From positions 2,133,501 to 2,197,500 of the forward strand of contig NZ_CP009170.1 in NCBI RefSeq assembly GCF_000763575.1: 64,000 nt of DNA, given 5' to 3'. Of the stretch, positions 1-64,000 are shown piece by piece. Both the position numbers and the translations under genes were made by a program. The notes under the pieces were generated by a model. The model was not told the DNA's origin, did not search any database, and saw nothing but the letters and a program-made list of their open reading frames with translations. The stretch comes from Thermoanaerobacter kivui (GTDB lineage: Bacteria > Bacillota > Thermoanaerobacteria > Thermoanaerobacterales > Thermoanaerobacteraceae). The stretch's first letter is position 1, and the number at the start of each line of letters is the position of its first letter.

Positions 1-2
1 CA

Positions 3-1117
<1,115 letters not shown>

Positions 1118-1134
1118 ACATCTTTCGGTAAACT

Positions 1135-1200
1135 AAAGAGACGATAGCAAGTCGGTGCTGTGGAAGGACATACATCCAGCTATCGTCTCTTTTATTTATG
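1135..1200 (+). terminator. Long hairpin terminator after the GltA/NfnB-like gene
   Basis: A perfect 14-bp inverted repeat (1135-1148 with 1179-1192, arm AAAGAGACGATAGC) has a 30-nt loop and is followed by TTTATTT. It sits 18 bp after the end of the frameshifted oxidoreductase frame. Confidence 0.7.
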
Positions 1201-1203
1201 AAT

Positions 1204-1295
1204 TTATCGTTTTGCCTGCTCATTTATTTCCTGTTCAGCAATCGTTTTTAAAATTTTGTTGCTTGCATCTATTAATAAAAGCTACCTTCTATTTT
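1204..1295 (-). pseudogene. Relic of a lipoprotein C-terminus (paralogue of the 7394-8578 gene)
   Basis: The minus strand reads LLLIDASNKILKTIAEQEIN before a stop at 1204, preceded by an in-frame stop. The C-terminus of the lipoprotein encoded at 7394-8578 is LLLVDANNKVLKKIAEQQLK, so this is a clear homologue reduced to about 30 codons. No start codon or signal peptide remains. It shows that this lipoprotein family once had another copy at the left side of the window. Confidence 0.7.
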
Positions 1296-1367
1296 GCATC
1301 TTTCAAAAGCAAAAAGCCGCCTTTAGGCTAACTCATTATTCCTTTACTACCCATTGCTTTATTCATC

Positions 1368-3080
1368 TCACTTCAATTGGAATAATTTGTAGATTTCATG
1401 AACTTCATAAGTGTTTATTACATCTTTTGCCTCTAACCAGCCTTTTCTAGCAATTCCCACCCCATACTTTATATCATTTAAGCCCTCTACGCCATGGGCA
1501 TCAGGACATATCGCAAGTTTTACTCCTTTTTCTTTTGCATGCTTTACATACCGCCAGTCTAAGTCAAGCCTATAAGGGGTTGCGTTTATCTCAATTATCT
1601 TGCCATAATGGCCTGCTGCTTCTATCACTTCATATATATCGATTTCATAACTGTCTCTCGCTAAAAGAAGCCTTCCTGTGACATGCCCTATTATAGTTGT
1701 ATATTTATTTTCTATGGCTTTTATAATTCTCTTTGTCATGTCTTCTTTGCTCATCCTAAAATTTGAATGAATAGAAGCAATCACAAAATCGAATTGTTTT
1801 AATATTTCTTCTTCATAATCTAAAGAACCATCAGGCAGTATATCAGACTCTATTCCTTTAAATATGACTATATCGTTATATTTCTTACTTAACTCTTCTA
1901 TTTCCTCCCATTGCCTTACTAAGTCTTCTTCTTTGAGTCCTCCTGCATAAAAAGCAGATTTGCTGTGGTCTGTGATGCCTATATACTTATACCCAAATTT
2001 TCTCGCCGCCTCTACCATTTCTACAAGAGTATTAGTCCCATCACTGTAAGTCGTATGAACGTGGAAAACTCCTTTTATATCTTTTTCTTCTATTAATTTC
2101 GGAAGCTCACCTTTTTCTGCCGCTTCTATTTCTCCCATGTTTTCTCTTAATTCAGGAGGAATATATAAAAGTCCTAATTTATTAAATACCTCCTCTTCGC
2201 TTTTACATTCTATAAGTTTGTCTCCTTTAAAAAGGCCGTATTCATTCATTTTGATACCCATTTGCTTCGCCTTATGCCTCATTGCAGTATTGTGCTCTTT
2301 GCTGCCTGTAAAGTGGTGAAGTGCATAAGGAAATTCTTTTTCCGTTACAACTCTTAAATCTGTATTTATACCCGACTTTAAAGTGACACTGGTTTTTGTA
2401 TCTCCTTTTGCTATAACTTCCCTTACATCTTGGTAATTTACAAAGGCTTCCATAACTTTTGAGGAATCTGATGCCGCAGCCAAAATATCAATATCTTTTA
2501 CTATCTCTTTTTTCCTTCGTAAACTACCTGCAATTTCCGTCACTAATGCAGTTTTAGTCATATCTAAATATTCCTTTAATTTAAGCGCTTCTGTGTAAGC
2601 TTCTGGATATAAATGCTGACCGCTGAATTGCTTTACAAACTGTATCCCTTCCAAAATTTTCTTTTGAGTTTTTTCCCCAAAACCCGCAAGGTCTATCAAT
2701 CTATTTTCTATACAAGCATATTCCAACTCTCTAATTGTGGTAATATTCAATTTTTCGTATATAGTCTTTATCTTTTTTGGACCAAGACCGGGAATTTTAA
2801 GCATTTCAACAAGCCCTTCAGGAATAGAGGCTTTTAAATCCTCATAATATTTCATTTTACCTGTTAAAACTAGCTCCGTAATCTTTTTATTAATTGCCTC
2901 CCCTATCCCTTTTATGTCTTTTAATCTATCCTCTTTAACAAGGATTTCTATATCTTCATCTAATAATTCTATTGTCCTCGCAGCATTATAATAAGCTCTC
3001 GACTTAAAAGGATTTTCCCCTTTAAGCTCCAGCAATAACCCTATATTGTTTAAAACATTCGCAATCTCTTTTTTATCCAT
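1368..3080 (-). CDS. polX: DNA polymerase/3'-5' exonuclease PolX
   Basis: This 570-residue protein has the full PolX layout. N-terminal helix-hairpin-helix segments (GIGEAINKKI, IPGLGPKKIKTI) bind DNA. The family-X nucleotidyltransferase core carries GSLRRKKEIVKDIDILAA with its metal-binding Asp pair. A C-terminal PHP phosphoesterase domain contains HVHTTYSDG, ITDHS and CPDAHG. The family does gap-filling synthesis and 3'-5' exonuclease work in base excision repair. I chose ATG at 3080 because GGGGAAG lies just upstream; a GTG seven codons earlier would overlap that site. It is monocistronic, between two terminators. Confidence 0.95.
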   Translation of the reverse strand: MDKKEIANVLNNIGLLLELKGENPFKSRAYYNAARTIELLDEDIEILVKEDRLKDIKGIGEAINKKITELVLTGKMKYYEDLKASIPEGLVEMLKIPGLGPKKIKTIYEKLNITTIRELEYACIENRLIDLAGFGEKTQKKILEGIQFVKQFSGQHLYPEAYTEALKLKEYLDMTKTALVTEIAGSLRRKKEIVKDIDILAAASDSSKVMEAFVNYQDVREVIAKGDTKTSVTLKSGINTDLRVVTEKEFPYALHHFTGSKEHNTAMRHKAKQMGIKMNEYGLFKGDKLIECKSEEEVFNKLGLLYIPPELRENMGEIEAAEKGELPKLIEEKDIKGVFHVHTTYSDGTNTLVEMVEAARKFGYKYIGITDHSKSAFYAGGLKEEDLVRQWEEIEELSKKYNDIVIFKGIESDILPDGSLDYEEEILKQFDFVIASIHSNFRMSKEDMTKRIIKAIENKYTTIIGHVTGRLLLARDSYEIDIYEVIEAAGHYGKIIEINATPYRLDLDWRYVKHAKEKGVKLAICPDAHGVEGLNDIKYGVGIARKGWLEAKDVINTYEVHEIYKLFQLK

Positions 3081-3129
3081 TTTATACTTCCCCTTTAGCA
3101 CACAAAATCTTTAGTACATTATACCACAG

Positions 3130-3166
3130 AAAAAATAAAAAATAGAGGATTAAATATAGCCTCTCT
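3130..3166 (-). terminator. Terminator of the sigY-type operon
   Basis: On the minus strand AGAGAGG and CCTCT arms (3144-3164) are followed by a T-rich run (TATTTTTTATTTTTT). It lies after the last operon gene and a REP hairpin, and before polX. Confidence 0.6.
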
Positions 3167-3172
3167 TTATAA

Positions 3173-3199
3173 AAGACAAGGGGACGGTTCTTTTGTCTT
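3173..3199. repeat. REP-like hairpin
   Basis: A copy of the dispersed hairpin found about a dozen times in this window. AAGACAAGGGGAC pairs with the TTCTTTTGTCTT arm around a short CGG loop. It sits between the last sigY-operon gene and its terminator. Confidence 0.75.
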
Positions 3200-3254
3200 A
3201 TTCCAATATGAAACAAAAAAACCATCTCCTTGTTCGGGAAGAAGTTATATTATT

Positions 3255-4001
3255 TCAATTTTGTTTCATTATTTTCATTGTAAATATGAACAATATTATG
3301 CAATATAGTATTGCCGATATAATTGTAGTTAAATTATTTTCTGTACTAAAGGAATTCGCAAGTGAGATTAAGTTGTAGGGAATAAATTTAGCTATTTTAT
3401 CAATATTTACTAATATTGCTGAGACTATATGAAGTATTAATACTGATAATGCAGCTATTATACCTTTTTTCAAAATGCTACTCAAAAATATAAGCAATGT
3501 TATTGTGAAAATATAATAAGTTGACATTAAGATAGATGATATTAATATTTTATTGAAAGCTATGACGTTGTTATGGAAAAGTGTTGTTGCGTAATAGTAG
3601 TTAATAGCAAATCCAGTTATTATGAAAATTGACAAAGTAACGGAATAATGAAGTATTTTTGATATGACAATAGCTGAAAGGTTAGCACCTTTAGAATAAG
3701 GGAATACTAATTTTTGTGAAGACACTTCTTCACTTAGGGTTCCCATGAGTGTTAAAAGCACTATCAGTAATGATATTTGATTTAAATCCTTTATATAATT
3801 TTGTACTGCAGATTTCATATCAATTTGTATTAAAGAAGCTAAATCACCATTTATTTCATTTTTAAGCATTTCTGGAAGCAATTTAAGGATTATAGGATCA
3901 AGTATAGCAAATAGAACAATGCCAATTAGAAGTATTAGATATTTGTAATGCCTCCACGATTCTATTATTTCCTTTTTCAGATATGCTTTAAAGGTGTTCA
4001 T
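3255..4001 (-). CDS. yxlG: ABC-2 type permease, YxlG-like, of the sigY-type operon
   Basis: A 248-residue integral membrane protein with about six hydrophobic segments and an N-terminal cytoplasmic stretch (FKAYLKKEIIESW) typical of ABC-2 permeases. It overlaps the ATPase gene by 14 bp, so the two are translationally coupled and form one transporter. It is the last gene of an operon whose order matches B. subtilis sigY-yxlC-yxlD-yxlE-yxlF-yxlG. The symbol rests on that synteny, not on strong sequence recognition. The substrate is unknown. Confidence 0.8.
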   Translation of the reverse strand: MNTFKAYLKKEIIESWRHYKYLILLIGIVLFAILDPIILKLLPEMLKNEINGDLASLIQIDMKSAVQNYIKDLNQISLLIVLLTLMGTLSEEVSSQKLVFPYSKGANLSAIVISKILHYSVTLSIFIITGFAINYYYATTLFHNNVIAFNKILISSILMSTYYIFTITLLIFLSSILKKGIIAALSVLILHIVSAILVNIDKIAKFIPYNLISLANSFSTENNLTTIISAILYCIILFIFTMKIMKQN

Positions 4002-4914
4002 TTTGCTTCACCATCCTTATAAATATGTCCTCTAGAGTATTTTCTCTTCTTTGCAGTGATATAACAGGTATACTAAGTTTTGATATTTCATTGAGGATAT
4101 TCTTTTTTGCTGCTTCAATGTCATTTACGTAAATACTTATAATATCATTCTCTATTTTAATATCATCAATCCATTTTACATTATTAAGTTTTTCTTCAGC
4201 ATTGGTAGGTAAATTTTCAAAGACAATATCATACACAGGCTGAATATATTTTTGCTTTAATTCTTTTAATCTTCCTGAAAAGATAATTTTACCTTTATCA
4301 AGTATGCCAACATAGTCGCAAACTCTCTCAGCATCACTTAATATATGGGTAGATAAGAATATGGTTTTTCCATTTTTCTTCATTTCCAAGATTTGATTAA
4401 GTATATCATATCTGCTTTCTGGATCTAAGGCAGATGTAGGTTCATCTAAAAAAATTATTTCAGGGTTATCTAAAAGAGCCACCGCCAGTCCTAATTTTTG
4501 CTTCATTCCTCTTGAATAACCTTGTATTTTTTTGTTGGCGGCTTCTTTTAATTTAACTGTATTAAGGAGTTCTTCCACTTCTGTGCTAGCTTTTTGATGA
4601 GGAATACCTCTTATTTTGCTTATAAAATACAGGTATTCGCTGCCAGTCATGTAGTTATAAAAAGTAGGATTTTCAGGAAGGTATCCTATTTCGTCAATTA
4701 GTTTCCTATTATTTCTATTTAACATTTTACCATTTATATATATTTCTCCCTCATCATAATCAATAAGCCCTGTTAAAATGTTCATTGTGGTAGTTTTACC
4801 AGCACCATTTCGCCCTAATAAGCCGTAAATATTTCCTTTTTCAACTTCAAAACTTATCCCTTTTAAAACTTCATATTTACCGTATTTTTTTGTTAGATTA
4901 AAAACTTTTATCAT
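3988..4914 (-). CDS. yxlF: ABC transporter ATP-binding protein, YxlF-like
   Basis: A 308-residue ABC ATPase with Walker A (GLLGRNGAGKTTT), Q-loop region (GYLPENPTFYNY), signature (YSRGMKQKLG), Walker B (IIFLDEPTSALDP) and H-loop (LSTHIL). The extra C-terminal domain of about 90 residues is usual for ABC-2 exporter ATPases of the NatA/CcmA type. It pairs with the permease that overlaps its 3' end. One base separates it from the upstream small membrane protein gene. In B. subtilis the equivalent genes help control SigY activity; the same role is inferred here. Confidence 0.88.
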   Translation of the reverse strand: MIKVFNLTKKYGKYEVLKGISFEVEKGNIYGLLGRNGAGKTTTMNILTGLIDYDEGEIYINGKMLNRNNRKLIDEIGYLPENPTFYNYMTGSEYLYFISKIRGIPHQKASTEVEELLNTVKLKEAANKKIQGYSRGMKQKLGLAVALLDNPEIIFLDEPTSALDPESRYDILNQILEMKKNGKTIFLSTHILSDAERVCDYVGILDKGKIIFSGRLKELKQKYIQPVYDIVFENLPTNAEEKLNNVKWIDDIKIENDIISIYVNDIEAAKKNILNEISKLSIPVISLQRRENTLEDIFIRMVKQNEHL

Positions 4915-4915
4915 G

Positions 4916-5122
4916 TTATTCTCTCTCCCTGCCTATAGTTAAAAATATCAAGCAACCTAATATTTCTCCAAAGATTATAATTAAAAACCATGCCCATTTT
5001 GGAAGATATTTAACTTTGTCTTTTGAAAGTCTGTAAATTGAAAATACAGTAAGTCCTAACTGGATTATAGCTAAAGGAAGAAGTAGTTTTATTAATTCAG
5101 GATTGCTTAATTTATCAATCAT
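4916..5122 (-). CDS. yxlE: Small PLDc_N-domain membrane protein, YxlE-like
   Basis: A 68-residue protein with two transmembrane segments (LLLPLAIIQLGLTVFSIY; WAWFLIIIFGEILGCLIFL) around a short polar loop, ending in a basic tail. This is the PLDc_N (phospholipase D N-terminal-like) fold of YxlD/YxlE, which act with the anti-sigma factor in B. subtilis. It sits tightly between the zinc-ribbon protein gene and the ABC ATPase gene. The assignment rests on fold and gene order. Confidence 0.75.
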   Translation of the reverse strand: MIDKLSNPELIKLLLPLAIIQLGLTVFSIYRLSKDKVKYLPKWAWFLIIIFGEILGCLIFLTIGRERE

Positions 5123-5141
5123 TAATCTAGACCTCCTCAGA

Positions 5142-5474
5142 TTATTTTAATTTTGTTGAACATTCAGGACAGTATTTCCAATCATCTTTTATTTCGGCTC
5201 CACATTTTGGACATGTTTTCTTTAAAGAAGTACCACAATAAGGACAGAATTTGTAATCATTTCTTACTGTTTTTCCACAATTAGGACATTTAAGATATCC
5301 ATACCTTGTTACAAAAAGGTATATGATTAAAGAGGTAGGTATATTTAGGAGTCCAAAAATCCCCCATACCCAGTAGTATTTTTCACCACGTTTTTTTGCA
5401 TCCATAAAAATCCATAAAGCTTGAAGAAATAATAGGGGTATTACAATTATTAAAATTAATGTGTTTTTGGACAT
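5142..5474 (-). CDS. Membrane protein with double zinc ribbon, in the YxlD position
   Basis: 110 residues. The N-terminal half has two hydrophobic segments around MDAKKRGEKYYWVW, a PLDc_N-like arrangement like YxlD. The C-terminal half adds two four-cysteine zinc ribbons: Cys 63, 66, 77, 80 and Cys 88, 91, 102, 105. B. subtilis YxlD is a short protein without such ribbons, so this looks like a fusion of the small membrane module with a metal-binding cytoplasmic tail. It is encoded 4 bp after the anti-sigma factor gene. A role in anti-sigma function is likely but inferred. Confidence 0.75.
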   Translation of the reverse strand: MSKNTLILIIVIPLLFLQALWIFMDAKKRGEKYYWVWGIFGLLNIPTSLIIYLFVTRYGYLKCPNCGKTVRNDYKFCPYCGTSLKKTCPKCGAEIKDDWKYCPECSTKLK

Positions 5475-5478
5475 TTTA

Positions 5479-5895
5479 TCATCTCCTTGAAGTCTTTAAT
5501 TTGTAAAAGGGTATTAAGATTAATGGCAGATTGAAATAAAGGAAAATTTGCGTGTATAGTAGCAACCTAAGATCCAGATTTGCCATAAATAATACTGATG
5601 ATATTAAGAAAATTATTGATGTGGTTATAAAAATAAGCAATTCAAGTCTATCTTTTCGTTTATTTCTTATTTGCTCTGCCTTTTCTATAATTTCTGCGAT
5701 ATTTACTTGCAAGTCTGACATATCAATTTTAACATCTAAGGTATCCATGTAATTTAATGTTAGTTTTAAATTTTTTTTGAATGTATAACAGTCATTGCAA
5801 TTTTCAATATGTGAAATTACTTCTGTATTGTCACTAAGTTCATTGTAGTGAATATCAATTATTTTGTCTTGTATTTTTTTACATTCTCTTTTCAC
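5479..5895 (-). CDS. yxlC: Zinc-finger anti-sigma factor, YxlC-like
   Basis: 138 residues. The N-terminal domain has Cys5 and the H-x3-C-x2-C motif (His29, Cys33, Cys36) of zinc-binding anti-sigma (ZAS/zf-HC2) proteins. A central helical region is followed by two transmembrane helices from about residue 85. Its start overlaps the stop of the ECF sigma gene by 4 bp, so the pair is translationally coupled. It should hold the sigma factor at the membrane. Confidence 0.85.
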   Translation of the reverse strand: MKRECKKIQDKIIDIHYNELSDNTEVISHIENCNDCYTFKKNLKLTLNYMDTLDVKIDMSDLQVNIAEIIEKAEQIRNKRKDRLELLIFITTSIIFLISSVLFMANLDLRLLLYTQIFLYFNLPLILIPFYKLKTSRR

Positions 5896-6422
5896 AATAT
5901 ACCCCTTCTTCCCATTTCTGACATTATTTCTTTTATAGCATTGTGTAAACGTGACCGTACTGTGCCAACAGAGCAGTCCATTATTTTCGCAATTTCTTGG
6001 TATTTATATCCATAATAGTGTTTTAAAATGAATACTGCTCTTTTCTCATAAGGCAGTTTCATTAAAATATTCATTAGTTCGCTGTATTGAATATTTGTCA
6101 TAGCGGTCTCTTCTACATCTTCTTCAGTATTTGAAAATATTTCTTCTACAAGTTCAATATTTTTGTGTTTTTTTAAATAATCTTTAAATGTATTAGTTGC
6201 GATTTTTAAAAGCCATGTTGAGAACTTGACTTCAGGAGTAAAATTTTTAATATTTAAAATAGCTTTGAGCATTGTTTCCTGTACTATATCCTGGGCAAGC
6301 ATCGGTTTACCTGTCATTTTAATGCAATATCCTAATAAAGTATTATAGTTTTGGGAGAGTAACTCATTTAGAGCATATTTATTACCATTTTTTGCTTTAT
6401 ATATTAGTTCTTTCTCTTCCAT
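5892..6422 (-). CDS. sigY: ECF RNA polymerase sigma factor, SigY-like
   Basis: A 176-residue sigma-70 family protein with region 2 (LGYCIKMTG..LAQDIVQETMLKA and FSTWLLKIATNTFKDYL) and region 4 (YKYQEIAKIMDCSVGTVRSRLHNA) but no region 1 or 3, as in ECF factors. The following genes encode a ZAS anti-sigma factor, two small membrane proteins and an ABC transporter, matching the B. subtilis sigY operon. ATG at 6422 is preferred over the GTG one codon before. A matching ECF-type promoter lies upstream, suggesting autoregulation. In B. subtilis SigY is linked to SP-beta/sublancin maintenance; whether that holds here is unknown. Confidence 0.88.
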   Translation of the reverse strand: MEEKELIYKAKNGNKYALNELLSQNYNTLLGYCIKMTGKPMLAQDIVQETMLKAILNIKNFTPEVKFSTWLLKIATNTFKDYLKKHKNIELVEEIFSNTEEDVEETAMTNIQYSELMNILMKLPYEKRAVFILKHYYGYKYQEIAKIMDCSVGTVRSRLHNAIKEIMSEMGRRGIL

Positions 6423-6447
6423 CACCTGCCCACCCTTCTACAAATTA

Positions 6448-6472
6448 AACGCGTGACTAAGTAAAAAGTTCA
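6448..6472 (-). promoter_or_regulatory. Predicted ECF (SigY-type) autoregulatory promoter
   Basis: On the minus strand a -35 element TGAAC (6472-6468) and a -10 element CGTT (6451-6448) are 16 bp apart, directly upstream of the sigma gene. TGAAC/CGTC-like elements are typical of ECF sigma factors of this group. Confidence 0.6.
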
Positions 6473-6597
6473 TAATTTTATTTCATCAAAAACTGGTTAT
6501 TTATAAGTGTATTGTGAAGAATTGTTTTAGTAATAGGATATATGTTGTATAATGATATAAAGGATTTTATTATAATAATTTTCTGGAGGAAAGTTTA

Positions 6598-7176
6598 ATG
6601 AAATTATTATTGAGGTTTATAGGGATTTTAATAGTAATTTTTGTTACAGTGGTAATAACATTAGAATATCAGATAATTTCTTTTTCACTTTATGAAAAAC
6701 CAAAAAAATCTGATGTGATAATAGTTTTAGGCTGTGCAGTATATGGAAAGACGCCAAGTCCTTTTTTCAAAGAAAGGCTTGATGAGGCTTTGAGACTTTA
6801 TAAAGAAGGGTATGGTAAGTATATAATAGTCTCTGGAGGAAAAGGTCCTGGAGAGAATATTTCGGAAGCTGAGGCAGGAAAAGAATATCTTTTAAAAAAT
6901 GGCATACCTGAAAAGATTATTTTAACTGATAATAAATCTCTTTCTACATATGAAAATTTATTTTTTTCCAAGAAAATTATGGATAAAAATTCATTAAAAA
7001 CAGCAATAATTATTTCAAATAAATTTCATTTAAAAAGGGCAAGTGTAATAGCAAAGCGTATTGGAATAGATGCAAGTTATTCTGGGGTCTTCTTAAAAAG
7101 ATATATGTTGAGTGATGAAGCTTATGGTTTTTTACGTGAAATACCTGCACTTTTATATACATATTTAAAGGAATGA
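6598..7176 (+). CDS. YdcF/SanA-type DUF218 membrane protein
   Basis: 192 residues. One N-terminal transmembrane helix (residues 4-24) is followed by a DUF218 domain with the typical motifs VIIVLGCAVYG, RLDEALRLY, IIVSGG and STYENLFFSK. The family includes YdcF and SanA, envelope proteins of poorly known function. A clear GGAGG lies 11 bp before the ATG. It is divergent from the sigY operon and ends near an inverted pair of REP hairpins that may act as terminator. Confidence 0.85.
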   Translation: MKLLLRFIGILIVIFVTVVITLEYQIISFSLYEKPKKSDVIIVLGCAVYGKTPSPFFKERLDEALRLYKEGYGKYIIVSGGKGPGENISEAEAGKEYLLKNGIPEKIILTDNKSLSTYENLFFSKKIMDKNSLKTAIIISNKFHLKRASVIAKRIGIDASYSGVFLKRYMLSDEAYGFLREIPALLYTYLKE

Positions 7177-7250
7177 AGAATATGGTTGTCTTTTATTGCA
7201 TCAAAATTAACCGCAATAGCACCATAAAACAGGGCTTTTTCAGCAATTTC

Positions 7251-7296
7251 GGACGGTTCTTTTGTCTGCAGACAAAAGAACCGTCCCCTTTGTCTT
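7251..7296. repeat. Head-to-head pair of REP-like hairpins
   Basis: A perfect 36-bp palindrome (7251-7268 against 7269-7286) made of two REP units in inverted order, followed by CCTTTGTCTT. It lies between the convergent DUF218 gene and the lipoprotein gene and could end transcription from both sides. Confidence 0.8.
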
Positions 7297-7393
7297 CGGA
7301 TAGCCTAAAAAGGCAATAGTACATTAAACCCCTTCCTCACCTTACTCACCTTGCATCAGACTTTCTATTAATATAAAAAATCCACTAATTAGA

Positions 7394-8578
7394 TTACTTT
7401 AGCTGCTGCTCAGCAATTTTTTTTAAAACTTTGTTGTTCGCATCCACTAATAAAAGCTTTACGTTATTTTCTTGTTTTTTGAGCTGTACAATTTTGTTAA
7501 ATCCAATAGCTTGATTCTCGTAAATGTTAAAGCCAAATTCTATATTTGAATTGGGAAGTATATATTTTTCAAAATTCTTTAAAGCTATTGTATTTCCGTT
7601 TTTTGTATCAATCATTTCGGCTTTCCCTTCTTTGTAGAAAATTACGGCAATACTGCCTCTTTTATAAAATAACGGCATGTCATAATTTAAGTTTTCCGAA
7701 GCATTTGGTATTATGGTGTGCTTTGACATTTTTAAATTGATTAAATCCATATCATATGACTTAAATTCTTTATCGTTGGCCGTGATAAAAGTAACCACAT
7801 CCCCGTTTTTCCTCACCAATAAGCTGGGCTTATCTAATGAAGCTATCTCTTTTTCATTTCCATTTTTATCTATTTTATATATTTTTGTTGTCTTTATATT
7901 TATGTTCTTGTACAAATATATGTTTCCATTTTCGTCCACATATAGCAAATACCCATTTGCAATGAAGGTGGGTTTTCCCTCATTAAGCTTTTTGTATACT
8001 TTTCCTAAGCTTTCAAAATATATCTGATAACTACTACCATTTTTTACTGCTATAACATTTGTAACAGGCATATCTACTTTCACATCATAAGTTTTAAAAG
8101 CAGTCAAATCCACCATCTTGATCGTCATATCGCTGTCCTTTTCATCTTTATCAACATATGCAAAATATTGCTCATTTGGCAGCAGCGAATATTGGCTTGA
8201 AATCATGTACTTAACAGCTGCATACTCTACTGCCAGCTTATTCCCTTTTATTAAATTTACAATGTTTACGGCATAAAACTTGTCTTTGTCAATTTTTCCT
8301 GTCAAAGCATAATTCCCTTCTGTGCTTAACAACATTATGATTTCACCTTTTTTTAAATCAAGTTTTGTGGGAAGTTTATAAAAATTCCCTTTTGACTCTA
8401 AAACCAGGTTTTCTCCATCTTCAATGATGATTTTGTTCTCATCTGCATAAACTAACTTTGGGTCAGAATTTTTAGTGAATTGATACTCCTCCAAATTTGT
8501 ATATTCATTAGAGCAGGATGCCAAAATCAATGACCCTACTATTAACACTGTCAATAAAAAATACCTCATCCTTTTCAT
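7394..8578 (-). CDS. Lipoprotein with probable beta-propeller repeats (intact member of a local family)
   Basis: 394 residues with a lipoprotein signal peptide ending LILASC (cleavage before Cys22). The rest is rich in beta-strand stretches with repeated short motifs (YLYKNINIKTTKIYKIDKNG, DKPSLLVRKNGDVVTF, GSIAVIFYKEGKAEMIDTKNG), consistent with a propeller such as TolB-like or DUF5050 domains. No enzyme motif is visible. A second copy at 14389-16551 is disrupted by an insertion sequence, and a C-terminal relic lies at 1204-1295. Function is unknown; surface exposure is inferred. Confidence 0.8.
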   Translation of the reverse strand: MKRMRYFLLTVLIVGSLILASCSNEYTNLEEYQFTKNSDPKLVYADENKIIIEDGENLVLESKGNFYKLPTKLDLKKGEIIMLLSTEGNYALTGKIDKDKFYAVNIVNLIKGNKLAVEYAAVKYMISSQYSLLPNEQYFAYVDKDEKDSDMTIKMVDLTAFKTYDVKVDMPVTNVIAVKNGSSYQIYFESLGKVYKKLNEGKPTFIANGYLLYVDENGNIYLYKNINIKTTKIYKIDKNGNEKEIASLDKPSLLVRKNGDVVTFITANDKEFKSYDMDLINLKMSKHTIIPNASENLNYDMPLFYKRGSIAVIFYKEGKAEMIDTKNGNTIALKNFEKYILPNSNIEFGFNIYENQAIGFNKIVQLKKQENNVKLLLVDANNKVLKKIAEQQLK

Positions 8579-8639
8579 AGCCTCACCTCATAATTTGCAA
8601 AATCTTTAACTGATATATATTACTTCTACATCTCTTTCC

Positions 8640-8706
8640 TAAATTCCTCCTCTGTTTACCAAATTGTAATATTTCTGTAACATTGCTGTAATATTTTTAT
8701 GTTGTA
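8640..8706 (-). repeat. Leader block copy 1 (upstream of the lipoprotein gene)
   Basis: The minus strand carries the block ATTACAGCAATGTTACAG followed by GGTAAACAGAGGAGG. Closely related blocks lie at 19396-19503 and 21822-21895, the latter being the leader of the GAF-LuxR regulator gene. Here the block precedes the lipoprotein gene instead. Confidence 0.65.
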
Positions 8707-8718
8707 CCCTTCCTCTGT

Positions 8719-8937
8719 ATGCCACCTTCACTCCCTTTAGGCATAAGCAGACCTCTTTTATACATCCATCTTCGCAAATTAGAAGAAGCAGGGCTTGTAA
8801 AAGCAAGTATGGAAATATCCAGTGATGGAAAAGCCACAAAATATTATGAATTAACTCATTTTGATATGAGACTAACACCTCAAATGCTTTATGAAATCTC
8901 TAAAGAAATTAATTTAGAAAATGAAAAATCTCAATAA
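8719..8937 (+). pseudogene. N-truncated winged-helix (ArsR/MarR-like) regulator remnant
   Basis: A 72-codon frame reads GISRPLLYIHLRKLEEAGLV, then a wing region (SDGKATKYYEL) and a C-terminal helix. This is the recognition helix and wing of a winged-helix repressor, but the first helices are missing and no ribosome binding site precedes the frame. The break coincides with the end of leader block copy 1, so recombination probably removed the N-terminus. It ends in a strong terminator that contains a REP hairpin. Confidence 0.65.
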
Positions 8938-8939
8938 CG

Positions 8940-8997
8940 AAAACCCTCAGACAAAGTCAGACAAAGGGGACGGTTCCTTTTGTCTGAGGGTTTTTAC
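8940..8997 (+). terminator. Terminator with an embedded REP hairpin
   Basis: AAAACCCTCAGACAAA pairs with TTTTGTCTGAGGGTTTTT, forming a long hairpin with a T run. A full REP unit sits inside at 8958-8986. Confidence 0.8.
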
Positions 8998-9043
8998 TCT
9001 TTTCTACATACTGATCTAAAATAGAAATTCAGCCTCAGCAGTT

Positions 9044-9667
9044 TTAAGTTCGCACCATAATAAATCTTTTACTCAAAATAGCAGCTAAATAAATTATTAT
9101 AACCAGCATACTAACTTTTTCTAATACTCCGAAATATGAAGCGAAAAATACCAATATTATGACAGACATGCTGCCAAATATATTCACCCATGTATCTTTT
9201 ATGACTTCATATATACTATTCTTTTCTATCGGTATATCAAAGGCTAGGTTGTACATACATATTTCTATTTCTATAATGCTTCGCAACACCTTAGAAAATT
9301 TTTCACCTTTCAAAGATTTTTTATACTTATAAAAGTAAATTTGCTTTAAAACATTTGTGAACATTACAGTTGTAAAAATTACATAAGTTCCAATCTCACC
9401 GCCTCTTCCTTTAGCATGAACATAAAATAATATCCCAACTATAAACCACACAAATGTCCTAACTTTTGACCTGCCAATCATTTTATATATAATCCCATCG
9501 TCTAGAGGAACTTTGCGCCAACTACTAAAAAACATTTTTCGCTTTTCTACAAAATTGATTATTAGAGGAGGAATTTTATCTCTATCAGACAATTTGTAAA
9601 TATAAAGTACCACTTGATATAAAGATTCGAGTAGAATTAAAATGGCATTAAACCATACCGCCAACAT
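9044..9667 (-). CDS. Membrane protein of unknown function
   Basis: 207 residues with about four to five hydrophobic segments (near residues 5-25, 74-90, 93-112, 163-181 and 184-198) and a basic loop (FVEKRKMFFSSWRKVP). I do not recognise the family. The gene starts 29 bp after the truncated secreted-protein gene at 9697 and is probably co-transcribed with it. The pairing of a secreted-protein gene with a membrane-protein gene recurs in this region and would fit an immunity or export partner, but that is inference only. Confidence 0.65.
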   Translation of the reverse strand: MLAVWFNAILILLESLYQVVLYIYKLSDRDKIPPLIINFVEKRKMFFSSWRKVPLDDGIIYKMIGRSKVRTFVWFIVGILFYVHAKGRGGEIGTYVIFTTVMFTNVLKQIYFYKYKKSLKGEKFSKVLRSIIEIEICMYNLAFDIPIEKNSIYEVIKDTWVNIFGSMSVIILVFFASYFGVLEKVSMLVIIIYLAAILSKRFIMVRT

Positions 9668-9696
9668 AATAATAATCTCCTCATAGATATTCTCCT

Positions 9697-10101
9697 TTAG
9701 TAATAATATTCAACTGTAGTCCCGTATTCCATTCCAATCTCTAATGTTTGGACTTTTATAGGTTTTGTATAAGTTCCATCAGAATAATCTACTAATGTCA
9801 CATAAATTACATAAACATTCTCATAATTGCTCCAGGCTTTCCACATCCACGCTCCCGTATAAGTATCTTGTAAATAGTTATTATTAAACCATGATATTAA
9901 TGTGTTTGTAAAGCGATCTATAACAAAGCTCGTAGGGAATCCTAATTTATATTGATAAGCCAAAGAAGCTACAATAAAATCAACTGATAATTTAGCTACA
10001 TATCTTGCCAATTCATTATTGTTGTGCCTATAAATTATGTCCGAAAGTAAAATATCTCCACCAATGTCAGCATGATAATTAGGTAAATAAATAAAATCCA
10101 T
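9697..10101 (-). pseudogene. C-terminal remnant of a secreted protein gene
   Basis: 134 codons rich in Tyr, Trp and Asn (TYTGAWMWKAWSNYENVYVI, EIGMEYGTTVEYYY) but with no signal peptide, unlike the other secreted proteins nearby. The frame begins only about 8 bp from a REP hairpin that marks the edge of a 0.43-kb direct repeat, and no ribosome binding site precedes its first ATG. I read it as the C-terminal part of a secreted protein whose N-terminus was lost when that repeat was placed. It could still be translated. Function is unknown. Confidence 0.55.
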
Positions 10102-10214
10102 ACTAGAACAGACAACAGGAACGGTTCCTCTTGTCCGATTTATTTTTTAGAAATTTTCAATTAACACTATAGAAATATCCAAAATCATCAGTTACATACA
10201 ATCCCCAACTTAAC

Positions 10215-10472
10215 ATATATACTTTTGTAACAGTTTATTTCGCATTTGGAATTTTACTGATTATTCTATATTTTTTAAATAAAAATAAAAAATAAGGCAA
10301 ATACTCAGTAAATTATAGGTATCTATTAGCTCTTATAATTCCACTGATAGTTATAATGATTTTGTATCCAATGGCACCATTTTACTTTAATTCTATTATT
10401 ATGTCAAATTACTTCATTAATTTACTTTCCATCGCCGTAGGATATTCTCTTGTTTTCACAATTTATAAATAA
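10215..10472 (+). pseudogene. Small membrane protein relic, copy 1
   Basis: One frame is open for 86 codons except for a TAA at 10293. It reads TVYFAFGILLIILYFLNKNK, stop, then GKYSVNYRYLLALIIPLIV and SNYFINLLS..AVGYSLVFTIYK. Three hydrophobic helices are evident. The first codon is ATA, where copy 2 has ATG. The same internal stop is present in copy 2 (16689-16946), so it predates the duplication or is tolerated. No ribosome binding site is visible. Confidence 0.5.
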
Positions 10473-10505
10473 AGCCCAGACAGTGCTTTTCTGTTCGGGC
10501 TTTTT
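10466..10505. terminator. Terminator at the end of repeat copy 1
   Basis: AAAGCCCAGACAG pairs imperfectly with CTGTTCGGGCTTTTT. Its counterpart in copy 2 is a perfect hairpin. It can also serve the minus-strand lipoprotein gene that ends at 10568. Confidence 0.75.
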
Positions 10506-10567
10506 AAATTTCAGACAAAGGGAACCGTCCCCTTTGCTTTAGAAATAGTAAGGCAATATTACAAAAA

Positions 10568-11179
10568 TTATTGATTGAACTTTATTAGGAACTCAATAGG
10601 TTCATTTCTATAAGTAACATTTTCCACCTGCTTGTAATTTCTACCATAAAGTTGAGTATTTATGTCCATTATTTTCCATTCATTTCCCTCATTTATAAAG
10701 GTATATTTCCGTAAATAATAATCGTAATAAAAATGTCCTTTATAAGTTGTTACTACTTTCCCCTTTGAAAAAATGTATTTGTTTTTGCCATCATCATAAA
10801 CTTTTGAAATCTGTACCTCTATTTCTGTTTTAACAGGCTTAAGAGTATTTCTAATTTCTTTTAATTGTTCTTCTGTAAGTAAGGCTAAATTTTTCCTTTT
10901 TACCATGTTTATAGCATCAGGGAAAAGCTCGAGTTTCGGCCTATAAGTTATTATTAGCTCTGCCTCATTAAATTCATCTGCAAATTTTGCAACTTCTTTT
11001 ACCTTTTCGATATAAGTATCTGTACTCAGATAAAAGTTTGCATATTTATTACTCAGTTCCTCTATTGCTTTTACTTCTCTTAACAATTCTTCACTGCTAT
11101 TGTCAAATATCCCACATCCAGTAAAAAATGAAGAAAACATCAATAACAGCAAAAAAACTATAATAATATTTCTCCCCAT
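10568..11179 (-). CDS. Lipoprotein of unknown function, paralogue of 17543-18178
   Basis: 203 residues with a lipoprotein signal peptide ending FFTGC (Cys22). A mostly helical first half (SEELLREVKAIEELSNKYAN) is followed by a strand-rich second half (VEVQISKVYDDGKNKYIFSK-like region, KYTFINEGNEWKI) resembling small NTF2/DUF4878-type folds, though I cannot name the family. The protein at 17543-18178 is a clear paralogue along its length, so the gene was duplicated with its neighbourhood. It follows the secreted-protein and small membrane-protein genes at 11255-12378. Confidence 0.75.
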   Translation of the reverse strand: MGRNIIIVFLLLLMFSSFFTGCGIFDNSSEELLREVKAIEELSNKYANFYLSTDTYIEKVKEVAKFADEFNEAELIITYRPKLELFPDAINMVKRKNLALLTEEQLKEIRNTLKPVKTEIEVQISKVYDDGKNKYIFSKGKVVTTYKGHFYYDYYLRKYTFINEGNEWKIMDINTQLYGRNYKQVENVTYRNEPIEFLIKFNQ

Positions 11180-11254
11180 TAAACTTCACTTCTTTATTGA
11201 TATTCCCATAATTAATTGCAAATGTGAAACTGCCAATAATTATTATTACAAATC

Positions 11255-11473
11255 TTATCTATTACCCCTGTATTTCTTCCAATTTATATATGTATTTATA
11301 CTCAAAACAATAATTAATATAACTAACAAAATGTTAGTTATATTAAGAAGACTTACTATATCTCCTATACGGTGATGCGTGAAAAAAACTTCAGAAGATA
11401 CATTCCCAACTTCTGCACGAATGCCATTTAAAGCATTAGAAATTTGATCTAAAATTTGAGAATAATCTCCCAT
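11255..11473 (-). CDS. Small single-pass membrane protein following a secreted-protein gene
   Basis: 72 residues. An amphipathic N-terminal half (YSQILDQISNALNGIRAEVG) resembles a short coiled coil, and one transmembrane helix (IVSLLNITNILLVILIIVLS) is followed by a basic tail (WKKYRGNR). ATG at 11473 is chosen because GTGGGGGT lies just upstream; the frame is open 11 codons further without such a site. It lies about 200 bp downstream of the secreted protein gene 11677-12378. An immunity-like role is only suggested by position. Confidence 0.6.
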   Translation of the reverse strand: MGDYSQILDQISNALNGIRAEVGNVSSEVFFTHHRIGDIVSLLNITNILLVILIIVLSINTYINWKKYRGNR

Positions 11474-11568
11474 GTTATTACCCCCACATGTTAAATGTAA
11501 CGTCAAACTAAGACCTTAAATTCGCATCTCTATAGTCTCCAAAGTATTGAAATAAGAATTTTTCCAGA

Positions 11569-11590
11569 AAAAGGAGGTGCCTCCCTTAAT
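11569..11590 (-). terminator. Terminator after the secreted-protein gene 11677-12378
   Basis: On the minus strand AAGGGAGG pairs with CCTCCTT around CA, followed by TTTTTC. Confidence 0.6.
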
Positions 11591-11676
11591 GCCATAAGTA
11601 GTAGTTGTATCAAAAACAAATACCATTCTCTAGAATAAGATGAGAAAAAAGAAAAATTGTTTTATTTGTCCAATTT

Positions 11677-12378
11677 CTAATACACACTATAAACATAGGT
11701 AAGTGAAATATTTTTCCTTAAATAATACACATTATTATTAACATAACTAACAGTAAATCCAATTGATTTTAGATATTCGATAGAAAAGGAACCAGTTACA
11801 GTCGCATTCGTTGTTACTACAATAGTAGCTGTACCAGTTGTTTCTATTGCTGTTGTAGGAAAACTACCTGTTCTAGAAATAGTAATAGCATATTTATCTC
11901 TTAATTCCCAGGGGCCACTACTTGCTTCCACCCAATAAGTATAATTTACCTTATCAATTTGTCTAAAAGACCCATAAGTATAAATTGTCAAAACTGTGTA
12001 CAATCTTGAAACAGCAGCTCCATCTGTTCTTTCTTTGTATATCGTGTGAGTAGTATAAATGCCAGAATTTTGTGGGAACACAAAATTTTTTGCTTCAACA
12101 TCAGTAATAACAGGTTCAACTTTTTCTCCATATGCCTCTAAAAGCTCACCTGTACTTTTATCCCTGATTTCAACTCTCACAGAATTACCTTTTTCTATCC
12201 TTTCTAATTTTACTTTAGAAAGGTCAAACGGCACTGTCACATAAATATCTTTTAGTTTTATTTTATTGGAAACATGTAAAGGATAATCCTTGCTTGTTAT
12301 ATTATCAGTCGCTCCAAATACAACTGTTGTTGAAAATATTAATATCAAAGTAAGTAATACTGTCACTATCCTTTTCAT
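11677..12378 (-). CDS. Secreted protein of unknown function (promoter block copy 1)
   Basis: 233 residues with a Sec signal peptide (MKRIVTVLLTLILIFSTTVVFGA). The mature part is strand-rich with a Thr/Ser-rich C-terminal half (SRTGSFPTTAIETTGTATIV) and no cysteines. It is similar in type, but not obviously in sequence, to the proteins at 18211-18714 and 19986-20729. All three genes are driven by near-identical promoter blocks, here at 12484-12596, and followed by lipoprotein or small membrane protein genes. I do not recognise a domain; bacteriocin, adhesin or sheath component are all possible. Confidence 0.7.
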   Translation of the reverse strand: MKRIVTVLLTLILIFSTTVVFGATDNITSKDYPLHVSNKIKLKDIYVTVPFDLSKVKLERIEKGNSVRVEIRDKSTGELLEAYGEKVEPVITDVEAKNFVFPQNSGIYTTHTIYKERTDGAAVSRLYTVLTIYTYGSFRQIDKVNYTYWVEASSGPWELRDKYAITISRTGSFPTTAIETTGTATIVVTTNATVTGSFSIEYLKSIGFTVSYVNNNVYYLRKNISLTYVYSVY

Positions 12379-12483
12379 TTAATCTCATCCTCCTACCTTA
12401 AAATCTTGGTCGTAAGCAAAAAGCATTTCTCAAATTCCTTCCCTCTCTTAACACTTTCAACTCCTTTCCTAATAATTCTAAGG

Positions 12484-12596
12484 ACTACCGGTAGTTCCTT
12501 CTATATCCATGGTATCTTATTTCTAGCATCTTGTCAATTGACCAAAAGTATAAATTTTTATTAAAATAACCCTTACTTTTGTACTTTAGTATAAAA
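12484..12596 (-). promoter_or_regulatory. Promoter/operator block, copy 1
   Basis: Minus-strand -35 TTGACA (12537-12532) and -10 TACCAT (12514-12509) are 17 bp apart. A palindrome ACTACCGGTAGT lies at 12484-12495, just past the likely start of transcription. Upstream is a TTTTGTACTTTAGTAtAAAA site (12577-12596). The distal second site found in copies 2 and 3 is truncated here, and an insertion sequence follows. Confidence 0.75.
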
Positions 12597-12628
12597 ACTG
12601 GATTTTCCTCCTTTAAAATTTGTACTAG

Positions 12629-14376
12629 TAGGTCTTTGCAGAATCTAAAATCCTTATGGATTAAGGGATTCTGCTATATATTTTCAAAGGAATTCCTCCA
12701 CTTTTGTCGAATTTATATAGAGAACCAAATCCCAAAAAGAAATGGAGGAAATCCTATGAAAATCAAAGCTAAACAACTTTCTCTCTCCGATATTTACGAT
12801 GATGTTCAATCCTTCTTTGAAGAAGATAAACCCAAGTTTATTAAACTATTTGATTCCTTTATTGATTTATCTGAACTTATTCCACCTTCTTTTTACGCCC
12901 ATTATTATTCTCACTTCGGGCGTCATAGGGATTTTTCTCTTGAATCTATGCTCACTGCTTTGATTATCCAAAAAATTCTCTCTATCCCTACTTTAAAACT
13001 CCTTGTCCATGTTCTTAAGCTATCTAAAGAATTAAGAGAGCTTTGTGGCTTTAAAAGAGTCCCTCATCCTTCTCAATTCTCTAGATTTAAATCCATTTTC
13101 CTCAAAGATTTGGAGAATTTCTTCAATAATCTTGTTAATTTAACTGAGCCTATTTGTCAGGCTATTAATCCTTCACTTTCTAATATCCTCATCGCTGATA
13201 CTACTGGCTTTGAACCTTATGTCAGAGAAAAAATAATCCTAAGTTCTTTGATTCCCTTTATAGAAATATTAAAAAGTTCTCTAAATCTAATCCTGATTTT
13301 GATGCCCACTCTTATGCTTGTTCTAAAATGCCTAAGTTCGCTCACTCTAATCCTGATGCTAAATTCTCTTATATTAATGGCCATTATTGTTACTCTATCA
13401 AAGCTACCATCCTCACTAATGGCTTAGGCATTATTCAGCATATTAGTTTCTATGACGATGATTCTTTAAATGTCAATACTGCTAAATCTGCTGCCGAGTC
13501 TAAAGATTTGTACGATTCTAAAACTTTAATCCCTTCTCTTAAGGAATTCTTTAATTTACATCCTATTTTCTCTTATAGATACTTCTTAGGTGACGCTGGG
13601 TTTGATTCTTTTGATAATTATAAATACTTGTTCTCAAAGCTTGGCATAATCCCTATTATCCCTATTAACCCTCGAAATTCTAAAAACTTACCTCAGCCTA
13701 CTTTTAACTCTGATGGTATCCCTACCTGCCCCCGTGACCCTTCTCTTAAAATGTCCTATGATGGCATCGTTCGGGAAAAAGGTAGAGCTACCAGAATTAA
13801 ATGGCTTTGCCCTATGTCCAAAAAAGTTAGACTAAATGGTAAAACTACTTATATCCTTCAATGTGATAACCCCTGTACCTCTTCTAAATGTGGCAGAATA
13901 TTCTATACTACCCTTGATATTGATTTTAGAAAAAATACTTTTTTCCCTCGTAACTCTAAAAAGTGGTCCAAACTTTATGAAAAACGCCCTATTATTGAAA
14001 AATCTATTTCTCTTTTAAAAAGTTCTATCGCTGTTGATAGCTTTAAACTCATAAATACTAGGTCTATCAAAGCTGATGTTTTTCTTGGGGCTATCACTCA
14101 ACATATTGGTTTAATTATTACTGCAAAGCTTGGTACTTTTGAACATCCTTTATCTTTGAAAAAACTTTTGGCTTGATAACTTGTTCTTATGATTTGATTT
14201 GTTTGTCATCTTTTTACATTAAAAAGGTGTGTTAAGTATTGTCTTTTTTGAATTTGTATCTTTCTTCCATTTCTCTTTTTCCGTCTTGAGTGTGCCTTTA
14301 AAATGTAATTTCTTTATTTTGTTCCTTGTAATGTAACTTTTTTACTCTAATATTTATCTCATTTTGCAATCACCTA
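12629..14376 (+). mobile_element. IS4/IS5-superfamily insertion sequence with a 12-bp target duplication
   Basis: The ends are imperfect inverted repeats: TAGGTCTTTGCAGAAT on the left and TAGGTGATTGCAAAAT on the reverse of the right (13 of 16 match). The element is flanked by a perfect 12-bp direct repeat AATTTGTACTAG (12617-12628 and 14377-14388), long as in the IS4 group. It contains one frameshifted transposase gene. The target is the distal operator part of promoter block copy 1. Confidence 0.85.
12756..14176 (+). pseudogene. DDE transposase, split by a frameshift
   Basis: ATG at 12756 follows GGAGG. The first frame carries the DUF772-like N-terminal domain (FGRHRDFSLESMLTALIIQK) and the first catalytic Asp (ILIADTTGFEP). 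It leaves frame at the six-A run near 13236, and the rest (GHYCYSIKATILTNGLG, FLGDAGFDS, EKRPIIEKSISLLKSS with the catalytic Glu region) continues in the -1 frame to 14176. A -1 slip at the A run would restore the protein, so programmed frameshifting cannot be excluded. A simple mutation is equally likely. Confidence 0.75.
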
Positions 14377-14388
14377 AATTTGTACTAG

Positions 14389-14857
14389 GGTAATTTTTAT
14401 AAACATTTAATCCTAATGTCATTTTTAAATCTGAAAGCACGTATTTGTCAAAATTTTCTATAAGCTCTATTTTCCCTGTCCTCGTATCAACTATTTGCGC
14501 TCTTCCATCTCTATAAAAAACTATTGCAATATTTCCTCTATCATACAGTAAAGAAACCATGTCGTTGAGATTTCCTGATAAAGCAGTGCGTTTCCCCGTT
14601 ATCAAATTTATAAATTCTATATTGTTTTCTAAAAATTGTTTATCAGTAGCTGCTGTAACAAAAATAACTGCTTCACTCCCTCTCTTTATCAATTCATTAG
14701 GTTTGTCAATTAAAGCTATTTCTTTTTCTCTTCCATTTTTGTCCACCTTATATATTTTCGTGGTTTTTATGTTTATATTTCTGTAAAAATATACATTGCT
14801 ATTTTCATCTACAGATAACAAGTACCCATTTGTAACTAATTTAGGTTCCCCTTGCTC
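14389..14857 (-). pseudogene. Lipoprotein copy 2, C-terminal fragment
   Basis: The minus strand reads NGYLLSVDENSNVYFYRNIN and further text matching residues of about 190-350 of the intact lipoprotein at 7394-8578. Its N-terminal part lies at 16313-16551 on the other side of an IS3-family element. The fragment is cut off after NVYKNY where it meets the truncated promoter block and the IS4-type element, so the last 40 residues are missing. Confidence 0.8.
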
Positions 14858-14916
14858 TTATAATGATACCAGAAAACTAGACAGACAAAAAGTCAAAAAT
14901 AAGTTAGAATATAGTT

Positions 14917-15210
14917 ATGAATAAGAGAAGAAATTTTACACCAGAACAAAAAGCAAAAATTGTATTAGATGTATTACGAGAAGAAAAAACGCTTAATGAA
15001 ATATCTGCTGAATATGAAATACATCCGAATATGATTAGTCGCTGGAAAGCAGAATTTGTCAATAATGCAGCAAAGGTGTTTAGCAAAGAAACCGACGAGT
15101 TAGAAAAGGTCAAAAAATCATATGAAAAGGAGAAGGAGGAATTATTGAAACAAATAGGGCAGCTCTCTTATGAGAATGCCTGGCTTAAAAAAAAATCTGG
15201 CCAATTCTAA
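14917..15210 (+). CDS. IS3-family transposase OrfA
   Basis: 97 residues with the IS3 OrfA helix-turn-helix (FTPEQKAKIVLDVLREEKTL and ISAEYEIHPNMISRWKAEF) followed by a leucine-zipper-like coiled coil (residues 58-90). OrfA binds the element ends and regulates transposition. The gene ends just after a nine-A run (ctt + A9) that marks the junction to OrfB. Confidence 0.88.
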   Translation: MNKRRNFTPEQKAKIVLDVLREEKTLNEISAEYEIHPNMISRWKAEFVNNAAKVFSKETDELEKVKKSYEKEKEELLKQIGQLSYENAWLKKKSGQF

Positions 15211-16069
15211 ATCTCGTGAGGAACGCATGAAAATGATTGATAGGGGTGATAAAAAGCTTAGTATTAGCAGACAGGCTGAGCTCTTAAGTATTAATCGCAC
15301 AAACCTTTATTACAAGCCTGTACCAACAAGCGATGAAGAATACATGATTAAGCGTATCATTGATGAGGTCTATACAGCCCATCCCGAATATGGATATCGC
15401 AGAATGACAACTATACTAAGGAGGGATTATGGAATTCTTATCAACCGTAAAAGGACTCGCCGTTACACGCGGGAGATGGGCATACACGGATTTTGCCCTG
15501 GACCAAATCTTAGTAAGAGACTGCATAGCAAATACCTATATCCATACTTATTAAAAGGACTAAACATTGATCATCCTAATCAAGTATGGTCAATAGATAT
15601 AACATATTGTCGGATGAAGCGAGGCTTTATGTATTTAGTAGCTATTATAGACTGGTATTCCAGGTATATTGTAGGATATGGGCTGTCTAGTACACTTGAA
15701 CATACATTCGTCATTGATACACTCAAAAAAGCCATAAAGCGGCATGGAGCACCAGAAATCATAAACAGTGACCAAGGTTCACAGTTTACTTGTGAAGACT
15801 ATATAAACTTGCTGAAAGAAAATAAAATAAAAATATCTATGGATAGTAAAGGTAGGGCATTGGACAATCATCGTATAGAACGATTTTTCAGGAGCTACAA
15901 GGGGGAGAAGCTTTACCTAGAAGACTGCGAAACTGGGCATCAGCTAAGAAAAATAACACAAGAATATATTGAATACTACAACAACAGGAGACCACACCAG
16001 TCATTAGAGAATAGAACACCTGCTGAATATTACTACAGAAAATCTAATATTCTTGTGCAAGTTGGTTAA
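15170..16069 (+). CDS. IS3-family transposase OrfB (integrase core)
   Basis: 299 residues with an HTH_21 region (SISRQAELLSINRTNLYYKP) and an rve integrase core. The catalytic triad is visible: Asp in WSIDITYC, Asp in NSDQGSQFT, Glu in DNHRIERFFRSYKGE. OrfB lies in the +1 phase relative to OrfA, not the usual -1. Losing one A from the A9 run at 15186-15194 would fuse both in frame, so transcriptional slippage could make OrfAB. The protein looks intact. Confidence 0.88.
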   Translation: MRMPGLKKNLANSKSREERMKMIDRGDKKLSISRQAELLSINRTNLYYKPVPTSDEEYMIKRIIDEVYTAHPEYGYRRMTTILRRDYGILINRKRTRRYTREMGIHGFCPGPNLSKRLHSKYLYPYLLKGLNIDHPNQVWSIDITYCRMKRGFMYLVAIIDWYSRYIVGYGLSSTLEHTFVIDTLKKAIKRHGAPEIINSDQGSQFTCEDYINLLKENKIKISMDSKGRALDNHRIERFFRSYKGEKLYLEDCETGHQLRKITQEYIEYYNNRRPHQSLENRTPAEYYYRKSNILVQVG

Positions 16070-16312
16070 ATCTGTGGCATTTATAACATGCTCCCTGTGG
16101 TGAGCTTTTCATTCCATGCCTTGATGCATCAGTGGTTACTATGATATGTTTATGCTTGACATAGCTGTATGCATCTATTGTAATAAGACTATACACTCAA
16201 ATAACTTCAGTTTATGTATCTAACTTACATTTTATATAAAATTATCAAAATAAAGGAGGTGCAAAAAATCTAACTTAGATTTTTGAAAAAATTGTCTTGA
16301 CAGATGGGGACA

Positions 16313-16551
16313 TTATATTCTATCCCAAGATTTAATTTTATAGGTAACCTGTAGAAATTCCCTCTCGATTCAACAACCATATCTTCTCCATCGTTAATAA
16401 TGACTTTATTCTCATCTGCATAAACTAACTTGGGGTCAGAACTTTTATTGAATTGATACTTCTCCAAATTTGCGTATTCATTAGAGCAGGACATCAAAAT
16501 CAATGACCCTACTATTAACACTGTCAATAAAAAATACCTCATCCTTTTCAT
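16313..16551 (-). pseudogene. Lipoprotein copy 2, N-terminal fragment
   Basis: The first 78 codons match the intact lipoprotein at 7394-8578 almost residue for residue, including the signal peptide MKRMRYFLLTVLIVGSLIL and the lipobox Cys. After KLNLG the homology stops at the IS3-family element and the frame ends inside the element. The C-terminal part lies at 14389-14857. Confidence 0.85.
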
Positions 16552-16688
16552 AATCTCCCCTCATAGAAATATTTTGTAAAATTTCTCAACGGGGACAGTT
16601 CCTCTTGTCCGATTTATTTTTTGGAAATTTTCAATTAACACTATAGCAATATCCCAAATCATCAATCACATACAATCCCCAACTCAAC

Positions 16689-16946
16689 ATGTACACTTTT
16701 GTAATAGTTTATTTCGCATTTGGAATTTTACTGATTATTCTATATTTTTTAGATAAAAATAAAAAATAAGGCAAATACTCAGTAAATTATAGGTATTTAT
16801 TAGCTCTTATAATTCCTCTGATAGTTATAATGATTTTTCATCCCATGGCACCATTTTACTTTAATTCTATTATTATGTCAAATTACTTCATTAATTTACT
16901 TTCATTCGCCGTAGGATATTCTCTTGTTTTCACAATTTATAAATAA
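16689..16946 (+). pseudogene. Small membrane protein relic, copy 2
   Basis: As in copy 1 (10215-10472), one frame is open for 86 codons apart from a TAA at 16767. It starts with ATG and reads YTFVIVYFAFGILLIILYFL, then after the stop LLALIIPLIVIMIFHPMAPF and AVGYSLVFTIYK. Both copies differ at several bases yet keep the frame. The upstream part alone could make a 26-residue single-helix peptide, but no ribosome binding site is seen. Confidence 0.5.
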
Positions 16947-16982
16947 AGCCCGGACAGTGCTTTTTGTCCGGGCTTTTTATAT
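16945..16982. terminator. Terminator at the end of repeat copy 2
   Basis: A perfect hairpin AAAGCCCGGACA / TGTCCGGGCTTT with flanking T and A runs, usable from both strands. Confidence 0.85.
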
Positions 16983-17039
16983 TTCAGACAAAGGGAACCC
17001 TCCCATTTGTCTGAAATATAAAAATTTGTTTACTATTTT

Positions 17040-17465
17040 TTACTTAATAGATTGCCAAAAATGCTGCAAATAACTATCTTCAATCGGCCCATTAACGATT
17101 TCATAGGTATATCCATTTATTATGATCATGTTTTTCTTATCTTTTTCATCAAAGGCTACAAATCCACTTTTATCATGGCAATAAAAATTGATTGCATAAT
17201 AAGAAAAATCTACTCTCCCCTTTAAATGACTATTCATCTTATATTTATATTCTCTTAGCCATCTGGTTAGTTCCTTAATTTTTTCTTCATTTTCTGTTAC
17301 GTTAGATTGTCCGTCCTTTAATATTTCTACTTTGTAAACACTATCAAGGTTAAACCCAATCGCTTCATCAATAGTCTTTACTCTATAATCATACCAATTT
17401 TTAATTAAAATAGCAGAAAAATAAATTAACAAAACCCATAAAATAATCTTTGCTTTTTTACTCAT
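17040..17465 (-). CDS. Membrane-anchored protein of unknown function
   Basis: 141 residues: one N-terminal transmembrane helix (IILWVLLIYFSAILI) then a soluble domain with alternating strands and helices (KVEILKDGQSNVTENEEKIK, VDFSYYAINFYCHDKSGFVA). No family recognised. It follows the lipoprotein gene 17543-18178 by 77 bp on the same strand and ends just before repeat copy 2. It has no counterpart after the paralogous lipoprotein gene at 10568-11179. Confidence 0.65.
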   Translation of the reverse strand: MSKKAKIILWVLLIYFSAILIKNWYDYRVKTIDEAIGFNLDSVYKVEILKDGQSNVTENEEKIKELTRWLREYKYKMNSHLKGRVDFSYYAINFYCHDKSGFVAFDEKDKKNMIIINGYTYEIVNGPIEDSYLQHFWQSIK

Positions 17466-17542
17466 TTTACCACCATTAACTTCATAAATTCTAAGGACTT
17501 ATTCTGACTTTTTATATCTTTACGGTATAAAATTTCTATAGC

Positions 17543-18178
17543 TTAATCACTTTGCAGCGGATTAAATTTTATCAAAAACTCAACAGGTTCTCCTCTAAAA
17601 GTAGCTTTTTTTTCTTGCACACGAGTTCCACCGTCAAGTTCTGTATCTATTCTTTTTATTTTCCATTCTTTTTCTTCTTTTACAAAAGTATATTTTCGTA
17701 AGTAATAGTTATAAATAGTATATCCTTTATAAGTCGTTACTGCTTTTCCCTTTGAAAAAATATATTTATTTCCACCCTCGTTGTATACTTTTGAAATTTG
17801 TACTTCTACTTCAGTTTTTGCAGGTTTAATAATATCTCTAAGTTTTTTTAACTCCTCTTCCGTAAAAAGGGCGGTATTTTTCCCTTTTACCATATTTATA
17901 GCTTCTGGGAAAAGAACCCATGCTGGATCATACGTTATTATTAACTGACCTTCATATAATCTATTTTCATAAAATTCTTTTGTAAATTTTGCAACCTCCT
18001 TCACTTTTTTAATATAATCGTCCGTAGTCAAATACCAATTCGCATACTTGTTGTTCAATTCTTCTATTGCTTTTACTTCCTTTAACAATTCCTCATCAGT
18101 ATTATTAAAATCACACCCAATAAAAAAAAGAAAAAGGAATGATAGAAGAGAAAGTATAATGATATTCCTTTTCATCAA
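17543..18178 (-). CDS. Lipoprotein of unknown function, paralogue of 10568-11179
   Basis: 211 residues with a signal peptide ending FFIGC (Cys22). It shares blocks such as LREVKAIEEL/LKEVKAIEEL, VEVQISKVY, YIFSKG, VTTYKG, YLRKYTF and EPVEFLIKFN with the protein at 10568-11179, with a short insertion (ENRLYEGQ) around residue 70. The gene starts 32 bp after the secreted protein gene 18211-18714 and is likely driven by promoter block copy 2. Function is unknown. Confidence 0.75.
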   Translation of the reverse strand: MMKRNIIILSLLSFLFLFFIGCDFNNTDEELLKEVKAIEELNNKYANWYLTTDDYIKKVKEVAKFTKEFYENRLYEGQLIITYDPAWVLFPEAINMVKGKNTALFTEEELKKLRDIIKPAKTEVEVQISKVYNEGGNKYIFSKGKAVTTYKGYTIYNYYLRKYTFVKEEKEWKIKRIDTELDGGTRVQEKKATFRGEPVEFLIKFNPLQSD

Positions 18179-18210
18179 ATGCCACCCCTCTATTTAATTT
18201 TTATGTGCCA

Positions 18211-18714
18211 TTAATAAGTCGGTAAAGAACTGCTAAATGTCGTATGATATTCTTCTCTAACTATAGATAAACCTGTATTAGGCTCAGTATATTCTATGCG
18301 TGTAAGTGTTCTGTAATAAGAACCATCTGGTGCAAGGATTTCTTTTAACACAGCTCCTTTTGCAAGGTTTAATTGAATGTAATAAACAGCGTCATTAATT
18401 ACTGGATTGGTTTTTGATACTAAACGTATTTTTTGCCCTGTTACTGCATTTATTTCCCATGTCTCCTCCCAACTATACCAAACCTTATGTTTCAATGTAC
18501 CAACTCGAATACCATTTACATTCAACGCATAAGGGATTTCTCTATAGTCAGAACGGTACACTGTAACATAGTCTGCAATATATTCTGGTTCAAGCTTTTG
18601 AATATTTTTAGAATCACTAGAATTTGATACCATAGCAAAAGAAGTAGAAAATGTTACAGCAATCAATAATGAAAAAGTAATAAGAAGTGAAAACATTTTT
18701 TTCATTATTTCCAT
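18211..18714 (-). CDS. Secreted protein of unknown function (promoter block copy 2)
   Basis: 167 residues with a Sec signal peptide (KKMFSLLITFSLLIAVTFST, cleaved near AMVS). The mature part is strand-rich and Tyr-rich (YVTVYRSDYREIPYALNVNG, SYYRTLTRIEYTEPNTG) and has no cysteine. A good ribosome binding site (GGAGGGAG) precedes the ATG. It is the first gene of a unit: promoter block copy 2, this gene, lipoprotein 17543-18178, membrane protein 17040-17465. I recognise no domain. Confidence 0.7.
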   Translation of the reverse strand: MEIMKKMFSLLITFSLLIAVTFSTSFAMVSNSSDSKNIQKLEPEYIADYVTVYRSDYREIPYALNVNGIRVGTLKHKVWYSWEETWEINAVTGQKIRLVSKTNPVINDAVYYIQLNLAKGAVLKEILAPDGSYYRTLTRIEYTEPNTGLSIVREEYHTTFSSSLPTY

Positions 18715-18749
18715 TATTTTTTAACTCCCTCCTTTTACTAATTCTAAGG

Positions 18750-18901
18750 ACTACCGGTAGTTCCTTCTATATCCATGGTATCTTATTTCTAGCATCTTGT
18801 CAATTGACCAAAAGTATAAATTTTTATTAAAATAACCCTTACTTTTGTACTTTAGTACAAAAACTAGGTCTTCATCCTCTAAAATTTGTACTAAAGTACA
18901 A
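18750..18901 (-). promoter_or_regulatory. Promoter/operator block, copy 2 (best preserved)
   Basis: Minus-strand -35 TTGACA (18803-18798), 17-bp spacer, -10 TACCAT (18780-18775). A perfect palindrome ACTACCGGTAGT (18750-18761) falls about 7-18 bp past the likely transcription start. Two more palindromes lie upstream: TTTTGTACTTTAGTACAAAA (18843-18862) and TTGTACTAAAGTACAA (18886-18901), centres 41 bp apart, about four helical turns. Confidence 0.8.
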
Positions 18902-18918
18902 TCTAACATTTTTATCCC

Positions 18919-19392
18919 CTATAGTGATGTAAGACAATAAAAACTTATATTAAATCTAACTTTGTTGCCTTGTATATGCAGTCCTTCACATTCTTTGTTC
19001 CCAATAGTTTGTATTTCCTTTTCTTCCGAAATCTCAACCATTACCAGATCGTCTAAGCTAAGATTCTTATTTTTTAATTCTTGATTATAAATTTGAAAAA
19101 CCTCACTTAATTGGGCTTGTGGAATATTCGTTTTTGTTACCAAAAAGTATAATGGTAATTCCTTTCCTTCTATCACACCCGTGATAAAATCTTTGTTCAT
19201 TACTATAGAAATAGTTGCTTCATCACTCCCTATAATAGCTTCCCCCTCATAAGTGTAAAAACTTGATTTCTGGTGTATGATACTACTTTTGTATTCAGCT
19301 GAAAAAGAAACATAAATACTGCTCAGCTCAAAATAACCAAAAATTTTATTATTGGTTATTTCTATGCTACAATTATTAAAAACATTATCCAT
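18919..19392 (-). CDS. Chimeric ORF ending in an out-of-frame regulator relic
   Basis: 157 residues of unknown family (ELSSIYVSFSAEYKSSIIHQ; TNIPQAQLSEVFQIYNQELK). Its last 30 codons lie on DNA nearly identical to the 3' end of the GAF-LuxR regulator gene (21024-21110) but read in another frame. In the regulator's frame the same bases still encode KLLGTKNVKDCIYKATKLDL and a stop. Its upstream leader also matches the regulator's leader. So this ORF sits where a regulator copy used to be. ATG at 19392 is chosen; the frame is open 15 codons further only through leader sequence. Confidence 0.5.
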   Translation of the reverse strand: MDNVFNNCSIEITNNKIFGYFELSSIYVSFSAEYKSSIIHQKSSFYTYEGEAIIGSDEATISIVMNKDFITGVIEGKELPLYFLVTKTNIPQAQLSEVFQIYNQELKNKNLSLDDLVMVEISEEKEIQTIGNKECEGLHIQGNKVRFNISFYCLTSL

Positions 19393-19395
19393 CTC

Positions 19396-19503
19396 TAAAT
19401 ATCCTCTTTTTACTAAATTGTAATATTTATGTAACATTGTTGTAATACTTTGATTTTATAATGCAACATTTAAAGAAAAAAATAAAAGAGCAGGAATTTC
19501 CTG
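19396..19503 (-). repeat. Leader block copy 2 with a decayed terminator
   Basis: Matches the leader of the GAF-LuxR regulator (21822-21930), including ATTACAACAATGTTACA and, further out, AGAGCAGGAATTTCCTG, a damaged version of the mgtA terminator hairpin at 21901-21923. This indicates the block was copied from the regulator/mgtA boundary. Confidence 0.7.
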
Positions 19504-19577
19504 ACACTGTTTCGAGTTATTCTTACTTGTCCCTTTTATATTTCTTCCAGTGGATGTGGATATTTTTGCTTAAAATC

Positions 19578-19603
19578 CAGACAGATGAACCTCCCCTTGT
19601 CTT
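19578..19603. repeat. Degenerate REP-like unit
   Basis: CAGACAGATGAACCTCCCC followed by TTGTCT keeps most REP positions but has lost the perfect hairpin. Confidence 0.5.
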
Positions 19604-19613
19604 TTGTCATACT

Positions 19614-19742
19614 TTATCCAGCATATATCCTTATGAGTTCTAGTATAATTACAAATATTACAACACAACTTACTATCAGCCCCATAATTATCCCTATTAT
19701 TCGTTTTGATTTACTACTTAATTTATTAAATCTTTTAAACAT
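19614..19742 (-). CDS. 42-residue single-pass membrane peptide
   Basis: ATG at 19742 follows GAGGAG with good spacing. The product has a basic N-terminus (FKRFNKLSSKSKR) and one long transmembrane helix (IIGIIMGLIVSCVVIFVIIL). It lies downstream of the secreted-protein gene 19986-20729, separated by a strong hairpin. Size, charge and position resemble small immunity or export-accessory peptides; the function is not known. Confidence 0.6.
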   Translation of the reverse strand: MFKRFNKLSSKSKRIIGIIMGLIVSCVVIFVIILELIRIYAG

Positions 19743-19813
19743 GGTTTAATATCTCCTCTCTAATAAAAATCTGATTACTTAACGGCAATAAATACAGTTT
19801 ACAAAATTAATGC

Positions 19814-19853
19814 TACTGCATATTACAAAGCGTTAACTTTGTAATATGCAGTA
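19814..19853 (-). promoter_or_regulatory. Intercistronic hairpin without T run
   Basis: A perfect 17-bp inverted repeat (TACTGCATATTACAAAG and its complement) with a 6-nt loop, in the gap between the secreted-protein gene and the 42-residue membrane-peptide gene. No poly-T follows on the minus strand, so mRNA stabilisation or partial termination is more likely than full termination. The rest of the 240-bp gap shows nothing else. Confidence 0.65.
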
Positions 19854-19985
19854 ATTTATAAAAACAACATCCAAAAATATTTAAACTGAAACTTTAAATG
19901 TCCAGAATCCTTTAATTATTCGTCTTGAAAAGTTAATGTTCTGAAAAATTAATCTTCACCACGCGAATTAATACTTTTAAATATT

Positions 19986-20729
19986 TTATAATTTATTTAC
20001 CCATCCTCCAGCATTGTTGTAAATATCACCCCACACTCCAACTTGAACAGTCTGGATTGGAATTCCTAAATCTATCATAGTTAAATCTGCAGTAGAATAT
20101 GCTTTATCCCCAAAAATCCAAGCAGTTTTTCCACTCCACGAATACGACCAGGCTGGAGCTAATAAATTTCTTGATACAACATGATCATATCCAACTATAC
20201 TTAATATCGAATAATTATCATGTTCATACTTAACCCATGAGGTTGTTTCAAATACGGTTATTCCAAATACTTCTACCCAGCGTTTATATGTTGCAGTAGT
20301 CAGTTCAATTGATGAACTAGAAATTGTATAATCTCTTTTATCTAGTAATTTATCAATACTATTATCAACTACTATATCACCAGCTAAAAAGGTTTCTTTT
20401 TCGCTATCTCCTAATGCTTTAAACACATCCCTCATTAGTTCTTTATTATTAATTATTTCAATGAATTTTTCTTGCTTATCTTTTGTTAAAGATTTGTATT
20501 TATATAGCGCATTTATAATAGCATTTTTTTCTTCACTATTACTATTATTGGCTTTTTGGATTAAATAAGATTCATATTCTTGGGGTGAATTAACCATTAA
20601 TTTTTTATTGTTTAAATTCGAAATTTTTAAATCGGTAGCAGAGGCTGGACTCAAAGTTGAAATTGAAAGAAACAATGCAATTGCAAACAATAAAATTAAC
20701 TTTTTAATATTTAAAGACTTTTTTACCAT
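19986..20729 (-). CDS. Secreted protein of unknown function (promoter block copy 3)
   Basis: 247 residues. A Sec signal peptide (LILLFAIALFLSISTLSPAS-ATD) is followed by a helical, Asn/Lys-rich propeptide-like region to about residue 120. The C-terminal domain of about 110 residues is aromatic-rich (TYKRWVEVFGITVFETTSWV, LLAPAWSYSWSGKTAWIFGD, GVWGDIYNNAGGWVNKL). That two-part layout is seen in some large secreted bacteriocins and antimicrobial proteins, but I cannot assign a family. ATG at 20729 follows GGTGG. The gene lies between the regulator and a 42-residue membrane peptide. Confidence 0.7.
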   Translation of the reverse strand: MVKKSLNIKKLILLFAIALFLSISTLSPASATDLKISNLNNKKLMVNSPQEYESYLIQKANNSNSEEKNAIINALYKYKSLTKDKQEKFIEIINNKELMRDVFKALGDSEKETFLAGDIVVDNSIDKLLDKRDYTISSSSIELTTATYKRWVEVFGITVFETTSWVKYEHDNYSILSIVGYDHVVSRNLLAPAWSYSWSGKTAWIFGDKAYSTADLTMIDLGIPIQTVQVGVWGDIYNNAGGWVNKL

Positions 20730-20824
20730 TATTAACACCACCTGTATTATTTTTTAACATGTTATTATCTAAAATATATTCTCTTTTTCTAACACTTTCA
20801 ACTCCTTTCCTAATAATTCTAAGG

Positions 20825-20976
20825 ACTACCGATAGTTCCTTCTATATCCATGGTATCTTATTTCCAGCATCTTGTCAATTGACCAAAAGTATAAATTTCC
20901 ACTAAAATAGCCCTTACTTTTGTACTTTAGTATAAAAACTGGATTTTCCTCCTTTAAAATTTGTACTAAAATACAA
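20825..20976 (-). promoter_or_regulatory. Promoter/operator block, copy 3
   Basis: Same layout as copy 2: -35 TTGACA (20878-20873), 17 bp, -10 TACCAT (20855-20850), downstream palindrome with one mismatch (ACTACCGATAGT, 20825-20836), and upstream sites at 20918-20937 and 20961-20976, each with one or two changed bases. It starts less than 50 bp after the regulator gene. Confidence 0.78.
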
Positions 20977-21023
20977 TCTAACATTTTTTGTCCCTTATTT
21001 AGTGATGTAAAAACAATAAAAAC

Positions 21024-21782
21024 TTATATTAAATCTAACTTTGTTGCCTTGTATATACAATCCTTTACATTTTTTGTTCCTAATAGTTTGAAAATTTTCC
21101 TTTTATGATACTTTATATTGCTTAGTGACATATTAATTGTTTTTGCAATTTCTTTATCTGTTTTCCCTTCTGCCGTAAGCTTGAGTATCTTTGTATCTAT
21201 TTCGTCAAATTTTTTCTTTATTCTTTCCATCTCAAATTCCTGGTAATTTCTTTCTATATATCTTGCTATTAAAAATACTACTGCGACTAAATTATCATTA
21301 AACTCATTTTCAGAAGATATGTCTACTATCCCTATCAAATTTCCTTCTTTATCAAAAATAGGCCCAGCAGTACAATTTAACCTTTTTAAATCTTCAATAT
21401 AGTGCTGTTCTTTTCTCACAACCGCTATATTCTTCTCTCTTATCGCCAGTGATACTGCATTTGTACCTGCAATTTCTTTTTTTAATACCATACCCTTTTT
21501 TAAGTAAAAATCGATATCGACATGGGGTAAGTTTAATTCCAGTATTACACCTTCTTTATCAGTTAACAAAAATATAAAGTTTCTAAAATCATTAATATCT
21601 TTCAAATCTTTAATGCTTTTGCGAAAAGCTTTAATTAATGAATACCTTTTGCTATCTTCAACAATTTTTACATTATTCAACGCTACTAACTTTTTATCCG
21701 GTGTTAAGCCCCTTTTTAAACATCTCCCCCACGACTGTTCAAATAGACCCTTATGTGTATCAAATCTTATGACCTCCCCCAT
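21024..21782 (-). CDS. GAF-like sensor with LuxR-type DNA-binding domain
   Basis: 252 residues. The N-terminal part (QSWGRCLKRGLTPDKK) resembles the start of AcoR-type activators. A GAF-like sensor follows (residues about 60-170; EIAGTNAVSLAIREKNIAVV, GPIFDKEGNLIGIVDISS), but there is no AAA+ sigma-54 domain. A C-terminal LuxR/GerE helix-turn-helix (TDKEIAKTINMSLSNIKYHK) comes instead. Promoter block copy 3 starts right after the gene. The regulator is the natural candidate to bind the paired TTGTACT sites, but this is inference. A relic of its 3' end lies at 18919-19010. Confidence 0.8.
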   Translation of the reverse strand: MGEVIRFDTHKGLFEQSWGRCLKRGLTPDKKLVALNNVKIVEDSKRYSLIKAFRKSIKDLKDINDFRNFIFLLTDKEGVILELNLPHVDIDFYLKKGMVLKKEIAGTNAVSLAIREKNIAVVRKEQHYIEDLKRLNCTAGPIFDKEGNLIGIVDISSENEFNDNLVAVVFLIARYIERNYQEFEMERIKKKFDEIDTKILKLTAEGKTDKEIAKTINMSLSNIKYHKRKIFKLLGTKNVKDCIYKATKLDLI

Positions 21783-21821
21783 ATTATCCCTCCTATTTTA
21801 CTACTTCTACATATTAATATA

Positions 21822-21895
21822 AATCCCTCCTTTGTTTACCAAAATTTTATATTTTGTAACATTGTTGTAATATTTCAATCTTCTAATGTGTTGTA
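21822..21895 (-). repeat. Leader block copy 3 (regulator leader, probable source copy)
   Basis: The minus strand has ATTACAACAATGTTACAAAA and GGTAAACAAAGGAGGGATT before the regulator gene. Related blocks occur at 8640-8706 and 19396-19503. Confidence 0.65.
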
Positions 21896-21897
21896 TT

Positions 21898-21930
21898 AAA
21901 AAGAGCAGGATTTCTCCTGCTCATGTTTTT
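21898..21930 (-). terminator. mgtA terminator
   Basis: Minus strand GAGCAGGA, GAAA loop, TCCTGCTC, then TTTTT; 40 bp after the mgtA stop codon. Confidence 0.85.
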
Positions 21931-21969
21931 ATATATTTCTACTTGTCTGTATCCGTTGTCTAAAAAATG

Positions 21970-24657
21970 TTACAGCAAACTTCCAAATTTTTTTACAAAT
22001 CTCGTTTTAACGTATTGCGCCAAAGTCAAGTATGCAAGAAGCGTAGCTGCCAAGAACAAGAAGTATATTGCTGGTAGAGGCGTCATCCCAAGTTTAACTC
22101 CAAAAGAAGTAAATGGCACAATCGTTCCTACTGTAACAGCTGCTGAGGTAAAAAGTAATAGTGGCCATGAAGCAATGCTTTGTATAAAAGGAATCTTCTC
22201 GGTCCTAAGCATGTGAACTACCATTGTTTGCGTCCATAAGCTTTCTACAAACCAGCCTGTTTGGAAAAGTGAAACAAATTGGAGTTTAAGTGCTTCAGGC
22301 AACAAGAAGTAAGAACCACCTATAACCAACGGACCAATTACAAAAAACATCAAAGCATAAGTGGTTATATCAAAAATTGAACTAGTAGGTCCAAACCATA
22401 CCATGAAATTGCCTATATTTGCAGCATCCCATTTTCTTGGCTTTTGTATATACTCTTTATCCATTGTATCCCAAGGCACTGATGTCATTGACAAATCATA
22501 AGTTAAATTAAGGAAAAGAAGTTGCAATGGCTGCATTGGCAAAAAAGGCAAGAATGCACTTGCTACTAAAACTGAAAATACATTACCAAAATTAGAACTC
22601 GATGTAATTGCAATGTATTTCATAATATTTCCAAAAATTCTGCGTCCTTCTACAACTCCCTCTTCTAATACCGTAAGACTTTTTTCTAAAAGTATTATAT
22701 CTGCTGACTCTTTTGCAATATCTACTGCAGAGTCAACAGAAATTCCAACATCGGCTTCTCTTAGTGCAGACGCATCATTGATACCGTCCCCCATATATCC
22801 AACAATGTGGCCTTTGCTCTGAAGTGCCTTTATTATTCTCGATTTTTGCATAGGAGAAAGTTTTGCAAAAATTGTCGTCTTTTCTGCTACTTCTGCTAAT
22901 TCTTCATCTGTCATATTCTCTATTTCATTTCCTAATAGAATATTCTCTACAGCAATCCCCACTTCTTTACAGATTTTCTTTGTCACTATTTCATTGTCAC
23001 CAGTAAGAATTTTTACATCTACTCCATGTTCTTTTAAGGCTTTTATCGCATAAGGTGCAGATTCTTTTGGCGGGTCTAGAAAACCTATATAACCCATGAG
23101 AACCATCTTACTTTCATCCGCCACACTGAAAACTCCCTCTGGTGGAACATCATTTTTTTGAGCTACGGCAAGCACCCTCATTCCGTCTTCATTTAATTTT
23201 CTTACCATTTCTCTTACTTCTTGGCGTATTTCATCTGTCAAAGGAACAACTTCACCTTTGTACTCAGCGTATTCGCAGATGGAAAGCACTTCTTCAACGG
23301 CGCCTTTCGTTACAAGCTGCCTTTTCCCACCTTCGCTCTCTAAAACTACAGACATTCTTCGCCTTACAAAATCAAAGGGTATCTCATCAACTTTTTTGTA
23401 TATTTTATCTAAACCATTAAAGCCCTTTTCAACTCCATACTCTAAAATAGCTACATCCATCAAGTTCCTTAGACCTGTTTGATAATAACTGTTAAGATAT
23501 GCATGTCTTAAAACTCTGTCATCTTCATTTCCATGTATATCAAGATGTTTTTCTACAACTATTTTGTTTAATGTCAAAGTGCCAGTCTTATCAGTACAAA
23601 GTATATCCATTGCTCCGAAATTTTGAATAGCATCTAATCTCTTGACAATTGTCTTATGTTTTGCCATTGTCACAGCACCTTTAGCAAGGTTTGTAGTGAC
23701 TATCATTGGAAGCATTTCGGGAGTAAGTCCAACAGCTACAGCCAAGGCAAAAAGCAATGCATCCAACCAATTACCCTTTGTAAGGCCATTTATCACAAAA
23801 ACAATTGGAAACATAACTGCCATAAACTTGATAAGCACTTTGCTGACATTGTTAATACCCTTTTCAAAACTTGTCATTGCCCTATGCCCTACAAGGGACT
23901 TTGCCATTGAACCAAAATAAGTACGGTCACCTGTTGAAAGAACTACAGCAATAGCAGAGCCACTTACTACATTGGTACCCATAAAGCATATATTTTCTAA
24001 GTCTGAGAGGTTTAAATCCTTAGCTTTCCTTTTTTCTTCTTTTAAATCCGGATATTTCTCAACTGGTTCAGATTCTCCTGACAAGGTCGCTTGGTTTATG
24101 AATAAGTCCTTGGAAGTAATAACCCTAACATCTGCAGGTACCATATCTCCTGCTGCCAAATGTATTATATCACCAGGTACTATTTCTTCCATTTTTATTT
24201 CTCTCTCACCTGTATCTTTGCGAATAACTGCAGCAGTTGTGTGGACAAGAGCTTTTAGTTTTTCAGCTTCTACATTAGAACGGTACTCTTGAATAAAACG
24301 AAGTAGCCCACTAACCGTTACCATTATAGAAATAATAATTATAGTGCTCCAATCCCTGTCTTGAGGTGCAGTAAAAAGCACATCAGTTATATATGACACA
24401 ATTGCCAAAAATACCAATATGCCTATGAAAGGATTTATAAATGCTTTAATCAATTGAATATACCAAGGATCCGGTTTTTCATGAGCTACCTCATTTAACC
24501 CATACATTTCAAGCCTATCTTCTGCTTCCTCAGAAGTCAGCCCTTCTATATCTGTACCTAATTGTGCCAAAATTTCATCAACATCTTTTCTGGCAAACTC
24601 AATTAATTGAGAAAGTATCATATCTGTGAAGCCATTTTTCTTTGCGATTTTGATCAT
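21970..24657 (-). CDS. mgtA: Magnesium-translocating P-type ATPase MgtA
   Basis: 895 residues of a P3B-type ATPase that imports Mg2+. An N-terminal cation-ATPase domain (GLTSEEAEDRLEMYGLNEVA) is followed by the actuator motif TLSGES, the phosphorylation motif DKTGTLT, the ATP-binding region and the hinge GDGINDA. Ten or so transmembrane helices are present, with PEMLPMIV in the M4 region and NLTYDLSM in M6. ATG at 24657 is chosen because the GGAGG is 9 bp away; an ATG two codons earlier is only 3 bp from it. An M-box riboswitch and a structured leader control it. Confidence 0.95.
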   Translation of the reverse strand: MIKIAKKNGFTDMILSQLIEFARKDVDEILAQLGTDIEGLTSEEAEDRLEMYGLNEVAHEKPDPWYIQLIKAFINPFIGILVFLAIVSYITDVLFTAPQDRDWSTIIIISIMVTVSGLLRFIQEYRSNVEAEKLKALVHTTAAVIRKDTGEREIKMEEIVPGDIIHLAAGDMVPADVRVITSKDLFINQATLSGESEPVEKYPDLKEEKRKAKDLNLSDLENICFMGTNVVSGSAIAVVLSTGDRTYFGSMAKSLVGHRAMTSFEKGINNVSKVLIKFMAVMFPIVFVINGLTKGNWLDALLFALAVAVGLTPEMLPMIVTTNLAKGAVTMAKHKTIVKRLDAIQNFGAMDILCTDKTGTLTLNKIVVEKHLDIHGNEDDRVLRHAYLNSYYQTGLRNLMDVAILEYGVEKGFNGLDKIYKKVDEIPFDFVRRRMSVVLESEGGKRQLVTKGAVEEVLSICEYAEYKGEVVPLTDEIRQEVREMVRKLNEDGMRVLAVAQKNDVPPEGVFSVADESKMVLMGYIGFLDPPKESAPYAIKALKEHGVDVKILTGDNEIVTKKICKEVGIAVENILLGNEIENMTDEELAEVAEKTTIFAKLSPMQKSRIIKALQSKGHIVGYMGDGINDASALREADVGISVDSAVDIAKESADIILLEKSLTVLEEGVVEGRRIFGNIMKYIAITSSSNFGNVFSVLVASAFLPFLPMQPLQLLFLNLTYDLSMTSVPWDTMDKEYIQKPRKWDAANIGNFMVWFGPTSSIFDITTYALMFFVIGPLVIGGSYFLLPEALKLQFVSLFQTGWFVESLWTQTMVVHMLRTEKIPFIQSIASWPLLLFTSAAVTVGTIVPFTSFGVKLGMTPLPAIYFLFLAATLLAYLTLAQYVKTRFVKKFGSLL

Positions 24658-24768
24658 TCCCATACACCTCCAAAGCACAATAATAGACTAAGGCTGCTGA
24701 GTCTTTTGCAACCCTACAATTACAGTATTTGTTTTTTTGTGAAAAACTTTCGTATTTAGACGATGGAA

Positions 24769-24963
24769 TTAAAAGGAATAGTTTTGGAGGTATATGTAAT
24801 AGGACATCAAAAGAAGGGATAAATGGGCACTCCTACCAAGAACAAAATTTATAAAAAAGGCCACCTGTGAGAAGAATGGACGTGGCCCGAAACTATGCCC
24901 ATCCTTCTTCAATGTCATATTACATATACCTTTGTGGCTTTTACTACTACCTCCACCGTCCAT
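24769..24963 (-). CDS. Possible 64-codon leader ORF of mgtA
   Basis: ATG at 24963 follows GGAGGTG with ideal spacing. The frame reads MDGGGSSKSHKGICNMTLKK and ends in a hydrophobic stretch (LSLLLMSYYIYL). It lies in the mgtA mRNA between the M-box terminator and mgtA. The start region is one arm of a perfect 16-bp inverted repeat, so its translation may depend on RNA folding. I know of no homologue. It could be a regulatory leader peptide or a chance frame over a structured RNA. Confidence 0.45.
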   Translation of the reverse strand: MDGGGSSKSHKGICNMTLKKDGHSFGPRPFFSQVAFFINFVLGRSAHLSLLLMSYYIYLQNYSF

Positions 24964-24972
24964 TCTTCTCAC
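24787..24972 (-). promoter_or_regulatory. Interleaved inverted repeats in the mgtA leader
   Basis: Repeat A: 24867-24882 is the exact complement of 24957-24972 (16 bp, arm GTGAGAAGAATGGACG). Repeat B: 24789-24829 is complementary, with few gaps, to 24896-24930 (ends GGTATATGTAATA and ATGGGCA). Each repeat has one arm inside the loop of the other, so both cannot form as simple hairpins together. A short hairpin GGCCAC/GTGGCC (24859-24887) encloses one A arm. Confidence 0.75.
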
Positions 24973-24991
24973 CTCCATTTTTTTGCAAATT

Positions 24992-25024
24992 AAAAAACCT
25001 CTCAACGAATGAAAGAGGTTTTTA
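24992..25024 (-). terminator. M-box riboswitch expression-platform terminator
   Basis: AAACCTCT pairs with AGAGGTTT followed by a T run. Its loop CATTCGTTGAG can instead pair with CTCAACGAAT at the 3' edge of the aptamer, giving an anti-terminator. Confidence 0.85.
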
Positions 25025-25034
25025 AACATTTCAA

Positions 25035-25182
25035 TTCGTTGAGCTTTGGCACTATACAGCTTTGGAAGACTCTCCAGCTGCATTAAGTAAAACCTTAATT
25101 CGGTAATACTTGTTGACCCGTTAGCATCTCTCGATGTTTCCGGGCAGCAGCGTGTATCTGTATAGGAGCCTCACCTAACGAT
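25035..25182 (-). promoter_or_regulatory. M-box (ykoK leader) Mg2+ riboswitch
   Basis: The minus strand contains the hallmark conserved segments in order: GTTAGGTGAGGCTCC, ACGCTGCTGCCCGGAAAC, GCTAACGGGTCAACA, GCAGCTGGAGAGTC and GCTGTATAGTGCC. M-box RNAs fold on Mg2+ and switch off downstream Mg2+ transporter genes by termination. That fits mgtA downstream and the terminator at 24992. Confidence 0.95.
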
Positions 25183-25205
25183 TGTATTAACTTGTGCCCT
25201 TCTAC

Positions 25206-25234
25206 ATTATATTCTTCTATTTACAATCTGTCAA
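25206..25234 (-). promoter_or_regulatory. Sigma-A promoter of the M-box/mgtA transcript
   Basis: Consensus TTGACA (25234-25229), 17-bp spacer, consensus TATAAT (25211-25206) on the minus strand, just upstream of the aptamer. Confidence 0.88.
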
Positions 25235-25252
25235 TCTATTTTGAAAAATTTT

Positions 25253-25789
25253 TTACAAAAACAACTTTGTACCTATAAAATGGGTTAGATAAGAAAAAGT
25301 AATACCTATCGTTGAGCCCATTAATACATCTGAAGGATAATGCAGTCCAATGTATATCCTTGAAATCCCTACAAGTACTGCCAGCGAAATAAAGAACACT
25401 GCAAGGCTTGGAAAAAACATCGAAAAAGTCATAGCAAGTGAAAAACTGGCAGTAGCATGACCTGAAGGAAAAGAATAATCTTTTAAAAGATATTTAAAAG
25501 TATTTGTATTAGCCAATACCATATAAGGCCTTGGTCTTGTGTATTTTCTTTTTAAGAGTTGAACAAACAAATGACTGCTTACAAGCGCGGTTAAAGCTTC
25601 TAAAGCAGAGGCTTTCACATTGTTTTTTCCGAAAAATACTAAAAATAAGCAAGAAAATATTGTAAAGAAAGGACCGCCTATATGAGTTATTTTGGGCATT
25701 ATTTTGTCCAATATATTACATTTTATTCTTTCGTTTATATAGAAAAAAATGTTTTTGTCTTTGTCAAGAAGCACTCTTTTTATTTGCAT
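25253..25789 (-). CDS. PAP2-family membrane phosphatase
   Basis: 178 residues with several transmembrane helices and the three PAP2 signature motifs: KRKYTRPRP, SFPSGHA and RIYIGLHYPSD. These form the active site of undecaprenyl-diphosphate or lipid-phosphate phosphatases (BcrC/PgpB type). ATG at 25789 follows GGGAGGGG. A decayed glycosyltransferase gene lies directly upstream, so the two may once have formed a glycolipid operon. The exact lipid substrate cannot be told. Confidence 0.88.
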   Translation of the reverse strand: MQIKRVLLDKDKNIFFYINERIKCNILDKIMPKITHIGGPFFTIFSCLFLVFFGKNNVKASALEALTALVSSHLFVQLLKRKYTRPRPYMVLANTNTFKYLLKDYSFPSGHATASFSLAMTFSMFFPSLAVFFISLAVLVGISRIYIGLHYPSDVLMGSTIGITFSYLTHFIGTKLFL

Positions 25790-25805
25790 CAGCAAAATCC
25801 CCTCC

Positions 25806-26050
25806 CTACAATCTCATTTCACTAATGCTTTTATCGAAATTTTTCCGCACAATTTCACACACTCTATCAGCGGAATTTTTATAAACCAATTCTTCCATTC
25901 TTTTTTAATTTACTTAAGTTTATCAAGGTCTTCAAACAACAATTCTCTTGATTTTAAATTTTATATTCTTTATATATACATTATCGTACTTTTCAAAAGC
26001 TTTTTCAACAGCCTTTGCTACTCTTTTATGGCCTGTTCCTATTTATCCAT
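25806..26050 (-). pseudogene. Decayed UgtP/MGDG-synthase-type glycosyltransferase
   Basis: Two pieces on the minus strand match the ends of processive diacylglycerol glucosyltransferases. IGTGHKRVAKAVEKAFEKYD (about 25960-26043) resembles the N-terminal GAGH motif region, and NSADRVCEIVRKNFDKSI (25806-25898) resembles the C-terminal tail. Everything between is missing and stops interrupt the frame. It lies just upstream of the PAP2 gene. The call rests on short motifs only. From 26050 to 26200 I see only AT-rich sequence. Confidence 0.5.
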
Positions 26051-26201
26051 GGGCTTTCCCATAACCTTTGATTAAATTATCTTATGATAACATTAAAAAA
26101 ACATTATAGGGATGTTAATTTTATATTAAATTTTTTCTTACAAAATATTATACCATTATTTTGGCTATCCATTGAAAAAATAAAAAAGGGGAAATACCCC
26201 T

Positions 26202-26840
26202 TTAAGCAATTGCTTTCTTTTTAATTTCCTCGATAGCATTTCTAACTTGAGGAATTAGTGAAACTGCAAAACATATTGCCACTTCTACACCTATTATGCT
26301 TCCATTAACTAAAAGTGAATAAACTATAGGACTCATTCCTTTTGGCGCATAGCTTGCAAAAAAGAATACTCCGGATAAAAAGTGAGAGAAAAATCGTCCA
26401 AATCCACCGACTAAAATTCCCAAACTCAGGTTTTTTCTAAAAAAGCCAGCAAGTCCTAATGCACCAAAAGCCAAAGGATAGTCGAGAAGTACTTGCACCC
26501 ATTGGACTATAAAGGGGTCTTGAATAAGTTGCAAAAGTCCATATGCCATACCAACAATGACGCCAGGACCTGGTCCATAATAATACGCAAATATAAAAAG
26601 TGGAAGCATGCTGGCAGGCGTTATGGAACCACCCTGTGGCCAATGGTAAAACCTTATATATGACAGCACAAAAGAAATAGCAATTGAAAGTGCCCCATAT
26701 ACCAACATTTTTGTGTCAAACTTAACACTTTTCCTCATTAGATATAGAAGAAAAGCTGCCAGCAAAATTGCCAATATAATCGACAATGTCACCGGTTTTA
26801 TTTTAGCAAAATCAGAAAATATACTTATAATGTAAGACAT
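26202..26840 (-). CDS. thiT: Energy-coupled thiamine transporter ThiT (S component)
   Basis: 212 residues, six hydrophobic segments, with the ThiT core SIAISFVLSYIRFYHWPQGG and SMLPLFIFAYYYGPGPGVIV, including the aromatic residues that bind thiamine. An extra N-terminal helix precedes the usual start. ThiT works with the shared ECF ATPases and EcfT, which are not in this window. A TPP riboswitch directly upstream supports the call strongly. ATG at 26840 follows GGAGGTG; earlier codons of the frame run into the riboswitch. Confidence 0.92.
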   Translation of the reverse strand: MSYIISIFSDFAKIKPVTLSIILAILLAAFLLYLMRKSVKFDTKMLVYGALSIAISFVLSYIRFYHWPQGGSITPASMLPLFIFAYYYGPGPGVIVGMAYGLLQLIQDPFIVQWVQVLLDYPLAFGALGLAGFFRKNLSLGILVGGFGRFFSHFLSGVFFFASYAPKGMSPIVYSLLVNGSIIGVEVAICFAVSLIPQVRNAIEEIKKKAIA

Positions 26841-26881
26841 AATAAAAAAACACCTCCAGTTAGTGAAGCTATGTTCGCTGA

Positions 26882-26909
26882 AAAAAAATACCGCGAATGC
26901 GGTATTTTT
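26882..26909 (-). terminator. TPP riboswitch terminator
   Basis: AAATACCGC pairs with GCGGTATTT around ATTC, followed by a long T run on the minus strand; its 5' arm overlaps sequence that the aptamer end can sequester. Confidence 0.85.
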
Positions 26910-26910
26910 A

Positions 26911-27000
26911 AGCCGCATTCCCTACGTAGGCATTACCCTCGTCAGGTTCCAAGGGTTTGGCTTAAAAGCCATCTCAGCCATTAAGGCTCCCCCAGCGGAC
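26911..27000 (-). promoter_or_regulatory. TPP (THI element) riboswitch
   Basis: The minus strand shows GGGGGAGCC, GGCTGAGATGGC, then CCCTTGGAACCTGACGAGGG and TAATGCCTACGTAGGGAA, the conserved TPP aptamer blocks. It precedes thiT and a terminator, so thiamine pyrophosphate should repress transport. Confidence 0.96.
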
Positions 27001-27027
27001 ATAACCACCTATTTTGTTTTCACTTTA

Positions 27028-27056
27028 ACTTTATCATTTTTTGCTGCATATGTCAA
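27028..27056 (-). promoter_or_regulatory. Sigma-A promoter of thiT
   Basis: TTGACA (27056-27051), 17 bp, TAAAGT (27033-27028) on the minus strand, upstream of the TPP riboswitch. Confidence 0.75.
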
Positions 27057-27075
27057 TAATGATTATTAAATGCTA

Positions 27076-28959
27076 TTAACTTGCCATCTCTTCCTCTTTT
27101 TCAAACTGACTGTTATAGAGACTTGCATAAAAACCGCCTTTGGCAAGAAGCTCTTCGTGGGTACCTTGCTCTATAATATCTCCATGGTTCATGACAAGTA
27201 TCAAGTCAGCATCCCTTATCGTAGAAAGCCTATGAGCGATTATAAAGCTTGTGCGTCCTTTCATAAGGTAATCCATCGCTTTTTGTATTTGTATTTCTGT
27301 AAGGGTATCTACAGAGCTTGTAGCCTCATCGAGTATGAGAATTTTGGGATCTTTCAAAATAGCTCTTGCTATAGTTAGTAACTGCTTTTGCCCTTGAGAA
27401 ATATTTGTGGTCTCTTCATTTAATACCATGTTATAGCCCCCTGGCAATGTCTTTACAAAACTGTCAACATGAGCTGCCTTAGCAGCTTTTATAACTTCCT
27501 CATCAGTAGCATCGAGACGGCCATATCTTATATTGTCCATAATAGTACCATTGTAAAGCCAAGTATCCTGAAGCACCATGCCAAAAAGTGAACGCAAATC
27601 TTCTCTCGTAAAATCTCTTATATCATGCCCGTCAATCAAAATAGCTCCTTCATTCACATCGTAAAAGCGCATTAAAAGTTTCACTATAGTAGTCTTTCCT
27701 GCTCCAGTAGGACCGACAATTGCAACTTTTTGTCCTGCCTTAATAGAAGCAGAAAAGTTATTTATCACCATTTTATCAGGTCTATATCCAAAACGAACAT
27801 TTCTAAATTCAACATTGCCTTTTATATCTTCAACTTTTACAGGCTGTGGATTATCTGAAACTTCCTCTTCTTCCTCCAAAAACTCAAATACTCTTTCTGC
27901 ACAGGCAGCAGTTTGTTGCAGTATATTGGAAATATTTGCAATCTGGGCAATAGGCTGTGTAAAAGATCGGATGTACTGTATAAACGCCTGAATATCCCCC
28001 ACTTCTATTGCATTTTTTATGACCAACCAACTACCCAAAACTGTAACCGCCACATAACCCAAGTTTCCTATTACATTCATAAGTGGCATCATAATACCTG
28101 TCAAAAACTGTGACTTCCAAGCTGCTCCATACAAAGTGTTATTTAATACATCAAACTTTTCAATGCTCTTTTTCTCTCCATTAAAAGCCTTTACTATATT
28201 ATGGCCTCCATATACTTCCTCCACATGACCATTTACATGCCCTAAATAATCCTGCTGCTCTCTAAAATACATTTGTGAATGTTTGACAATAAAGGCAATT
28301 ACCAAAGAAGACAAAGGAATTATCAAAAGCGCCACTAAAGTCATAAGCCAGTTTATGGTAAACATCATAATCAAAACGCCTACTACTGTCGTCACAGAAG
28401 TAATTATCTGAGTCAAGCTTTGATTGAGAGTCTGAGTAATTGTATCCACGTCATTTGTAATACGTGACAATATTTCCCCTTGATTTGTGCTTTCAAAATA
28501 TTTCAAAGGCAGGCGGTTAATTTTTTCAGAAATTTCTTTTCTAAATCTATAGGTAACTTTCATCGCAACCCCAGACATTATCCATCCTTGCAGGTATCCG
28601 AATAAAGCACTTAAACCATATAAGCCTATGAGAATTAGAATTATCTTTCCTACATATTCAAAGTCTATGCCACTGCCTTGCCCTGTTATTTTATTCATTA
28701 CACCTTCAAAAATTTTGGTTATGGCTTTACTGAGTATTTTAGGACCCGCAATGGAGAAGGAAGCACTAAGAGCTGCTAATATAAATACACTTATTATAGA
28801 AATTTTATAAGCTGATAAATATTTTATCAACTTTTTCATTGTGCCTTTAAAATCTCGCGCTTTTTCTCCACCGCGAACCATGCCATGGGGACCGCCTCCC
28901 ATTCCTGGCCCGCGAAGTCTGGGTATCTGTTTGGGGTCTATTCTTCTATTTTCACTCAT
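27076..28959 (-). CDS. ABC exporter half-transporter B (YfiC-like)
   Basis: 627 residues: a glycine/arginine-rich N-terminus (RLRGPGMGGGPHGMV), a six-helix ABC membrane domain, then an ATPase domain with Walker A GPTGAGKTTI, signature ISQGQKQ, Walker B ILILDEATSSVD and an H-loop IAHRLSTI. It overlaps the upstream half-transporter gene by 4 bp, so the two form a heterodimer of the YfiB/YfiC or BmrC/D multidrug type. A MarR regulator heads the operon. The exported compound is unknown. Confidence 0.9.
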   Translation of the reverse strand: MSENRRIDPKQIPRLRGPGMGGGPHGMVRGGEKARDFKGTMKKLIKYLSAYKISIISVFILAALSASFSIAGPKILSKAITKIFEGVMNKITGQGSGIDFEYVGKIILILIGLYGLSALFGYLQGWIMSGVAMKVTYRFRKEISEKINRLPLKYFESTNQGEILSRITNDVDTITQTLNQSLTQIITSVTTVVGVLIMMFTINWLMTLVALLIIPLSSLVIAFIVKHSQMYFREQQDYLGHVNGHVEEVYGGHNIVKAFNGEKKSIEKFDVLNNTLYGAAWKSQFLTGIMMPLMNVIGNLGYVAVTVLGSWLVIKNAIEVGDIQAFIQYIRSFTQPIAQIANISNILQQTAACAERVFEFLEEEEEVSDNPQPVKVEDIKGNVEFRNVRFGYRPDKMVINNFSASIKAGQKVAIVGPTGAGKTTIVKLLMRFYDVNEGAILIDGHDIRDFTREDLRSLFGMVLQDTWLYNGTIMDNIRYGRLDATDEEVIKAAKAAHVDSFVKTLPGGYNMVLNEETTNISQGQKQLLTIARAILKDPKILILDEATSSVDTLTEIQIQKAMDYLMKGRTSFIIAHRLSTIRDADLILVMNHGDIIEQGTHEELLAKGGFYASLYNSQFEKEEEMAS

Positions 28960-31181
28960 GCCAATTCCTCCTCCGACAGCTGTGATAAAGCTATTTCTCT
29001 GTAAGTTTGACAGTTTTTAAATAGTTCTTTGTGTTTTCCTATGCCCACAATTTTACCTTCTTCAAGCACTATTATTTGGTCTGCATGTAAAAGAGTTGAC
29101 ACCCTTTGTGACACCATTATAACAGTGCTTGATTTTAACCTTTCTCTTAAGGCTTTCCTTAAAACTGACTCTGTTTTAAAGTCAAGAGCTGAAAAACTTT
29201 CATCAAAAATGTATATTTCAGGCTTTTTAACAAGAGCACGAGCAATGGAAAGCCTCTGCTTTTGCCCTCCTGAAACGTTTGTTCCTCCTTGTGCAATCTC
29301 TGAATCAAATTTCTTGGTCTTTTCATTTATAAATTCCATTGCTTGTGCAATTTCTGCTGCTTCTTTTACTTCCTCGTCCGTAGCCTGGTCATTTCCGTAT
29401 TTCAAATTTGATTTAATTGTACCGCTGAAAAGCCAGCTTTTTTGGGGTACATATCCTATTCTGCGACGCAGGTCTTCCTGTTTTACCTCTCTTACATCTA
29501 CACCATCAACCAAAACCTGTCCTTCTGTCACATCGTAAAATCTTAAGATCAAATTCACTAAGGTACTCTTTCCAGAACCTGTTCTTCCTATTATGCCTAC
29601 TGTCTGCCCTGGCAAAATCTCGAAATTTATATCCTTTAAAGCGTATTCTTCAGCACCTGGATATTTAAAAGATACATTCCTAAATTCTACAGTTCCAGCC
29701 ATATTTTCATTAAATTGTTTTGGATTTTCTGGGTCTCTTATAGAAGGCTCTGTAGCCAAAACCTCAGCAATACGCTCTGCCGATACTGATGCTCTTGGTA
29801 TCATTATAAACAGCATTGAGAACATCAAAAATGCAAAGATAATCTGTATAGCGTATTGCATAAATGCCATCATGTCTCCAACTTGCATGCTGGAATTTTG
29901 GATTTGGTGAGCTCCTACCCATACTATCAAAAGAGTAATTCCATTCATCACAAGCATCATACATGGAAATATAAATGCCATAGCACGATTTACAAAAAGC
30001 CCTACTTTTGTAATATCTTGATTAGCTTTGTCAAAGCGCTCTTCTTCAAATTTTTGATTATTAAAAGCTCTTACCACCATTATTCCTGACAAATTTTCAC
30101 GAGTAACTAAGTTTAATCTATCAATCAATTTTTGCATTAGCATAAACTTGGGCATCGCAATGGAGTACAATACTGATATTATACCTAAAAGTACTATTAC
30201 TGCTAAAGCTATAATCCAAGACATTGAAACACTTTTGCTAAGTGCTCTAAATACACCACCTATACCCATTATAGGCGCATAAAACACCATTCTTATCATA
30301 ATTACAAGAAGCATTTGTATTTGTGTAATATCATTTGTAGTTCTTGTTATCAAAGAAGCCGTAGAAAATTTGTCAAATTCAGCATTAGAGAAGCTCTCTA
30401 CTCTTGCAAATAAATCTCTTCTCAAATCTCTCGCTACTCCAGCTGCCACTTTTGATGCAAAAAATGCTACCATAATAGTGCTTAATGCACTCAGTCCAGT
30501 TATCAATAGCATTATAAGGCCAGTATGAAGAATGTAATCAGTTTGAATTTTGTCTGTATTTATGCCAATTGCCTTGTATTCTTCTTTTACAGCCATTGTT
30601 GCAGCTTGTATAACCATATTGTCACCTAAAGAAGCAAACTTTTTGTTCATTTCATCTCTTATTTGCATAAGTTGCTCTTCTGGCAATTGAGACATCATAG
30701 CAAAGAGGTCTACATTTGCCGGTATTTTCTTTCCATTAAATTCTATACTTCCGTTTTTTGCACTGGTTTTAGCTTTTTCCACACCTGTAACAGCTAAAAA
30801 GGCTTTCCCCATAGGTAAATTTATTTTGTCAATTTCTGATTTATCTACGCTTTTAAGGACATATACAGGCTCTTTTGAAAGAATAGGATATTTTTTTACA
30901 TATTTATCATAATCAGGACTGGATTTGTCTACTAATGTATAATCTTTTAAAATCTCTTCCTTTTCTTCAGGTGTAACAAATAGCAAAAGTTTATCCATTT
31001 CGCTTTTCCTTATAGCCTCAGGCACTGCATTTACTATGCCACCTTGCTGTATTCCATTGTTAACTATCTTGGACATATAGTCAGGCAATGACAAATCACT
31101 CATTGCTTGAACAAATATAAAGAACACTGCTAAAAAAATCAACAGAATATAGGGTTTTAAATATTTCGCCAGTTTTACCAT
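28956..31181 (-). CDS. ABC exporter half-transporter A with extracytoplasmic insert (YfiB-like)
   Basis: 741 residues. About 170 residues lie between the first and second transmembrane helices (residues 30-205, rich in Lys/Glu), which lengthens it relative to its 627-residue partner. The membrane domain is followed by an ATPase domain with Walker A GRTGSGKSTL, signature VSGGQKQ, and a variant D-loop region FDESFSALD in place of DEATSALD. Heterodimeric exporters often have one less active site. It starts about 110 bp after the MarR gene. Confidence 0.9.
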   Translation of the reverse strand: MVKLAKYLKPYILLIFLAVFFIFVQAMSDLSLPDYMSKIVNNGIQQGGIVNAVPEAIRKSEMDKLLLFVTPEEKEEILKDYTLVDKSSPDYDKYVKKYPILSKEPVYVLKSVDKSEIDKINLPMGKAFLAVTGVEKAKTSAKNGSIEFNGKKIPANVDLFAMMSQLPEEQLMQIRDEMNKKFASLGDNMVIQAATMAVKEEYKAIGINTDKIQTDYILHTGLIMLLITGLSALSTIMVAFFASKVAAGVARDLRRDLFARVESFSNAEFDKFSTASLITRTTNDITQIQMLLVIMIRMVFYAPIMGIGGVFRALSKSVSMSWIIALAVIVLLGIISVLYSIAMPKFMLMQKLIDRLNLVTRENLSGIMVVRAFNNQKFEEERFDKANQDITKVGLFVNRAMAFIFPCMMLVMNGITLLIVWVGAHQIQNSSMQVGDMMAFMQYAIQIIFAFLMFSMLFIMIPRASVSAERIAEVLATEPSIRDPENPKQFNENMAGTVEFRNVSFKYPGAEEYALKDINFEILPGQTVGIIGRTGSGKSTLVNLILRFYDVTEGQVLVDGVDVREVKQEDLRRRIGYVPQKSWLFSGTIKSNLKYGNDQATDEEVKEAAEIAQAMEFINEKTKKFDSEIAQGGTNVSGGQKQRLSIARALVKKPEIYIFDESFSALDFKTESVLRKALRERLKSSTVIMVSQRVSTLLHADQIIVLEEGKIVGIGKHKELFKNCQTYREIALSQLSEEELA

Positions 31182-31291
31182 ACCAACACCTTCTCCTCCT
31201 AAAAATTTGCCTCGATTTCTTTTGTGAGAACTACTTCTTTTTAAATTTCTACTTCCTCAACTTATTTACTTAATTTTGTTATACTTCCTCA

Positions 31292-31744
31292 CTATAAATC
31301 ATGTTGTTTTTCCAATATTTTTTTCAGTGCTTCTAATCCTTCAATTATTTTATTAAGGTCTTGTGGGCTTGCTCTACTTATTAATTTTTCAAACTTCTCT
31401 TCAGCTTCTTTGAAATGTTTTTGAAAAGTATCTTTAAACTTAGGAGTCACACTGACATAAACAACTCTTCTATCTTCAGTGCTTCTCGTCCTCTCTACCA
31501 AGCCTTGCTTTTCTAATCTGTCAATAATGCCAGAAACAGTGCTATTGGAAAGCCCTAATCTCTGACTTAAGTCACTTACTTTCATTTCACCGTAATGAGC
31601 TAAAATGCCCATAAGCATTCCTTGAGGACCCGTAATATCAAAATCTTTACACTCATATTTCATAGAATGCTTTATAATATCCATTATTTGTTTTAAAAGC
31701 TTAAGTATCTTTAATCCATTGTTTATCTCTTCCATCTTCACCAC
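31292..31744 (-). CDS. MarR-family transcriptional regulator
   Basis: 150 residues with the MarR winged helix: helix-turn-helix (VSDLSQRLGLSNSTVSGIID) and wing (GLVERTRSTEDRRVVYVSVT), between dimerisation helices. It precedes the two ABC exporter genes on the same strand, the usual layout for a drug-responsive repressor of an efflux pump. Two adjoining palindromes just upstream are likely its operators. Confidence 0.9.
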   Translation of the reverse strand: MVKMEEINNGLKILKLLKQIMDIIKHSMKYECKDFDITGPQGMLMGILAHYGEMKVSDLSQRLGLSNSTVSGIIDRLEKQGLVERTRSTEDRRVVYVSVTPKFKDTFQKHFKEAEEKFEKLISRASPQDLNKIIEGLEALKKILEKQHDL

Positions 31745-31762
31745 CGCAAATTATTTCGTATT

Positions 31763-31800
31763 AAAATATTTTGTATGCAAATATTTTGGACGCAAAATAT
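31763..31800 (-). promoter_or_regulatory. Twin palindromic operator upstream of the MarR gene
   Basis: A perfect palindrome ATATTTTGGACGCAAAATAT-type site (31781-31800; arms ATATTTTG and CAAAATAT) abuts a near-identical one (about 31764-31784; ATATTTTG, TATG, CAAATAT). It lies about 20-55 bp before the MarR start codon and fits autorepression. Confidence 0.65.
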
Positions 31801-31860
31801 ATTTTACTCTTCTCATAATATCATGTCAAGATTTCTTAAAGCTTTTCAAAAAAATAAAAT

Positions 31861-31892
31861 AAAAAAACCGCTCAAATTTTTACGGCGGTTTT
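31861..31892 (-). terminator. Terminator of the 50-residue membrane peptide gene
   Basis: AAAACCGCC pairs with GCGGTTTTTT around an AT-rich loop; it overlaps the stop codon of the small gene. Confidence 0.75.
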
Positions 31893-32043
31893 AGGATACA
31901 GCTACCATTTTATATAAATTAATCTCCCTTCTTTCTTGTCTAAGTCTATATATATTAAACACAGCAACAGAACCAAATAAAAAAGCCATAACTATATTGT
32001 CCTTATTTTTAAAAAACTCCTTTAAAATTTTTAAATAATCCAT
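31891..32043 (-). CDS. 50-residue membrane peptide
   Basis: ATG at 32043 follows AAGGTGATGAGG. The peptide (MDYLKILKEFFKNKDNIVMA, then FLFGSVAVFNIYRLRQERRE) has one hydrophobic stretch flanked by charged residues. It has a TATAAT-like element upstream and its own terminator, so it is probably a real single gene. The function is unknown. Confidence 0.55.
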   Translation of the reverse strand: MDYLKILKEFFKNKDNIVMAFLFGSVAVFNIYRLRQERREINLYKMVAVS

Positions 32044-32091
32044 CCTCATCACCTTACTTTCTACCCTTATTATACCATGAAACATGAATTT

Positions 32092-32562
32092 TTAATGAAC
32101 CTCTACTCCTTCATGTCTTAATAAAAATTTTTTTATTTCAATTCCCCCGCCAAAGCCTGTCAAGCTTCCGTTGCTCCCGATAACTCTATGACAGGGAATT
32201 ACAATGGGAATAGGATTTTTATTAAGGGCTTGCCCAACTGCTCTTTGTGCATTTGGTTTGCCAATTAATTTAGCAATTTGCCCATATGTCCTAACTACTC
32301 CATAGGGAATATTAAAAACCTCATTCCACACCGCTTTTTGAAACTCTGTGCCATATACATCCAGCTTTAAATCAAATTTTTTTAATTTCTTTCTAAAATA
32401 TAGGTCAAGTTGACGTATACACTCTTCAATATAAAACTTACTACCTTCTTCAAATTCCTCTAATACAGATTCTTCATTTTCAAAGTCAATGCGACATATA
32501 CCTTTACCCGACGAAAAGATTGTAAGCACACCAATAGGTGACACAAATTTTTTGTAGAGCAC
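32092..32562 (-). CDS. ogt: Methylated-DNA--[protein]-cysteine S-methyltransferase
   Basis: 156 residues with the active-site motif IPCHRV (acceptor Cys), the helix-turn-helix region VVRTYGQIAKLIGKPNAQRA and the downstream GSNGSLTGFGGG loop. It removes methyl groups from O6-methylguanine in a single-turnover reaction. There is no Ada regulatory domain, so Ogt is the better name. It is monocistronic. Confidence 0.93.
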   Translation of the reverse strand: MLYKKFVSPIGVLTIFSSGKGICRIDFENEESVLEEFEEGSKFYIEECIRQLDLYFRKKLKKFDLKLDVYGTEFQKAVWNEVFNIPYGVVRTYGQIAKLIGKPNAQRAVGQALNKNPIPIVIPCHRVIGSNGSLTGFGGGIEIKKFLLRHEGVEVH

Positions 32563-32636
32563 AATATCCTCTCCTTAAAACTTTAAAAACTGGTAAATTA
32601 ATTATAACACAATATTAAAGGATAAAAAATAATGCC

Positions 32637-33302
32637 ATGGCTCTTGCAGGTGTAGAAAAACATATGGAATTGGCAAAATTAGCCCATGAAGAAACAAAAA
32701 TGGGTGTTTATGAAGACAAAATAACGAAAAATCTTTTTGCAGTAGAATATGTGTACAATTATATAAAAGACAAAAAGACTGTCGGCATCCTTAGTGAAAA
32801 CTTAGAAGAAAATTATATGGAAGTGGCAGAACCTGTAGGAGTTATAGCCGGCGTAACACCCGTTACAAACCCTACTTCTACAACAATGTTCAAAAGCTTA
32901 ATTGCTATCAAAACAAGAAATCCAATAATTTTTAGCTTTCACCCAAAAGCATTAAAATGCAGTATAGAAGCAGCAAAGACCATGTACGAAGCAGCATTAA
33001 AAAAATGACAGAGTTCGGCGGACTTGGTCACTCTGCAGTAATACATTCTGAAAACCAAGAGATTATTAATGAATTTGCAAAAAGAGTCCGTGCAGGAAGA
33101 ATTATAGTCAATGCACCAGCTTCCCAAGGAGCTATTGGGGACATTTATAAGACACAGGTATGGATCTTTAACACACGCCATTGAAGCGTATGTATCCGTC
33201 ATGTCGTCAGACTATACAGACCAGTGCACTGGCTCAAACCCAAGAATGCCATTGGTTTCAGAAATTGCAAATATTTACAGAAAAGCTTATGGAGAATAAG
33301 TT
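32637..33302 (+). pseudogene. adhE: Collapsed adhE (bifunctional acetaldehyde/alcohol dehydrogenase) relic
   Basis: Four blocks of AdhE survive in the right order but in shifting frames. KHMELAKLAHEETKMGVYED to IKTRNPIIFSFHPKA is the aldehyde dehydrogenase N-part. TEFGGLGHSAVIHSENQEI with AGRIIVNAPASQGAIGDIY is its catalytic-end region. YGSLTHAIEAYVSVMSSDYT is the iron-dependent alcohol dehydrogenase. NPRMPLVSEIANIYRKAYGE is the C-terminus. A full gene has about 2.6 kb; only 0.66 kb remains through several internal deletions, and the first 30 or so codons are also gone. It cannot make active enzyme. Confidence 0.9.
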
Positions 33303-33331
33303 AAAAAACAAGTGGAGAATACCTCCCTCCC

Positions 33332-33468
33332 TGTCATTCTGAGGAGTGCAAAGCACGGCGAAGAATCTCAAGGAAAGGGTATTCCTTTAGGGTCTGAGAT
33401 TCTTCAGCCCCTTCGGTTCCCCTCAGGGCTCCGCTACGCTTCGGCTTGCGCTCCGGCTCAGAATGACA
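33332..33468. repeat. MITE-like GC-rich palindromic element
   Basis: Ends are a perfect 12-bp inverted repeat (TGTCATTCTGAG at 33332-33343, complement at 33457-33468), with a nested pair GAAGAATCTCA (33360-33370) and TGAGATTCTTC (33395-33405). The core is much richer in G+C than the flanks (CTTCGGCTTGCGCTCCGGCT). It lies between the adhE relic and the NlpC/P60 gene. Confidence 0.75.
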
Positions 33469-33510
33469 TAGAAGAGGAAGGCTTCGGCTCAGGATGAAAC
33501 TTTGAGAGAT

Positions 33511-34794
33511 TTATTCTATTTCCAAAACAGAAGTAAATTTTTCTACAAAAGGTATGCCCGAGGCTGTCGGCAAAAGAACGGAAGTTACCATGACCTCATT
33601 TACAGGGACAAACACATACTTGTCTTCTCTTTTCTCCCCATATCCATGAAAGTCATGGATTATGTATGAAATATCTTTTTCTTTTCCAATATAAATCATA
33701 GTGTGTCCCGGCATGTATACCAAAGCCCCTGGCTTTACATTGTCAAATACTTTTATCCTCTCCTCAATTGACATGCCCTCAGTAAATTTATAGGATTTAC
33801 CTGCACTCATTTCTTGTTCATCAGCATTCCTGGGAAGTCTAATACCAAATGTTTTAAAAACATACATTACATAACTGGAACAATCTCTTCCTTCAAAGCT
33901 ATCTCCCCAACCGTATCTATCCCCTACAAGTTTAAAAGCCTGCTTCAAAATGTTTTCTCTTGTATAGGGAAGATATCCAACATTTACATCTTCTTTCTTT
34001 GAAATTAGAGCATATCTAAACTCAAGATTCCTTTCTTCATTTCTAATAGGCAGTTTTATAAGATAATGTCCAATAACTGATTGATTGCCAACTTGATGTA
34101 AAACATTTCCTTCTTCTAGATATATTTTCGTCCCCATTGTAAATTCCAATTTAGAAACATTTTTGTCAAAGGGATTGCTTTGAGTCTTTATATAGTTTCC
34201 TGTGACCAATAAAAAACTTAGTGAGTTTATATAGTCAAATAACTCTTTTTTGTTTTTCGCAACTGCAATATCTTCAGCTTTAATCCATCCACTGTAATTA
34301 TACATTTGCACAAAATACCACTTCTTATCTTTACTTTTATGTAAAATAACTAAAGGTTCAAAAGCTTGACATCCCGTCTCTTGAAACCTGTCAAATTCAA
34401 TATCTCCCTGCTTGTCAAAAACAGCTTCCTCCGTGGGAAAACTTCTAATAGAAGTATTTCGAATTGCTATACCGTATTTAACTGGATTTACATCTTCAAT
34501 TTTTTCTAAATTTGTATTTTCTATTACATCGTCATAAAAGTCTTCTTCTATGAGGTTGCCGTACCTATTGTACATAGGCTTTTTGGGTATCTCATAACTT
34601 TTGGTTAACTTAATAAGCTCATCTTTTTTTAAACTCTCTTTATATGTCTCAATGTCACATACCATACCTACCTTATTTATTATCTTTCTGTTAAAGTTTT
34701 CAATCTCTTGTGGTGTCATAATAACTTTGTCGGCATTGTCTATTTTCCTAATCCAATATTCTGGACTTAACATATCTTCAATAACCTCAAACAT
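33511..34794 (-). CDS. NlpC/P60 (C40) peptidase with SH3-like domains
   Basis: 427 residues. The C-terminal NlpC/P60 domain (from about 295) has the catalytic Cys in GRDCSSYVMYVFKTFGIRLP, the His in MPGHTMIYIG and a further His in YIIHDFHGYG. The central part (residues 105-290) holds two bacterial SH3-like modules (SIRSFPTEEAVFDK, KWYFVQMYNYSGWIKAEDI). This is the layout of gamma-D-glutamyl-L-diamino acid endopeptidases that recycle or remodel cell wall. There is no signal peptide, so it probably acts on muropeptides in the cytoplasm. Confidence 0.88.
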   Translation of the reverse strand: MFEVIEDMLSPEYWIRKIDNADKVIMTPQEIENFNRKIINKVGMVCDIETYKESLKKDELIKLTKSYEIPKKPMYNRYGNLIEEDFYDDVIENTNLEKIEDVNPVKYGIAIRNTSIRSFPTEEAVFDKQGDIEFDRFQETGCQAFEPLVILHKSKDKKWYFVQMYNYSGWIKAEDIAVAKNKKELFDYINSLSFLLVTGNYIKTQSNPFDKNVSKLEFTMGTKIYLEEGNVLHQVGNQSVIGHYLIKLPIRNEERNLEFRYALISKKEDVNVGYLPYTRENILKQAFKLVGDRYGWGDSFEGRDCSSYVMYVFKTFGIRLPRNADEQEMSAGKSYKFTEGMSIEERIKVFDNVKPGALVYMPGHTMIYIGKEKDISYIIHDFHGYGEKREDKYVFVPVNEVMVTSVLLPTASGIPFVEKFTSVLEIE

Positions 34795-34923
34795 ACAAAC
34801 TCTCCTCTCATATATGCAAATTTATACACGCCTATTATAGAAAAATTTTAAAAAAATGAAACTAAAAGCGAAGTTTTTCGTCTATACTATAGAGATATGT
34901 TTTTAAAAGGGGCGGTATACTAA

Positions 34924-35028
34924 ATGGAGAAAAAATTTTATTTAGTCATCATTTTAATACTAAGTCTGATATGTCTTCTTCTTGGAATAACAATATTTTT
35001 AACTGCTTTTCATCATGGTATTACATAA
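34924..35028 (+). CDS. 34-residue membrane peptide
   Basis: ATG at 34924 lies downstream of AAAAGGGGCGG. The peptide (MEKKFYLVIILILSLICLLL, then GITIFLTAFHHGIT) is one hydrophobic helix with a basic start. A strong hairpin terminator follows at once. It is divergent from the NlpC/P60 gene. It has its own ribosome binding site and terminator, which favours a real gene. Function unknown. Confidence 0.55.
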   Translation: MEKKFYLVIILILSLICLLLGITIFLTAFHHGIT

Positions 35029-35070
35029 AAAGGAGAAGGAGCGAAATGTAAAACTCCTTCTCCTTTTTCG
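35028..35070 (+). terminator. Bidirectional terminator
   Basis: AAAAGGAGAAGGAG pairs with CTCCTTCTCCTTTTT; it can end the 34-residue gene and the aldo/keto reductase gene. Confidence 0.88.
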
Positions 35071-36204
35071 TTATGCTCTTTCAAAATAATCTGCAACTTC
35101 TTTAAGATAATCAATTATTGTAAGATGTTGTGGACATACACTCTCACAGGTACCACATTCAATGCAGGAACTCGCTTTTGCATCTCCCAAGTTTTCGTAA
35201 TCCCTGCGGTTAGCTTCATAGGTGTTATACATATGAGCTTCGTTGTAAAGTTCAAAGTTCCTTGGTATATTTACACCATTTGGACAAGGCATGCAGTAGT
35301 TACACCCTGTACAGGCAATTGGTGAAAGCTCTTTGTATTTGTTTCTAACTTTACTCACAATCTCAAGTTCTTCTTTTGTTAAGGTATTTATTCCTGACCT
35401 TTTTGCGCTTTCAATATTTTCTTTTAGTTGCTCAAACGTGCTCATGCCACTTAACACAACCGAAACCTCCGGCTGATTCCATAACCATTGAAGTGCCCAC
35501 TCTGCAGGGGTACGCTTAACCTTTGCAGTATCCCAAATGTCTTGCACTGCTTTTGGAGGGTTGGCAAGCCTTCCTCCTCTTATAGGCTCCATTATTACAA
35601 CACCTAAGCCTTTTGAAGCAGCATATTTTAATCCCTTCTCTCCAGCCTGCACATCTATGTCCATATAGTTGTACTGTATTTGACAGAAATCCCATTTGTC
35701 ATAATAATCTACAATCTCTTGGAATACAGGATACTCATCATGGAAGGAAAACCCTATGTATCTTATCTTCCCTTCTTGTTTTTTCTTTTCAGCCCAGCTT
35801 AAAGCATCAACTTTTTTCATGTTCTCCCATTTATTTTTATCTAAAGCATGTAAAAGATAAAAATCTATGTGGTCTGTCTGAAGTTTTTTAAGCTGTTCAT
35901 TTAAATATTTGTCCATATCTTCTTTCTCGTTGATTAGCCAGGTGGGAAGTTTCGTAGCAAGAAAAGTTTTTTCTCTGTAGCCGTCTTTTAAAGCTTTACC
36001 TGCAACTATTTCGCTGTTACCTCCATGATACGGCCATGCTGTATCAATATAATTCACGCCATTGTCAATGGCATACCTTATCATCTTTATCGCTTCAGCC
36101 TCATCTATTTTATTGTTGTCATTATCAATTACAGGAAGCCTCATTAAACCAAATCCTAAAGCAGATACTGGTACATTTAGTTTGCCAAATTGTCTGTATT
36201 GCAT
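35071..36204 (-). CDS. Aldo/keto reductase with C-terminal 4Fe-4S domain
   Basis: 377 residues. The aldo/keto reductase barrel has the N-terminal strand (RQFGKLNVPVSALGFGLMRL), catalytic Asp/Tyr region (YIDTAWPYHGGNSE), Lys (LATKLP) and His (DFYLLHALD). The last 90 residues carry two cysteine clusters, CTGCNYCMPCPNGVNIP and CIECGTCESVCPQ, for iron-sulfur clusters. This subfamily is common in anaerobes; the substrate is unknown. ATG at 36204 follows GGGAGAGGGTG. Confidence 0.92.
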   Translation of the reverse strand: MQYRQFGKLNVPVSALGFGLMRLPVIDNDNNKIDEAEAIKMIRYAIDNGVNYIDTAWPYHGGNSEIVAGKALKDGYREKTFLATKLPTWLINEKEDMDKYLNEQLKKLQTDHIDFYLLHALDKNKWENMKKVDALSWAEKKKQEGKIRYIGFSFHDEYPVFQEIVDYYDKWDFCQIQYNYMDIDVQAGEKGLKYAASKGLGVVIMEPIRGGRLANPPKAVQDIWDTAKVKRTPAEWALQWLWNQPEVSVVLSGMSTFEQLKENIESAKRSGINTLTKEELEIVSKVRNKYKELSPIACTGCNYCMPCPNGVNIPRNFELYNEAHMYNTYEANRRDYENLGDAKASSCIECGTCESVCPQHLTIIDYLKEVADYFERA

Positions 36205-36334
36205 AGCACCCTCTCCCATTTATAAAGTGTTTTAATTTATTATATCACACATGCCTCCACAAACAAAAATGCGTTTTCATTGTCATAATGCTAATTACCA
36301 TTTTATCGTAACACATATTTTATTGACAAATTTA

Positions 36335-36357
36335 TAAAAGGGCCAAAAAGCCCTTTT
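36335..36357 (-). terminator. Terminator of the TIM-barrel protein gene
   Basis: AAAAGGGC, TTTTT loop, GCCCTTTT hairpin on the minus strand next to the stop codon. Confidence 0.7.
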
Positions 36358-36359
36358 AG

Positions 36360-37034
36360 TTATTCCCTTTCTTTTCTGTATTTGTCCATTATCTCTGAGA
36401 AAATCTCTGCATTTGTAGGAGGAGTATAGGATATAGCATTAGCGCCTGCTTCTATCGTCTTTAAAATGGTTTCCTCAGTAGGACCTCCTGTTGCAATAAT
36501 GGGTATGTCGGGACAAATATCTTTTACACGTTTTACTAAATCAGGTGTCTTTTGTGCACCAGATATGTTAAGTATTGTAGCGCCAGCTTCTACTCTCCCT
36601 TTTATGTCCTCTTTCTCCGACACTATAGTTACAACAATAGGTATATCTATTGTCGCTCTAATTTTTTTGATTATATCATTGGCAGTAGGAGCATTTACAA
36701 CAACTCCCATTGCTCCAGAAAATTCCGCGTCAAGAGCCAAGTTAACAACTCTCTTTCCTTGTGTAAGTCCTCCACCCACCCCGCAAAATACCGGTATATC
36801 CGCTGCCATCATAAGAGCGTGAGTAATAACTGGCTGAGGAGTAAACGGATATACTGCTAAAACAGCATGAGCATTAGTATTTCTAATCAAAGCAATATCT
36901 GTTGTAAAAACAAGGGATTTTATTAATTTACCATAGACCTTTATTCCCGAAGCTTTTTGATGAATAACTTCAGGAACTAAAACCATTTTTTGCCTTAAAG
37001 GTGAAGTTATCTCGGGAACAAAATTATCAGGCAT
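36360..37034 (-). CDS. TIM-barrel protein, phosphate-binding type
   Basis: 224 residues. It has the repeated strand-helix pattern of a beta/alpha barrel, ending in a phosphate-binding-like segment (IPIIATGGPTEETILKTIEA and AGANAISYTPPT). The glycine-rich CGVGGGLTQGKR loop and VVVNAPTANDIIKKI are also notable. Similar proteins in Firmicutes are annotated only as hydrolases. NanE- or TrpC-like enzymes are possible relatives. The gene is monocistronic and I cannot assign a reaction. Confidence 0.65.
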   Translation of the reverse strand: MPDNFVPEITSPLRQKMVLVPEVIHQKASGIKVYGKLIKSLVFTTDIALIRNTNAHAVLAVYPFTPQPVITHALMMAADIPVFCGVGGGLTQGKRVVNLALDAEFSGAMGVVVNAPTANDIIKKIRATIDIPIVVTIVSEKEDIKGRVEAGATILNISGAQKTPDLVKRVKDICPDIPIIATGGPTEETILKTIEAGANAISYTPPTNAEIFSEIMDKYRKERE

Positions 37035-37103
37035 TTTATCACCATCTTTTGCTCTTATTTTATAAAAATATTATACCAATAATTGTTTATAAATCAATAC
37101 CTT

Positions 37104-37211
37104 TTAAGAATTAATTCCATATTTTTCAAAGATCCACTTCTTACCGTATAAAGTCCATACAAAGCAAGAAAACACTATTAAAATTATTTTATAGCTACAT
37201 GCCTTCCACAT
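37104..37211 (-). CDS. Possible 35-residue membrane peptide overlapping the MFS gene end
   Basis: A frame starting at ATG 37211 inside the last codons of the MFS gene reads MWKACSYKIILIVFSCFVWT and LYGKKWIFEKYGINS. One hydrophobic helix is flanked by basic residues. Coupled translation with the transporter is possible. The ribosome binding site is poorly spaced, so this is uncertain. Confidence 0.3.
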   Translation of the reverse strand: MWKACSYKIILIVFSCFVWTLYGKKWIFEKYGINS

Positions 37212-38463
37212 CCTTTTGAATTTCTTCTTCAAAAGAAAATTTGTCGTCAGTTAACCTATGAGCAAAAATAGGTTTAATAAACATCACAAAATACAAAAGG
37301 CTTGCAAGAAGTATTATAAAAGTAATTAAAAAAGGAAATGTATAATTTTTACTTTCTAATATATAGCCAGCTAAATAGCTGGCTATTGCTGATCCTACGC
37401 TTCTTAAAAGAGACCTCATGCCGGCAAAGAAATCCCGTTTTTCTTCAGTTACTACAGACATTGTTTGACTCTCTATCATGTTATTTAAAAGAGTAAAACT
37501 TCCACTTCTCAACAAAAACACAGGGGAAAACACAACTACCGGAACATTAAAAGCTAATATAAGTGCAAACAATAAATTCATCCCATATACATAGTAATAA
37601 GCTTTAATGGTTCCAAATTTATTTATTATCCATGGCATTATCATAGAAGCAAAAAACAAAATTAGCCCATTTATTGTAAGCAAATAGGAGACATATTCAT
37701 CGCTCCAACCCATCCGAAATTTCACAATCACGTTTTGGAAAGGAATTATCGTAGAAAAAGCCATACCCGCCAAAAAAAGATAAAAAATAATTAAAAGAAT
37801 TTTTTTATCAAAAACTTGGTAAATTCTAATATTTGACAATAACAACTTACTCTTACCTTTATCAAAACTATTGTTTACGCATGGCAACAAAATCCCTCTT
37901 AATAAAGCCGCCACTAAAATTAATACGGCTGATATATACACAGAACTTTGATATTTTGTATTACCATATGGAAACCAATTGGGTATAAAGCCTCCCAAAA
38001 GCGTACCTACTCCACTAAATAGAGTAAAAACAGCAAATAAAAGGCTATAACTTACAGTTTCCAATTCATTTGTCTCAGCATATGAAAATAAAAGCTGTAT
38101 TTCTGTTGTAATCAAAAAGGAAATTCCTATAAATTGTATAATCTGTGCCAAATAAAAAACTCCTATAGATTCCCCTAATCCAAAAAGCCCATATCCTATC
38201 CCTGTAAGAGTTATTCCTGATATAAAAATTCGTTTTCTCCCAATATAATTAGCAAAAAAACCTGCTGGAATAGCAGCTGCCCCCATCACTAAAGTTCCTA
38301 CAGAATTAAGAGCTCCTATTTGTTCAGGAGAAACGTTTAAAGCAAGCAAATGCAAATTTAATACTAAACCAAAAATCCCCATTCCTATACCCAATAAGGC
38401 TTCAGTTGCTATAAAACGTTTTACTTCTTTGGGCAAAAATTTAACCTGGGCGATGAACGACAT
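37195..38463 (-). CDS. Major facilitator superfamily transporter
   Basis: 422 residues with 12 predicted transmembrane helices and the MFS loop 2-3 motif (GFFANYIGRKRIFISG). A central cytoplasmic loop near residues 195-215 divides the two halves. The short soluble C-terminus is acidic. A good GGAGAA precedes the ATG. No neighbouring gene hints at the substrate; drug or sugar export are options. Confidence 0.85.
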   Translation of the reverse strand: MSFIAQVKFLPKEVKRFIATEALLGIGMGIFGLVLNLHLLALNVSPEQIGALNSVGTLVMGAAAIPAGFFANYIGRKRIFISGITLTGIGYGLFGLGESIGVFYLAQIIQFIGISFLITTEIQLLFSYAETNELETVSYSLLFAVFTLFSGVGTLLGGFIPNWFPYGNTKYQSSVYISAVLILVAALLRGILLPCVNNSFDKGKSKLLLSNIRIYQVFDKKILLIIFYLFLAGMAFSTIIPFQNVIVKFRMGWSDEYVSYLLTINGLILFFASMIMPWIINKFGTIKAYYYVYGMNLLFALILAFNVPVVVFSPVFLLRSGSFTLLNNMIESQTMSVVTEEKRDFFAGMRSLLRSVGSAIASYLAGYILESKNYTFPFLITFIILLASLLYFVMFIKPIFAHRLTDDKFSFEEEIQKDVEGM

Positions 38464-38496
38464 ATCTGTTCTCCTTTCCTCCCGTATATATCCTCC

Positions 38497-38524
38497 AAAA
38501 AAGCCGCTTTAAAAGGCGGCTTTA
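38497..38524 (+). terminator. Hairpin between the MFS gene and a decayed small gene
   Basis: AAAGCCGC pairs with GCGGCTTT around TTTAAAAG. On the minus strand it terminates the decayed gene at 38566-38716. Confidence 0.65.
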
Positions 38525-38565
38525 GAAATACTCAAAAGTTATCCATGTCTTCTTAAAAAAGGTAT

Positions 38566-38716
38566 TTCACAAAGTCATTGATTCCAAAGGAAAGCAAAAC
38601 AGACAAACCAATTACTACCATTACCGTTGTTAACTTCAACTTTTAAATTGCGAATTACTTCATCAACACTCATTTTATGTAAAGCACTTTTTTACTTCAA
38701 CACTTTTGTCTTCCAT
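38566..38716 (-). pseudogene. Decayed small membrane protein gene
   Basis: An excellent ribosome binding site (AAGGTGAT) precedes ATG at about 38716. The frame MEDKSVEVKKCFT stops early, but the other two frames continue with MSVDEVIRNLKVEV and then VVIGLSVLLSFGINDFVKYL up to a stop near 38566. Together these would be a roughly 55-residue protein with one C-terminal membrane helix, broken by two frameshifts. Upstream is a TATAAT-like element and downstream a terminator. From 38720 to 38865 nothing else is seen. Confidence 0.45.
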
Positions 38717-38876
38717 AAAATATCACCTTTTTACTTTTTCTTTCATTTTCATTATACTCCTAATAACTGCAAATTGCAATCAGTCAAATTCTCTATTGCG
38801 GGAAAAGTAAAGAGCAATTTGAGTGCCTTTTCCTTGTCTTTTGAGAAAATCCCCAAAATTAAGTCTGCAGACAAAG

Positions 38877-38905
38877 CAGACAAAGGGGACGGTTCCTCTC
38901 ATCTG
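38877..38905. repeat. REP-like hairpin, left flank of the RAYT gene
   Basis: CAGACAAAGGGGACGG then TTCCTCTCATCTG; preceded by a second partial CAGACAAAG. Together with 39764-39792 it frames the REP-associated transposase gene. Confidence 0.8.
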
Positions 38906-38945
38906 ATCTTTTAAATTTAATCAGCCTATATAGTCAAGCTTTGCC

Positions 38946-39737
38946 TTATTCTTTCAAAATCTTATGTATACTATACCTACTCACCCCAGCAATATAAGCA
39001 ATATCTCTAATTGAAAGTCCGGTTTTTTCTCTGTATTTTTTTATTAAGTCATGCCATTCTTTACGTTTTTTAATTTCCAGATTTTCTATATCTTTAATCC
39101 CAAATTCCATCGCCATTTCTTTAAATAACTCTTTGGCTTCTTCCGTACTCATTTTTTCTTCTTCAATGTCGATAAAAACTTCAGTGCCTTCTGTCTGCTC
39201 CATATATTTCTTAAACTGTTCTATAGCTTTCTTTTTATCATCAGAGAAAATACCTAAAATCAAGTCTGTATCTACAATTTGACACATTTCATCATTATCG
39301 CTAAGATAACAGCTATAACTGCTCCACTTATAATCAGAAACTTTTTTCACTAGTCCCGCTTTTACCGGATTTTGATGAATGTATCTTACTAATGCTATAA
39401 CGTAACTCTCATCTTCAACTGGCTCACTTCTAAACCTATCCTGAAATAAATGCCCTGTCCTATCGTATTTTTTATTAAAATAAGAAGCATAAGTTCCTGC
39501 AATCCTCTTAATAGAACCTGATAAATCTTCATTGCCTTCCTTGATCATCAAATGAACATGGTTACTCATTAGACAAAAAGCAGTTAAATAAAACTTCCCG
39601 TCTAGCTTTTTCTCTGCCAATATTTCTATAAAGCGCTTTTTATCATCATCATTGTTAAATATATTTTTCTTTTCATTTCCCCGCAACATCACATGATAAT
39701 ATCCACTCTTGCTTTTAACTCTTGACTTTCTAGGCAT
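38946..39737 (-). CDS. REP-associated tyrosine transposase (RAYT, Y1 HUH family)
   Basis: 263 residues. The Y1/IS200-like domain starts GYYHVMLRGNEKKNIF, carries the HUH metal motif in FCLMSNHVHLMIKE, and continues with GTYASYFNKKYDRTGHLFQD and YIHQNPVKAGLV, as in RAYTs. A C-terminal helix-turn-helix (GLSIRDIAYIAGVSRYSIHK) is extra, as in Firmicute RAYTs. It is flanked on both sides by REP hairpins in opposite orientation, the typical setting. It is the likely source of the dozen REP copies in this window. Confidence 0.92.
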   Translation of the reverse strand: MPRKSRVKSKSGYYHVMLRGNEKKNIFNNDDDKKRFIEILAEKKLDGKFYLTAFCLMSNHVHLMIKEGNEDLSGSIKRIAGTYASYFNKKYDRTGHLFQDRFRSEPVEDESYVIALVRYIHQNPVKAGLVKKVSDYKWSSYSCYLSDNDEMCQIVDTDLILGIFSDDKKKAIEQFKKYMEQTEGTEVFIDIEEEKMSTEEAKELFKEMAMEFGIKDIENLEIKKRKEWHDLIKKYREKTGLSIRDIAYIAGVSRYSIHKILKE

Positions 39738-39763
39738 TTATATCCACTCCCAAAATAATAATT

Positions 39764-39792
39764 CAGACAAAAGGAACCGTCCCCCTTGTCTG
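39764..39792. repeat. REP-like hairpin, right flank of the RAYT gene
   Basis: CAGACAAAAGGAACCGTCCC then CCTTGTCTG, the inverted orientation relative to 38877-38905. Confidence 0.85.
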
Positions 39793-39807
39793 ATTATAAC
39801 ATATAAA

Positions 39808-40947
39808 TTAGATAAAATCTCCCATTTTTTCAGAAGTTTTAATTTTATATATTCCTAACAGGATAAAGGTTAATGCAAAAGCCAACAGTATGATTATATT
39901 CATATAAACATCGCTTAAACTACCACCCATTTGAATTTTTTCTATAGCGTCTATTGCCCATTTCTGTGGTATAAAATCAGAAAGCTTTTGAAATGATTTT
40001 GGCATTAAATATAATGGCCAGAAAGCTCCCCCTAACATACAAGTAGGTGTAATAATTAAAGTAGACAAGGTATTAGAATAACTTGTAGAGGGTGAAAAAG
40101 CAACTATCATTGAACTTAAACCAATAGATGTTATTCCAAAAGAAACCAGTACTAAAAAAACATCAAATGTCGCTTTTGTGAAGCCTAAGTTTAATATAAA
40201 GGTAATCAACGCAAGTATAAAAGCTATTTGAAAAACTGTCAAAATTAAATTTACAAAGAAATTGCTCACTAAATAAGTTCTTGGCTTTAAAGGAGAAGCA
40301 AAAATTCTGTAAAAAGTTTTATCTCTCTTCTCCACAAGTACAAAATTAGAAATATTAAAAGTGCTAAACATCAAAAACATTATAAAAAATCCTAAACTTC
40401 TTGTTGTTGCCACTGCCATCTTCCCTATATCTTCAACAATATATGTTTTCAAGCTAAAAGGACTGTTCTTATAAAGGTCGTACATCTTATAAAAATTTTC
40501 TTTATTTCCTTCAGATGCCTTGCTTAAATTGTAAAGAACATTTATCTTGCGGTCAAGATAACTTTTCAAAAATAAGCTGGTTTCTTCCCCTTTTATTGAT
40601 ACAATCTCTACATCCTTTGGATTTCCCTTCAAAATTTCTTCTTCAAATCTTTGAGGAATCACTATAGCGCTGTCAACTTCTCCTTTCGATACTTTATCAT
40701 TTATCTCATTTTCTTTCAGAAAAACAACCTTGAATTTATCCGTTTTTTCCAATGAATTAATTAAATCTGTTGAAATCTGACTTTTATCTCTATTTACAAC
40801 ACCTATTCTAAGTTGCCCGCTGCCACCATAGGTAAAAAGCAAAAAGAAAAGTGGAATTATAATACCAGAAATCAATAAAATAATATTCCCTTTCCTTCTA
40901 AAAAACAACTTTACTGTATTCTTCATAACCAAAAATAGCTCTCTCAC
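39808..40947 (-). CDS. ABC-2 type permease, second subunit
   Basis: 379 residues: one N-terminal helix (IILLISGIIIPLFFLLFTYG), a large extracytoplasmic domain (residues 40-165), and five C-terminal helices including GGAFWPLYLMPKSFQKLSDF, typical of ABC2_membrane_3 permeases. It directly follows a related permease gene (no gap), and the ATPase gene heads the operon. This three-gene layout is like the linearmycin-resistance LnrLMN or YhfE-type exporters. Confidence 0.88.
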   Translation of the reverse strand: MRELFLVMKNTVKLFFRRKGNIILLISGIIIPLFFLLFTYGGSGQLRIGVVNRDKSQISTDLINSLEKTDKFKVVFLKENEINDKVSKGEVDSAIVIPQRFEEEILKGNPKDVEIVSIKGEETSLFLKSYLDRKINVLYNLSKASEGNKENFYKMYDLYKNSPFSLKTYIVEDIGKMAVATTRSLGFFIMFLMFSTFNISNFVLVEKRDKTFYRIFASPLKPRTYLVSNFFVNLILTVFQIAFILALITFILNLGFTKATFDVFLVLVSFGITSIGLSSMIVAFSPSTSYSNTLSTLIITPTCMLGGAFWPLYLMPKSFQKLSDFIPQKWAIDAIEKIQMGGSLSDVYMNIIILLAFALTFILLGIYKIKTSEKMGDFI

Positions 40948-42063
40948 TTAAAAAGCCTCCCTTCTGAATAAGTAAGCTGACAACACTATGAAAAAAGCTG
41001 CAGGAATTAAATTTACCATGAGGGCTGTAGGTACATATTGATAATTGCCTCCCAATATCACATTAAATATGGCTGTATTTGTCCATGTAATTGGAGAAAA
41101 ATTTGAAAGTTTCTCAATAAATTGACTTCCCATTTCTTTTACAGGAATATAAGAACCACCTAAGAAGGCTATAAAAGGAATTATACCGTTTAGTAAACCT
41201 TGTGCCATTGCTCCATTTTTTATAATAAACCCCAAACTCACTCCCAAGCCCACCACAAAAATTATCTCACTAATTATAATCACAAAAACTGTTACAATAT
41301 CCTTTCCCCAATTAGCTCCGAAGATGTATTTGCTAAAAAGAACAATAATCAAGGCCTGTATAAAAACAGAAAAAGTTACCCCTAACACCTTCCCCATAAA
41401 TATTTCATATTTCTTAATAGGAGAAGCTAATATTCTGCGCCCTGTCTTTTTTGTCCTTTCCATATCTATTGAAAATACACCACTCATAGCACCGTATAAA
41501 ATTATTAAAGTAAGCATTGTAACAGAATAATAATCGAATGATGTTTGTTTAACTTTTCTGTCAATAGAGGTTATTTTTATAAATTCTCTATTTAAATTTA
41601 TATCGCCGCTATTTTTAAGAAAGGCAGGATTTTGTGAAGCTATAGCTGTCATTCCTTTAAAAGTATCAGCAAAAGAGTCAATCATACTTGCTGCAATCTC
41701 CGTTTTTATATCTCCATGTGCATTCTTATAAAAAGTTATATCTTTACCTTTTAAAAAAACATAACCATCGTATTTGCGTTTTTCTATTTCACTTATTCCT
41801 TTGTTGACATCTTTTATTTCTACAAATTTTACTCCCATTTTATCAGTTTCTTTAATGAAAATATCAAAACCCTGTGAAAGTATTGTATCTCCTTCATCTG
41901 TATATATAACTTTTATATCCCCTAATTTTATATCTGATGTTGACGAAAACGCAAAACCTAAAATTCCAATAAGAACTATTGGCAATAGTATCATGAGTGC
42001 CATTACTTGCTTGTCATAAAGGATTTCTTTTATTTCTTTGAGCATTATGGTAAAGATTCTCAT
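40948..42063 (-). CDS. ABC-2 type permease, first subunit
   Basis: 371 residues with the same architecture as its downstream neighbour: an N-terminal helix (VMALMILLPIVLIGILGFAF), an extracytoplasmic domain (residues 45-175) and five helices, with the conserved GGSYIPVKEMGSQFIEKLSN segment. It lies 10 bp after the ATPase gene, so one ATPase probably serves both permeases as a heterodimer. The substrate is unknown; amphipathic antimicrobials are typical for this type. Confidence 0.88.
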   Translation of the reverse strand: MRIFTIMLKEIKEILYDKQVMALMILLPIVLIGILGFAFSSTSDIKLGDIKVIYTDEGDTILSQGFDIFIKETDKMGVKFVEIKDVNKGISEIEKRKYDGYVFLKGKDITFYKNAHGDIKTEIAASMIDSFADTFKGMTAIASQNPAFLKNSGDINLNREFIKITSIDRKVKQTSFDYYSVTMLTLIILYGAMSGVFSIDMERTKKTGRRILASPIKKYEIFMGKVLGVTFSVFIQALIIVLFSKYIFGANWGKDIVTVFVIIISEIIFVVGLGVSLGFIIKNGAMAQGLLNGIIPFIAFLGGSYIPVKEMGSQFIEKLSNFSPITWTNTAIFNVILGGNYQYVPTALMVNLIPAAFFIVLSAYLFRREAF

Positions 42064-42073
42064 ATTCTCACCT

Positions 42074-43009
42074 CTAATCTCTCAATTTTCTTCCTGTCAG
42101 GGTAAGAAAAACTGTCTCCAAATCGGGAATTTCGTTTCTTAGGTTACGTATTGGTATGTTTTTTGAAATAAAATAGTGGATTATATCATCAAAATTGCTC
42201 ACATCTTTTAAACTTGTTATCTTTATCGTGCTATCTCTTATCTCAACAGCTTTTACACCCTTTATTCCTTTCAATTCCTCCTCTTTTATTCCATCAATTG
42301 AGCCAATTTCAATATAAACTGTATTCACATCTGTAACCATTGAAGTGAGTTCTTCCTTTGTTCCTTCAGCTATAACCTTGCCATGGTCCATTATAGAAAT
42401 CCGCGTGCAGATAGCCTCTACTTCCTCCATATAGTGACTTGTGTAAATAATTGTACTACCCATTTCATTTAACTTTTTAACAGATTCCAAAATGTGATTC
42501 CTCGATTGAGGGTCTATACCTACTGTAGGTTCATCCATTATTATTAATTTAGGTCTATGGGCAATGGCACAGGCAATATTTAGCCTTCTTTTCATACCAC
42601 CTGAAAATTTATTTGGTACTTCTTTCGCTTTATCTGAAAGACCTACAAACTCTAATGCCATCTCTACACTTTCTTTTAGCTCTTTTCCCCTAAGTCCATA
42701 AAGACTTGCAAAAAACTTTACATTTTCATAGGCCGTTAAATCTCCATAAATAGCAACATCCTGAGGAACAATACCTATATTTTTCTTTATAAATTCAGCA
42801 TCTTTACGTATGTCTTTGTCAAAAACATAGACTTCACCCCTGTCAAAACTTATCAGTCCGCAGATTATGCTTATAGCTGTCGTCTTCCCTGCCCCATTAG
42901 GACCCAATAGACCGTAAATTTCTCCTTCTTCTATTTCTAAATTTACATTGTCTAAAGCTATAACATCACCAAACCTTTTTATTACCTCCTTCATTTTAAC
43001 TATCTTCAT
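42074..43009 (-). CDS. ABC transporter ATP-binding protein (drug-exporter type)
   Basis: 311 residues with Walker A GLLGPNGAGKTTA, signature FSGGMKRRLN, Walker B LIIMDEPTVGIDPQ and H-loop YTSHYMEE, followed by a C-terminal domain of about 90 residues. It is the first gene of a three-gene ABC-2 exporter operon. A REP hairpin lies just upstream (43040-43068), between it and the lipoprotein gene. No dedicated regulator gene adjoins the operon. Confidence 0.92.
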   Translation of the reverse strand: MKIVKMKEVIKRFGDVIALDNVNLEIEEGEIYGLLGPNGAGKTTAISIICGLISFDRGEVYVFDKDIRKDAEFIKKNIGIVPQDVAIYGDLTAYENVKFFASLYGLRGKELKESVEMALEFVGLSDKAKEVPNKFSGGMKRRLNIACAIAHRPKLIIMDEPTVGIDPQSRNHILESVKKLNEMGSTIIYTSHYMEEVEAICTRISIMDHGKVIAEGTKEELTSMVTDVNTVYIEIGSIDGIKEEELKGIKGVKAVEIRDSTIKITSLKDVSNFDDIIHYFISKNIPIRNLRNEIPDLETVFLTLTGRKLRD

Positions 43010-43039
43010 GCAACACCCTCTCCTTTCAAAATAAATTTT

Positions 43040-43068
43040 CAGACGAAAGGAACCGTCCCCTTTGTCTG
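43040..43068. repeat. REP-like hairpin
   Basis: CAGACGAAAGGAACCGTCCC then CTTTGTCTG; between the lipoprotein gene and the ABC ATPase gene, in the promoter region of the latter. Confidence 0.8.
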
Positions 43069-43154
43069 AAATTGATTTGGTTTTCTAGGAATATAATAAA
43101 GGAAATGGTGAAAGTTTTGTAGTATACAAAGTCACCATTTCCTCATGACTAAAG

Positions 43155-44612
43155 TCACATTGTATTTAAATTTTTCATCATGTATTCCATTATTCTTACA
43201 GCCTCATTTATAGTTTTTACATCATCCTTTAATGGTCCAAGCCATATGCAGTAAGCTAAATCATTGTCTGCAATTGGAATAATTCCAAAAATCTCAATAT
43301 ATGTTGTAGGGTCATTGGAAGCAGCAGGAGGGCTTCTCCTCAAAACGGCAATTTTTCCTTCTCCGATAGGAGTTTTTATATCTTCTTTTTTTAAAAGTTC
43401 GCTGTGATTTAGAAGAAAACCTCCAAAATATTGGTCTTTGTAATAACTTATAACATATATACCACCGTTAATTTCATCCTTTGAATTTAAGATATAAACT
43501 TCATTTCCGCCTGTAAATTTCTCCTTCCACCCATTTGGCAGAGCAATCTTGAGTTTTTTTAAATACCCAATCTCATTATTGCGGCAAAGTACCGTTTCCA
43601 TATAGGGCATATCTTGAAAGCTATTTAAATCATAAAAGAGTACTTTCTCAGCTCGACTAACGCCAGCCAGCTTCCTTTCAGAAATAAATTTCACTGAATT
43701 CCATTCCAAATTATCGCTTTCCTTTAATTCCCTCACATTTCCATTTAAATCAACACTTACTATAGGAGCCTCTATAAAATTACCTTTATCGTCATATTTA
43801 TAAATCTTGAATATAACATGTTCACCATCCGGAAATGCCATACTGTCAAGCGAATAAAATTTGTATTTTAAAATGTTTTTGTACGTTTTTATTATTTTGA
43901 AGTTATTTCCATCCAAAACATCTAAGCAGTTTTTCTCATCGTTTAGCACAAATATAGTTCTACTTTTATCTAAACTCCCATACGTTACACTTCCGTTAAA
44001 ACTGTAAACCGGCTTTACGACCTTGTTTTCAAAATTTAGATAGTTTATTTTGTTATCACAAATAAACAGCACCCCTTTATTGTTAAAATATGGTTTGATT
44101 TTGCCGCAAGAATTTATTTCACCTTCTAAAGGATACTTCTCAAATGTTCCTTTATTTACATCATAAGAAAATATATACCCACTTTTAGCATTTAAAGAAT
44201 CCGGTGAAATACCATAGATATACTCCCCATCATTACTCCACACTGGATATATTCCATCTCTTACAGGAAGAGTAAGTCTTTCTGGAGCGCTGCCATCAAT
44301 GTTTATCACATAGTATTCAAATGAAGCAGCATCGTAATGGATTCCCACAACAATTTTGTCTTGTCTTGGTGATAATTTATAATATCCAATGCGTTTATTT
44401 TTTAAAAATTCACTTGCTATTTTGTTAGAATTGCTGTCGTACAAAAGGACGGTATAAAGGGTATTATCAAAATCTTCGCTTGAATTAGGAAGTGAAAATA
44501 CCAGCCTTATAGGTGGTTCTTTCCTAGTTGTGGATGATTCTTTAAGCTTTACTACATCACAGGAAGTTAAAAAGAACATCACCATAGTAAGAAATAAAAA
44601 TAATTTTCTCAT
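43155..44612 (-). CDS. Lipoprotein with TolB-like beta-propeller
   Basis: 485 residues with a lipoprotein signal peptide (LFLFLTMVMFFLTSC). The mature part shows repeated TolB/WD40-like blades, such as LSPRQDKIVVGIHYD, YYVINIDGSAPERLTLPVRD with YPVWSNDGEYIYGISPD, and MAFPDGEHVIFKIYKYDDKG. A final region (residues 350-485) is different and ends in a helix. It probably binds a ligand or protein outside the membrane. It is monocistronic and not closely similar to the lipoproteins at 7-18 kb. Confidence 0.8.
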   Translation of the reverse strand: MRKLFLFLTMVMFFLTSCDVVKLKESSTTRKEPPIRLVFSLPNSSEDFDNTLYTVLLYDSNSNKIASEFLKNKRIGYYKLSPRQDKIVVGIHYDAASFEYYVINIDGSAPERLTLPVRDGIYPVWSNDGEYIYGISPDSLNAKSGYIFSYDVNKGTFEKYPLEGEINSCGKIKPYFNNKGVLFICDNKINYLNFENKVVKPVYSFNGSVTYGSLDKSRTIFVLNDEKNCLDVLDGNNFKIIKTYKNILKYKFYSLDSMAFPDGEHVIFKIYKYDDKGNFIEAPIVSVDLNGNVRELKESDNLEWNSVKFISERKLAGVSRAEKVLFYDLNSFQDMPYMETVLCRNNEIGYLKKLKIALPNGWKEKFTGGNEVYILNSKDEINGGIYVISYYKDQYFGGFLLNHSELLKKEDIKTPIGEGKIAVLRRSPPAASNDPTTYIEIFGIIPIADNDLAYCIWLGPLKDDVKTINEAVRIMEYMMKNLNTM

Positions 44613-44707
44613 TTACTATCCCTCTAATCTTATAATTTTTCCCTCCTTTTTAAAACGATTATATCATAATAAAACAAAAATTTCCACATCATCTATTTTT
44701 AAAAATT

Positions 44708-44792
44708 CAGACAAAGGGGACAGACAAAGGGGACGGTTCCTCTTGTCCGTTTATTTTGATTTTCAGACAAAAGGAACCGTCCCCTTTGTCTG
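44708..44792. repeat. Inverted REP pair (BIME-like)
   Basis: A 1.5-unit REP (44708-44749; the first half is repeated) and a second unit in inverse orientation (44764-44792) sit 14 bp apart. Confidence 0.85.
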
Positions 44793-44810
44793 TGTTATGC
44801 CAATAAAAAA

Positions 44811-45174
44811 GTAAGGCTCGTAATGGTCTTCGCTTCAGCCAGTACAAATCTCTTCATACCTCACTTAAAAGGCAAGGTATTGCAAAACCCATACTGACCT
44901 ATGCTCGACTATTATAGATACCTTAGAAACCTTATGCACTTTGCATAAGACCTCCAGTCTAAGTACATGACGTACTTCGACCTGCGGAACCCATAATAGT
45001 CTTAGCTCGACTATAATACATCCTTTTTTAGCCTGAAAATTTAGGCTTTACATGGACATATTATAATCTGCCCGCCGACTAGCATCCGACCTTTCGATCG
45101 AATACCAATCTTTGGCCGGTCATCACAGAACTTGCGTCCTGTGATGACCTTGGCTCGACCATTACGAACCTTAC
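44811..45174 (-). ncRNA. Large structured RNA candidate, about 365 nt
   Basis: The two ends form an 18-bp helix (45174-45157 with 44828-44811). Inside are a 14-bp hairpin with a GCAA tetraloop (45148-45117), a hairpin CGATC-GAAA-GGTCG (45102-45089), AGCCT/AGGCT (45045-45027), AAGTAC/GTACTT (44977-44961), CTTATGCA/TGCATAAG (44949-44931) and a 9-bp helix GACTATTAT/ATAATAGTC (45001-44993 with 44915-44907). G-U pairs in three helices become A-C mismatches on the plus strand, and GNRA loops occur only on the minus strand, so the minus strand is the RNA. Six T residues follow the 3' end. No known family motif was recognised. Confidence 0.75.
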
Positions 45175-45307
45175 ACTATTATATTGCCCTTTTTGTCTTT
45201 TTATATTCATTTGTTTTTAAAAAAATTTAAAAAGGAATGAGATACCCACTTTTTTGGTTTAAGCTAAAGCTCTTAGTGAAAACAAAGGAACTGTACTTCA
45301 TTTTGAA

Positions 45308-45952
45308 TTATACAGAATATTGATAATTTAAAGCAATTACTTTTGGCTCACCTTCTAGATCTTTCTTAGTAATACCTATTTCTGTGGATAAAATCTTTTT
45401 GCCACCTGTCATTTCCAAAAAGTTATCCACAGTATCAATAGGGAAATTAATAAACTCCGTTTTATAGTGCATTGGTATAGTTATTTTAGGCTTTAACTGG
45501 TTCATCACTTCTACCGCTTGTTTTGCATCAATTGTATAATAGCCTCCAACAGGAATGAGTAGAACATCAACTGGTCCTATTTCTTCAACTTGCTTTTCTG
45601 TTAAAACATGTCCCAAATCTCCCATGTGACAGACTCTGATTCCATCAATATCAAAGACAAAAACTATATTTTTGCCTCTTTTTGCACCATGCTCGTCATC
45701 GTGAAATGTATTTACACCTTTTATGTTGATACCTTTTATATTATGTTCTCCTACTGTGTCAACAATATCAAAGTTTCCCTTTACCGCCTTAAAATAATTG
45801 TGGTCAAAATGGGAATGAGAAGATGTCACAATGTCTGCCTTCACATTTGGCATAGGGTACCCAACTGATTCATCAAAAGGGTCTGTGACAATGACCGTAC
45901 CCTTCTCGGATGTCAACTTAAAACAGGCATGTCCCAACCATTTTATATTCAT
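45308..45952 (-). CDS. Metallo-beta-lactamase-fold metal-dependent hydrolase (UPF0173, YtkL-like)
   Basis: 214 residues. The MBL metal site is visible: SSHSHFDHNYF (HxHxDH), a later His in FHDDEHG, DLGH and the final IPMHYKTEFI. Members of this UPF0173 group are about 225 residues; their substrates are not established. The ATG follows GGAGGTG. The structured RNA candidate begins about 135 bp after the stop codon on the same strand, and that gap holds no gene. Confidence 0.9.
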   Translation of the reverse strand: MNIKWLGHACFKLTSEKGTVIVTDPFDESVGYPMPNVKADIVTSSHSHFDHNYFKAVKGNFDIVDTVGEHNIKGINIKGVNTFHDDEHGAKRGKNIVFVFDIDGIRVCHMGDLGHVLTEKQVEEIGPVDVLLIPVGGYYTIDAKQAVEVMNQLKPKITIPMHYKTEFINFPIDTVDNFLEMTGGKKILSTEIGITKKDLEGEPKVIALNYQYSV

Positions 45953-45988
45953 AAATTAACACCTCCTAACCATATTATACCACAAAAT

Positions 45989-46010
45989 AAAGGCGGAAAA
46001 ACCGCCTTTT
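45989..46010 (-). terminator. argS terminator
   Basis: AAAGGCGG, TTTTT loop, CCGCCTTT hairpin on the minus strand at the argS stop codon. Confidence 0.75.
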
Positions 46011-47697
46011 ACATTCTCTCTGGTGCAGTTATTTTTAATATATCTAAAGCGTTCTTTATGACAGTCTTTACTGCTAATATGAGCACAAACCTTGCTTTCA
46101 TCAAATCTTCTTCTACGCCTTTTACTCTGTGACTGTTGTAAAAAGAATGGAAAAGCGATGCTACATCAAGTACATATCTCGTAATCCTATGAGGTGCCAA
46201 TGTCTTTGCAGCAATGGTAATTTCTTCTGGGAAATATGCCAATTTTTTAATTAATTCTTTTTCCTCTTCTTCTTTTAAAAGGCTTAAATCTACTTCATCT
46301 ATATTATCTATCTTTACTCCAGTTTCTTCTAACTGTCTAATAATTGAGCAAATCCTCGCATGGGCATACTGGACATAAAATACTGGATTTTCATTCGATT
46401 GCTCTTTAGCCAAGTCAAGGTCAAAATCAATCGGGCTGTCTGCAGACCTCATGTTGAAAAAGAATCTTGCTGCATCTTTTCCTACTTCATCTATCAGATC
46501 TCGTAGTGTCACCATTCTGCCTGTCCTTTTGGACATTTTAACAACTTGACCGCCCTCTATGAGTTTCACAAGCTGCATTAAAACAACATCAAGCCTATCA
46601 GGGTCTATGCCAAGTGCCTGCATCGCTCCTTTCATAGGAGCAACATGGCCATGGTGATCCGCACCCCAAACATTTATAACCCAATCAAATCCGCGAGTTA
46701 TAAATTTATTTTTGTGATAGGCTATGTCAGAAGCCAAATAGGTAGGAAATCCATTAGACCTAACTAATACATCGTCTTTTTCCGCACCAAATAATGTCAT
46801 TTTAAACCACAAAGCCCCGTCTTTTTCATAAGTATACCCTTTTTGCTTAAGCTCTTCAATTACTTTATATACTTCTCCGCTGTCATAAAGAGATTGTTCA
46901 GAAAACCACACGTCATATTCTATCCCGTAGAGTTCTAAATCCTCTTTTATTTTCTCTAAATTTTTCTTAAGTCCATATTCTATGAGTGCCCTTCTTCTCT
47001 CTTCTGATGGCACATCTTTATACTTATCTCCGTAAATTTCCAAAAACTCTCTTGCTCTATCTATTATGTCCTCTCCGTGATAGCCACCTTCAGGCACTTC
47101 AGCAGGTATTCCCAATAATTGAAGGTATCTCGCCTCAAGGGAATATCCAAACTTTTCAATCTGATTTCCTGCATCGTTTATATAAAATTCCCTAGTCACA
47201 TTATATCCTGCATACTGAAGGACGGAAGCCAACGCATCTCCCAAAGCGCCGCCTCTTGCATTTCCCATATGCATAGGACCCGTCGGATTTGCCGATACAA
47301 ATTCCACTTGCACTTTCTTGCCATTTCCTATATTTACACGTCCATAATCTTTTCCTCGTTCATAAACGAGCTTTAAAGTTTCTTCCAAAAATTTATCCTT
47401 CAAAAAGAAATTGATAAAGCCAGGTCCTGCCACTTCAATTCTTTCTATAAAAGTATTTGAAGTGTCCATTTTTGAAACAATAATTTCTGCAATTTTTTTA
47501 GGAGGCATTTTAGCCTGCTTTGCCATCACCATCGCTGTGTTTATTGCAAGGTCACCATGCTGCCTTTCCTTTGGTTCTTCTATTTCTATTTCTGGAATGT
47601 CATTTACAGCTATTAAACCCTCTTTTATTGAGTTCTCTATAGCATTTATCACCACATTTTTTATTTCATCTTTTACCTTTTGTACAATGTTTTCCAA
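46009..47697 (-). CDS. argS: Arginyl-tRNA synthetase
   Basis: 562 residues of a class I synthetase: N-terminal ArgRS additional domain (residues 1-110, EIEIEEPKERQHGDLAINTA), the HIGH-type motif in SANPTGPMHMGNA, the KMSK motif in VVKMSKRTGRM, and the C-terminal DALR anticodon-binding domain (YAHARICSIIRQLEETGVKI to ILKITAPERM). It charges tRNA-Arg. It starts 1 bp after the DUF1934 gene, and the pair follows ddl. No T-box is visible before the gene cluster. Confidence 0.97.
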   Translation of the reverse strand: MENIVQKVKDEIKNVVINAIENSIKEGLIAVNDIPEIEIEEPKERQHGDLAINTAMVMAKQAKMPPKKIAEIIVSKMDTSNTFIERIEVAGPGFINFFLKDKFLEETLKLVYERGKDYGRVNIGNGKKVQVEFVSANPTGPMHMGNARGGALGDALASVLQYAGYNVTREFYINDAGNQIEKFGYSLEARYLQLLGIPAEVPEGGYHGEDIIDRAREFLEIYGDKYKDVPSEERRRALIEYGLKKNLEKIKEDLELYGIEYDVWFSEQSLYDSGEVYKVIEELKQKGYTYEKDGALWFKMTLFGAEKDDVLVRSNGFPTYLASDIAYHKNKFITRGFDWVINVWGADHHGHVAPMKGAMQALGIDPDRLDVVLMQLVKLIEGGQVVKMSKRTGRMVTLRDLIDEVGKDAARFFFNMRSADSPIDFDLDLAKEQSNENPVFYVQYAHARICSIIRQLEETGVKIDNIDEVDLSLLKEEEEKELIKKLAYFPEEITIAAKTLAPHRITRYVLDVASLFHSFYNSHRVKGVEEDLMKARFVLILAVKTVIKNALDILKITAPERM

Positions 47698-47698
47698 A

Positions 47699-48121
47699 TC
47701 AGTTTACCTCCCGAACTTTTAAGTATAGTTCATTATTACTGACGGTCTTGTTGTTAAAGTCAAGGGCATATTTTATAGTAACCTCACCACCAACTTCTGA
47801 CATATCTACTTTTAAGTCCGTTGGTAGTATTCCTAAAAAAATTCTTCCGTAAGGGGTATAATAATCTGATTCATATCTTTTGTTTTTCTCAAAAACCATC
47901 TTCGATTTATTAGTGCCAAAACGTATAAGAGTGACTTTATCATCAGTTATCTTCAAAGTGGTAGTCGTTCCATTCATCCCTGATAATTCGGTTTCTTCAT
48001 AAACCACGTAAAAAGCATTGCCTTTAATGTAAAAATTGCCTTCTGTCACAAGCTCTATTGTATCAGACTCATTTTGAGTATTTCTCTGAGTACCTTTAAC
48101 AGATATAATCGCTTTTTTCAA
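47699..48121 (-). CDS. DUF1934 protein (YwiB-like)
   Basis: 140 residues, a lipocalin-like beta-barrel family: SVKGTQRNTQNESDTIELVT, then TTTTLKITDDKVTLIRFGTN and ALDFNNKTVSNNELYLKVRE. YwiB precedes argS in many Firmicutes, including B. subtilis, and the same order is kept here with a 1-bp gap. Its function is unknown. Confidence 0.88.
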   Translation of the reverse strand: MKKAIISVKGTQRNTQNESDTIELVTEGNFYIKGNAFYVVYEETELSGMNGTTTTLKITDDKVTLIRFGTNKSKMVFEKNKRYESDYYTPYGRIFLGILPTDLKVDMSEVGGEVTIKYALDFNNKTVSNNELYLKVREVN

Positions 48122-48150
48122 TTACCTCTCCCCTTTATCCCTTATTTTTG

Positions 48151-49230
48151 TTACCATTCGCTGCACTTTTCATTATAAGCCTGCAATGCCAAATTTATGA
48201 GGTCATCCAGCAACACAGAATAAGGCTTTCCACTTGCCTCCCATAATTTAGGATACATGCTTATTTTCGTAAACCCAGGAATGGTATTAACTTCATTTAG
48301 ATAAAGGATACCTGTGTTTCTATCCATCAAAAAGTCTACTCGCGCCATACCCCTTAAATCCAATGCTTTGTACGCCTTTATAGCCAACTGCCTTACTTCT
48401 TCCATTTTTTTATCAGGAAGTGGTGCAGGTATTAAGAGAAGAGATTTACCCCCATCAAAATATTTAGCATTATAATCATAGAATTCATTAGAAGGAACAA
48501 TTTCTCCTGCAATAGAGGCTTGCGGATTTTCATTGCCTAACACAGAACATTCAATCTCCCGGGCATCTATTCCTCTTTCTATTAATAATTTTCTATCATA
48601 TTTCGCAGCTAATTTCAAGGCCCCAGTAAGTTCTTCCTCATTGTGGACTTTGGTAATGCCAACACTCGACCCCAAATTAGCAGGTTTTACAAAACAAGGA
48701 TATCCTAAGTGTTCAATTTTCTTTTTAATAGCTTCCAAATCCTCAATTTCATTTCTATAAACTACTACAAAATCAGGCGTAGGCAGTCCCGCTTCTTTAA
48801 AAATTCTTTTTGTGAAGACTTTATCCATACATAAAGCAGAAGAAAGGACGTTAGCACCTACATAAGGCATCTCTAAAAGTTCTAAAAGCCCTTGTATAGT
48901 ACCATCTTCTCCATTGGGACCATGTAAAACAGGGAATACCACGTCTATTGGATAAAAATCATTTTTCCTATCTTCGAAAGTTATTATGCCTCTATACTTT
49001 GTAGAAGCTCCCATAATCGCCGGAATCCCTTCTTTTTCCCATTCTCCAGTTTCTACTTTTTCTACATCTCCTTTGTATAGATACCATTCACCTTTTTTAG
49101 TAATACCTACCATATAAATTTCGTACTTATCTTTATCGAGATTGTTTATAATTGATTTTGCAGACATCAAAGAAACCTCATGCTCTCCTGATTGTCCTCC
49201 AAATAAAACCGCTACTCTTACTTTCCCCAT
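48151..49230 (-). CDS. ddl: D-alanine--D-alanine ligase
   Basis: 359 residues of the ATP-grasp ligase making D-Ala-D-Ala for peptidoglycan. Visible motifs are the N-terminal VAVLFGGQSGEHEVSLMSA, the glycine-rich loop CFVKPANLGSSVGITKV, the metal and substrate loop ARVDFLMD and LYLNEVNTIPGFTKISMYPK. Near the active site the Tyr/Lys choice region (EFYDYNAKYFDGG) is of the usual D-Ala type. The length is standard. It sits upstream of DUF1934 and argS. Confidence 0.95.
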   Translation of the reverse strand: MGKVRVAVLFGGQSGEHEVSLMSAKSIINNLDKDKYEIYMVGITKKGEWYLYKGDVEKVETGEWEKEGIPAIMGASTKYRGIITFEDRKNDFYPIDVVFPVLHGPNGEDGTIQGLLELLEMPYVGANVLSSALCMDKVFTKRIFKEAGLPTPDFVVVYRNEIEDLEAIKKKIEHLGYPCFVKPANLGSSVGITKVHNEEELTGALKLAAKYDRKLLIERGIDAREIECSVLGNENPQASIAGEIVPSNEFYDYNAKYFDGGKSLLLIPAPLPDKKMEEVRQLAIKAYKALDLRGMARVDFLMDRNTGILYLNEVNTIPGFTKISMYPKLWEASGKPYSVLLDDLINLALQAYNEKCSEW

Positions 49231-49319
49231 GCTTTCACACTCCTACTCATTTTCTTACATTATCTTTATTCTACTCTTTTAAGAATATGTATTCAAGAAA
49301 AAATTTATTTTATAAATCT

Positions 49320-49350
49320 AAAGCCGAGGAAGATGTTTCTTCCCCGGCTT
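49320..49350 (-). terminator. SASP gene terminator
   Basis: AAGCCGGGGAAGA pairs with TCTTCCTCGGCTTT around AACA on the minus strand, after the SASP gene. Confidence 0.85.
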
Positions 49351-49359
49351 GGTGGGCAT

Positions 49360-49557
49360 TTAGAAGGTGGTATTTCCGTTGTTATAATTTTCTACAAGCA
49401 TTTTTTCTGCTTTTTCGATTGCAAGTTTTACAAGATTACCGCAATTTCTAGAAGAAACACTTCCCCAACCTTCCTTCATTACTGTGTCGTAAACGCCGAG
49501 TTCTTTAGCCAACTCATATTTAAGCTGGTCGGACATCAAGCCTCTGCGTCTACCCAT
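49360..49557 (-). CDS. Alpha/beta-type small acid-soluble spore protein
   Basis: 65 residues. It carries the two family signatures: the N-terminal [10 protein letters not shown] with the GPR protease recognition-like segment, and the C-terminal [20 protein letters not shown]. These proteins coat and protect spore DNA. A cysteine in the second motif (RNCGN) is unusual, since most members have G in this area. The start follows GGAGGG. It fits the sporulation neighbourhood. Confidence 0.9.
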
Positions 49558-49622
49558 TTTTATCCCCTCCTTCTTTTGCCCTACACTTATTTTGTGATTT
49601 TAAAAAGCATTTATGTTATGGA

Positions 49623-50957
49623 CTACATGGTCAAATCTCCATGTTCTGTTTTTATGACTTTCAATATTTTTTCTTCATTCCCATTTAAAGCGTTTATATA
49701 TACATAGAAAGTATCTCCGTTATAGGTGCCTTTAAATTCATAGGCTAATACTTCTTTTCCATTTTCAAGAGGAATAAGAGTAAGTTTAGCTCCTTCCAGT
49801 TTTAAGTTTTTACTTACCTTTTCTTTAGCTTCCGCTTCTGTCAGTTTTGGTTTTTCTAGTTTCCTTGTGGTATGATTCATATAATAAGCTGTGGCATCAA
49901 AACCTATTATATCCCCATTATCAAGGGCTACTTTCACCTTAACAATATCAGGATACAAATACACATCATTTTTTACAGGAACAAAGTTAAACTGTACACT
50001 GCCATCTGCCTTCATAGAATAAGTGTTTTCCATGTTTTTGAAACCACGTTGTTCCAAGAATTTTCTGGCATATTGAAGCGCTTGGGACTGAGATATGTTT
50101 ATTTTTGTCACACTTCTTTGGTCCATCATCCATACTACATGCCCGCCTTTTTTGCTGACATTTATATACACAGGCAATTTACCTGTAACTTTCAATTCTA
50201 CACCATATGCCTTTATTTTACCGTTATTGGGACTATACTTGTTCTGTGACTCTACAGGTTTTCCTAAAAAATCTCTCGCTATTTGAACAGCTCTGTCATA
50301 AGAAACATCAGGTCCTGATAATCCCTTGGGAGTTCTTTTAGCTAAACTTTCAGAAAAAGGACCATCGTAAATTAAAGTGGGATAATTTGTCATTGTCTGA
50401 TTGACTGTATTCATTTTTACATTTAAGATTTTACTGTCAATTTGCCCCATTTTTTGTGTTCCTTTTTTGCGCAAATTCCCAAGTTCATACCCGCCTTGAA
50501 TCCTTTTTCTTAAATCTTGAAGATTTTTGCCAAGAAATACAGCATAGTTATGTAGTTTTGCAATCGTTTCTAAGTCTTGTTGCGTCAACTTTTGCCCTGC
50601 CGCAACTTTTCTGGTAAGGCTGTAAGAATAATCTCCAATTTGTGTTAAAAACTTCGAAGTGTTGTCTATTTCAGGCTGACCTATAGGAAGTTGGTTTAAA
50701 TGCTCTTGACCTGAAAAAGCCTCCCTCCATATTTCATCTAAAATGGGAATAGTCGTTTTATCAGAAGAAGCCACCATCAATTTCCCCATAGAAGTTTCAA
50801 TATTTTCCACATTAGACACCAGCTGATAAAAAGACCTATCGTATTGAGCTTGTAAATACCTATGGTAGGAAATTTTTTCAATGTATTGCCTGTATCCCCA
50901 TGCTCCAATGGTTAATAGGAGAAGCAGAACAAAAGCCGTCAAACCTCGTTTTACCAT
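49623..50957 (-). CDS. ypeB: Germination protein YpeB
   Basis: 444 residues. An N-terminal membrane anchor (LTAFVLLLLLTIGAWGYRQY) is followed by a helical domain (residues 25-190) and three PepSY-like domains (VSYDRAVQIARDFLGKPVES, ISQSQALQYARKFLEQRGFK, LTEAEAKEKVSKNLKLEGAK). YpeB stabilises and localises the cortex-lytic enzyme SleB in the spore inner membrane. It is encoded 9 bp after sleB, the usual order. Confidence 0.94.
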   Translation of the reverse strand: MVKRGLTAFVLLLLLTIGAWGYRQYIEKISYHRYLQAQYDRSFYQLVSNVENIETSMGKLMVASSDKTTIPILDEIWREAFSGQEHLNQLPIGQPEIDNTSKFLTQIGDYSYSLTRKVAAGQKLTQQDLETIAKLHNYAVFLGKNLQDLRKRIQGGYELGNLRKKGTQKMGQIDSKILNVKMNTVNQTMTNYPTLIYDGPFSESLAKRTPKGLSGPDVSYDRAVQIARDFLGKPVESQNKYSPNNGKIKAYGVELKVTGKLPVYINVSKKGGHVVWMMDQRSVTKINISQSQALQYARKFLEQRGFKNMENTYSMKADGSVQFNFVPVKNDVYLYPDIVKVKVALDNGDIIGFDATAYYMNHTTRKLEKPKLTEAEAKEKVSKNLKLEGAKLTLIPLENGKEVLAYEFKGTYNGDTFYVYINALNGNEEKILKVIKTEHGDLTM

Positions 50958-50966
50958 TTTTTCACC

Positions 50967-51680
50967 TCACCTTGCAAATATATGGCTACCTATTTGAGTT
51001 ATAATAGGTCTATTAAATATCCAATAATTTGTCACCCTTGCAGCGTTGTAATAATACAATGCACCACCGGTAGGGTCCCATCCAGCAATCGCATCTCTTG
51101 CCGCCCTTATGCTGTCATTTGTAGGAGGTAGCCACATTTGACCATCATCTACTGCTGAAAAAGCCCCAGGTTGAAATATAACACCTGCTATAGTTTTTGG
51201 AAACCTCGGGTCTCTTACTCTATTCATCACCACAGCTCCAACTGCAACTTTTCCAATATAAGGTTCCCCTCTCGCTTCCCCGTTTATGAGCATTGCCAAA
51301 AGATATGCGTCGTCATTTGTCGTAACAGAAGTAGAAGCTTGATAAGTAGCAGCTATATCTTGAGCAGTAGTTGTAAATCCTAAAGCCACTTTTGTATCGT
51401 CATCCACAATTCCCGTTACATTAAGGCCGTTGTATGCTTGGAATTTCCTCACTGCCAACCATGTTCTTACACCAAAAAAGCCGTCAACCGCTCCGTTGTA
51501 ATATCCCCAATCCTTAAGCCTCGATTGAACTTTAGCCACATCGCTGCCGGTATTTCCCCAATAAAGATTTGACATTGCTGTTTTATTTAAATTATAAGCA
51601 GTGTATTCTAACGTCGCAGTTATAAAAATAGCAAGTACCGCTATGATAATTTTTAACCTAAAAATAAAATCCCTCTTCAT
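50967..51680 (-). CDS. sleB: Spore cortex-lytic enzyme SleB
   Basis: 237 residues. A signal-anchor (IIIAVLAIFITATLEYTAYN) is followed by a peptidoglycan-binding domain (GSDVAKVQSRLKDWGYYNGA, TWLAVRKFQAYNGL) and a C-terminal hydrolase-2 domain with the catalytic-region Glu (LAMLINGEARGEPYIGKVAV) and AVVMNRVRDPRFPKTI. This lytic transglycosylase degrades spore cortex during germination. It is paired with ypeB downstream. Confidence 0.95.
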   Translation of the reverse strand: MKRDFIFRLKIIIAVLAIFITATLEYTAYNLNKTAMSNLYWGNTGSDVAKVQSRLKDWGYYNGAVDGFFGVRTWLAVRKFQAYNGLNVTGIVDDDTKVALGFTTTAQDIAATYQASTSVTTNDDAYLLAMLINGEARGEPYIGKVAVGAVVMNRVRDPRFPKTIAGVIFQPGAFSAVDDGQMWLPPTNDSIRAARDAIAGWDPTGGALYYYNAARVTNYWIFNRPIITQIGSHIFAR

Positions 51681-51790
51681 CTTGTGCCTCCTTTTCTTTG
51701 GTGTTTGTAAATATTTTTTGTAGTAACTACTGTATTATACATTTCCTATACATGGTCTTTTAAAAAATTAATAGCGCCAGTATAAGGCGC

Positions 51791-52423
51791 TTATTTATTC
51801 CAAGCCATCTTAAGTTTGTTGTAGTATTTTTCCAAAATCTCTGCTATCTTAAATTTTATTTCCGTCTTATCACTTTCAATAATTTCCATTTCGTCTTTTG
51901 TAAGATATTTTGCCATTTCCTCTTTTGCTTTTGAGTCAGTTATGCCATGGGTAATATCTATAAAGCAAAGGGGAGGAAACATGACACACCACCAATTCTT
52001 ACCTTCACCATTTCCTATAACCACCTTAAGAGCATTGTAGCTTCCTGCTGGAAGAGTTATAGCTCCATAATATCTTGTAGGAAAATCGTACTTACCGTAC
52101 ATTACCTTCACATCATAATTTTTTCCGTCATTTAAAATTTCCTCTTGAGCAATTTTTTTAATTTCATCCAGGTTTTCCTTTATGATTTTTTCGGATTCTT
52201 TGACGCTCTTTGCCTTTTCAAATTTAGGATTTAAATTAAAAAGTATCGCATCCCTAACCTTAAGTTTAAGCTGTTGGTCTTGTTGCGAATCGCTGTTAGC
52301 AATTACATGAAAGCGTATCAATTTTCGAGATAAATCTTCTTTTTGAAGCGCTGAAGTCTTTGGCGTATTAAAATACCCAGATATAACCGCAACTACTACT
52401 ATAAAAGCAATTATTTTTTTCAT
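51791..52423 (-). CDS. spoIIR: Stage II sporulation protein R
   Basis: 210 residues with a signal peptide (KKIIAFIVVVAVISGYFNTP). The mature domain has the family core LIRFHVIANSDSQQDQQLKL, RDAILFNLNPKF and YGAITLPAGSYNALKVVIGN, with GKNWWCVMFPPLCF. SpoIIR is secreted by the forespore and triggers SpoIIGA to process pro-sigma-E in the mother cell. A weak hairpin (GCGCC/GGCGC) lies just after the gene. Confidence 0.95.
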   Translation of the reverse strand: MKKIIAFIVVVAVISGYFNTPKTSALQKEDLSRKLIRFHVIANSDSQQDQQLKLKVRDAILFNLNPKFEKAKSVKESEKIIKENLDEIKKIAQEEILNDGKNYDVKVMYGKYDFPTRYYGAITLPAGSYNALKVVIGNGEGKNWWCVMFPPLCFIDITHGITDSKAKEEMAKYLTKDEMEIIESDKTEIKFKIAEILEKYYNKLKMAWNK

Positions 52424-52488
52424 CTTTTATCCCCCAATTTAAATCTTTTACTTACATTATTGACTGCTAATTTAAAAAATATACTCTG

Positions 52489-53643
52489 TCATCTAAAAAG
52501 CCCTATTCTTCTCACATGAGAAGACACATCAACCTTTATCTCTATGTCAGGGAAAATATCATTCCAATTCTTCCCGACTTTTTCCCACAGTGTTGGATTA
52601 TGCTTTTCAATATAGTCACCAACACCTAACATGTCTACTTTTAAATCTTTTTGAAACCTATCTATTGCTTTTTTTGTCATTTGCTTTATTCTTTCACTGG
52701 TCTTTTTTTCCATAACGTTTAACACATTTGTTTCCATCATCTTACCGTGTTTTTCAAAAGTATATTCAGTGATATCTCCTTCTACCTCTAATTTCACTTC
52801 ATAAACAATTTTCCCATTTTCCTCTTTTACAGACCTTCTCCTGCTGACATTTGAAATGTTAAAGGGCACTTTTATATTTTCTCCATCCCCTGGCATTATA
52901 ATAGATACATCACCACCTTTAACAAGGCCAGTAAGCCACATATAACCCATATTTTCATCGTCTTCCATCCATCCCACAAGCCTGTAATTCTTAATAATCG
53001 CAGAACCCGCTATTTTGATGTCCTCTTTGCCAGCAACTATTTTAGGAATTATGGCATTCCCATTTGTTTCATGAAGAGACTTGATAATTTTGTTATAATC
53101 AATACTTGGAAATATTGATGTTCGGTTGTACTGTTTAAAAATATCCCGTATATAAGCACCGGTATTAGGTTCAATTTCGTATTTTTTAAGAAGTATATCC
53201 TGCGCCCTTTGAGGCGTAACAAGAAGACGTAACTTACGACTCAGTTCATAGCTTCTATCTAATGAGTCTAAAACTTGCTGAAATTTATCTCTGTCTTCTC
53301 CAACATCTTTTCCCAAAATAATAACTTGCGTGTGCCCTAAATATAACGCCTTATTAAGTCTTGTGCTAATATGCCTTGAAGCAGAGAAGATAGTATCTGC
53401 CACTTCAGAAACTGCAAAGCTTGGTCTTTCACTTCCTCCTCCACCTCCACTGGTACCTTTTGCTATTTGAGCAGCATTAGGGAATTGAAAAGTGACAACA
53501 TACCTTTTGGTAGATGAAGAAGACAAGTCGATGCCAATTGCCATGACAAAAGCTCTATCTTCTATTTCTACTTTATCCCAACAGCCTGTCAATAAAACCG
53601 CACTCAAAAGTAGCAATATTATAACTTCAAGTTTTTTCTTCAT
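52489..53643 (-). CDS. Spore germination lipoprotein, GerC (Ger(x)C) family
   Basis: 384 residues, with a lipoprotein signal (VIILLLLSAVLLTGC) and the conserved CWDKVEIEDRAFVMAIGIDL start of the mature protein, GHTQVIILGKDVGEDRDKFQ in the N-domain and the C-terminal Ger(x)C fold (YIEKHNPTLWEKVGKNWNDI). It is the lipoprotein subunit of a nutrient germinant receptor. ATG at 53643 follows GGTGCTAAGG and overlaps the end of the GerB-type gene. Confidence 0.93.
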   Translation of the reverse strand: MKKKLEVIILLLLSAVLLTGCWDKVEIEDRAFVMAIGIDLSSSSTKRYVVTFQFPNAAQIAKGTSGGGGGSERPSFAVSEVADTIFSASRHISTRLNKALYLGHTQVIILGKDVGEDRDKFQQVLDSLDRSYELSRKLRLLVTPQRAQDILLKKYEIEPNTGAYIRDIFKQYNRTSIFPSIDYNKIIKSLHETNGNAIIPKIVAGKEDIKIAGSAIIKNYRLVGWMEDDENMGYMWLTGLVKGGDVSIIMPGDGENIKVPFNISNVSRRRSVKEENGKIVYEVKLEVEGDITEYTFEKHGKMMETNVLNVMEKKTSERIKQMTKKAIDRFQKDLKVDMLGVGDYIEKHNPTLWEKVGKNWNDIFPDIEIKVDVSSHVRRIGLFR

Positions 53644-54736
53644 CCTTAGCACCTGCCTTTTTAAGCTTTAAAATAATAAACAGCACAACTGGCAAAATAG
53701 CTATAAAAAATATGGACATATACTGCGAAACATAACCGGCATATTTGTATACAGTCACAATCGAATCGGGTATCAACGCCATCGAATACATGATAGGAAT
53801 CAGAGGTAATACAAAATAGGAATGTTCTCTGCTTTTCACAATTTTTGAAATCGTTAAAACAGCAAAATAATGAAAAGAGTAAATAGAAGTAAATATTGTA
53901 AATGTCCATATCCCCATCACAATTCCATCTACATTTTCAATGAAAAAAACAGGAAAATTAAGCGACTTAATAAGTGTCAAAAAAGGCCAAAGCTGCTCTT
54001 TTGTCTCTTTGTATCCAAATATGCCAATTACAAAAAAAGTTATGTACATGTAAAATAACATAGTGGATATCATCGCCACATTTACGCTTTTTCTAAGCTT
54101 ATTAGAGTCAAAAACATATGGAAAAAGCATATAAAGTATCTCAAACCCTACAAAGCTATAAGTAGTTAAAAGTATGCCTTTTAGAAACTTACAAAAAGGA
54201 ATTCTCATAATAGGAAGAAAATTACTTACATCCACATCCGTCAAAGCTGGCAAAAAAAGTAACATAAGTGGTATTACTATTATTGGAAATAAAATTTCAG
54301 ACATCCTTGCAATCGGCTCAAGGCCATATCTCACAAGATAAGCCGAAGTAAAAAGCATAGTAAGGATTATAATCTCAATGGGCGTACTTGGCAAAAGGTA
54401 TATCTTTAAAACTTCGCCAAAAATTCTCGCATCAAGGCTTACAAATATCATAAAATAAATTGTAAGTGTAATACTTACAATAACTGAAATAGGTTTTGTA
54501 ATAAGTTTCGCTGTATACTCTACAAATGTTTCTGTAGCAAAAGAAGAAGAGATATATAATATCATTCTTGCAAAAAAAAGGGAAATAAAGCCTCCCGCTA
54601 ATATGGCTATAAGACCATTAGGTCCCGCTTCTTTTGACACATCAGCGGGAAGGCTGAGTATTCCTGCTCCTACCATTGTAGTAAAAAGTAGAATACAAAC
54701 TTGATTGGCAGAAATTTTGTCATTGTTTTTTATCAT
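53627..54736 (-). CDS. Spore germination permease, GerB (GerAB/ArcD/ProY) family
   Basis: 369 residues with ten transmembrane helices of the APC superfamily (ISANQVCILLFTTMVGAGIL, SLPADVSKEAGPNG, VEYTAKLITKPISVIVSITL). This is the B subunit of the Ger receptor and probably holds the germinant-binding site. ATG at 54736 follows GGAGAGACAGG. It overlaps both the GerA-type gene upstream and the GerC-type gene downstream, so all three are coupled. Confidence 0.93.
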   Translation of the reverse strand: MIKNNDKISANQVCILLFTTMVGAGILSLPADVSKEAGPNGLIAILAGGFISLFFARMILYISSSFATETFVEYTAKLITKPISVIVSITLTIYFMIFVSLDARIFGEVLKIYLLPSTPIEIIILTMLFTSAYLVRYGLEPIARMSEILFPIIVIPLMLLFLPALTDVDVSNFLPIMRIPFCKFLKGILLTTYSFVGFEILYMLFPYVFDSNKLRKSVNVAMISTMLFYMYITFFVIGIFGYKETKEQLWPFLTLIKSLNFPVFFIENVDGIVMGIWTFTIFTSIYSFHYFAVLTISKIVKSREHSYFVLPLIPIMYSMALIPDSIVTVYKYAGYVSQYMSIFFIAILPVVLFIILKLKKAGAKDEEKT

Positions 54737-56321
54737 TCCTGTCTCTCCTATCATCTTCTATGCTTTCTATTTTTTCTTCTCGCAAATCTTTCATCTTCCT
54801 TTTATCAGGGGTATCTAAAATTTCAGGTCTGTTTTTGAAATACATTACAGGAGCTTTTATCAACGTATCCGCAAGGTCACTCATATCTATTTCCACAAAA
54901 GGTGAAAGATATGGAACTCCAAAGCTTTTTAAGACCACAAGATGAGTGAGAAGTACCATAAACCCAAGCATTATGCCATATAAGCCAAAGACAGCAGCAA
55001 AAAGTATAAATATAAACCTAAGCATCCTAAAAGCAATGGCAGCGCTGTAACTGGGTATTGCAAAAGAAGCTACAGCTGTAACAGCTACTACTATTACCAT
55101 GAGAGGACTTACAATACCTGCTTGTACAGCAGCTTGACCTATGATAAGACCACCGACAATGCCAATGGTCTGTCCTATAGGTACAGGAAGCCTAACACCT
55201 GCTTCTCTTAAAAGTTCAAAGGTTGCTTCCATTACCAAAGCTTCAAAAAAAGCAGGAAAAGGAACACCTTGCCGAGTTGCAGCGATATAAAGAGTCAACT
55301 TCGTAGGTATAAGCCCTGGATGATAAGCTGTAAAAGCTATGTAAACTGCAGGTGATATTAAAGCTACAATCGCTGCAAGAAATCTTAAAATTCTTAAAAG
55401 CGAAGATATCATCCATCTTTCATAATAATCCTCTGGCGATTGAAACAAAGTAGCAAGTGTTGTGGGAATAATGAGTGCAAAAGGGGTATTATCCGTTAAA
55501 ATTGCCACTCTTCCCTCCAAAAGAGAAGCTGCAACTTTGTCAGGCCTTTCTGTATTTAAAACTTGAGGAAAAGGAGAATGCCAATCCTCTTCAATCAATT
55601 GTTCTATGTATCCGCTTTCAAAAACCCCATCTATTTTTATATTTTTCAGCCTCTCCATCACTTTATCCAACACATTTCTATCAACAATATCTTCTATGTA
55701 AAGCACTGCTACATCTGTATGAGTCCTTTCTCCAATCTGCATCTGCTTTATTTTTAAGTTGGGATCTCTAATCCATCTCCTTACAAGAGCAGTGTTAACC
55801 CTTATTGTCTCTGTAAACCCTTCTCTCGGTCCTCTTACAACCGTCTCTGCCTCGGGAGGTGAAATTGACCTCATCTGCCATCCTTTACTAGAAATGATGA
55901 CTATTTCATGAGAACCATCAAAAAGCAAAGCAGTGTCTCCACTCAAAATTGACAAAATACACTTGTCTAAATCTGTTATCTCTTTTATGTCTCCTCCTGT
56001 TATAGTCCCTTTCTTTATGACCTCATACAAATTTCTCTTTATCTTTTCAATAGAAGGGTCTGCTTGTCTTGAATCCAAAAGCAAAGAGTGGAGTACATGG
56101 TCATTTATGAGGTCTTTATCCACAAGCCCGTCTATAAATACAATTGCAAGGTTATACTGCTGGTTTTCTCCCACCCAAATATCTCTATATATTACATCAT
56201 CACAGTCTTTCAATTTGTTTTTTATGTAATCTAAATTATACTTTAGGCTACTTGTAGCAGGAATACCTTCTTTTTTGCTGCTATTATTTTTTTTGCCAAA
56301 TATTTTATCTAAAAATCCCAT
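54720..56321 (-). CDS. Spore germination protein, GerA family
   Basis: 533 residues. A soluble N-terminal domain (residues 25-290; CDDVIYRDIWVG, SPPEAETVVRGPREGFTETI) is followed by about five membrane helices with the conserved GVPFPAFFEALVMEATFELL and REAGVRLPVPIGQTIGIVGG. It is the A subunit of the germinant receptor and forms the ion channel oligomer. It heads the gerA-gerB-gerC operon. The germinant is not predictable. Confidence 0.94.
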   Translation of the reverse strand: MGFLDKIFGKKNNSSKKEGIPATSSLKYNLDYIKNKLKDCDDVIYRDIWVGENQQYNLAIVFIDGLVDKDLINDHVLHSLLLDSRQADPSIEKIKRNLYEVIKKGTITGGDIKEITDLDKCILSILSGDTALLFDGSHEIVIISSKGWQMRSISPPEAETVVRGPREGFTETIRVNTALVRRWIRDPNLKIKQMQIGERTHTDVAVLYIEDIVDRNVLDKVMERLKNIKIDGVFESGYIEQLIEEDWHSPFPQVLNTERPDKVAASLLEGRVAILTDNTPFALIIPTTLATLFQSPEDYYERWMISSLLRILRFLAAIVALISPAVYIAFTAYHPGLIPTKLTLYIAATRQGVPFPAFFEALVMEATFELLREAGVRLPVPIGQTIGIVGGLIIGQAAVQAGIVSPLMVIVVAVTAVASFAIPSYSAAIAFRMLRFIFILFAAVFGLYGIMLGFMVLLTHLVVLKSFGVPYLSPFVEIDMSDLADTLIKAPVMYFKNRPEILDTPDKRKMKDLREEKIESIEDDRRDRNDKKQ

Positions 56322-56331
56322 AGTATCCTCC

Positions 56332-56544
56332 TCACATTGTGAAAAAAGTTATTACTATAATTGCGATAACCCCAATAACTATGTATATTATCCCTATCCA
56401 TCTGCACAATCTCGAATCCCTATCCAAACCTTTTTTATCTAAAAATTTAGGCTCAACAAATGCTTCATAAAAACCTACGATGAATACTGTAAAAAACATA
56501 TAAACAGTAAAATACTGCCTTATAAAGTGCAGCAGTTTAAACAT
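56332..56544 (-). CDS. Small membrane protein (CLC_0170-like)
   Basis: 70 residues with two transmembrane helices (YFTVYMFFTVFIVGFYEAF; WIGIIYIVIGVIAIIVITFF) joined by a charged loop (EPKFLDKKGLDRDSRLCR). Small proteins of this kind precede germinant receptor operons in Clostridia. It starts the gerA operon with a 10-bp gap to gerA. Its function is unknown. Confidence 0.75.
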   Translation of the reverse strand: MFKLLHFIRQYFTVYMFFTVFIVGFYEAFVEPKFLDKKGLDRDSRLCRWIGIIYIVIGVIAIIVITFFTM

Positions 56545-56613
56545 TTATATCACCTTCCTCATATATAATTTGCAGTTAAAAGAAAGAATATACAAAAAAA
56601 AATAGGCTTACGC

Positions 56614-57348
56614 CTATTTATCCTTCAAGTATTTACTTGCCATTATCACGTCTTCTTTTTTGTCTACATCATTTCCTATTTCAGGATACGGTGATATAAT
56701 AGCTTTTCCTTTTATATTAAAAAGCTCTTCCACTTTTTTCTCAATATGAGGAATGGAAAGTCGACCTATTATAAACAAAAAAAGTATCTTTCCACCGAGA
56801 AGTTTTCCCAATTTCCACGGCTTTTTTCTGTAAGCTATAAACTGCCTAGCACTTTTTATTAACCTATCAATAATAGCAGGATTTACATAAAATATATTGC
56901 CTCCTGTAAAAGTCCCTTCTTTAATTCTGGCATAAGTCCTTTTAGCATCTGGAAATTTCCTTTCATTGTCCTCTTTTCGCACAATGGGATAACAAAGGTC
57001 AGCTCCTGTCGCTTCAGCCTTCTCGATAAAATCACAAACTGCCTCTTTTGTCAGCATTGGAATATCGCAGGAAAGTATTAAAACTCTTCTGTCATTTTTA
57101 AAAGGTTGCACACCTTTTAAAACATTGTCCATTATGTTATCAGATTGTTCTATAATCATGTCTATTCCTTGTATATTTTTTTCTTTGAGCTTATCAGCAT
57201 CCCCAACCACTGCTATTTTGTCTATCTTGTCACACCCTCTTAAAGCCTCTATGACATAAGAAATCATATATTTGCCATTTATTTCAACAAAAGCTTTGTC
57301 AGGCAGTTTGTCTTCTTTGCTGCTGCCGGCCAGAATAATGGCATTCAC
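56614..57348 (-). CDS. MobA-like nucleotidyltransferase
   Basis: 244 residues of the GT-A-like nucleotidyltransferase fold: N-terminal NAIILAGSSKEDKLPDKAFV with the Lys of the signature, metal-binding LSCDIPMLTKEAV and FTGGNIFYVNPAI. It resembles MobA and CTP:phosphocholine cytidylyltransferase-like enzymes and is found next to ispE and gerA in related Clostridia. The transferred nucleotide and acceptor are not known. A weak hairpin (TAGGC/GCCTA) follows. Confidence 0.82.
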   Translation of the reverse strand: MNAIILAGSSKEDKLPDKAFVEINGKYMISYVIEALRGCDKIDKIAVVGDADKLKEKNIQGIDMIIEQSDNIMDNVLKGVQPFKNDRRVLILSCDIPMLTKEAVCDFIEKAEATGADLCYPIVRKEDNERKFPDAKRTYARIKEGTFTGGNIFYVNPAIIDRLIKSARQFIAYRKKPWKLGKLLGGKILFLFIIGRLSIPHIEKKVEELFNIKGKAIISPYPEIGNDVDKKEDVIMASKYLKDK

Positions 57349-57354
57349 TTAATA

Positions 57355-58033
57355 TCACTCCTTGTAACTGAAATACTTCATATCTTTTATAAACTCTGTT
57401 TGGAAATTGCGGATATGCTTTTCTGCCCATTTGCGTGCACCATCAGCATCTCTTGCTTCAATAGCTTCTGCAATTTTTTTGTGCTCATGGTATATTTTTT
57501 TTAGCTTTTTTTTCCTCATTTATATACCGTACTCTAAAACGATGGACATGCTCTTGAATATTGTTCACAATTTGTATTAATTTGTCATTGCGTGATGCTG
57601 CAAAAATTAAATCGTGAAATTCTTTATCAAGCCTGATTAAAGCCTCATTATCACCCAGCTCTATATTTTTTTGAAACTCTTCTAAAATACCTTTTAACCT
57701 TTCAATTTCCTCATCAGTTATCCTCTCAGCAGCCAAAGATGCAGCCAGTCCTTCCAATGAACTTCTTACTTCTAAGACATTTAGTAAGTCCTTCGCATCC
57801 AGGTCAGAAACATACGCTCCTTTTCTGGGAACCATAACTACAAGCCCCTCCAGTTCAAGCTTTCTAATCGCTTCTCTAACTGGAGTTCGACTTACTCCTA
57901 ACTTTTCTGCCAGCTGCACCTCCATAAGTCTTTCTCCTGGTTTTAATTCTCCTGTAATTATGGCATTTTTCATGTAATCAAAAACTATATCTCTTAACGG
58001 CTTGTAATTTTCTAATGATAAAAAATTAGTCAT
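57355..58033 (-). pseudogene. GntR/FadR-family regulator, frameshifted in a poly-A tract
   Basis: The first 182 codons carry the GntR winged helix (LMEVQLAEKLGVSRTPVREA) and most of an FCD ligand-binding domain (LDKEFHDLIFAASRNDKLIQ). The frame then stops at 57485 right after two A8 runs (57495-57502 and 57506-57513). The expected last helices (EHKKIAEAIEARDADGARKW, AEKHIRNFQTEFIKDMKYFS) continue in another frame to 57355, so one extra A breaks the gene. It may be a mutation, phase variation or a sequence error. It overlaps ispE by 8 bp. Confidence 0.82.
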
Positions 58034-58892
58034 AGAATTCTAACCCCTTACCTATAGTTTTTGCAAACGCTACAAAACCGTAGTTTTCTTTCAAATCTAC
58101 ATAAGCTTTTTCAAGCTTTTTTGGGTCATCAAAAATCCCGTAGACAGTAGGTCCACTTCCTGTCATAGCACAACCTAATGCTCCTTTTTTAAGCAACTCA
58201 GATTTTATTTTTTGCACAACCTTAAATTTTGAAGAAGTTACAATTTCCAAATCATTTCCTATACTTTTTGCAATTTCATATAGATTTCCTTTATTTACAG
58301 CTTGTATCGCAGCAGCAGTACAATTTTGGCTTTTTATATTTAACTTGTCCCACTCTTGGTAAATCTCTTTTGTAGAAACTTCTATATCAGGTTTAATAAT
58401 GAGCAAATCCAACTGAGGAGTTTTCAAATCCTCTAGAATTTCTCCTACTCCTCTTGCAATTTTTGTCCCACCTTCAAGACAAAAAGACACGTCTGCTCCT
58501 AATTTCAAGGCAATTTCCTTTTGTTCCTCTTCTGATAAACTCAAATCCCACAACTTATTTAAAGCGACAATAGTAGCAGCAGCATCCGCACTTCCACCTG
58601 CCAGGCCAGCAGCCAAAGGTATTTTTTTATTTAGTCTAATCAAAACACCCTCTTTTTCATACCTCTCTTTTAAAATTTTTACAGCCTTTATTATGAGATT
58701 ATCTTCTCCTTTAGGCACTTTTTCATCATCACAAATCAATTTGATTTCTTCATTTCTTTCAAACTCCAGGATATCGCATAAATCAATTGACTGCATTATC
58801 GTGTAAATCTCGTGATATCCATCTTTTCTCTTTCCCAAGATATCAAGTGAAAGATTAATTTTAGCATAGGCTTTTACATTGAGTTTTTCCAT
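58026..58892 (-). CDS. ispE: 4-diphosphocytidyl-2-C-methyl-D-erythritol kinase
   Basis: 288 residues of the GHMP kinase family: N-terminal AYAKINLSLDILGKRKDGYH, the ATP-binding PLAAGLAGGSADAAATI and the C-terminal GCAMTGSGPTVYGIF. It phosphorylates CDP-methylerythritol in the MEP isoprenoid pathway. The gene order veg - SPOCS-LysM - ispE - gntR is common in Thermoanaerobacterales. The preceding 115 bp hold no gene but include a terminator. Confidence 0.96.
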   Translation of the reverse strand: MEKLNVKAYAKINLSLDILGKRKDGYHEIYTIMQSIDLCDILEFERNEEIKLICDDEKVPKGEDNLIIKAVKILKERYEKEGVLIRLNKKIPLAAGLAGGSADAAATIVALNKLWDLSLSEEEQKEIALKLGADVSFCLEGGTKIARGVGEILEDLKTPQLDLLIIKPDIEVSTKEIYQEWDKLNIKSQNCTAAAIQAVNKGNLYEIAKSIGNDLEIVTSSKFKVVQKIKSELLKKGALGCAMTGSGPTVYGIFDDPKKLEKAYVDLKENYGFVAFAKTIGKGLEFYD

Positions 58893-58983
58893 TTGTCCAT
58901 CCCATCCACAACATCCTAATTTATATTATAATTATATACTATACATTATACAACAAAATTCCTGTCATTTTTTAATAATATGC

Positions 58984-59012
58984 AAAAAAAATACGCAGTT
59001 TCCTGCGCATCA
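58984..59012 (-). terminator. Terminator of the SPOCS-LysM gene
   Basis: ATGCGCAGG, AAAC loop, CTGCGTATTTTTTTT on the minus strand. Confidence 0.85.
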
Positions 59013-60539
59013 TTCATCTCCACTAGGCACTATAAGTTTCATACCTTCAAATACCTTATCCTCTTTTAATTCGTTTGCAGAAATTAAGTCCTCTACGTTT
59101 ACTCTATATCTTTTCGCTATATCCCATAAAGTCTCGTCTCTTTGAACCATATAAACGATAATACTGTGGTTATTTTCTTTTTCTCTGGGAGCATCAATTT
59201 CTTTTAGGTCTATTATAGCTTCAAACTCTTTTTCCACAAAAATGTCTGCAAGGCTATCTATCACAAATTTCAGCTCTATCTCTTTCATAGCCATTATTTC
59301 ATAAGATACATGAGAAACTTTTATGTCAAGCAGTACTACACCTTGCACTTTTTCTGCTTCTACAAAAGTTCTAAAAGGATATTCATCTCTATAAGCCTTT
59401 ATATTCCCCTCTTCTGAAACATACAAAATAGTATAATCTAATATGCCTTCTATCACCAATTTATCTACATCCATGCTGTAATCTGAAACCACAGGTATAA
59501 CTACAACATCCACAAATCTTTTCAAAGGGGAAGGCAATTCTATATTAGTTTTAACGACAAATTGAGATTTAAAAGGCTGCAAGCTTTCAACAGCTTTAAA
59601 TCTTTCTTTTATTGGTTGAATATACACTTTTGTCCCATAGGCATCAACAGGAATTTCTCTTTCTTCTGTCTCCGTCACAAATGCTTTAATTCTCATTGTC
59701 AACTCAACATCCAAAATCGTGCTTTCACCCTTTTCATCTTCCACAACAGTTGTGTTTATATCTAAAATTTCCTCTTGAGTCTTTGCAGACATGTAACTTA
59801 ATGCACCTGGTATGTCAATAAAATTAGCATAATTCAAATCACATTCTAAATTGCCAAACTGCCCCTCTTTTGATTTGTATAGGATGTTGCAATCGACATT
59901 GCCTTGTACTACCACTTTGTTATCTGTAATTTTTATTTCCTCTGGCTTTATCACATTATCTGTTTTTATTACTTTTTCTATAGGTGATTCTCCCTCTGGT
60001 ACTTTTACTTTGCCCTTCAAAAAAACTTCAGCGCTATTTTGTCCTACAGTATGCATTAATTTGACATTCTTTTTGAGAGATTGAATTTTAACAGAATCTT
60101 CTGCACCTACAACAATTTCTTTCTTCTCGGATACAAACAACCTACATTGAATTCTTACAACAGCCTTTATGTTTATCTTTCTGCTGTTTATCACTTTGTA
60201 GTCAATATTCTCTACGTTAGCTAAAACAACACTTCTGCTTCGTCTGTCAATCTCTTCCTCCTCAATAACATGAGAATAATCGATGTGTTTTTCAATCCTT
60301 TCTAATTCTCCATTTTTTTCACTAATATACAAAATATCTAATGCCAATTTACCCTCAAAATGTACTTTGCCATCCGTTACAAAAACTCCTTCGATATAAG
60401 TCCGAGGGTTCACTGTTAAAAGTGCCAGCACGTCCGGTTCATTCTCAGGAACAATGATGTCACTCTCCACAAGAATTTGGGCATCATAAGTTCCAGCCGC
60501 CAAGTCAAATTCCAACATATCTTTATAAACTTGTGGCAT
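59010..60539 (-). CDS. SPOCS-domain protein with C-terminal LysM
   Basis: 509 residues. Three repeated DUF3794/SPOCS domains (residues about 35-120, 170-260 and 320-410) share the pattern of ILVESDIIVPENEPDVLALL and IVEGILDYTILYVSEEGN-like strands. The last 50 residues are a LysM domain (VQRDETLWDIAKRYRVNVED, LISANELKEDKVFEGMKLIV). SPOCS proteins are spore-coat or spore-peptidoglycan associated; CsxA and SipL are relatives. SipL of Clostridia has the same SPOCS plus LysM layout and is needed for spore coat assembly. It lies next to veg, as usual. Confidence 0.9.
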   Translation of the reverse strand: MPQVYKDMLEFDLAAGTYDAQILVESDIIVPENEPDVLALLTVNPRTYIEGVFVTDGKVHFEGKLALDILYISEKNGELERIEKHIDYSHVIEEEEIDRRSRSVVLANVENIDYKVINSRKINIKAVVRIQCRLFVSEKKEIVVGAEDSVKIQSLKKNVKLMHTVGQNSAEVFLKGKVKVPEGESPIEKVIKTDNVIKPEEIKITDNKVVVQGNVDCNILYKSKEGQFGNLECDLNYANFIDIPGALSYMSAKTQEEILDINTTVVEDEKGESTILDVELTMRIKAFVTETEEREIPVDAYGTKVYIQPIKERFKAVESLQPFKSQFVVKTNIELPSPLKRFVDVVVIPVVSDYSMDVDKLVIEGILDYTILYVSEEGNIKAYRDEYPFRTFVEAEKVQGVVLLDIKVSHVSYEIMAMKEIELKFVIDSLADIFVEKEFEAIIDLKEIDAPREKENNHSIIVYMVQRDETLWDIAKRYRVNVEDLISANELKEDKVFEGMKLIVPSGDE

Positions 60540-60615
60540 AATTTTACCTCCTCTATGGATAATAAACTTCGCAGTACGCTAATATAATATATAAATCCAA
60601 AGGTAAAATTATGCC

Positions 60616-60645
60616 AAAAAATAAGACCGAATACTTCTCGGTCTA
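60616..60645 (-). terminator. veg terminator
   Basis: AGACCGA, GAAGTAT loop, TCGGTCT then TATTTTTT on the minus strand. Confidence 0.88.
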
Positions 60646-60909
60646 CTGCACACAATGTATTTTTTTATTTCCATCCATTACTGTCAGTTCCACTGTATCT
60701 GTCAAAATATCGGAGTAACTGTATGAAACCCTACGGGTTGCCCCTTGTCCATCCAGCACAACAATAAAAATGCTGGGATATGTTTTTTCAAGAAGGCCTT
60801 CCCTTATTATGGTCTTTTTGCGTCCTCCATTTGTCTTAAGCCGCACCCTTGACCCAACATGGCTTTCCAGCTGTTTCTTTATCTCATTAAGGGCTGATTT
60901 GTCCGCCAA
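60643..60909 (-). CDS. veg: Veg protein
   Basis: 88 residues with the Veg family core GSRVRLKTNGGRKKTI, TYPSIFIVVLDG and RRVSYSYSDILTDTVELTV. Veg is abundant and in B. subtilis promotes biofilm formation. I chose the TTG at 60909 because AAGGAG lies 9 bp before it and the resulting N-terminus (ADKSALNEIKKQLE) aligns with known Veg proteins; the ATG upstream lies ahead of that ribosome binding site. A consensus promoter precedes it. Confidence 0.93.
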   Translation of the reverse strand: MADKSALNEIKKQLESHVGSRVRLKTNGGRKKTIIREGLLEKTYPSIFIVVLDGQGATRRVSYSYSDILTDTVELTVMDGNKKIHCVQ

Positions 60910-60942
60910 CTTCACCAACTCCTTAATACACATGCTGAAAAT

Positions 60943-60971
60943 ATTATAACACAATTTTCAGAACATGTCAA
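60943..60971 (-). promoter_or_regulatory. veg promoter (consensus sigma-A)
   Basis: TTGACA (60971-60966), 17-bp spacer, TATAAT (60948-60943). The veg promoter of B. subtilis is famous for its strength. An ISLre2 element ends only 20 bp upstream. Confidence 0.92.
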
Positions 60972-60990
60972 GGGTATAATATTATATGAT

Positions 60991-62577
60991 AGTGTCAAGA
61001 TACTGTAGGATTTTTTTAAGACAACCCCTGAAACTTAGTTAATTTCATACTTCAACTTATCATGCTTTTTATATAACTTGTGCATATTTTAATGCTCTTA
61101 AAACCCTATATATTGGCGTTACTTTCCCTATATTCAAAACCGTAATATTGTTTATTTTTTCATTTGTAGACGTTTTAACTCTCCTTACCGCTTCTTTTAT
61201 TTGCTTCTTCGTTAAATTATAACTCCCAGCATTGATATTCTTTTTCTTACCCCATTCTGCTTCTCTTAAGTCTCCTCCATTCTTGCTGAATACCCTTAAT
61301 TTCGCCATTAACTTTAATCCTTCTCTACTCCACCCTAGTGGATTCCTGCTTAATCTGGCTGAAAATACATGGCTTATATGCCCTTCTGCACTGCACCCTA
61401 TTACATCTTCGTCTTTGTTGTATATCACTATTCCTTCCCAATTGTTTAGTATGTATTTCCTTGCTTCTTTTATCTTCTCTTTCTCTCTCTCTTCCTCTGC
61501 TGCCTTTATTAGCTCATCAAATACCTTCTTCACTCCTTCTTTATTCCCTTCATTTATTGCTCTCCATATCTTATCTCTATACTTTGGCTCTTTTGATGTT
61601 GCTTTTAATACGTATTTGTTTAAATGATATCTGTCTAACACAAACCTTGATTTTAATATCCATTTTAATCCCTCTTTTATCCACGGTGCCCCATCTCCTG
61701 CTATGTATATCTTCTCTATCTTCTCTTCTTTGTAATTGTCTTCTATGTAATTTGCTACATCTATCCATATGTCTTCAGGTTTCTCTCCTACATATGCTTT
61801 GTAATGCACATTTCTCAGTACATTTCTACCATTTTTCTCTTCTTTACCTTCATGTATGTATATCAATCGCGGTGTTTCATTGCTGCCATCTTGCAAAGGC
61901 ACATGGTCTTCATCTGCTTCTATGTATAATACCCTTACCTCTTTCTTCTCTTTTATTTCTCTCTTTACTTCTACTTCTCCTATTTCCCTTATTGCGTTTA
62001 ATACCGTCTGTTTACTTAACTCCTCTGGACATGCTTTTTTACTACTTCTCTCATATGATTCTTCTATCGCGTTTTCTACTAACTTTATTTTTACTCCCTT
62101 CTCTATCCTATCGTGCCGTCCTATCTCTAATGCATCATCTATCAAGTATGTATATCTTCCATCCTCTCTGGATTTGTAATATGTCCTCTCATATTCTATA
62201 TCCCCAAGGATTGTCGTTAATCTCTTTTTATCTTTCCTCTCTACTACCCATTTTTCTTTCCTTCTCTTATCTTCTTTTATTATCCTATCTAACTCTTCAA
62301 TAATTGCTTCTATTGCCTCTCTACCTAGTTTGTCCGTCAGTTCCTTTATCCTTGCTGCAAGCTCTGTAATATTCATTCCTTTATTTAATAAATCACCAAA
62401 AATTTCTACTACTTCCTTAGTGAAATTTAGAGCATTTTGTAGTATAATATCCTCAAAGATATTTTTTTTCACAAGAGACACCCCTTTCTGTATTGTTTTG
62501 TTTTCCATAATCTATTTTATCACAGGGGTTGTCTCTTGTTTTTTATCACTTAAAAAATCCTACGATAATTTTACACT
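60991..62577 (-). mobile_element. ISLre2-family insertion sequence
   Basis: About 1.59 kb. Both ends share AGTGT, TGTAGGAT/CGTAGGAT, a T6-T7 run, TTAAG and then AGACAACCCCTG in inverted orientation. One transposase gene fills it. It separates veg from yabG, which are normally close neighbours. No clean target duplication could be read. Confidence 0.88.
61069..62508 (-). CDS. ISLre2-family transposase (UPF0236)
   Basis: 479 residues of the UPF0236/ISLre2 family: [52 protein letters not shown] with the first catalytic Asp, [20 protein letters not shown] and [20 protein letters not shown] with the Glu. This family is abundant in Thermoanaerobacter and Caldicellulosiruptor. The gene looks intact and full length, so the element may be active. 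The opposite strand has a long open frame here that I consider a shadow. Confidence 0.93.
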
Positions 62578-62709
62578 ATGTATTATATCAGTGTATAGGC
62601 CTTCTTGTCAATAATCATTTCTATACAAAAAATAAAAAATTTATGCAAGCTATAGAGATATTTGTACATAATCAAAAGATTTTGCTTTAAAAAGGATTAT
62701 TTGCGAAAT

Positions 62710-63561
62710 TTAATATTTGCCCTTAGGTATTCCATACCTAAACTTTCCCATTGTCTGTAACCCTCCAATTCCTGCTGCTCCTGTTATGGTGCTTTCTATT
62801 AATTCTTCTATCTTTACAATTTCATTTATATGAGAAAAAGCCACTTTTTCACTAACTAAAACGGGGTCAAGGCAGTGAATCAAAACCCTCTCCGGCGAAC
62901 TGGCGTAATTTGCTCCAGCTTTTATTAAAGCTTCGTAATTAGATTGACACGCACCGGCAAAAATTACTAAATTGTCAAGGACGGGTTCATACTTTCTCGC
63001 ATTTTTAACTGCTTCCACAAAATATTTGGAATTTCTATAACTATTCATGTCGCTATAACTTCTGGTACTTTTTATACTGTCATGTCCTGTAAGAACTAAT
63101 ATATCAGGCCCATATTTTTCCAACAGTTCATATACTTTATCTGGTTGTTCCTCTTCATTCACTACTACTCCCACTACATCCATTCCTACTTTTTTGTAAG
63201 CTTCAAGGCATATATTTAAATATTCTTCATCTCCGTCTATGTGAAGGACTTTTCCCGGTTTTCCATACGCCTCTTGACGACTTGACCGCAACAATCCTCG
63301 TATTCGCTGAAGGTTTTTTGAAGAAGCAATTTTTTTTAAAAGGTACTCAGCTTTTTCTCTATAAGGTCTATCGTATTCAGCTATTCTCGCGCGAGACGCT
63401 TCTATAAGGTCTTCCTCCGGTGCATCTGCTATTATCCGCATGTTTACCCCGTGTAAAAGATAATGCCTTACCCCTTTATTATCTATCACATCAATGACCC
63501 TAAACAAAATGTCAGAGCCATAGGACTTTCTCATGACAATGTCATTAATGCAAAAAGCCAT
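62710..63561 (-). CDS. yabG: Sporulation-specific protease YabG
   Basis: 283 residues of the peptidase U57 family: N-terminal NDIVMRKSYGSDILFRVIDV, the central VLHIDGDEEYLNICLEAYKK, ILVLTGHDSIKSTRSYSD, LVIFAGACQSNYEALIKAGA with the catalytic Cys region, and SSPERVLIHCLDPVLVSEKV. It processes spore coat proteins in the mother cell. The start ATG follows a GGGGGG stretch that is part of an inverted repeat. The ISLre2 element lies downstream. Confidence 0.95.
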   Translation of the reverse strand: MAFCINDIVMRKSYGSDILFRVIDVIDNKGVRHYLLHGVNMRIIADAPEEDLIEASRARIAEYDRPYREKAEYLLKKIASSKNLQRIRGLLRSSRQEAYGKPGKVLHIDGDEEYLNICLEAYKKVGMDVVGVVVNEEEQPDKVYELLEKYGPDILVLTGHDSIKSTRSYSDMNSYRNSKYFVEAVKNARKYEPVLDNLVIFAGACQSNYEALIKAGANYASSPERVLIHCLDPVLVSEKVAFSHINEIVKIEELIESTITGAAGIGGLQTMGKFRYGIPKGKY

Positions 63562-63563
63562 AT

Positions 63564-63617
63564 TATACCCCCCTGCATATCCAGAATTCTATATTTCATA
63601 ATATGCAAGGGGGTATA
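63564..63617 (-). promoter_or_regulatory. Inverted repeat over the yabG ribosome binding site
   Basis: TATACCCCCTTGCATATT (minus strand 63618-63601) pairs with GATATGCAGGGGGGTATA (63581-63564) around an AT-rich loop. The second arm contains the G-rich ribosome binding site. A sigma-K-like -10 (CATATTATG) lies in the first arm. Confidence 0.6.
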
Positions 63618-63634
63618 TGTGAGTGTATATAAAT

Positions 63635-64000
63635 TTATTCCTCCATCTGTTTCCCTAAAAAAGCAGCCGCAGTTTCAGCGATTTTGGCTTCAACTTCCGT
63701 CACCGTTTCACCTGTCTCTTTTGTAAATATCACTACACTTCCTATTGTATCACCTCTTGAAATTATTGGGACTATAACTTGTGAAGTGATGGTAAAATCT
63801 TGACCTTCACTTATTTTAATTGGGCCCTTGTCTTTTCCTGTGCCCAACATCACCGTCTTTTTTTCTTCTAAATATTTCTCAAGGTCTTGGCTTATGGGCT
63901 TATCTATTAAATCTTTTTTCGCTACTCCCGCCACTGCTATCACATTGTCAGTATCCGTTATGCAAACAGGATGTTTTGTGGATTGATAAATGCTATCAGC
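63635..64000 (-). CDS. spoVT: Stage V sporulation protein T, 5'-partial
   Basis: The frame is open to the window edge; the N-terminal AbrB-type DNA-binding domain lies outside. What is seen is the GAF-like C-terminal domain: HPVCITDTDNVIAVAGVAKK, DLIDKPISQDLEKYLEEKK, and VIVPIISRGDTIGSVVIFTK. SpoVT is a forespore regulator of sigma-G genes. It precedes yabG on the same strand, as expected in this gene neighbourhood. About 122 of 180 codons are in view. Confidence 0.93.
   Translation of the reverse strand, partial: ADSIYQSTKHPVCITDTDNVIAVAGVAKKDLIDKPISQDLEKYLEEKKTVMLGTGKDKGPIKISEGQDFTITSQVIVPIISRGDTIGSVVIFTKETGETVTEVEAKIAETAAAFLGKQMEE

Follow-up and report, generated by a model that had tools for sequence, protein, structure and literature searches.

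A probable leader-peptide attenuator behind the M-box riboswitch in the mgtA leader of Thermoanaerobacter kivui

The mgtA leader of Thermoanaerobacter kivui probably contains, in series with its M-box riboswitch, an attenuator built on a small leader peptide and resembling MgtL and MgtQ, a likeness that is probably convergent. The RNA anatomy of this region, comprising a leader ORF (uORF), its arms and complementarities, and their conservation and covariation, is well supported by comparison of related leaders. We infer that the uORF is translated, that its translation controls mgtA in the direction proposed below, that ribosome drop-off is the Mg2+ signal, that one pair of arms locks the outcome, and that expression of the transporter would rise at low Mg2+ through abortive translation of the leader.

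The window, a 64,000-nucleotide stretch of the T. kivui genome (NZ_CP009170.1), carries on its minus strand a perfect promoter, an M-box with its terminator hairpin, and a leader of about 300 nt between that hairpin and the mgtA start at 24657 (Table 1). The match to RF00380 is confined to the upstream part of the leader, leaving the arms and the uORF outside the Rfam model. In the transcript the arms follow one another as A', B', A, and B between the M-box terminator and mgtA. The original prediction had described interleaved inverted repeats in this order, with A' lying over the Shine-Dalgarno sequence (SD) and start codon of a 64-codon ORF, and both the coordinates and the complementarity were confirmed. 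A 231-nt segment folded at -75.2 kcal/mol (z = -4.7 relative to dinucleotide shuffles, with 0 of 200 as stable). Most folding was performed at 37 C; at 65 to 70 C, nearer the growth temperature of thermophiles, the helices were weaker yet still favorable. Elsewhere in the window, a TPP riboswitch (RF00059, 76 bits; 26901-27003, minus strand) precedes a gene whose product, a membrane protein of 238 aa, may transport thiamine.

Table 1. Features of the mgtA leader region, in transcript order (window coordinates)
Feature	Position	Strand	Basis
Sigma-70 promoter, TTGACA-17-TATAAT, 5' of the M-box	25206..25234	-	12/12 consensus bases, perfect
M-box (ykoK) Mg2+ riboswitch aptamer, RF00380	25022..25189	-	151 bits (gathering score 44), E 2e-34
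M-box terminator hairpin, then T run	24990..25026	-	Inverted repeat I7; kept in sister species
uORF Shine-Dalgarno sequence, GGAGGTGA	24969..24976	-	Sequence; present in all genus members and in G019 and G023
Arm A', covering the 3' part of the uORF SD, start codon, and Asp2	24957..24972	-	16/16 complementary to A
uORF, MDGGGSSKSHKGICNMTLKKDGHSFGPRPFFS..., 64 codons in the window	24769..24963	-	N-terminus kept in all genus members searched; relatives in other genera
Arm B', inside the uORF (GGTATATGTAATATGACAT, extended by TGAAGAAGGATGGGCA)	24896..24930	-	Fold; covariation
Hairpin GGCCAC...GTGGCC with arm A in its loop, then T6 (24853-24858)	24859..24887	-	Terminator-like
Arm A, CGTCCATTCTTCTCAC, anti-SD/anti-start of the uORF, inside the uORF	24867..24882	-	16 nt, 100% complementary to A'; shuffle test
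Arm B, partner of B'	24789..24829	-	Repeat search, fold, covariation
Anti-SD part of B (CATATACCTCCAAA), alternative partner of the mgtA SD	24783..24796	-	Repeat I5; fold with B' masked; shuffle test
mgtA SD and start codon (TTTGGAGGTGTATGGGAATG)	24655..24674	-	Sequence; sister-species comparison
mgtA, magnesium-translocating P-type ATPase	21970..24657	-	NCBIfam TIGR01524, 1232 bits

The uORF begins with MDGGGSSKSHKGICN at an ATG at 24963, is preceded by GGAGGTGAGAAG, and runs to a stop codon ending at 24769. Its SD is good and it lies between the promoter and the gene for an Mg2+ transporter, the arrangement expected of an Mg2+ leader-peptide attenuator. Across the genus the N-terminus is retained as MDGGGSSxxxKGICNxxLKKDG, while the C-terminus and the length vary: most sister species have a uORF of 36 to 43 codons, one has only 23, the whole range is 23 to 64, and the length of 64 codons in the window is, judged from these sequences, local drift. 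Related mgtA leaders were also found in other Clostridia, with peptides starting MDDGGNSMNGGSTGICNMTL in another family (G023), MDTGSSTDGENKYIC in another genus (G019), and MEGGSRC in G001. A scan for the uORF start GGAGGTGAGAAGAATGGAY over the genome_contigs collection (one genome per species, 84,980 species) added leaders in Niameybacter, Ruminococcaceae, Clostridiales, Eubacteriales, and C. difficile, where the genes behind them were taken as mgtA from their N-terminal sequences. Each of these leaders has an M-box upstream, and the peptides are MDASSSNGTGPD, MDSGSSNGTVPDG, MDAGSSNGINPDG, MDTYSIGDIEPDG, and MDAGSSNNISSVE; an additional leader, L184, likewise has an M-box. A pattern search within the order of G143 and an NCBIfam family search with the peptide from the window gave no match. 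What these N-termini share is an acidic second residue together with Gly, Ser, or Pro, as in MDGGGSS, MDAGSSN, MDSGP, and MDPDP.

Small mobile elements typically carry long inverted repeats, and a recent mobile palindromic insertion, like absence of the repeats and ORF from orthologous leaders, was named at the outset as an outcome that would count against a regulatory role. Neither occurred. The leader region is single-copy in its own genome and sits at the same place in 10 of 10 genomes of the genus searched, the window's own included, so that neither several copies nor variable presence was seen and a MITE or IS-derived element is refuted by orthologous conservation. With a conserved peptide, a helix that covaries across genera, and the fold stability given above, we attach almost no weight to a mobile insertion or to a chance fold with a spurious ORF. 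It is also very improbable that the uORF encodes a functional small protein, such as a transporter subunit or regulator, in place of a cis-acting leader peptide. The conserved N-terminus would fit such a protein, as would the conserved M-box-controlled uORF of unknown role in Mycobacterium (PMC12810186), but C-termini are unrelated between genera, length shifts among sister species, and part of the coding region (arm A, below) is retained as RNA in three reading frames.

A comparative signal lies in the B' and B arms, which are located within a 49-nt inverted repeat (24759-24807 / 24912-24960). In a hand-made alignment of 11 distinct leaders, with arms chosen by eye for complementarity and structure thereby favored, 93.6% of the cells of the B':B core were paired and 6 of 10 pairs carried changes on both sides (19 cells). 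Of 500 shuffles, none equaled the alignment in paired fraction, in double changes, or in covariation score, and sliding the B/B' partner lowered pairing to 30 to 49%. A third partner of B, the mgtA SD, had been missed in the original prediction: CATATACCTCCAAA is complementary to TTTGGAGGTGTATG (24661-24674), including one G-U pair, and in G019 the B sequence ATCCCTCTTA is complementary to the mgtA SD and start, TAGGAGGGAT. Pairing between the uORF and the anti-SD was reached by at most 3 of 200 shuffles in 12 of 16 leaders. The B:SD pairing is statistically weaker than B':B; roughly half of the mgtA leaders show it clearly, and it is no better than shuffles in G023, G001, L150, and L173.

Modeling of ribosome occupancy points to a switch between these two partners of B. 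Masking B' as if it were covered by a ribosome moved the predicted fold to B:SD, and when a footprint was scanned along the leader, the modeled cost of exposing the mgtA start was higher with a ribosome about 27 to 63 nt into the uORF in most of 17 leaders, rising from 4.6 to 19.5 kcal/mol in the window, from 3.1 to 23.0 in G004, from 9.6 to 15.9 in G019, and from 4.2 to 13.0 in L157. The modeled cost dropped back after the ribosome had passed the B' region; G001, L148, and L165 showed no rise in the scan. In silico, the mgtA leader can thus adopt mutually exclusive folds that depend on the position of the ribosome on the leader ORF, the modeled choice being B':B, with mgtA open, versus B:mgtA-SD, with mgtA closed. 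Two exclusive hairpins, A':A and B':B, or a pseudoknot had been proposed. The pseudoknot is possible, since the two pairs are interleaved and could coexist, and simple exclusion between them is not required. The broader proposal of a second control layer in which translation of the leader decides the fold is supported by the modeled opening costs, the compensatory changes in B':B, a reading frame conserved at its N-terminus, and the orthologous leaders of the genus and of other Clostridia.

The A' and A arms join the start of the uORF to a site near its end. No shuffle of 300 reached the A':A pairing of the window, and for the uORF start and its best downstream partner at most 2 of 300 did so in 14 of 16 mgtA leaders, the exceptions being G023 with 8 and L165 with 25. 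Arm A ends 0 to 33 nt 5' of the uORF stop codon in 15 of 17 leaders, the others being G000, where the ORF is extended, and G009, where it is cut short. The frame in which the arm is translated differs between leaders, with all three represented (FFS; ILL or VLH; SSH or ISS), and it is therefore kept as RNA and not as peptide. Leaders outside the order were found via the A' sequence, so A' itself cannot covary much; the one compensatory change in A'/A is from C-G to U-A, in G019.

In the window, arm A coincides exactly with the loop of a GC hairpin that runs into T6; in G019, the 5' half of A is taken up in a different hairpin, which also has a T tail. These hairpins could belong to a transcription attenuator in which GGCCAC...GTGGCC-T6 terminates and A':A acts as antiterminator, set by ribosome occupancy of the uORF start. 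We consider this improbable: a terminator scan gave no match, G008 lacks the hairpin, most relatives have short T runs, and A':A is conserved without the hairpin. An intrinsic terminator as the general output was rejected as a conserved feature on account of its absence in G008 and the short T runs.

The attenuator that we favor, acting on translation of mgtA, would work as follows. At low Mg2+ the M-box would permit transcription, and ribosomes would initiate on the uORF. During normal elongation a ribosome would cross codons ~9 to 21 and melt B', so that B could pair with the mgtA SD and start, leaving mgtA untranslated. Abortion within the acidic, Gly- or Pro-containing N-terminus (MD...), as expected when Mg2+ is scarce, would allow B':B to form and the mgtA start to stay open. 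After abortion, free A would pair with A' over the uORF SD and start, blocking further initiation so that B':B would be left undisturbed and the ON state locked, whereas a ribosome at the uORF stop would cover A and A' would stay open. The M-box would then be a first gate, asking whether Mg2+ is low enough to transcribe, and the peptide a second, asking whether ribosomes are failing.

Ribosome drop-off is the most likely, if unproven, Mg2+ signal, and it is suggested by the likeness of the peptide to the EPDP motif of MgtL and to Asp2 and Glu5 of MgtQ. In Escherichia coli, the EPDP motif of MgtL causes ribosomes to drop off at low Mg2+; in the published model, completed translation keeps mgtA off, while drop-off turns it on via refolding of the mRNA (PMC11282234). 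As in Escherichia and Salmonella, the small ORF described here stands before mgtA, and its early acidic character recalls MgtL, in line with the likeness in principle that had been proposed; the peptides are similar in motif only, and convergence is assumed. The systems differ in that MgtL controls a Rho-dependent terminator where an SD-sequestering arm is predicted here, and the leader in T. kivui sits behind an M-box. The peptide in the window has Asp2, Gly in place of Pro, no second early acidic residue, and no proline in its first 25 residues, making it weaker than EPDP. MgtQ (D2, P4, E5), encoded before mgtB of Salmonella, is also an acidic uORF; it requires Asp2 and Glu5 and frees the SD of an Mg2+ transporter gene through alternative stems, as translational control (PMC8092293). 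It differs in the order of its arms (1:2 and 3:4 versus 2:3) and in lying between genes of an operon with no riboswitch directly upstream, and the published MgtQ model has no arm that closes the start of the uORF itself.

Gly- and Pro-rich N-termini can slow elongation, and the same attenuator could respond to something other than drop-off, such as ribosomes that slow down or stall at the N-terminal codons, or general translation capacity. Early pausing on the uORF would likewise leave B' unoccupied, and in several leaders of genes other than mgtA the main SD opens in the model when a footprint is placed on the uORF start, which is how a stalling attenuator would behave. We regard this reading as possible but unlikely, since the feature common to surveyed uORFs is Asp or Glu at codon 2 (51 of 67, below), the residue class linked to ribosome destabilization in MgtL and MgtQ (PMC11282234, PMC8092293). 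Stalling is a variant of the attenuator that we favor, and confidence in the rival readings overlaps with confidence in the main one.

When one small ORF between M-box and gene was picked by SD strength, blind to its peptide, 67 of 108 dereplicated M-box leaders yielded a strong-SD ORF. Codon 2 encoded Asp or Glu in 51 of the 67, and in 39 of the 67 there was also a Pro within residues 3 to 8; typical peptides begin MDSGPYN, MDSGPVSK, MDPDGSN, MDPDPGSS, MDDPYPG, MDADPEP, METDPGR, and MDAAPS. The same test on reverse strands returned an acidic codon 2 in 1 of 47, main genes had one in 12 of 108, and among 30 SAM-riboswitch leaders of the same phylum three had such an ORF, all lacking Asp or Glu at codon 2. 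Codon usage at this position is mixed (GAC 22, GAT 20, GAA 8, GAG 1), which argues for selection on the residue. Two genomes with two M-boxes, G001 (L024, L033) and G019 (L013, L032), have an MD or ME uORF at both, of the types MEGGSRC and MDTGSS for mgtA and MDSGPY for mgtE. In five leaders lacking an MD uORF (L098, L114, L117, L119, L130), a conserved block close to GGGGGTGATTGTCTTCAGTC lies between M-box and gene, possibly a different small ORF or arm.

Leaders of mgtE suggest that the element extends beyond the M-box. Simpler arms were seen in mgtE leaders of the window's family (GGGAGGAGT / ACTCCTCCC / AAGGAGG as SD) and of family f4 (GTGGAGGGGTGCTAA / TTAGCACCCCTCCAC / GGAGGGGTGCTAA as SD). 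Genes for mgtE (PF03448) in genomes with no M-box match are also preceded by MD-type uORFs, with peptides MDADSSNGT (four genomes), MDAGSSTGISEDG, MDSGNTGD, MDGSPCHSP, MDGDGGKRD, and MDSGPSW, and Rfam at a permissive threshold found no M-box in these mgtE loci (L217, L222, L223, L239, L234, L241, L229, L244, L183). All three pairings, A':A, B':B, and B:SD, can be drawn in L217 and L222. At L162 (1283-1700), two successive MD-type uORFs (MDSGGSSKDCGG..., then MDPGPLPGYFNEK...) precede an mgtE-like gene on a stretch where no M-box was detected. In M-box leaders of mgtE and other genes besides mgtA, a ribosome modeled at the uORF stop often opened the main SD in the partial set covered, with mixed signs, and a generic rule that such a ribosome closes the main SD at all M-box uORFs was unsupported there. 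The output rule may differ by subfamily, and because of these mixed signs we claim a detailed output for mgtA leaders only.

The nearest published M-box case is uORF2/Rv1805A of Mycobacterium, a conserved small uORF 3' of the M-box that was reported to be restricted to mycobacteria. Its N-terminal part is conserved and one proline is invariant, no role has been assigned to the peptide, and it is the uORF itself that the expression platform of the M-box controls (PMC12810186). That paper was the sole relevant match for an M-box with a leader peptide or uORF in the open-access PMC literature, and an earlier description elsewhere may exist. Here the M-box (RF00380) with its terminator would form the first layer, and the uORF and arms also occur where no M-box is detectable. 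A stand-alone, widespread Bacillota class of Mg2+-sensing leader-peptide elements, independent of enterobacterial MgtL and MgtQ, can be proposed only tentatively, at a little short of an even chance. Its members would combine interleaved, pseudoknot-capable A'/A and B'/B arms, drop-off on MD-type N-termini, and a self-locking uORF start, with or instead of an M-box before Mg2+ transporter genes. The survey suggests a widespread second Mg2+ switch before transporters across many Gram-positive bacteria, for which no description was found in the open-access PMC literature.

To our knowledge, sensing by ribosome destabilization has been recognized in enterobacteria only. If the model is correct, many bacteria would gauge Mg2+ twice on each transcript, once through folding of the M-box and once through their own ribosomes, whose Mg2+-dependent stability would serve as the second gauge. 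Sensing of this kind would then reach a large part of the Bacillota, and an acidic residue at codon 2 would mark it simply in genome sequences. The model would account for small ORFs that lie unannotated behind M-boxes, possibly including the mycobacterial uORF, and convergent evolution of nascent-peptide Mg2+ sensors would become directly testable.
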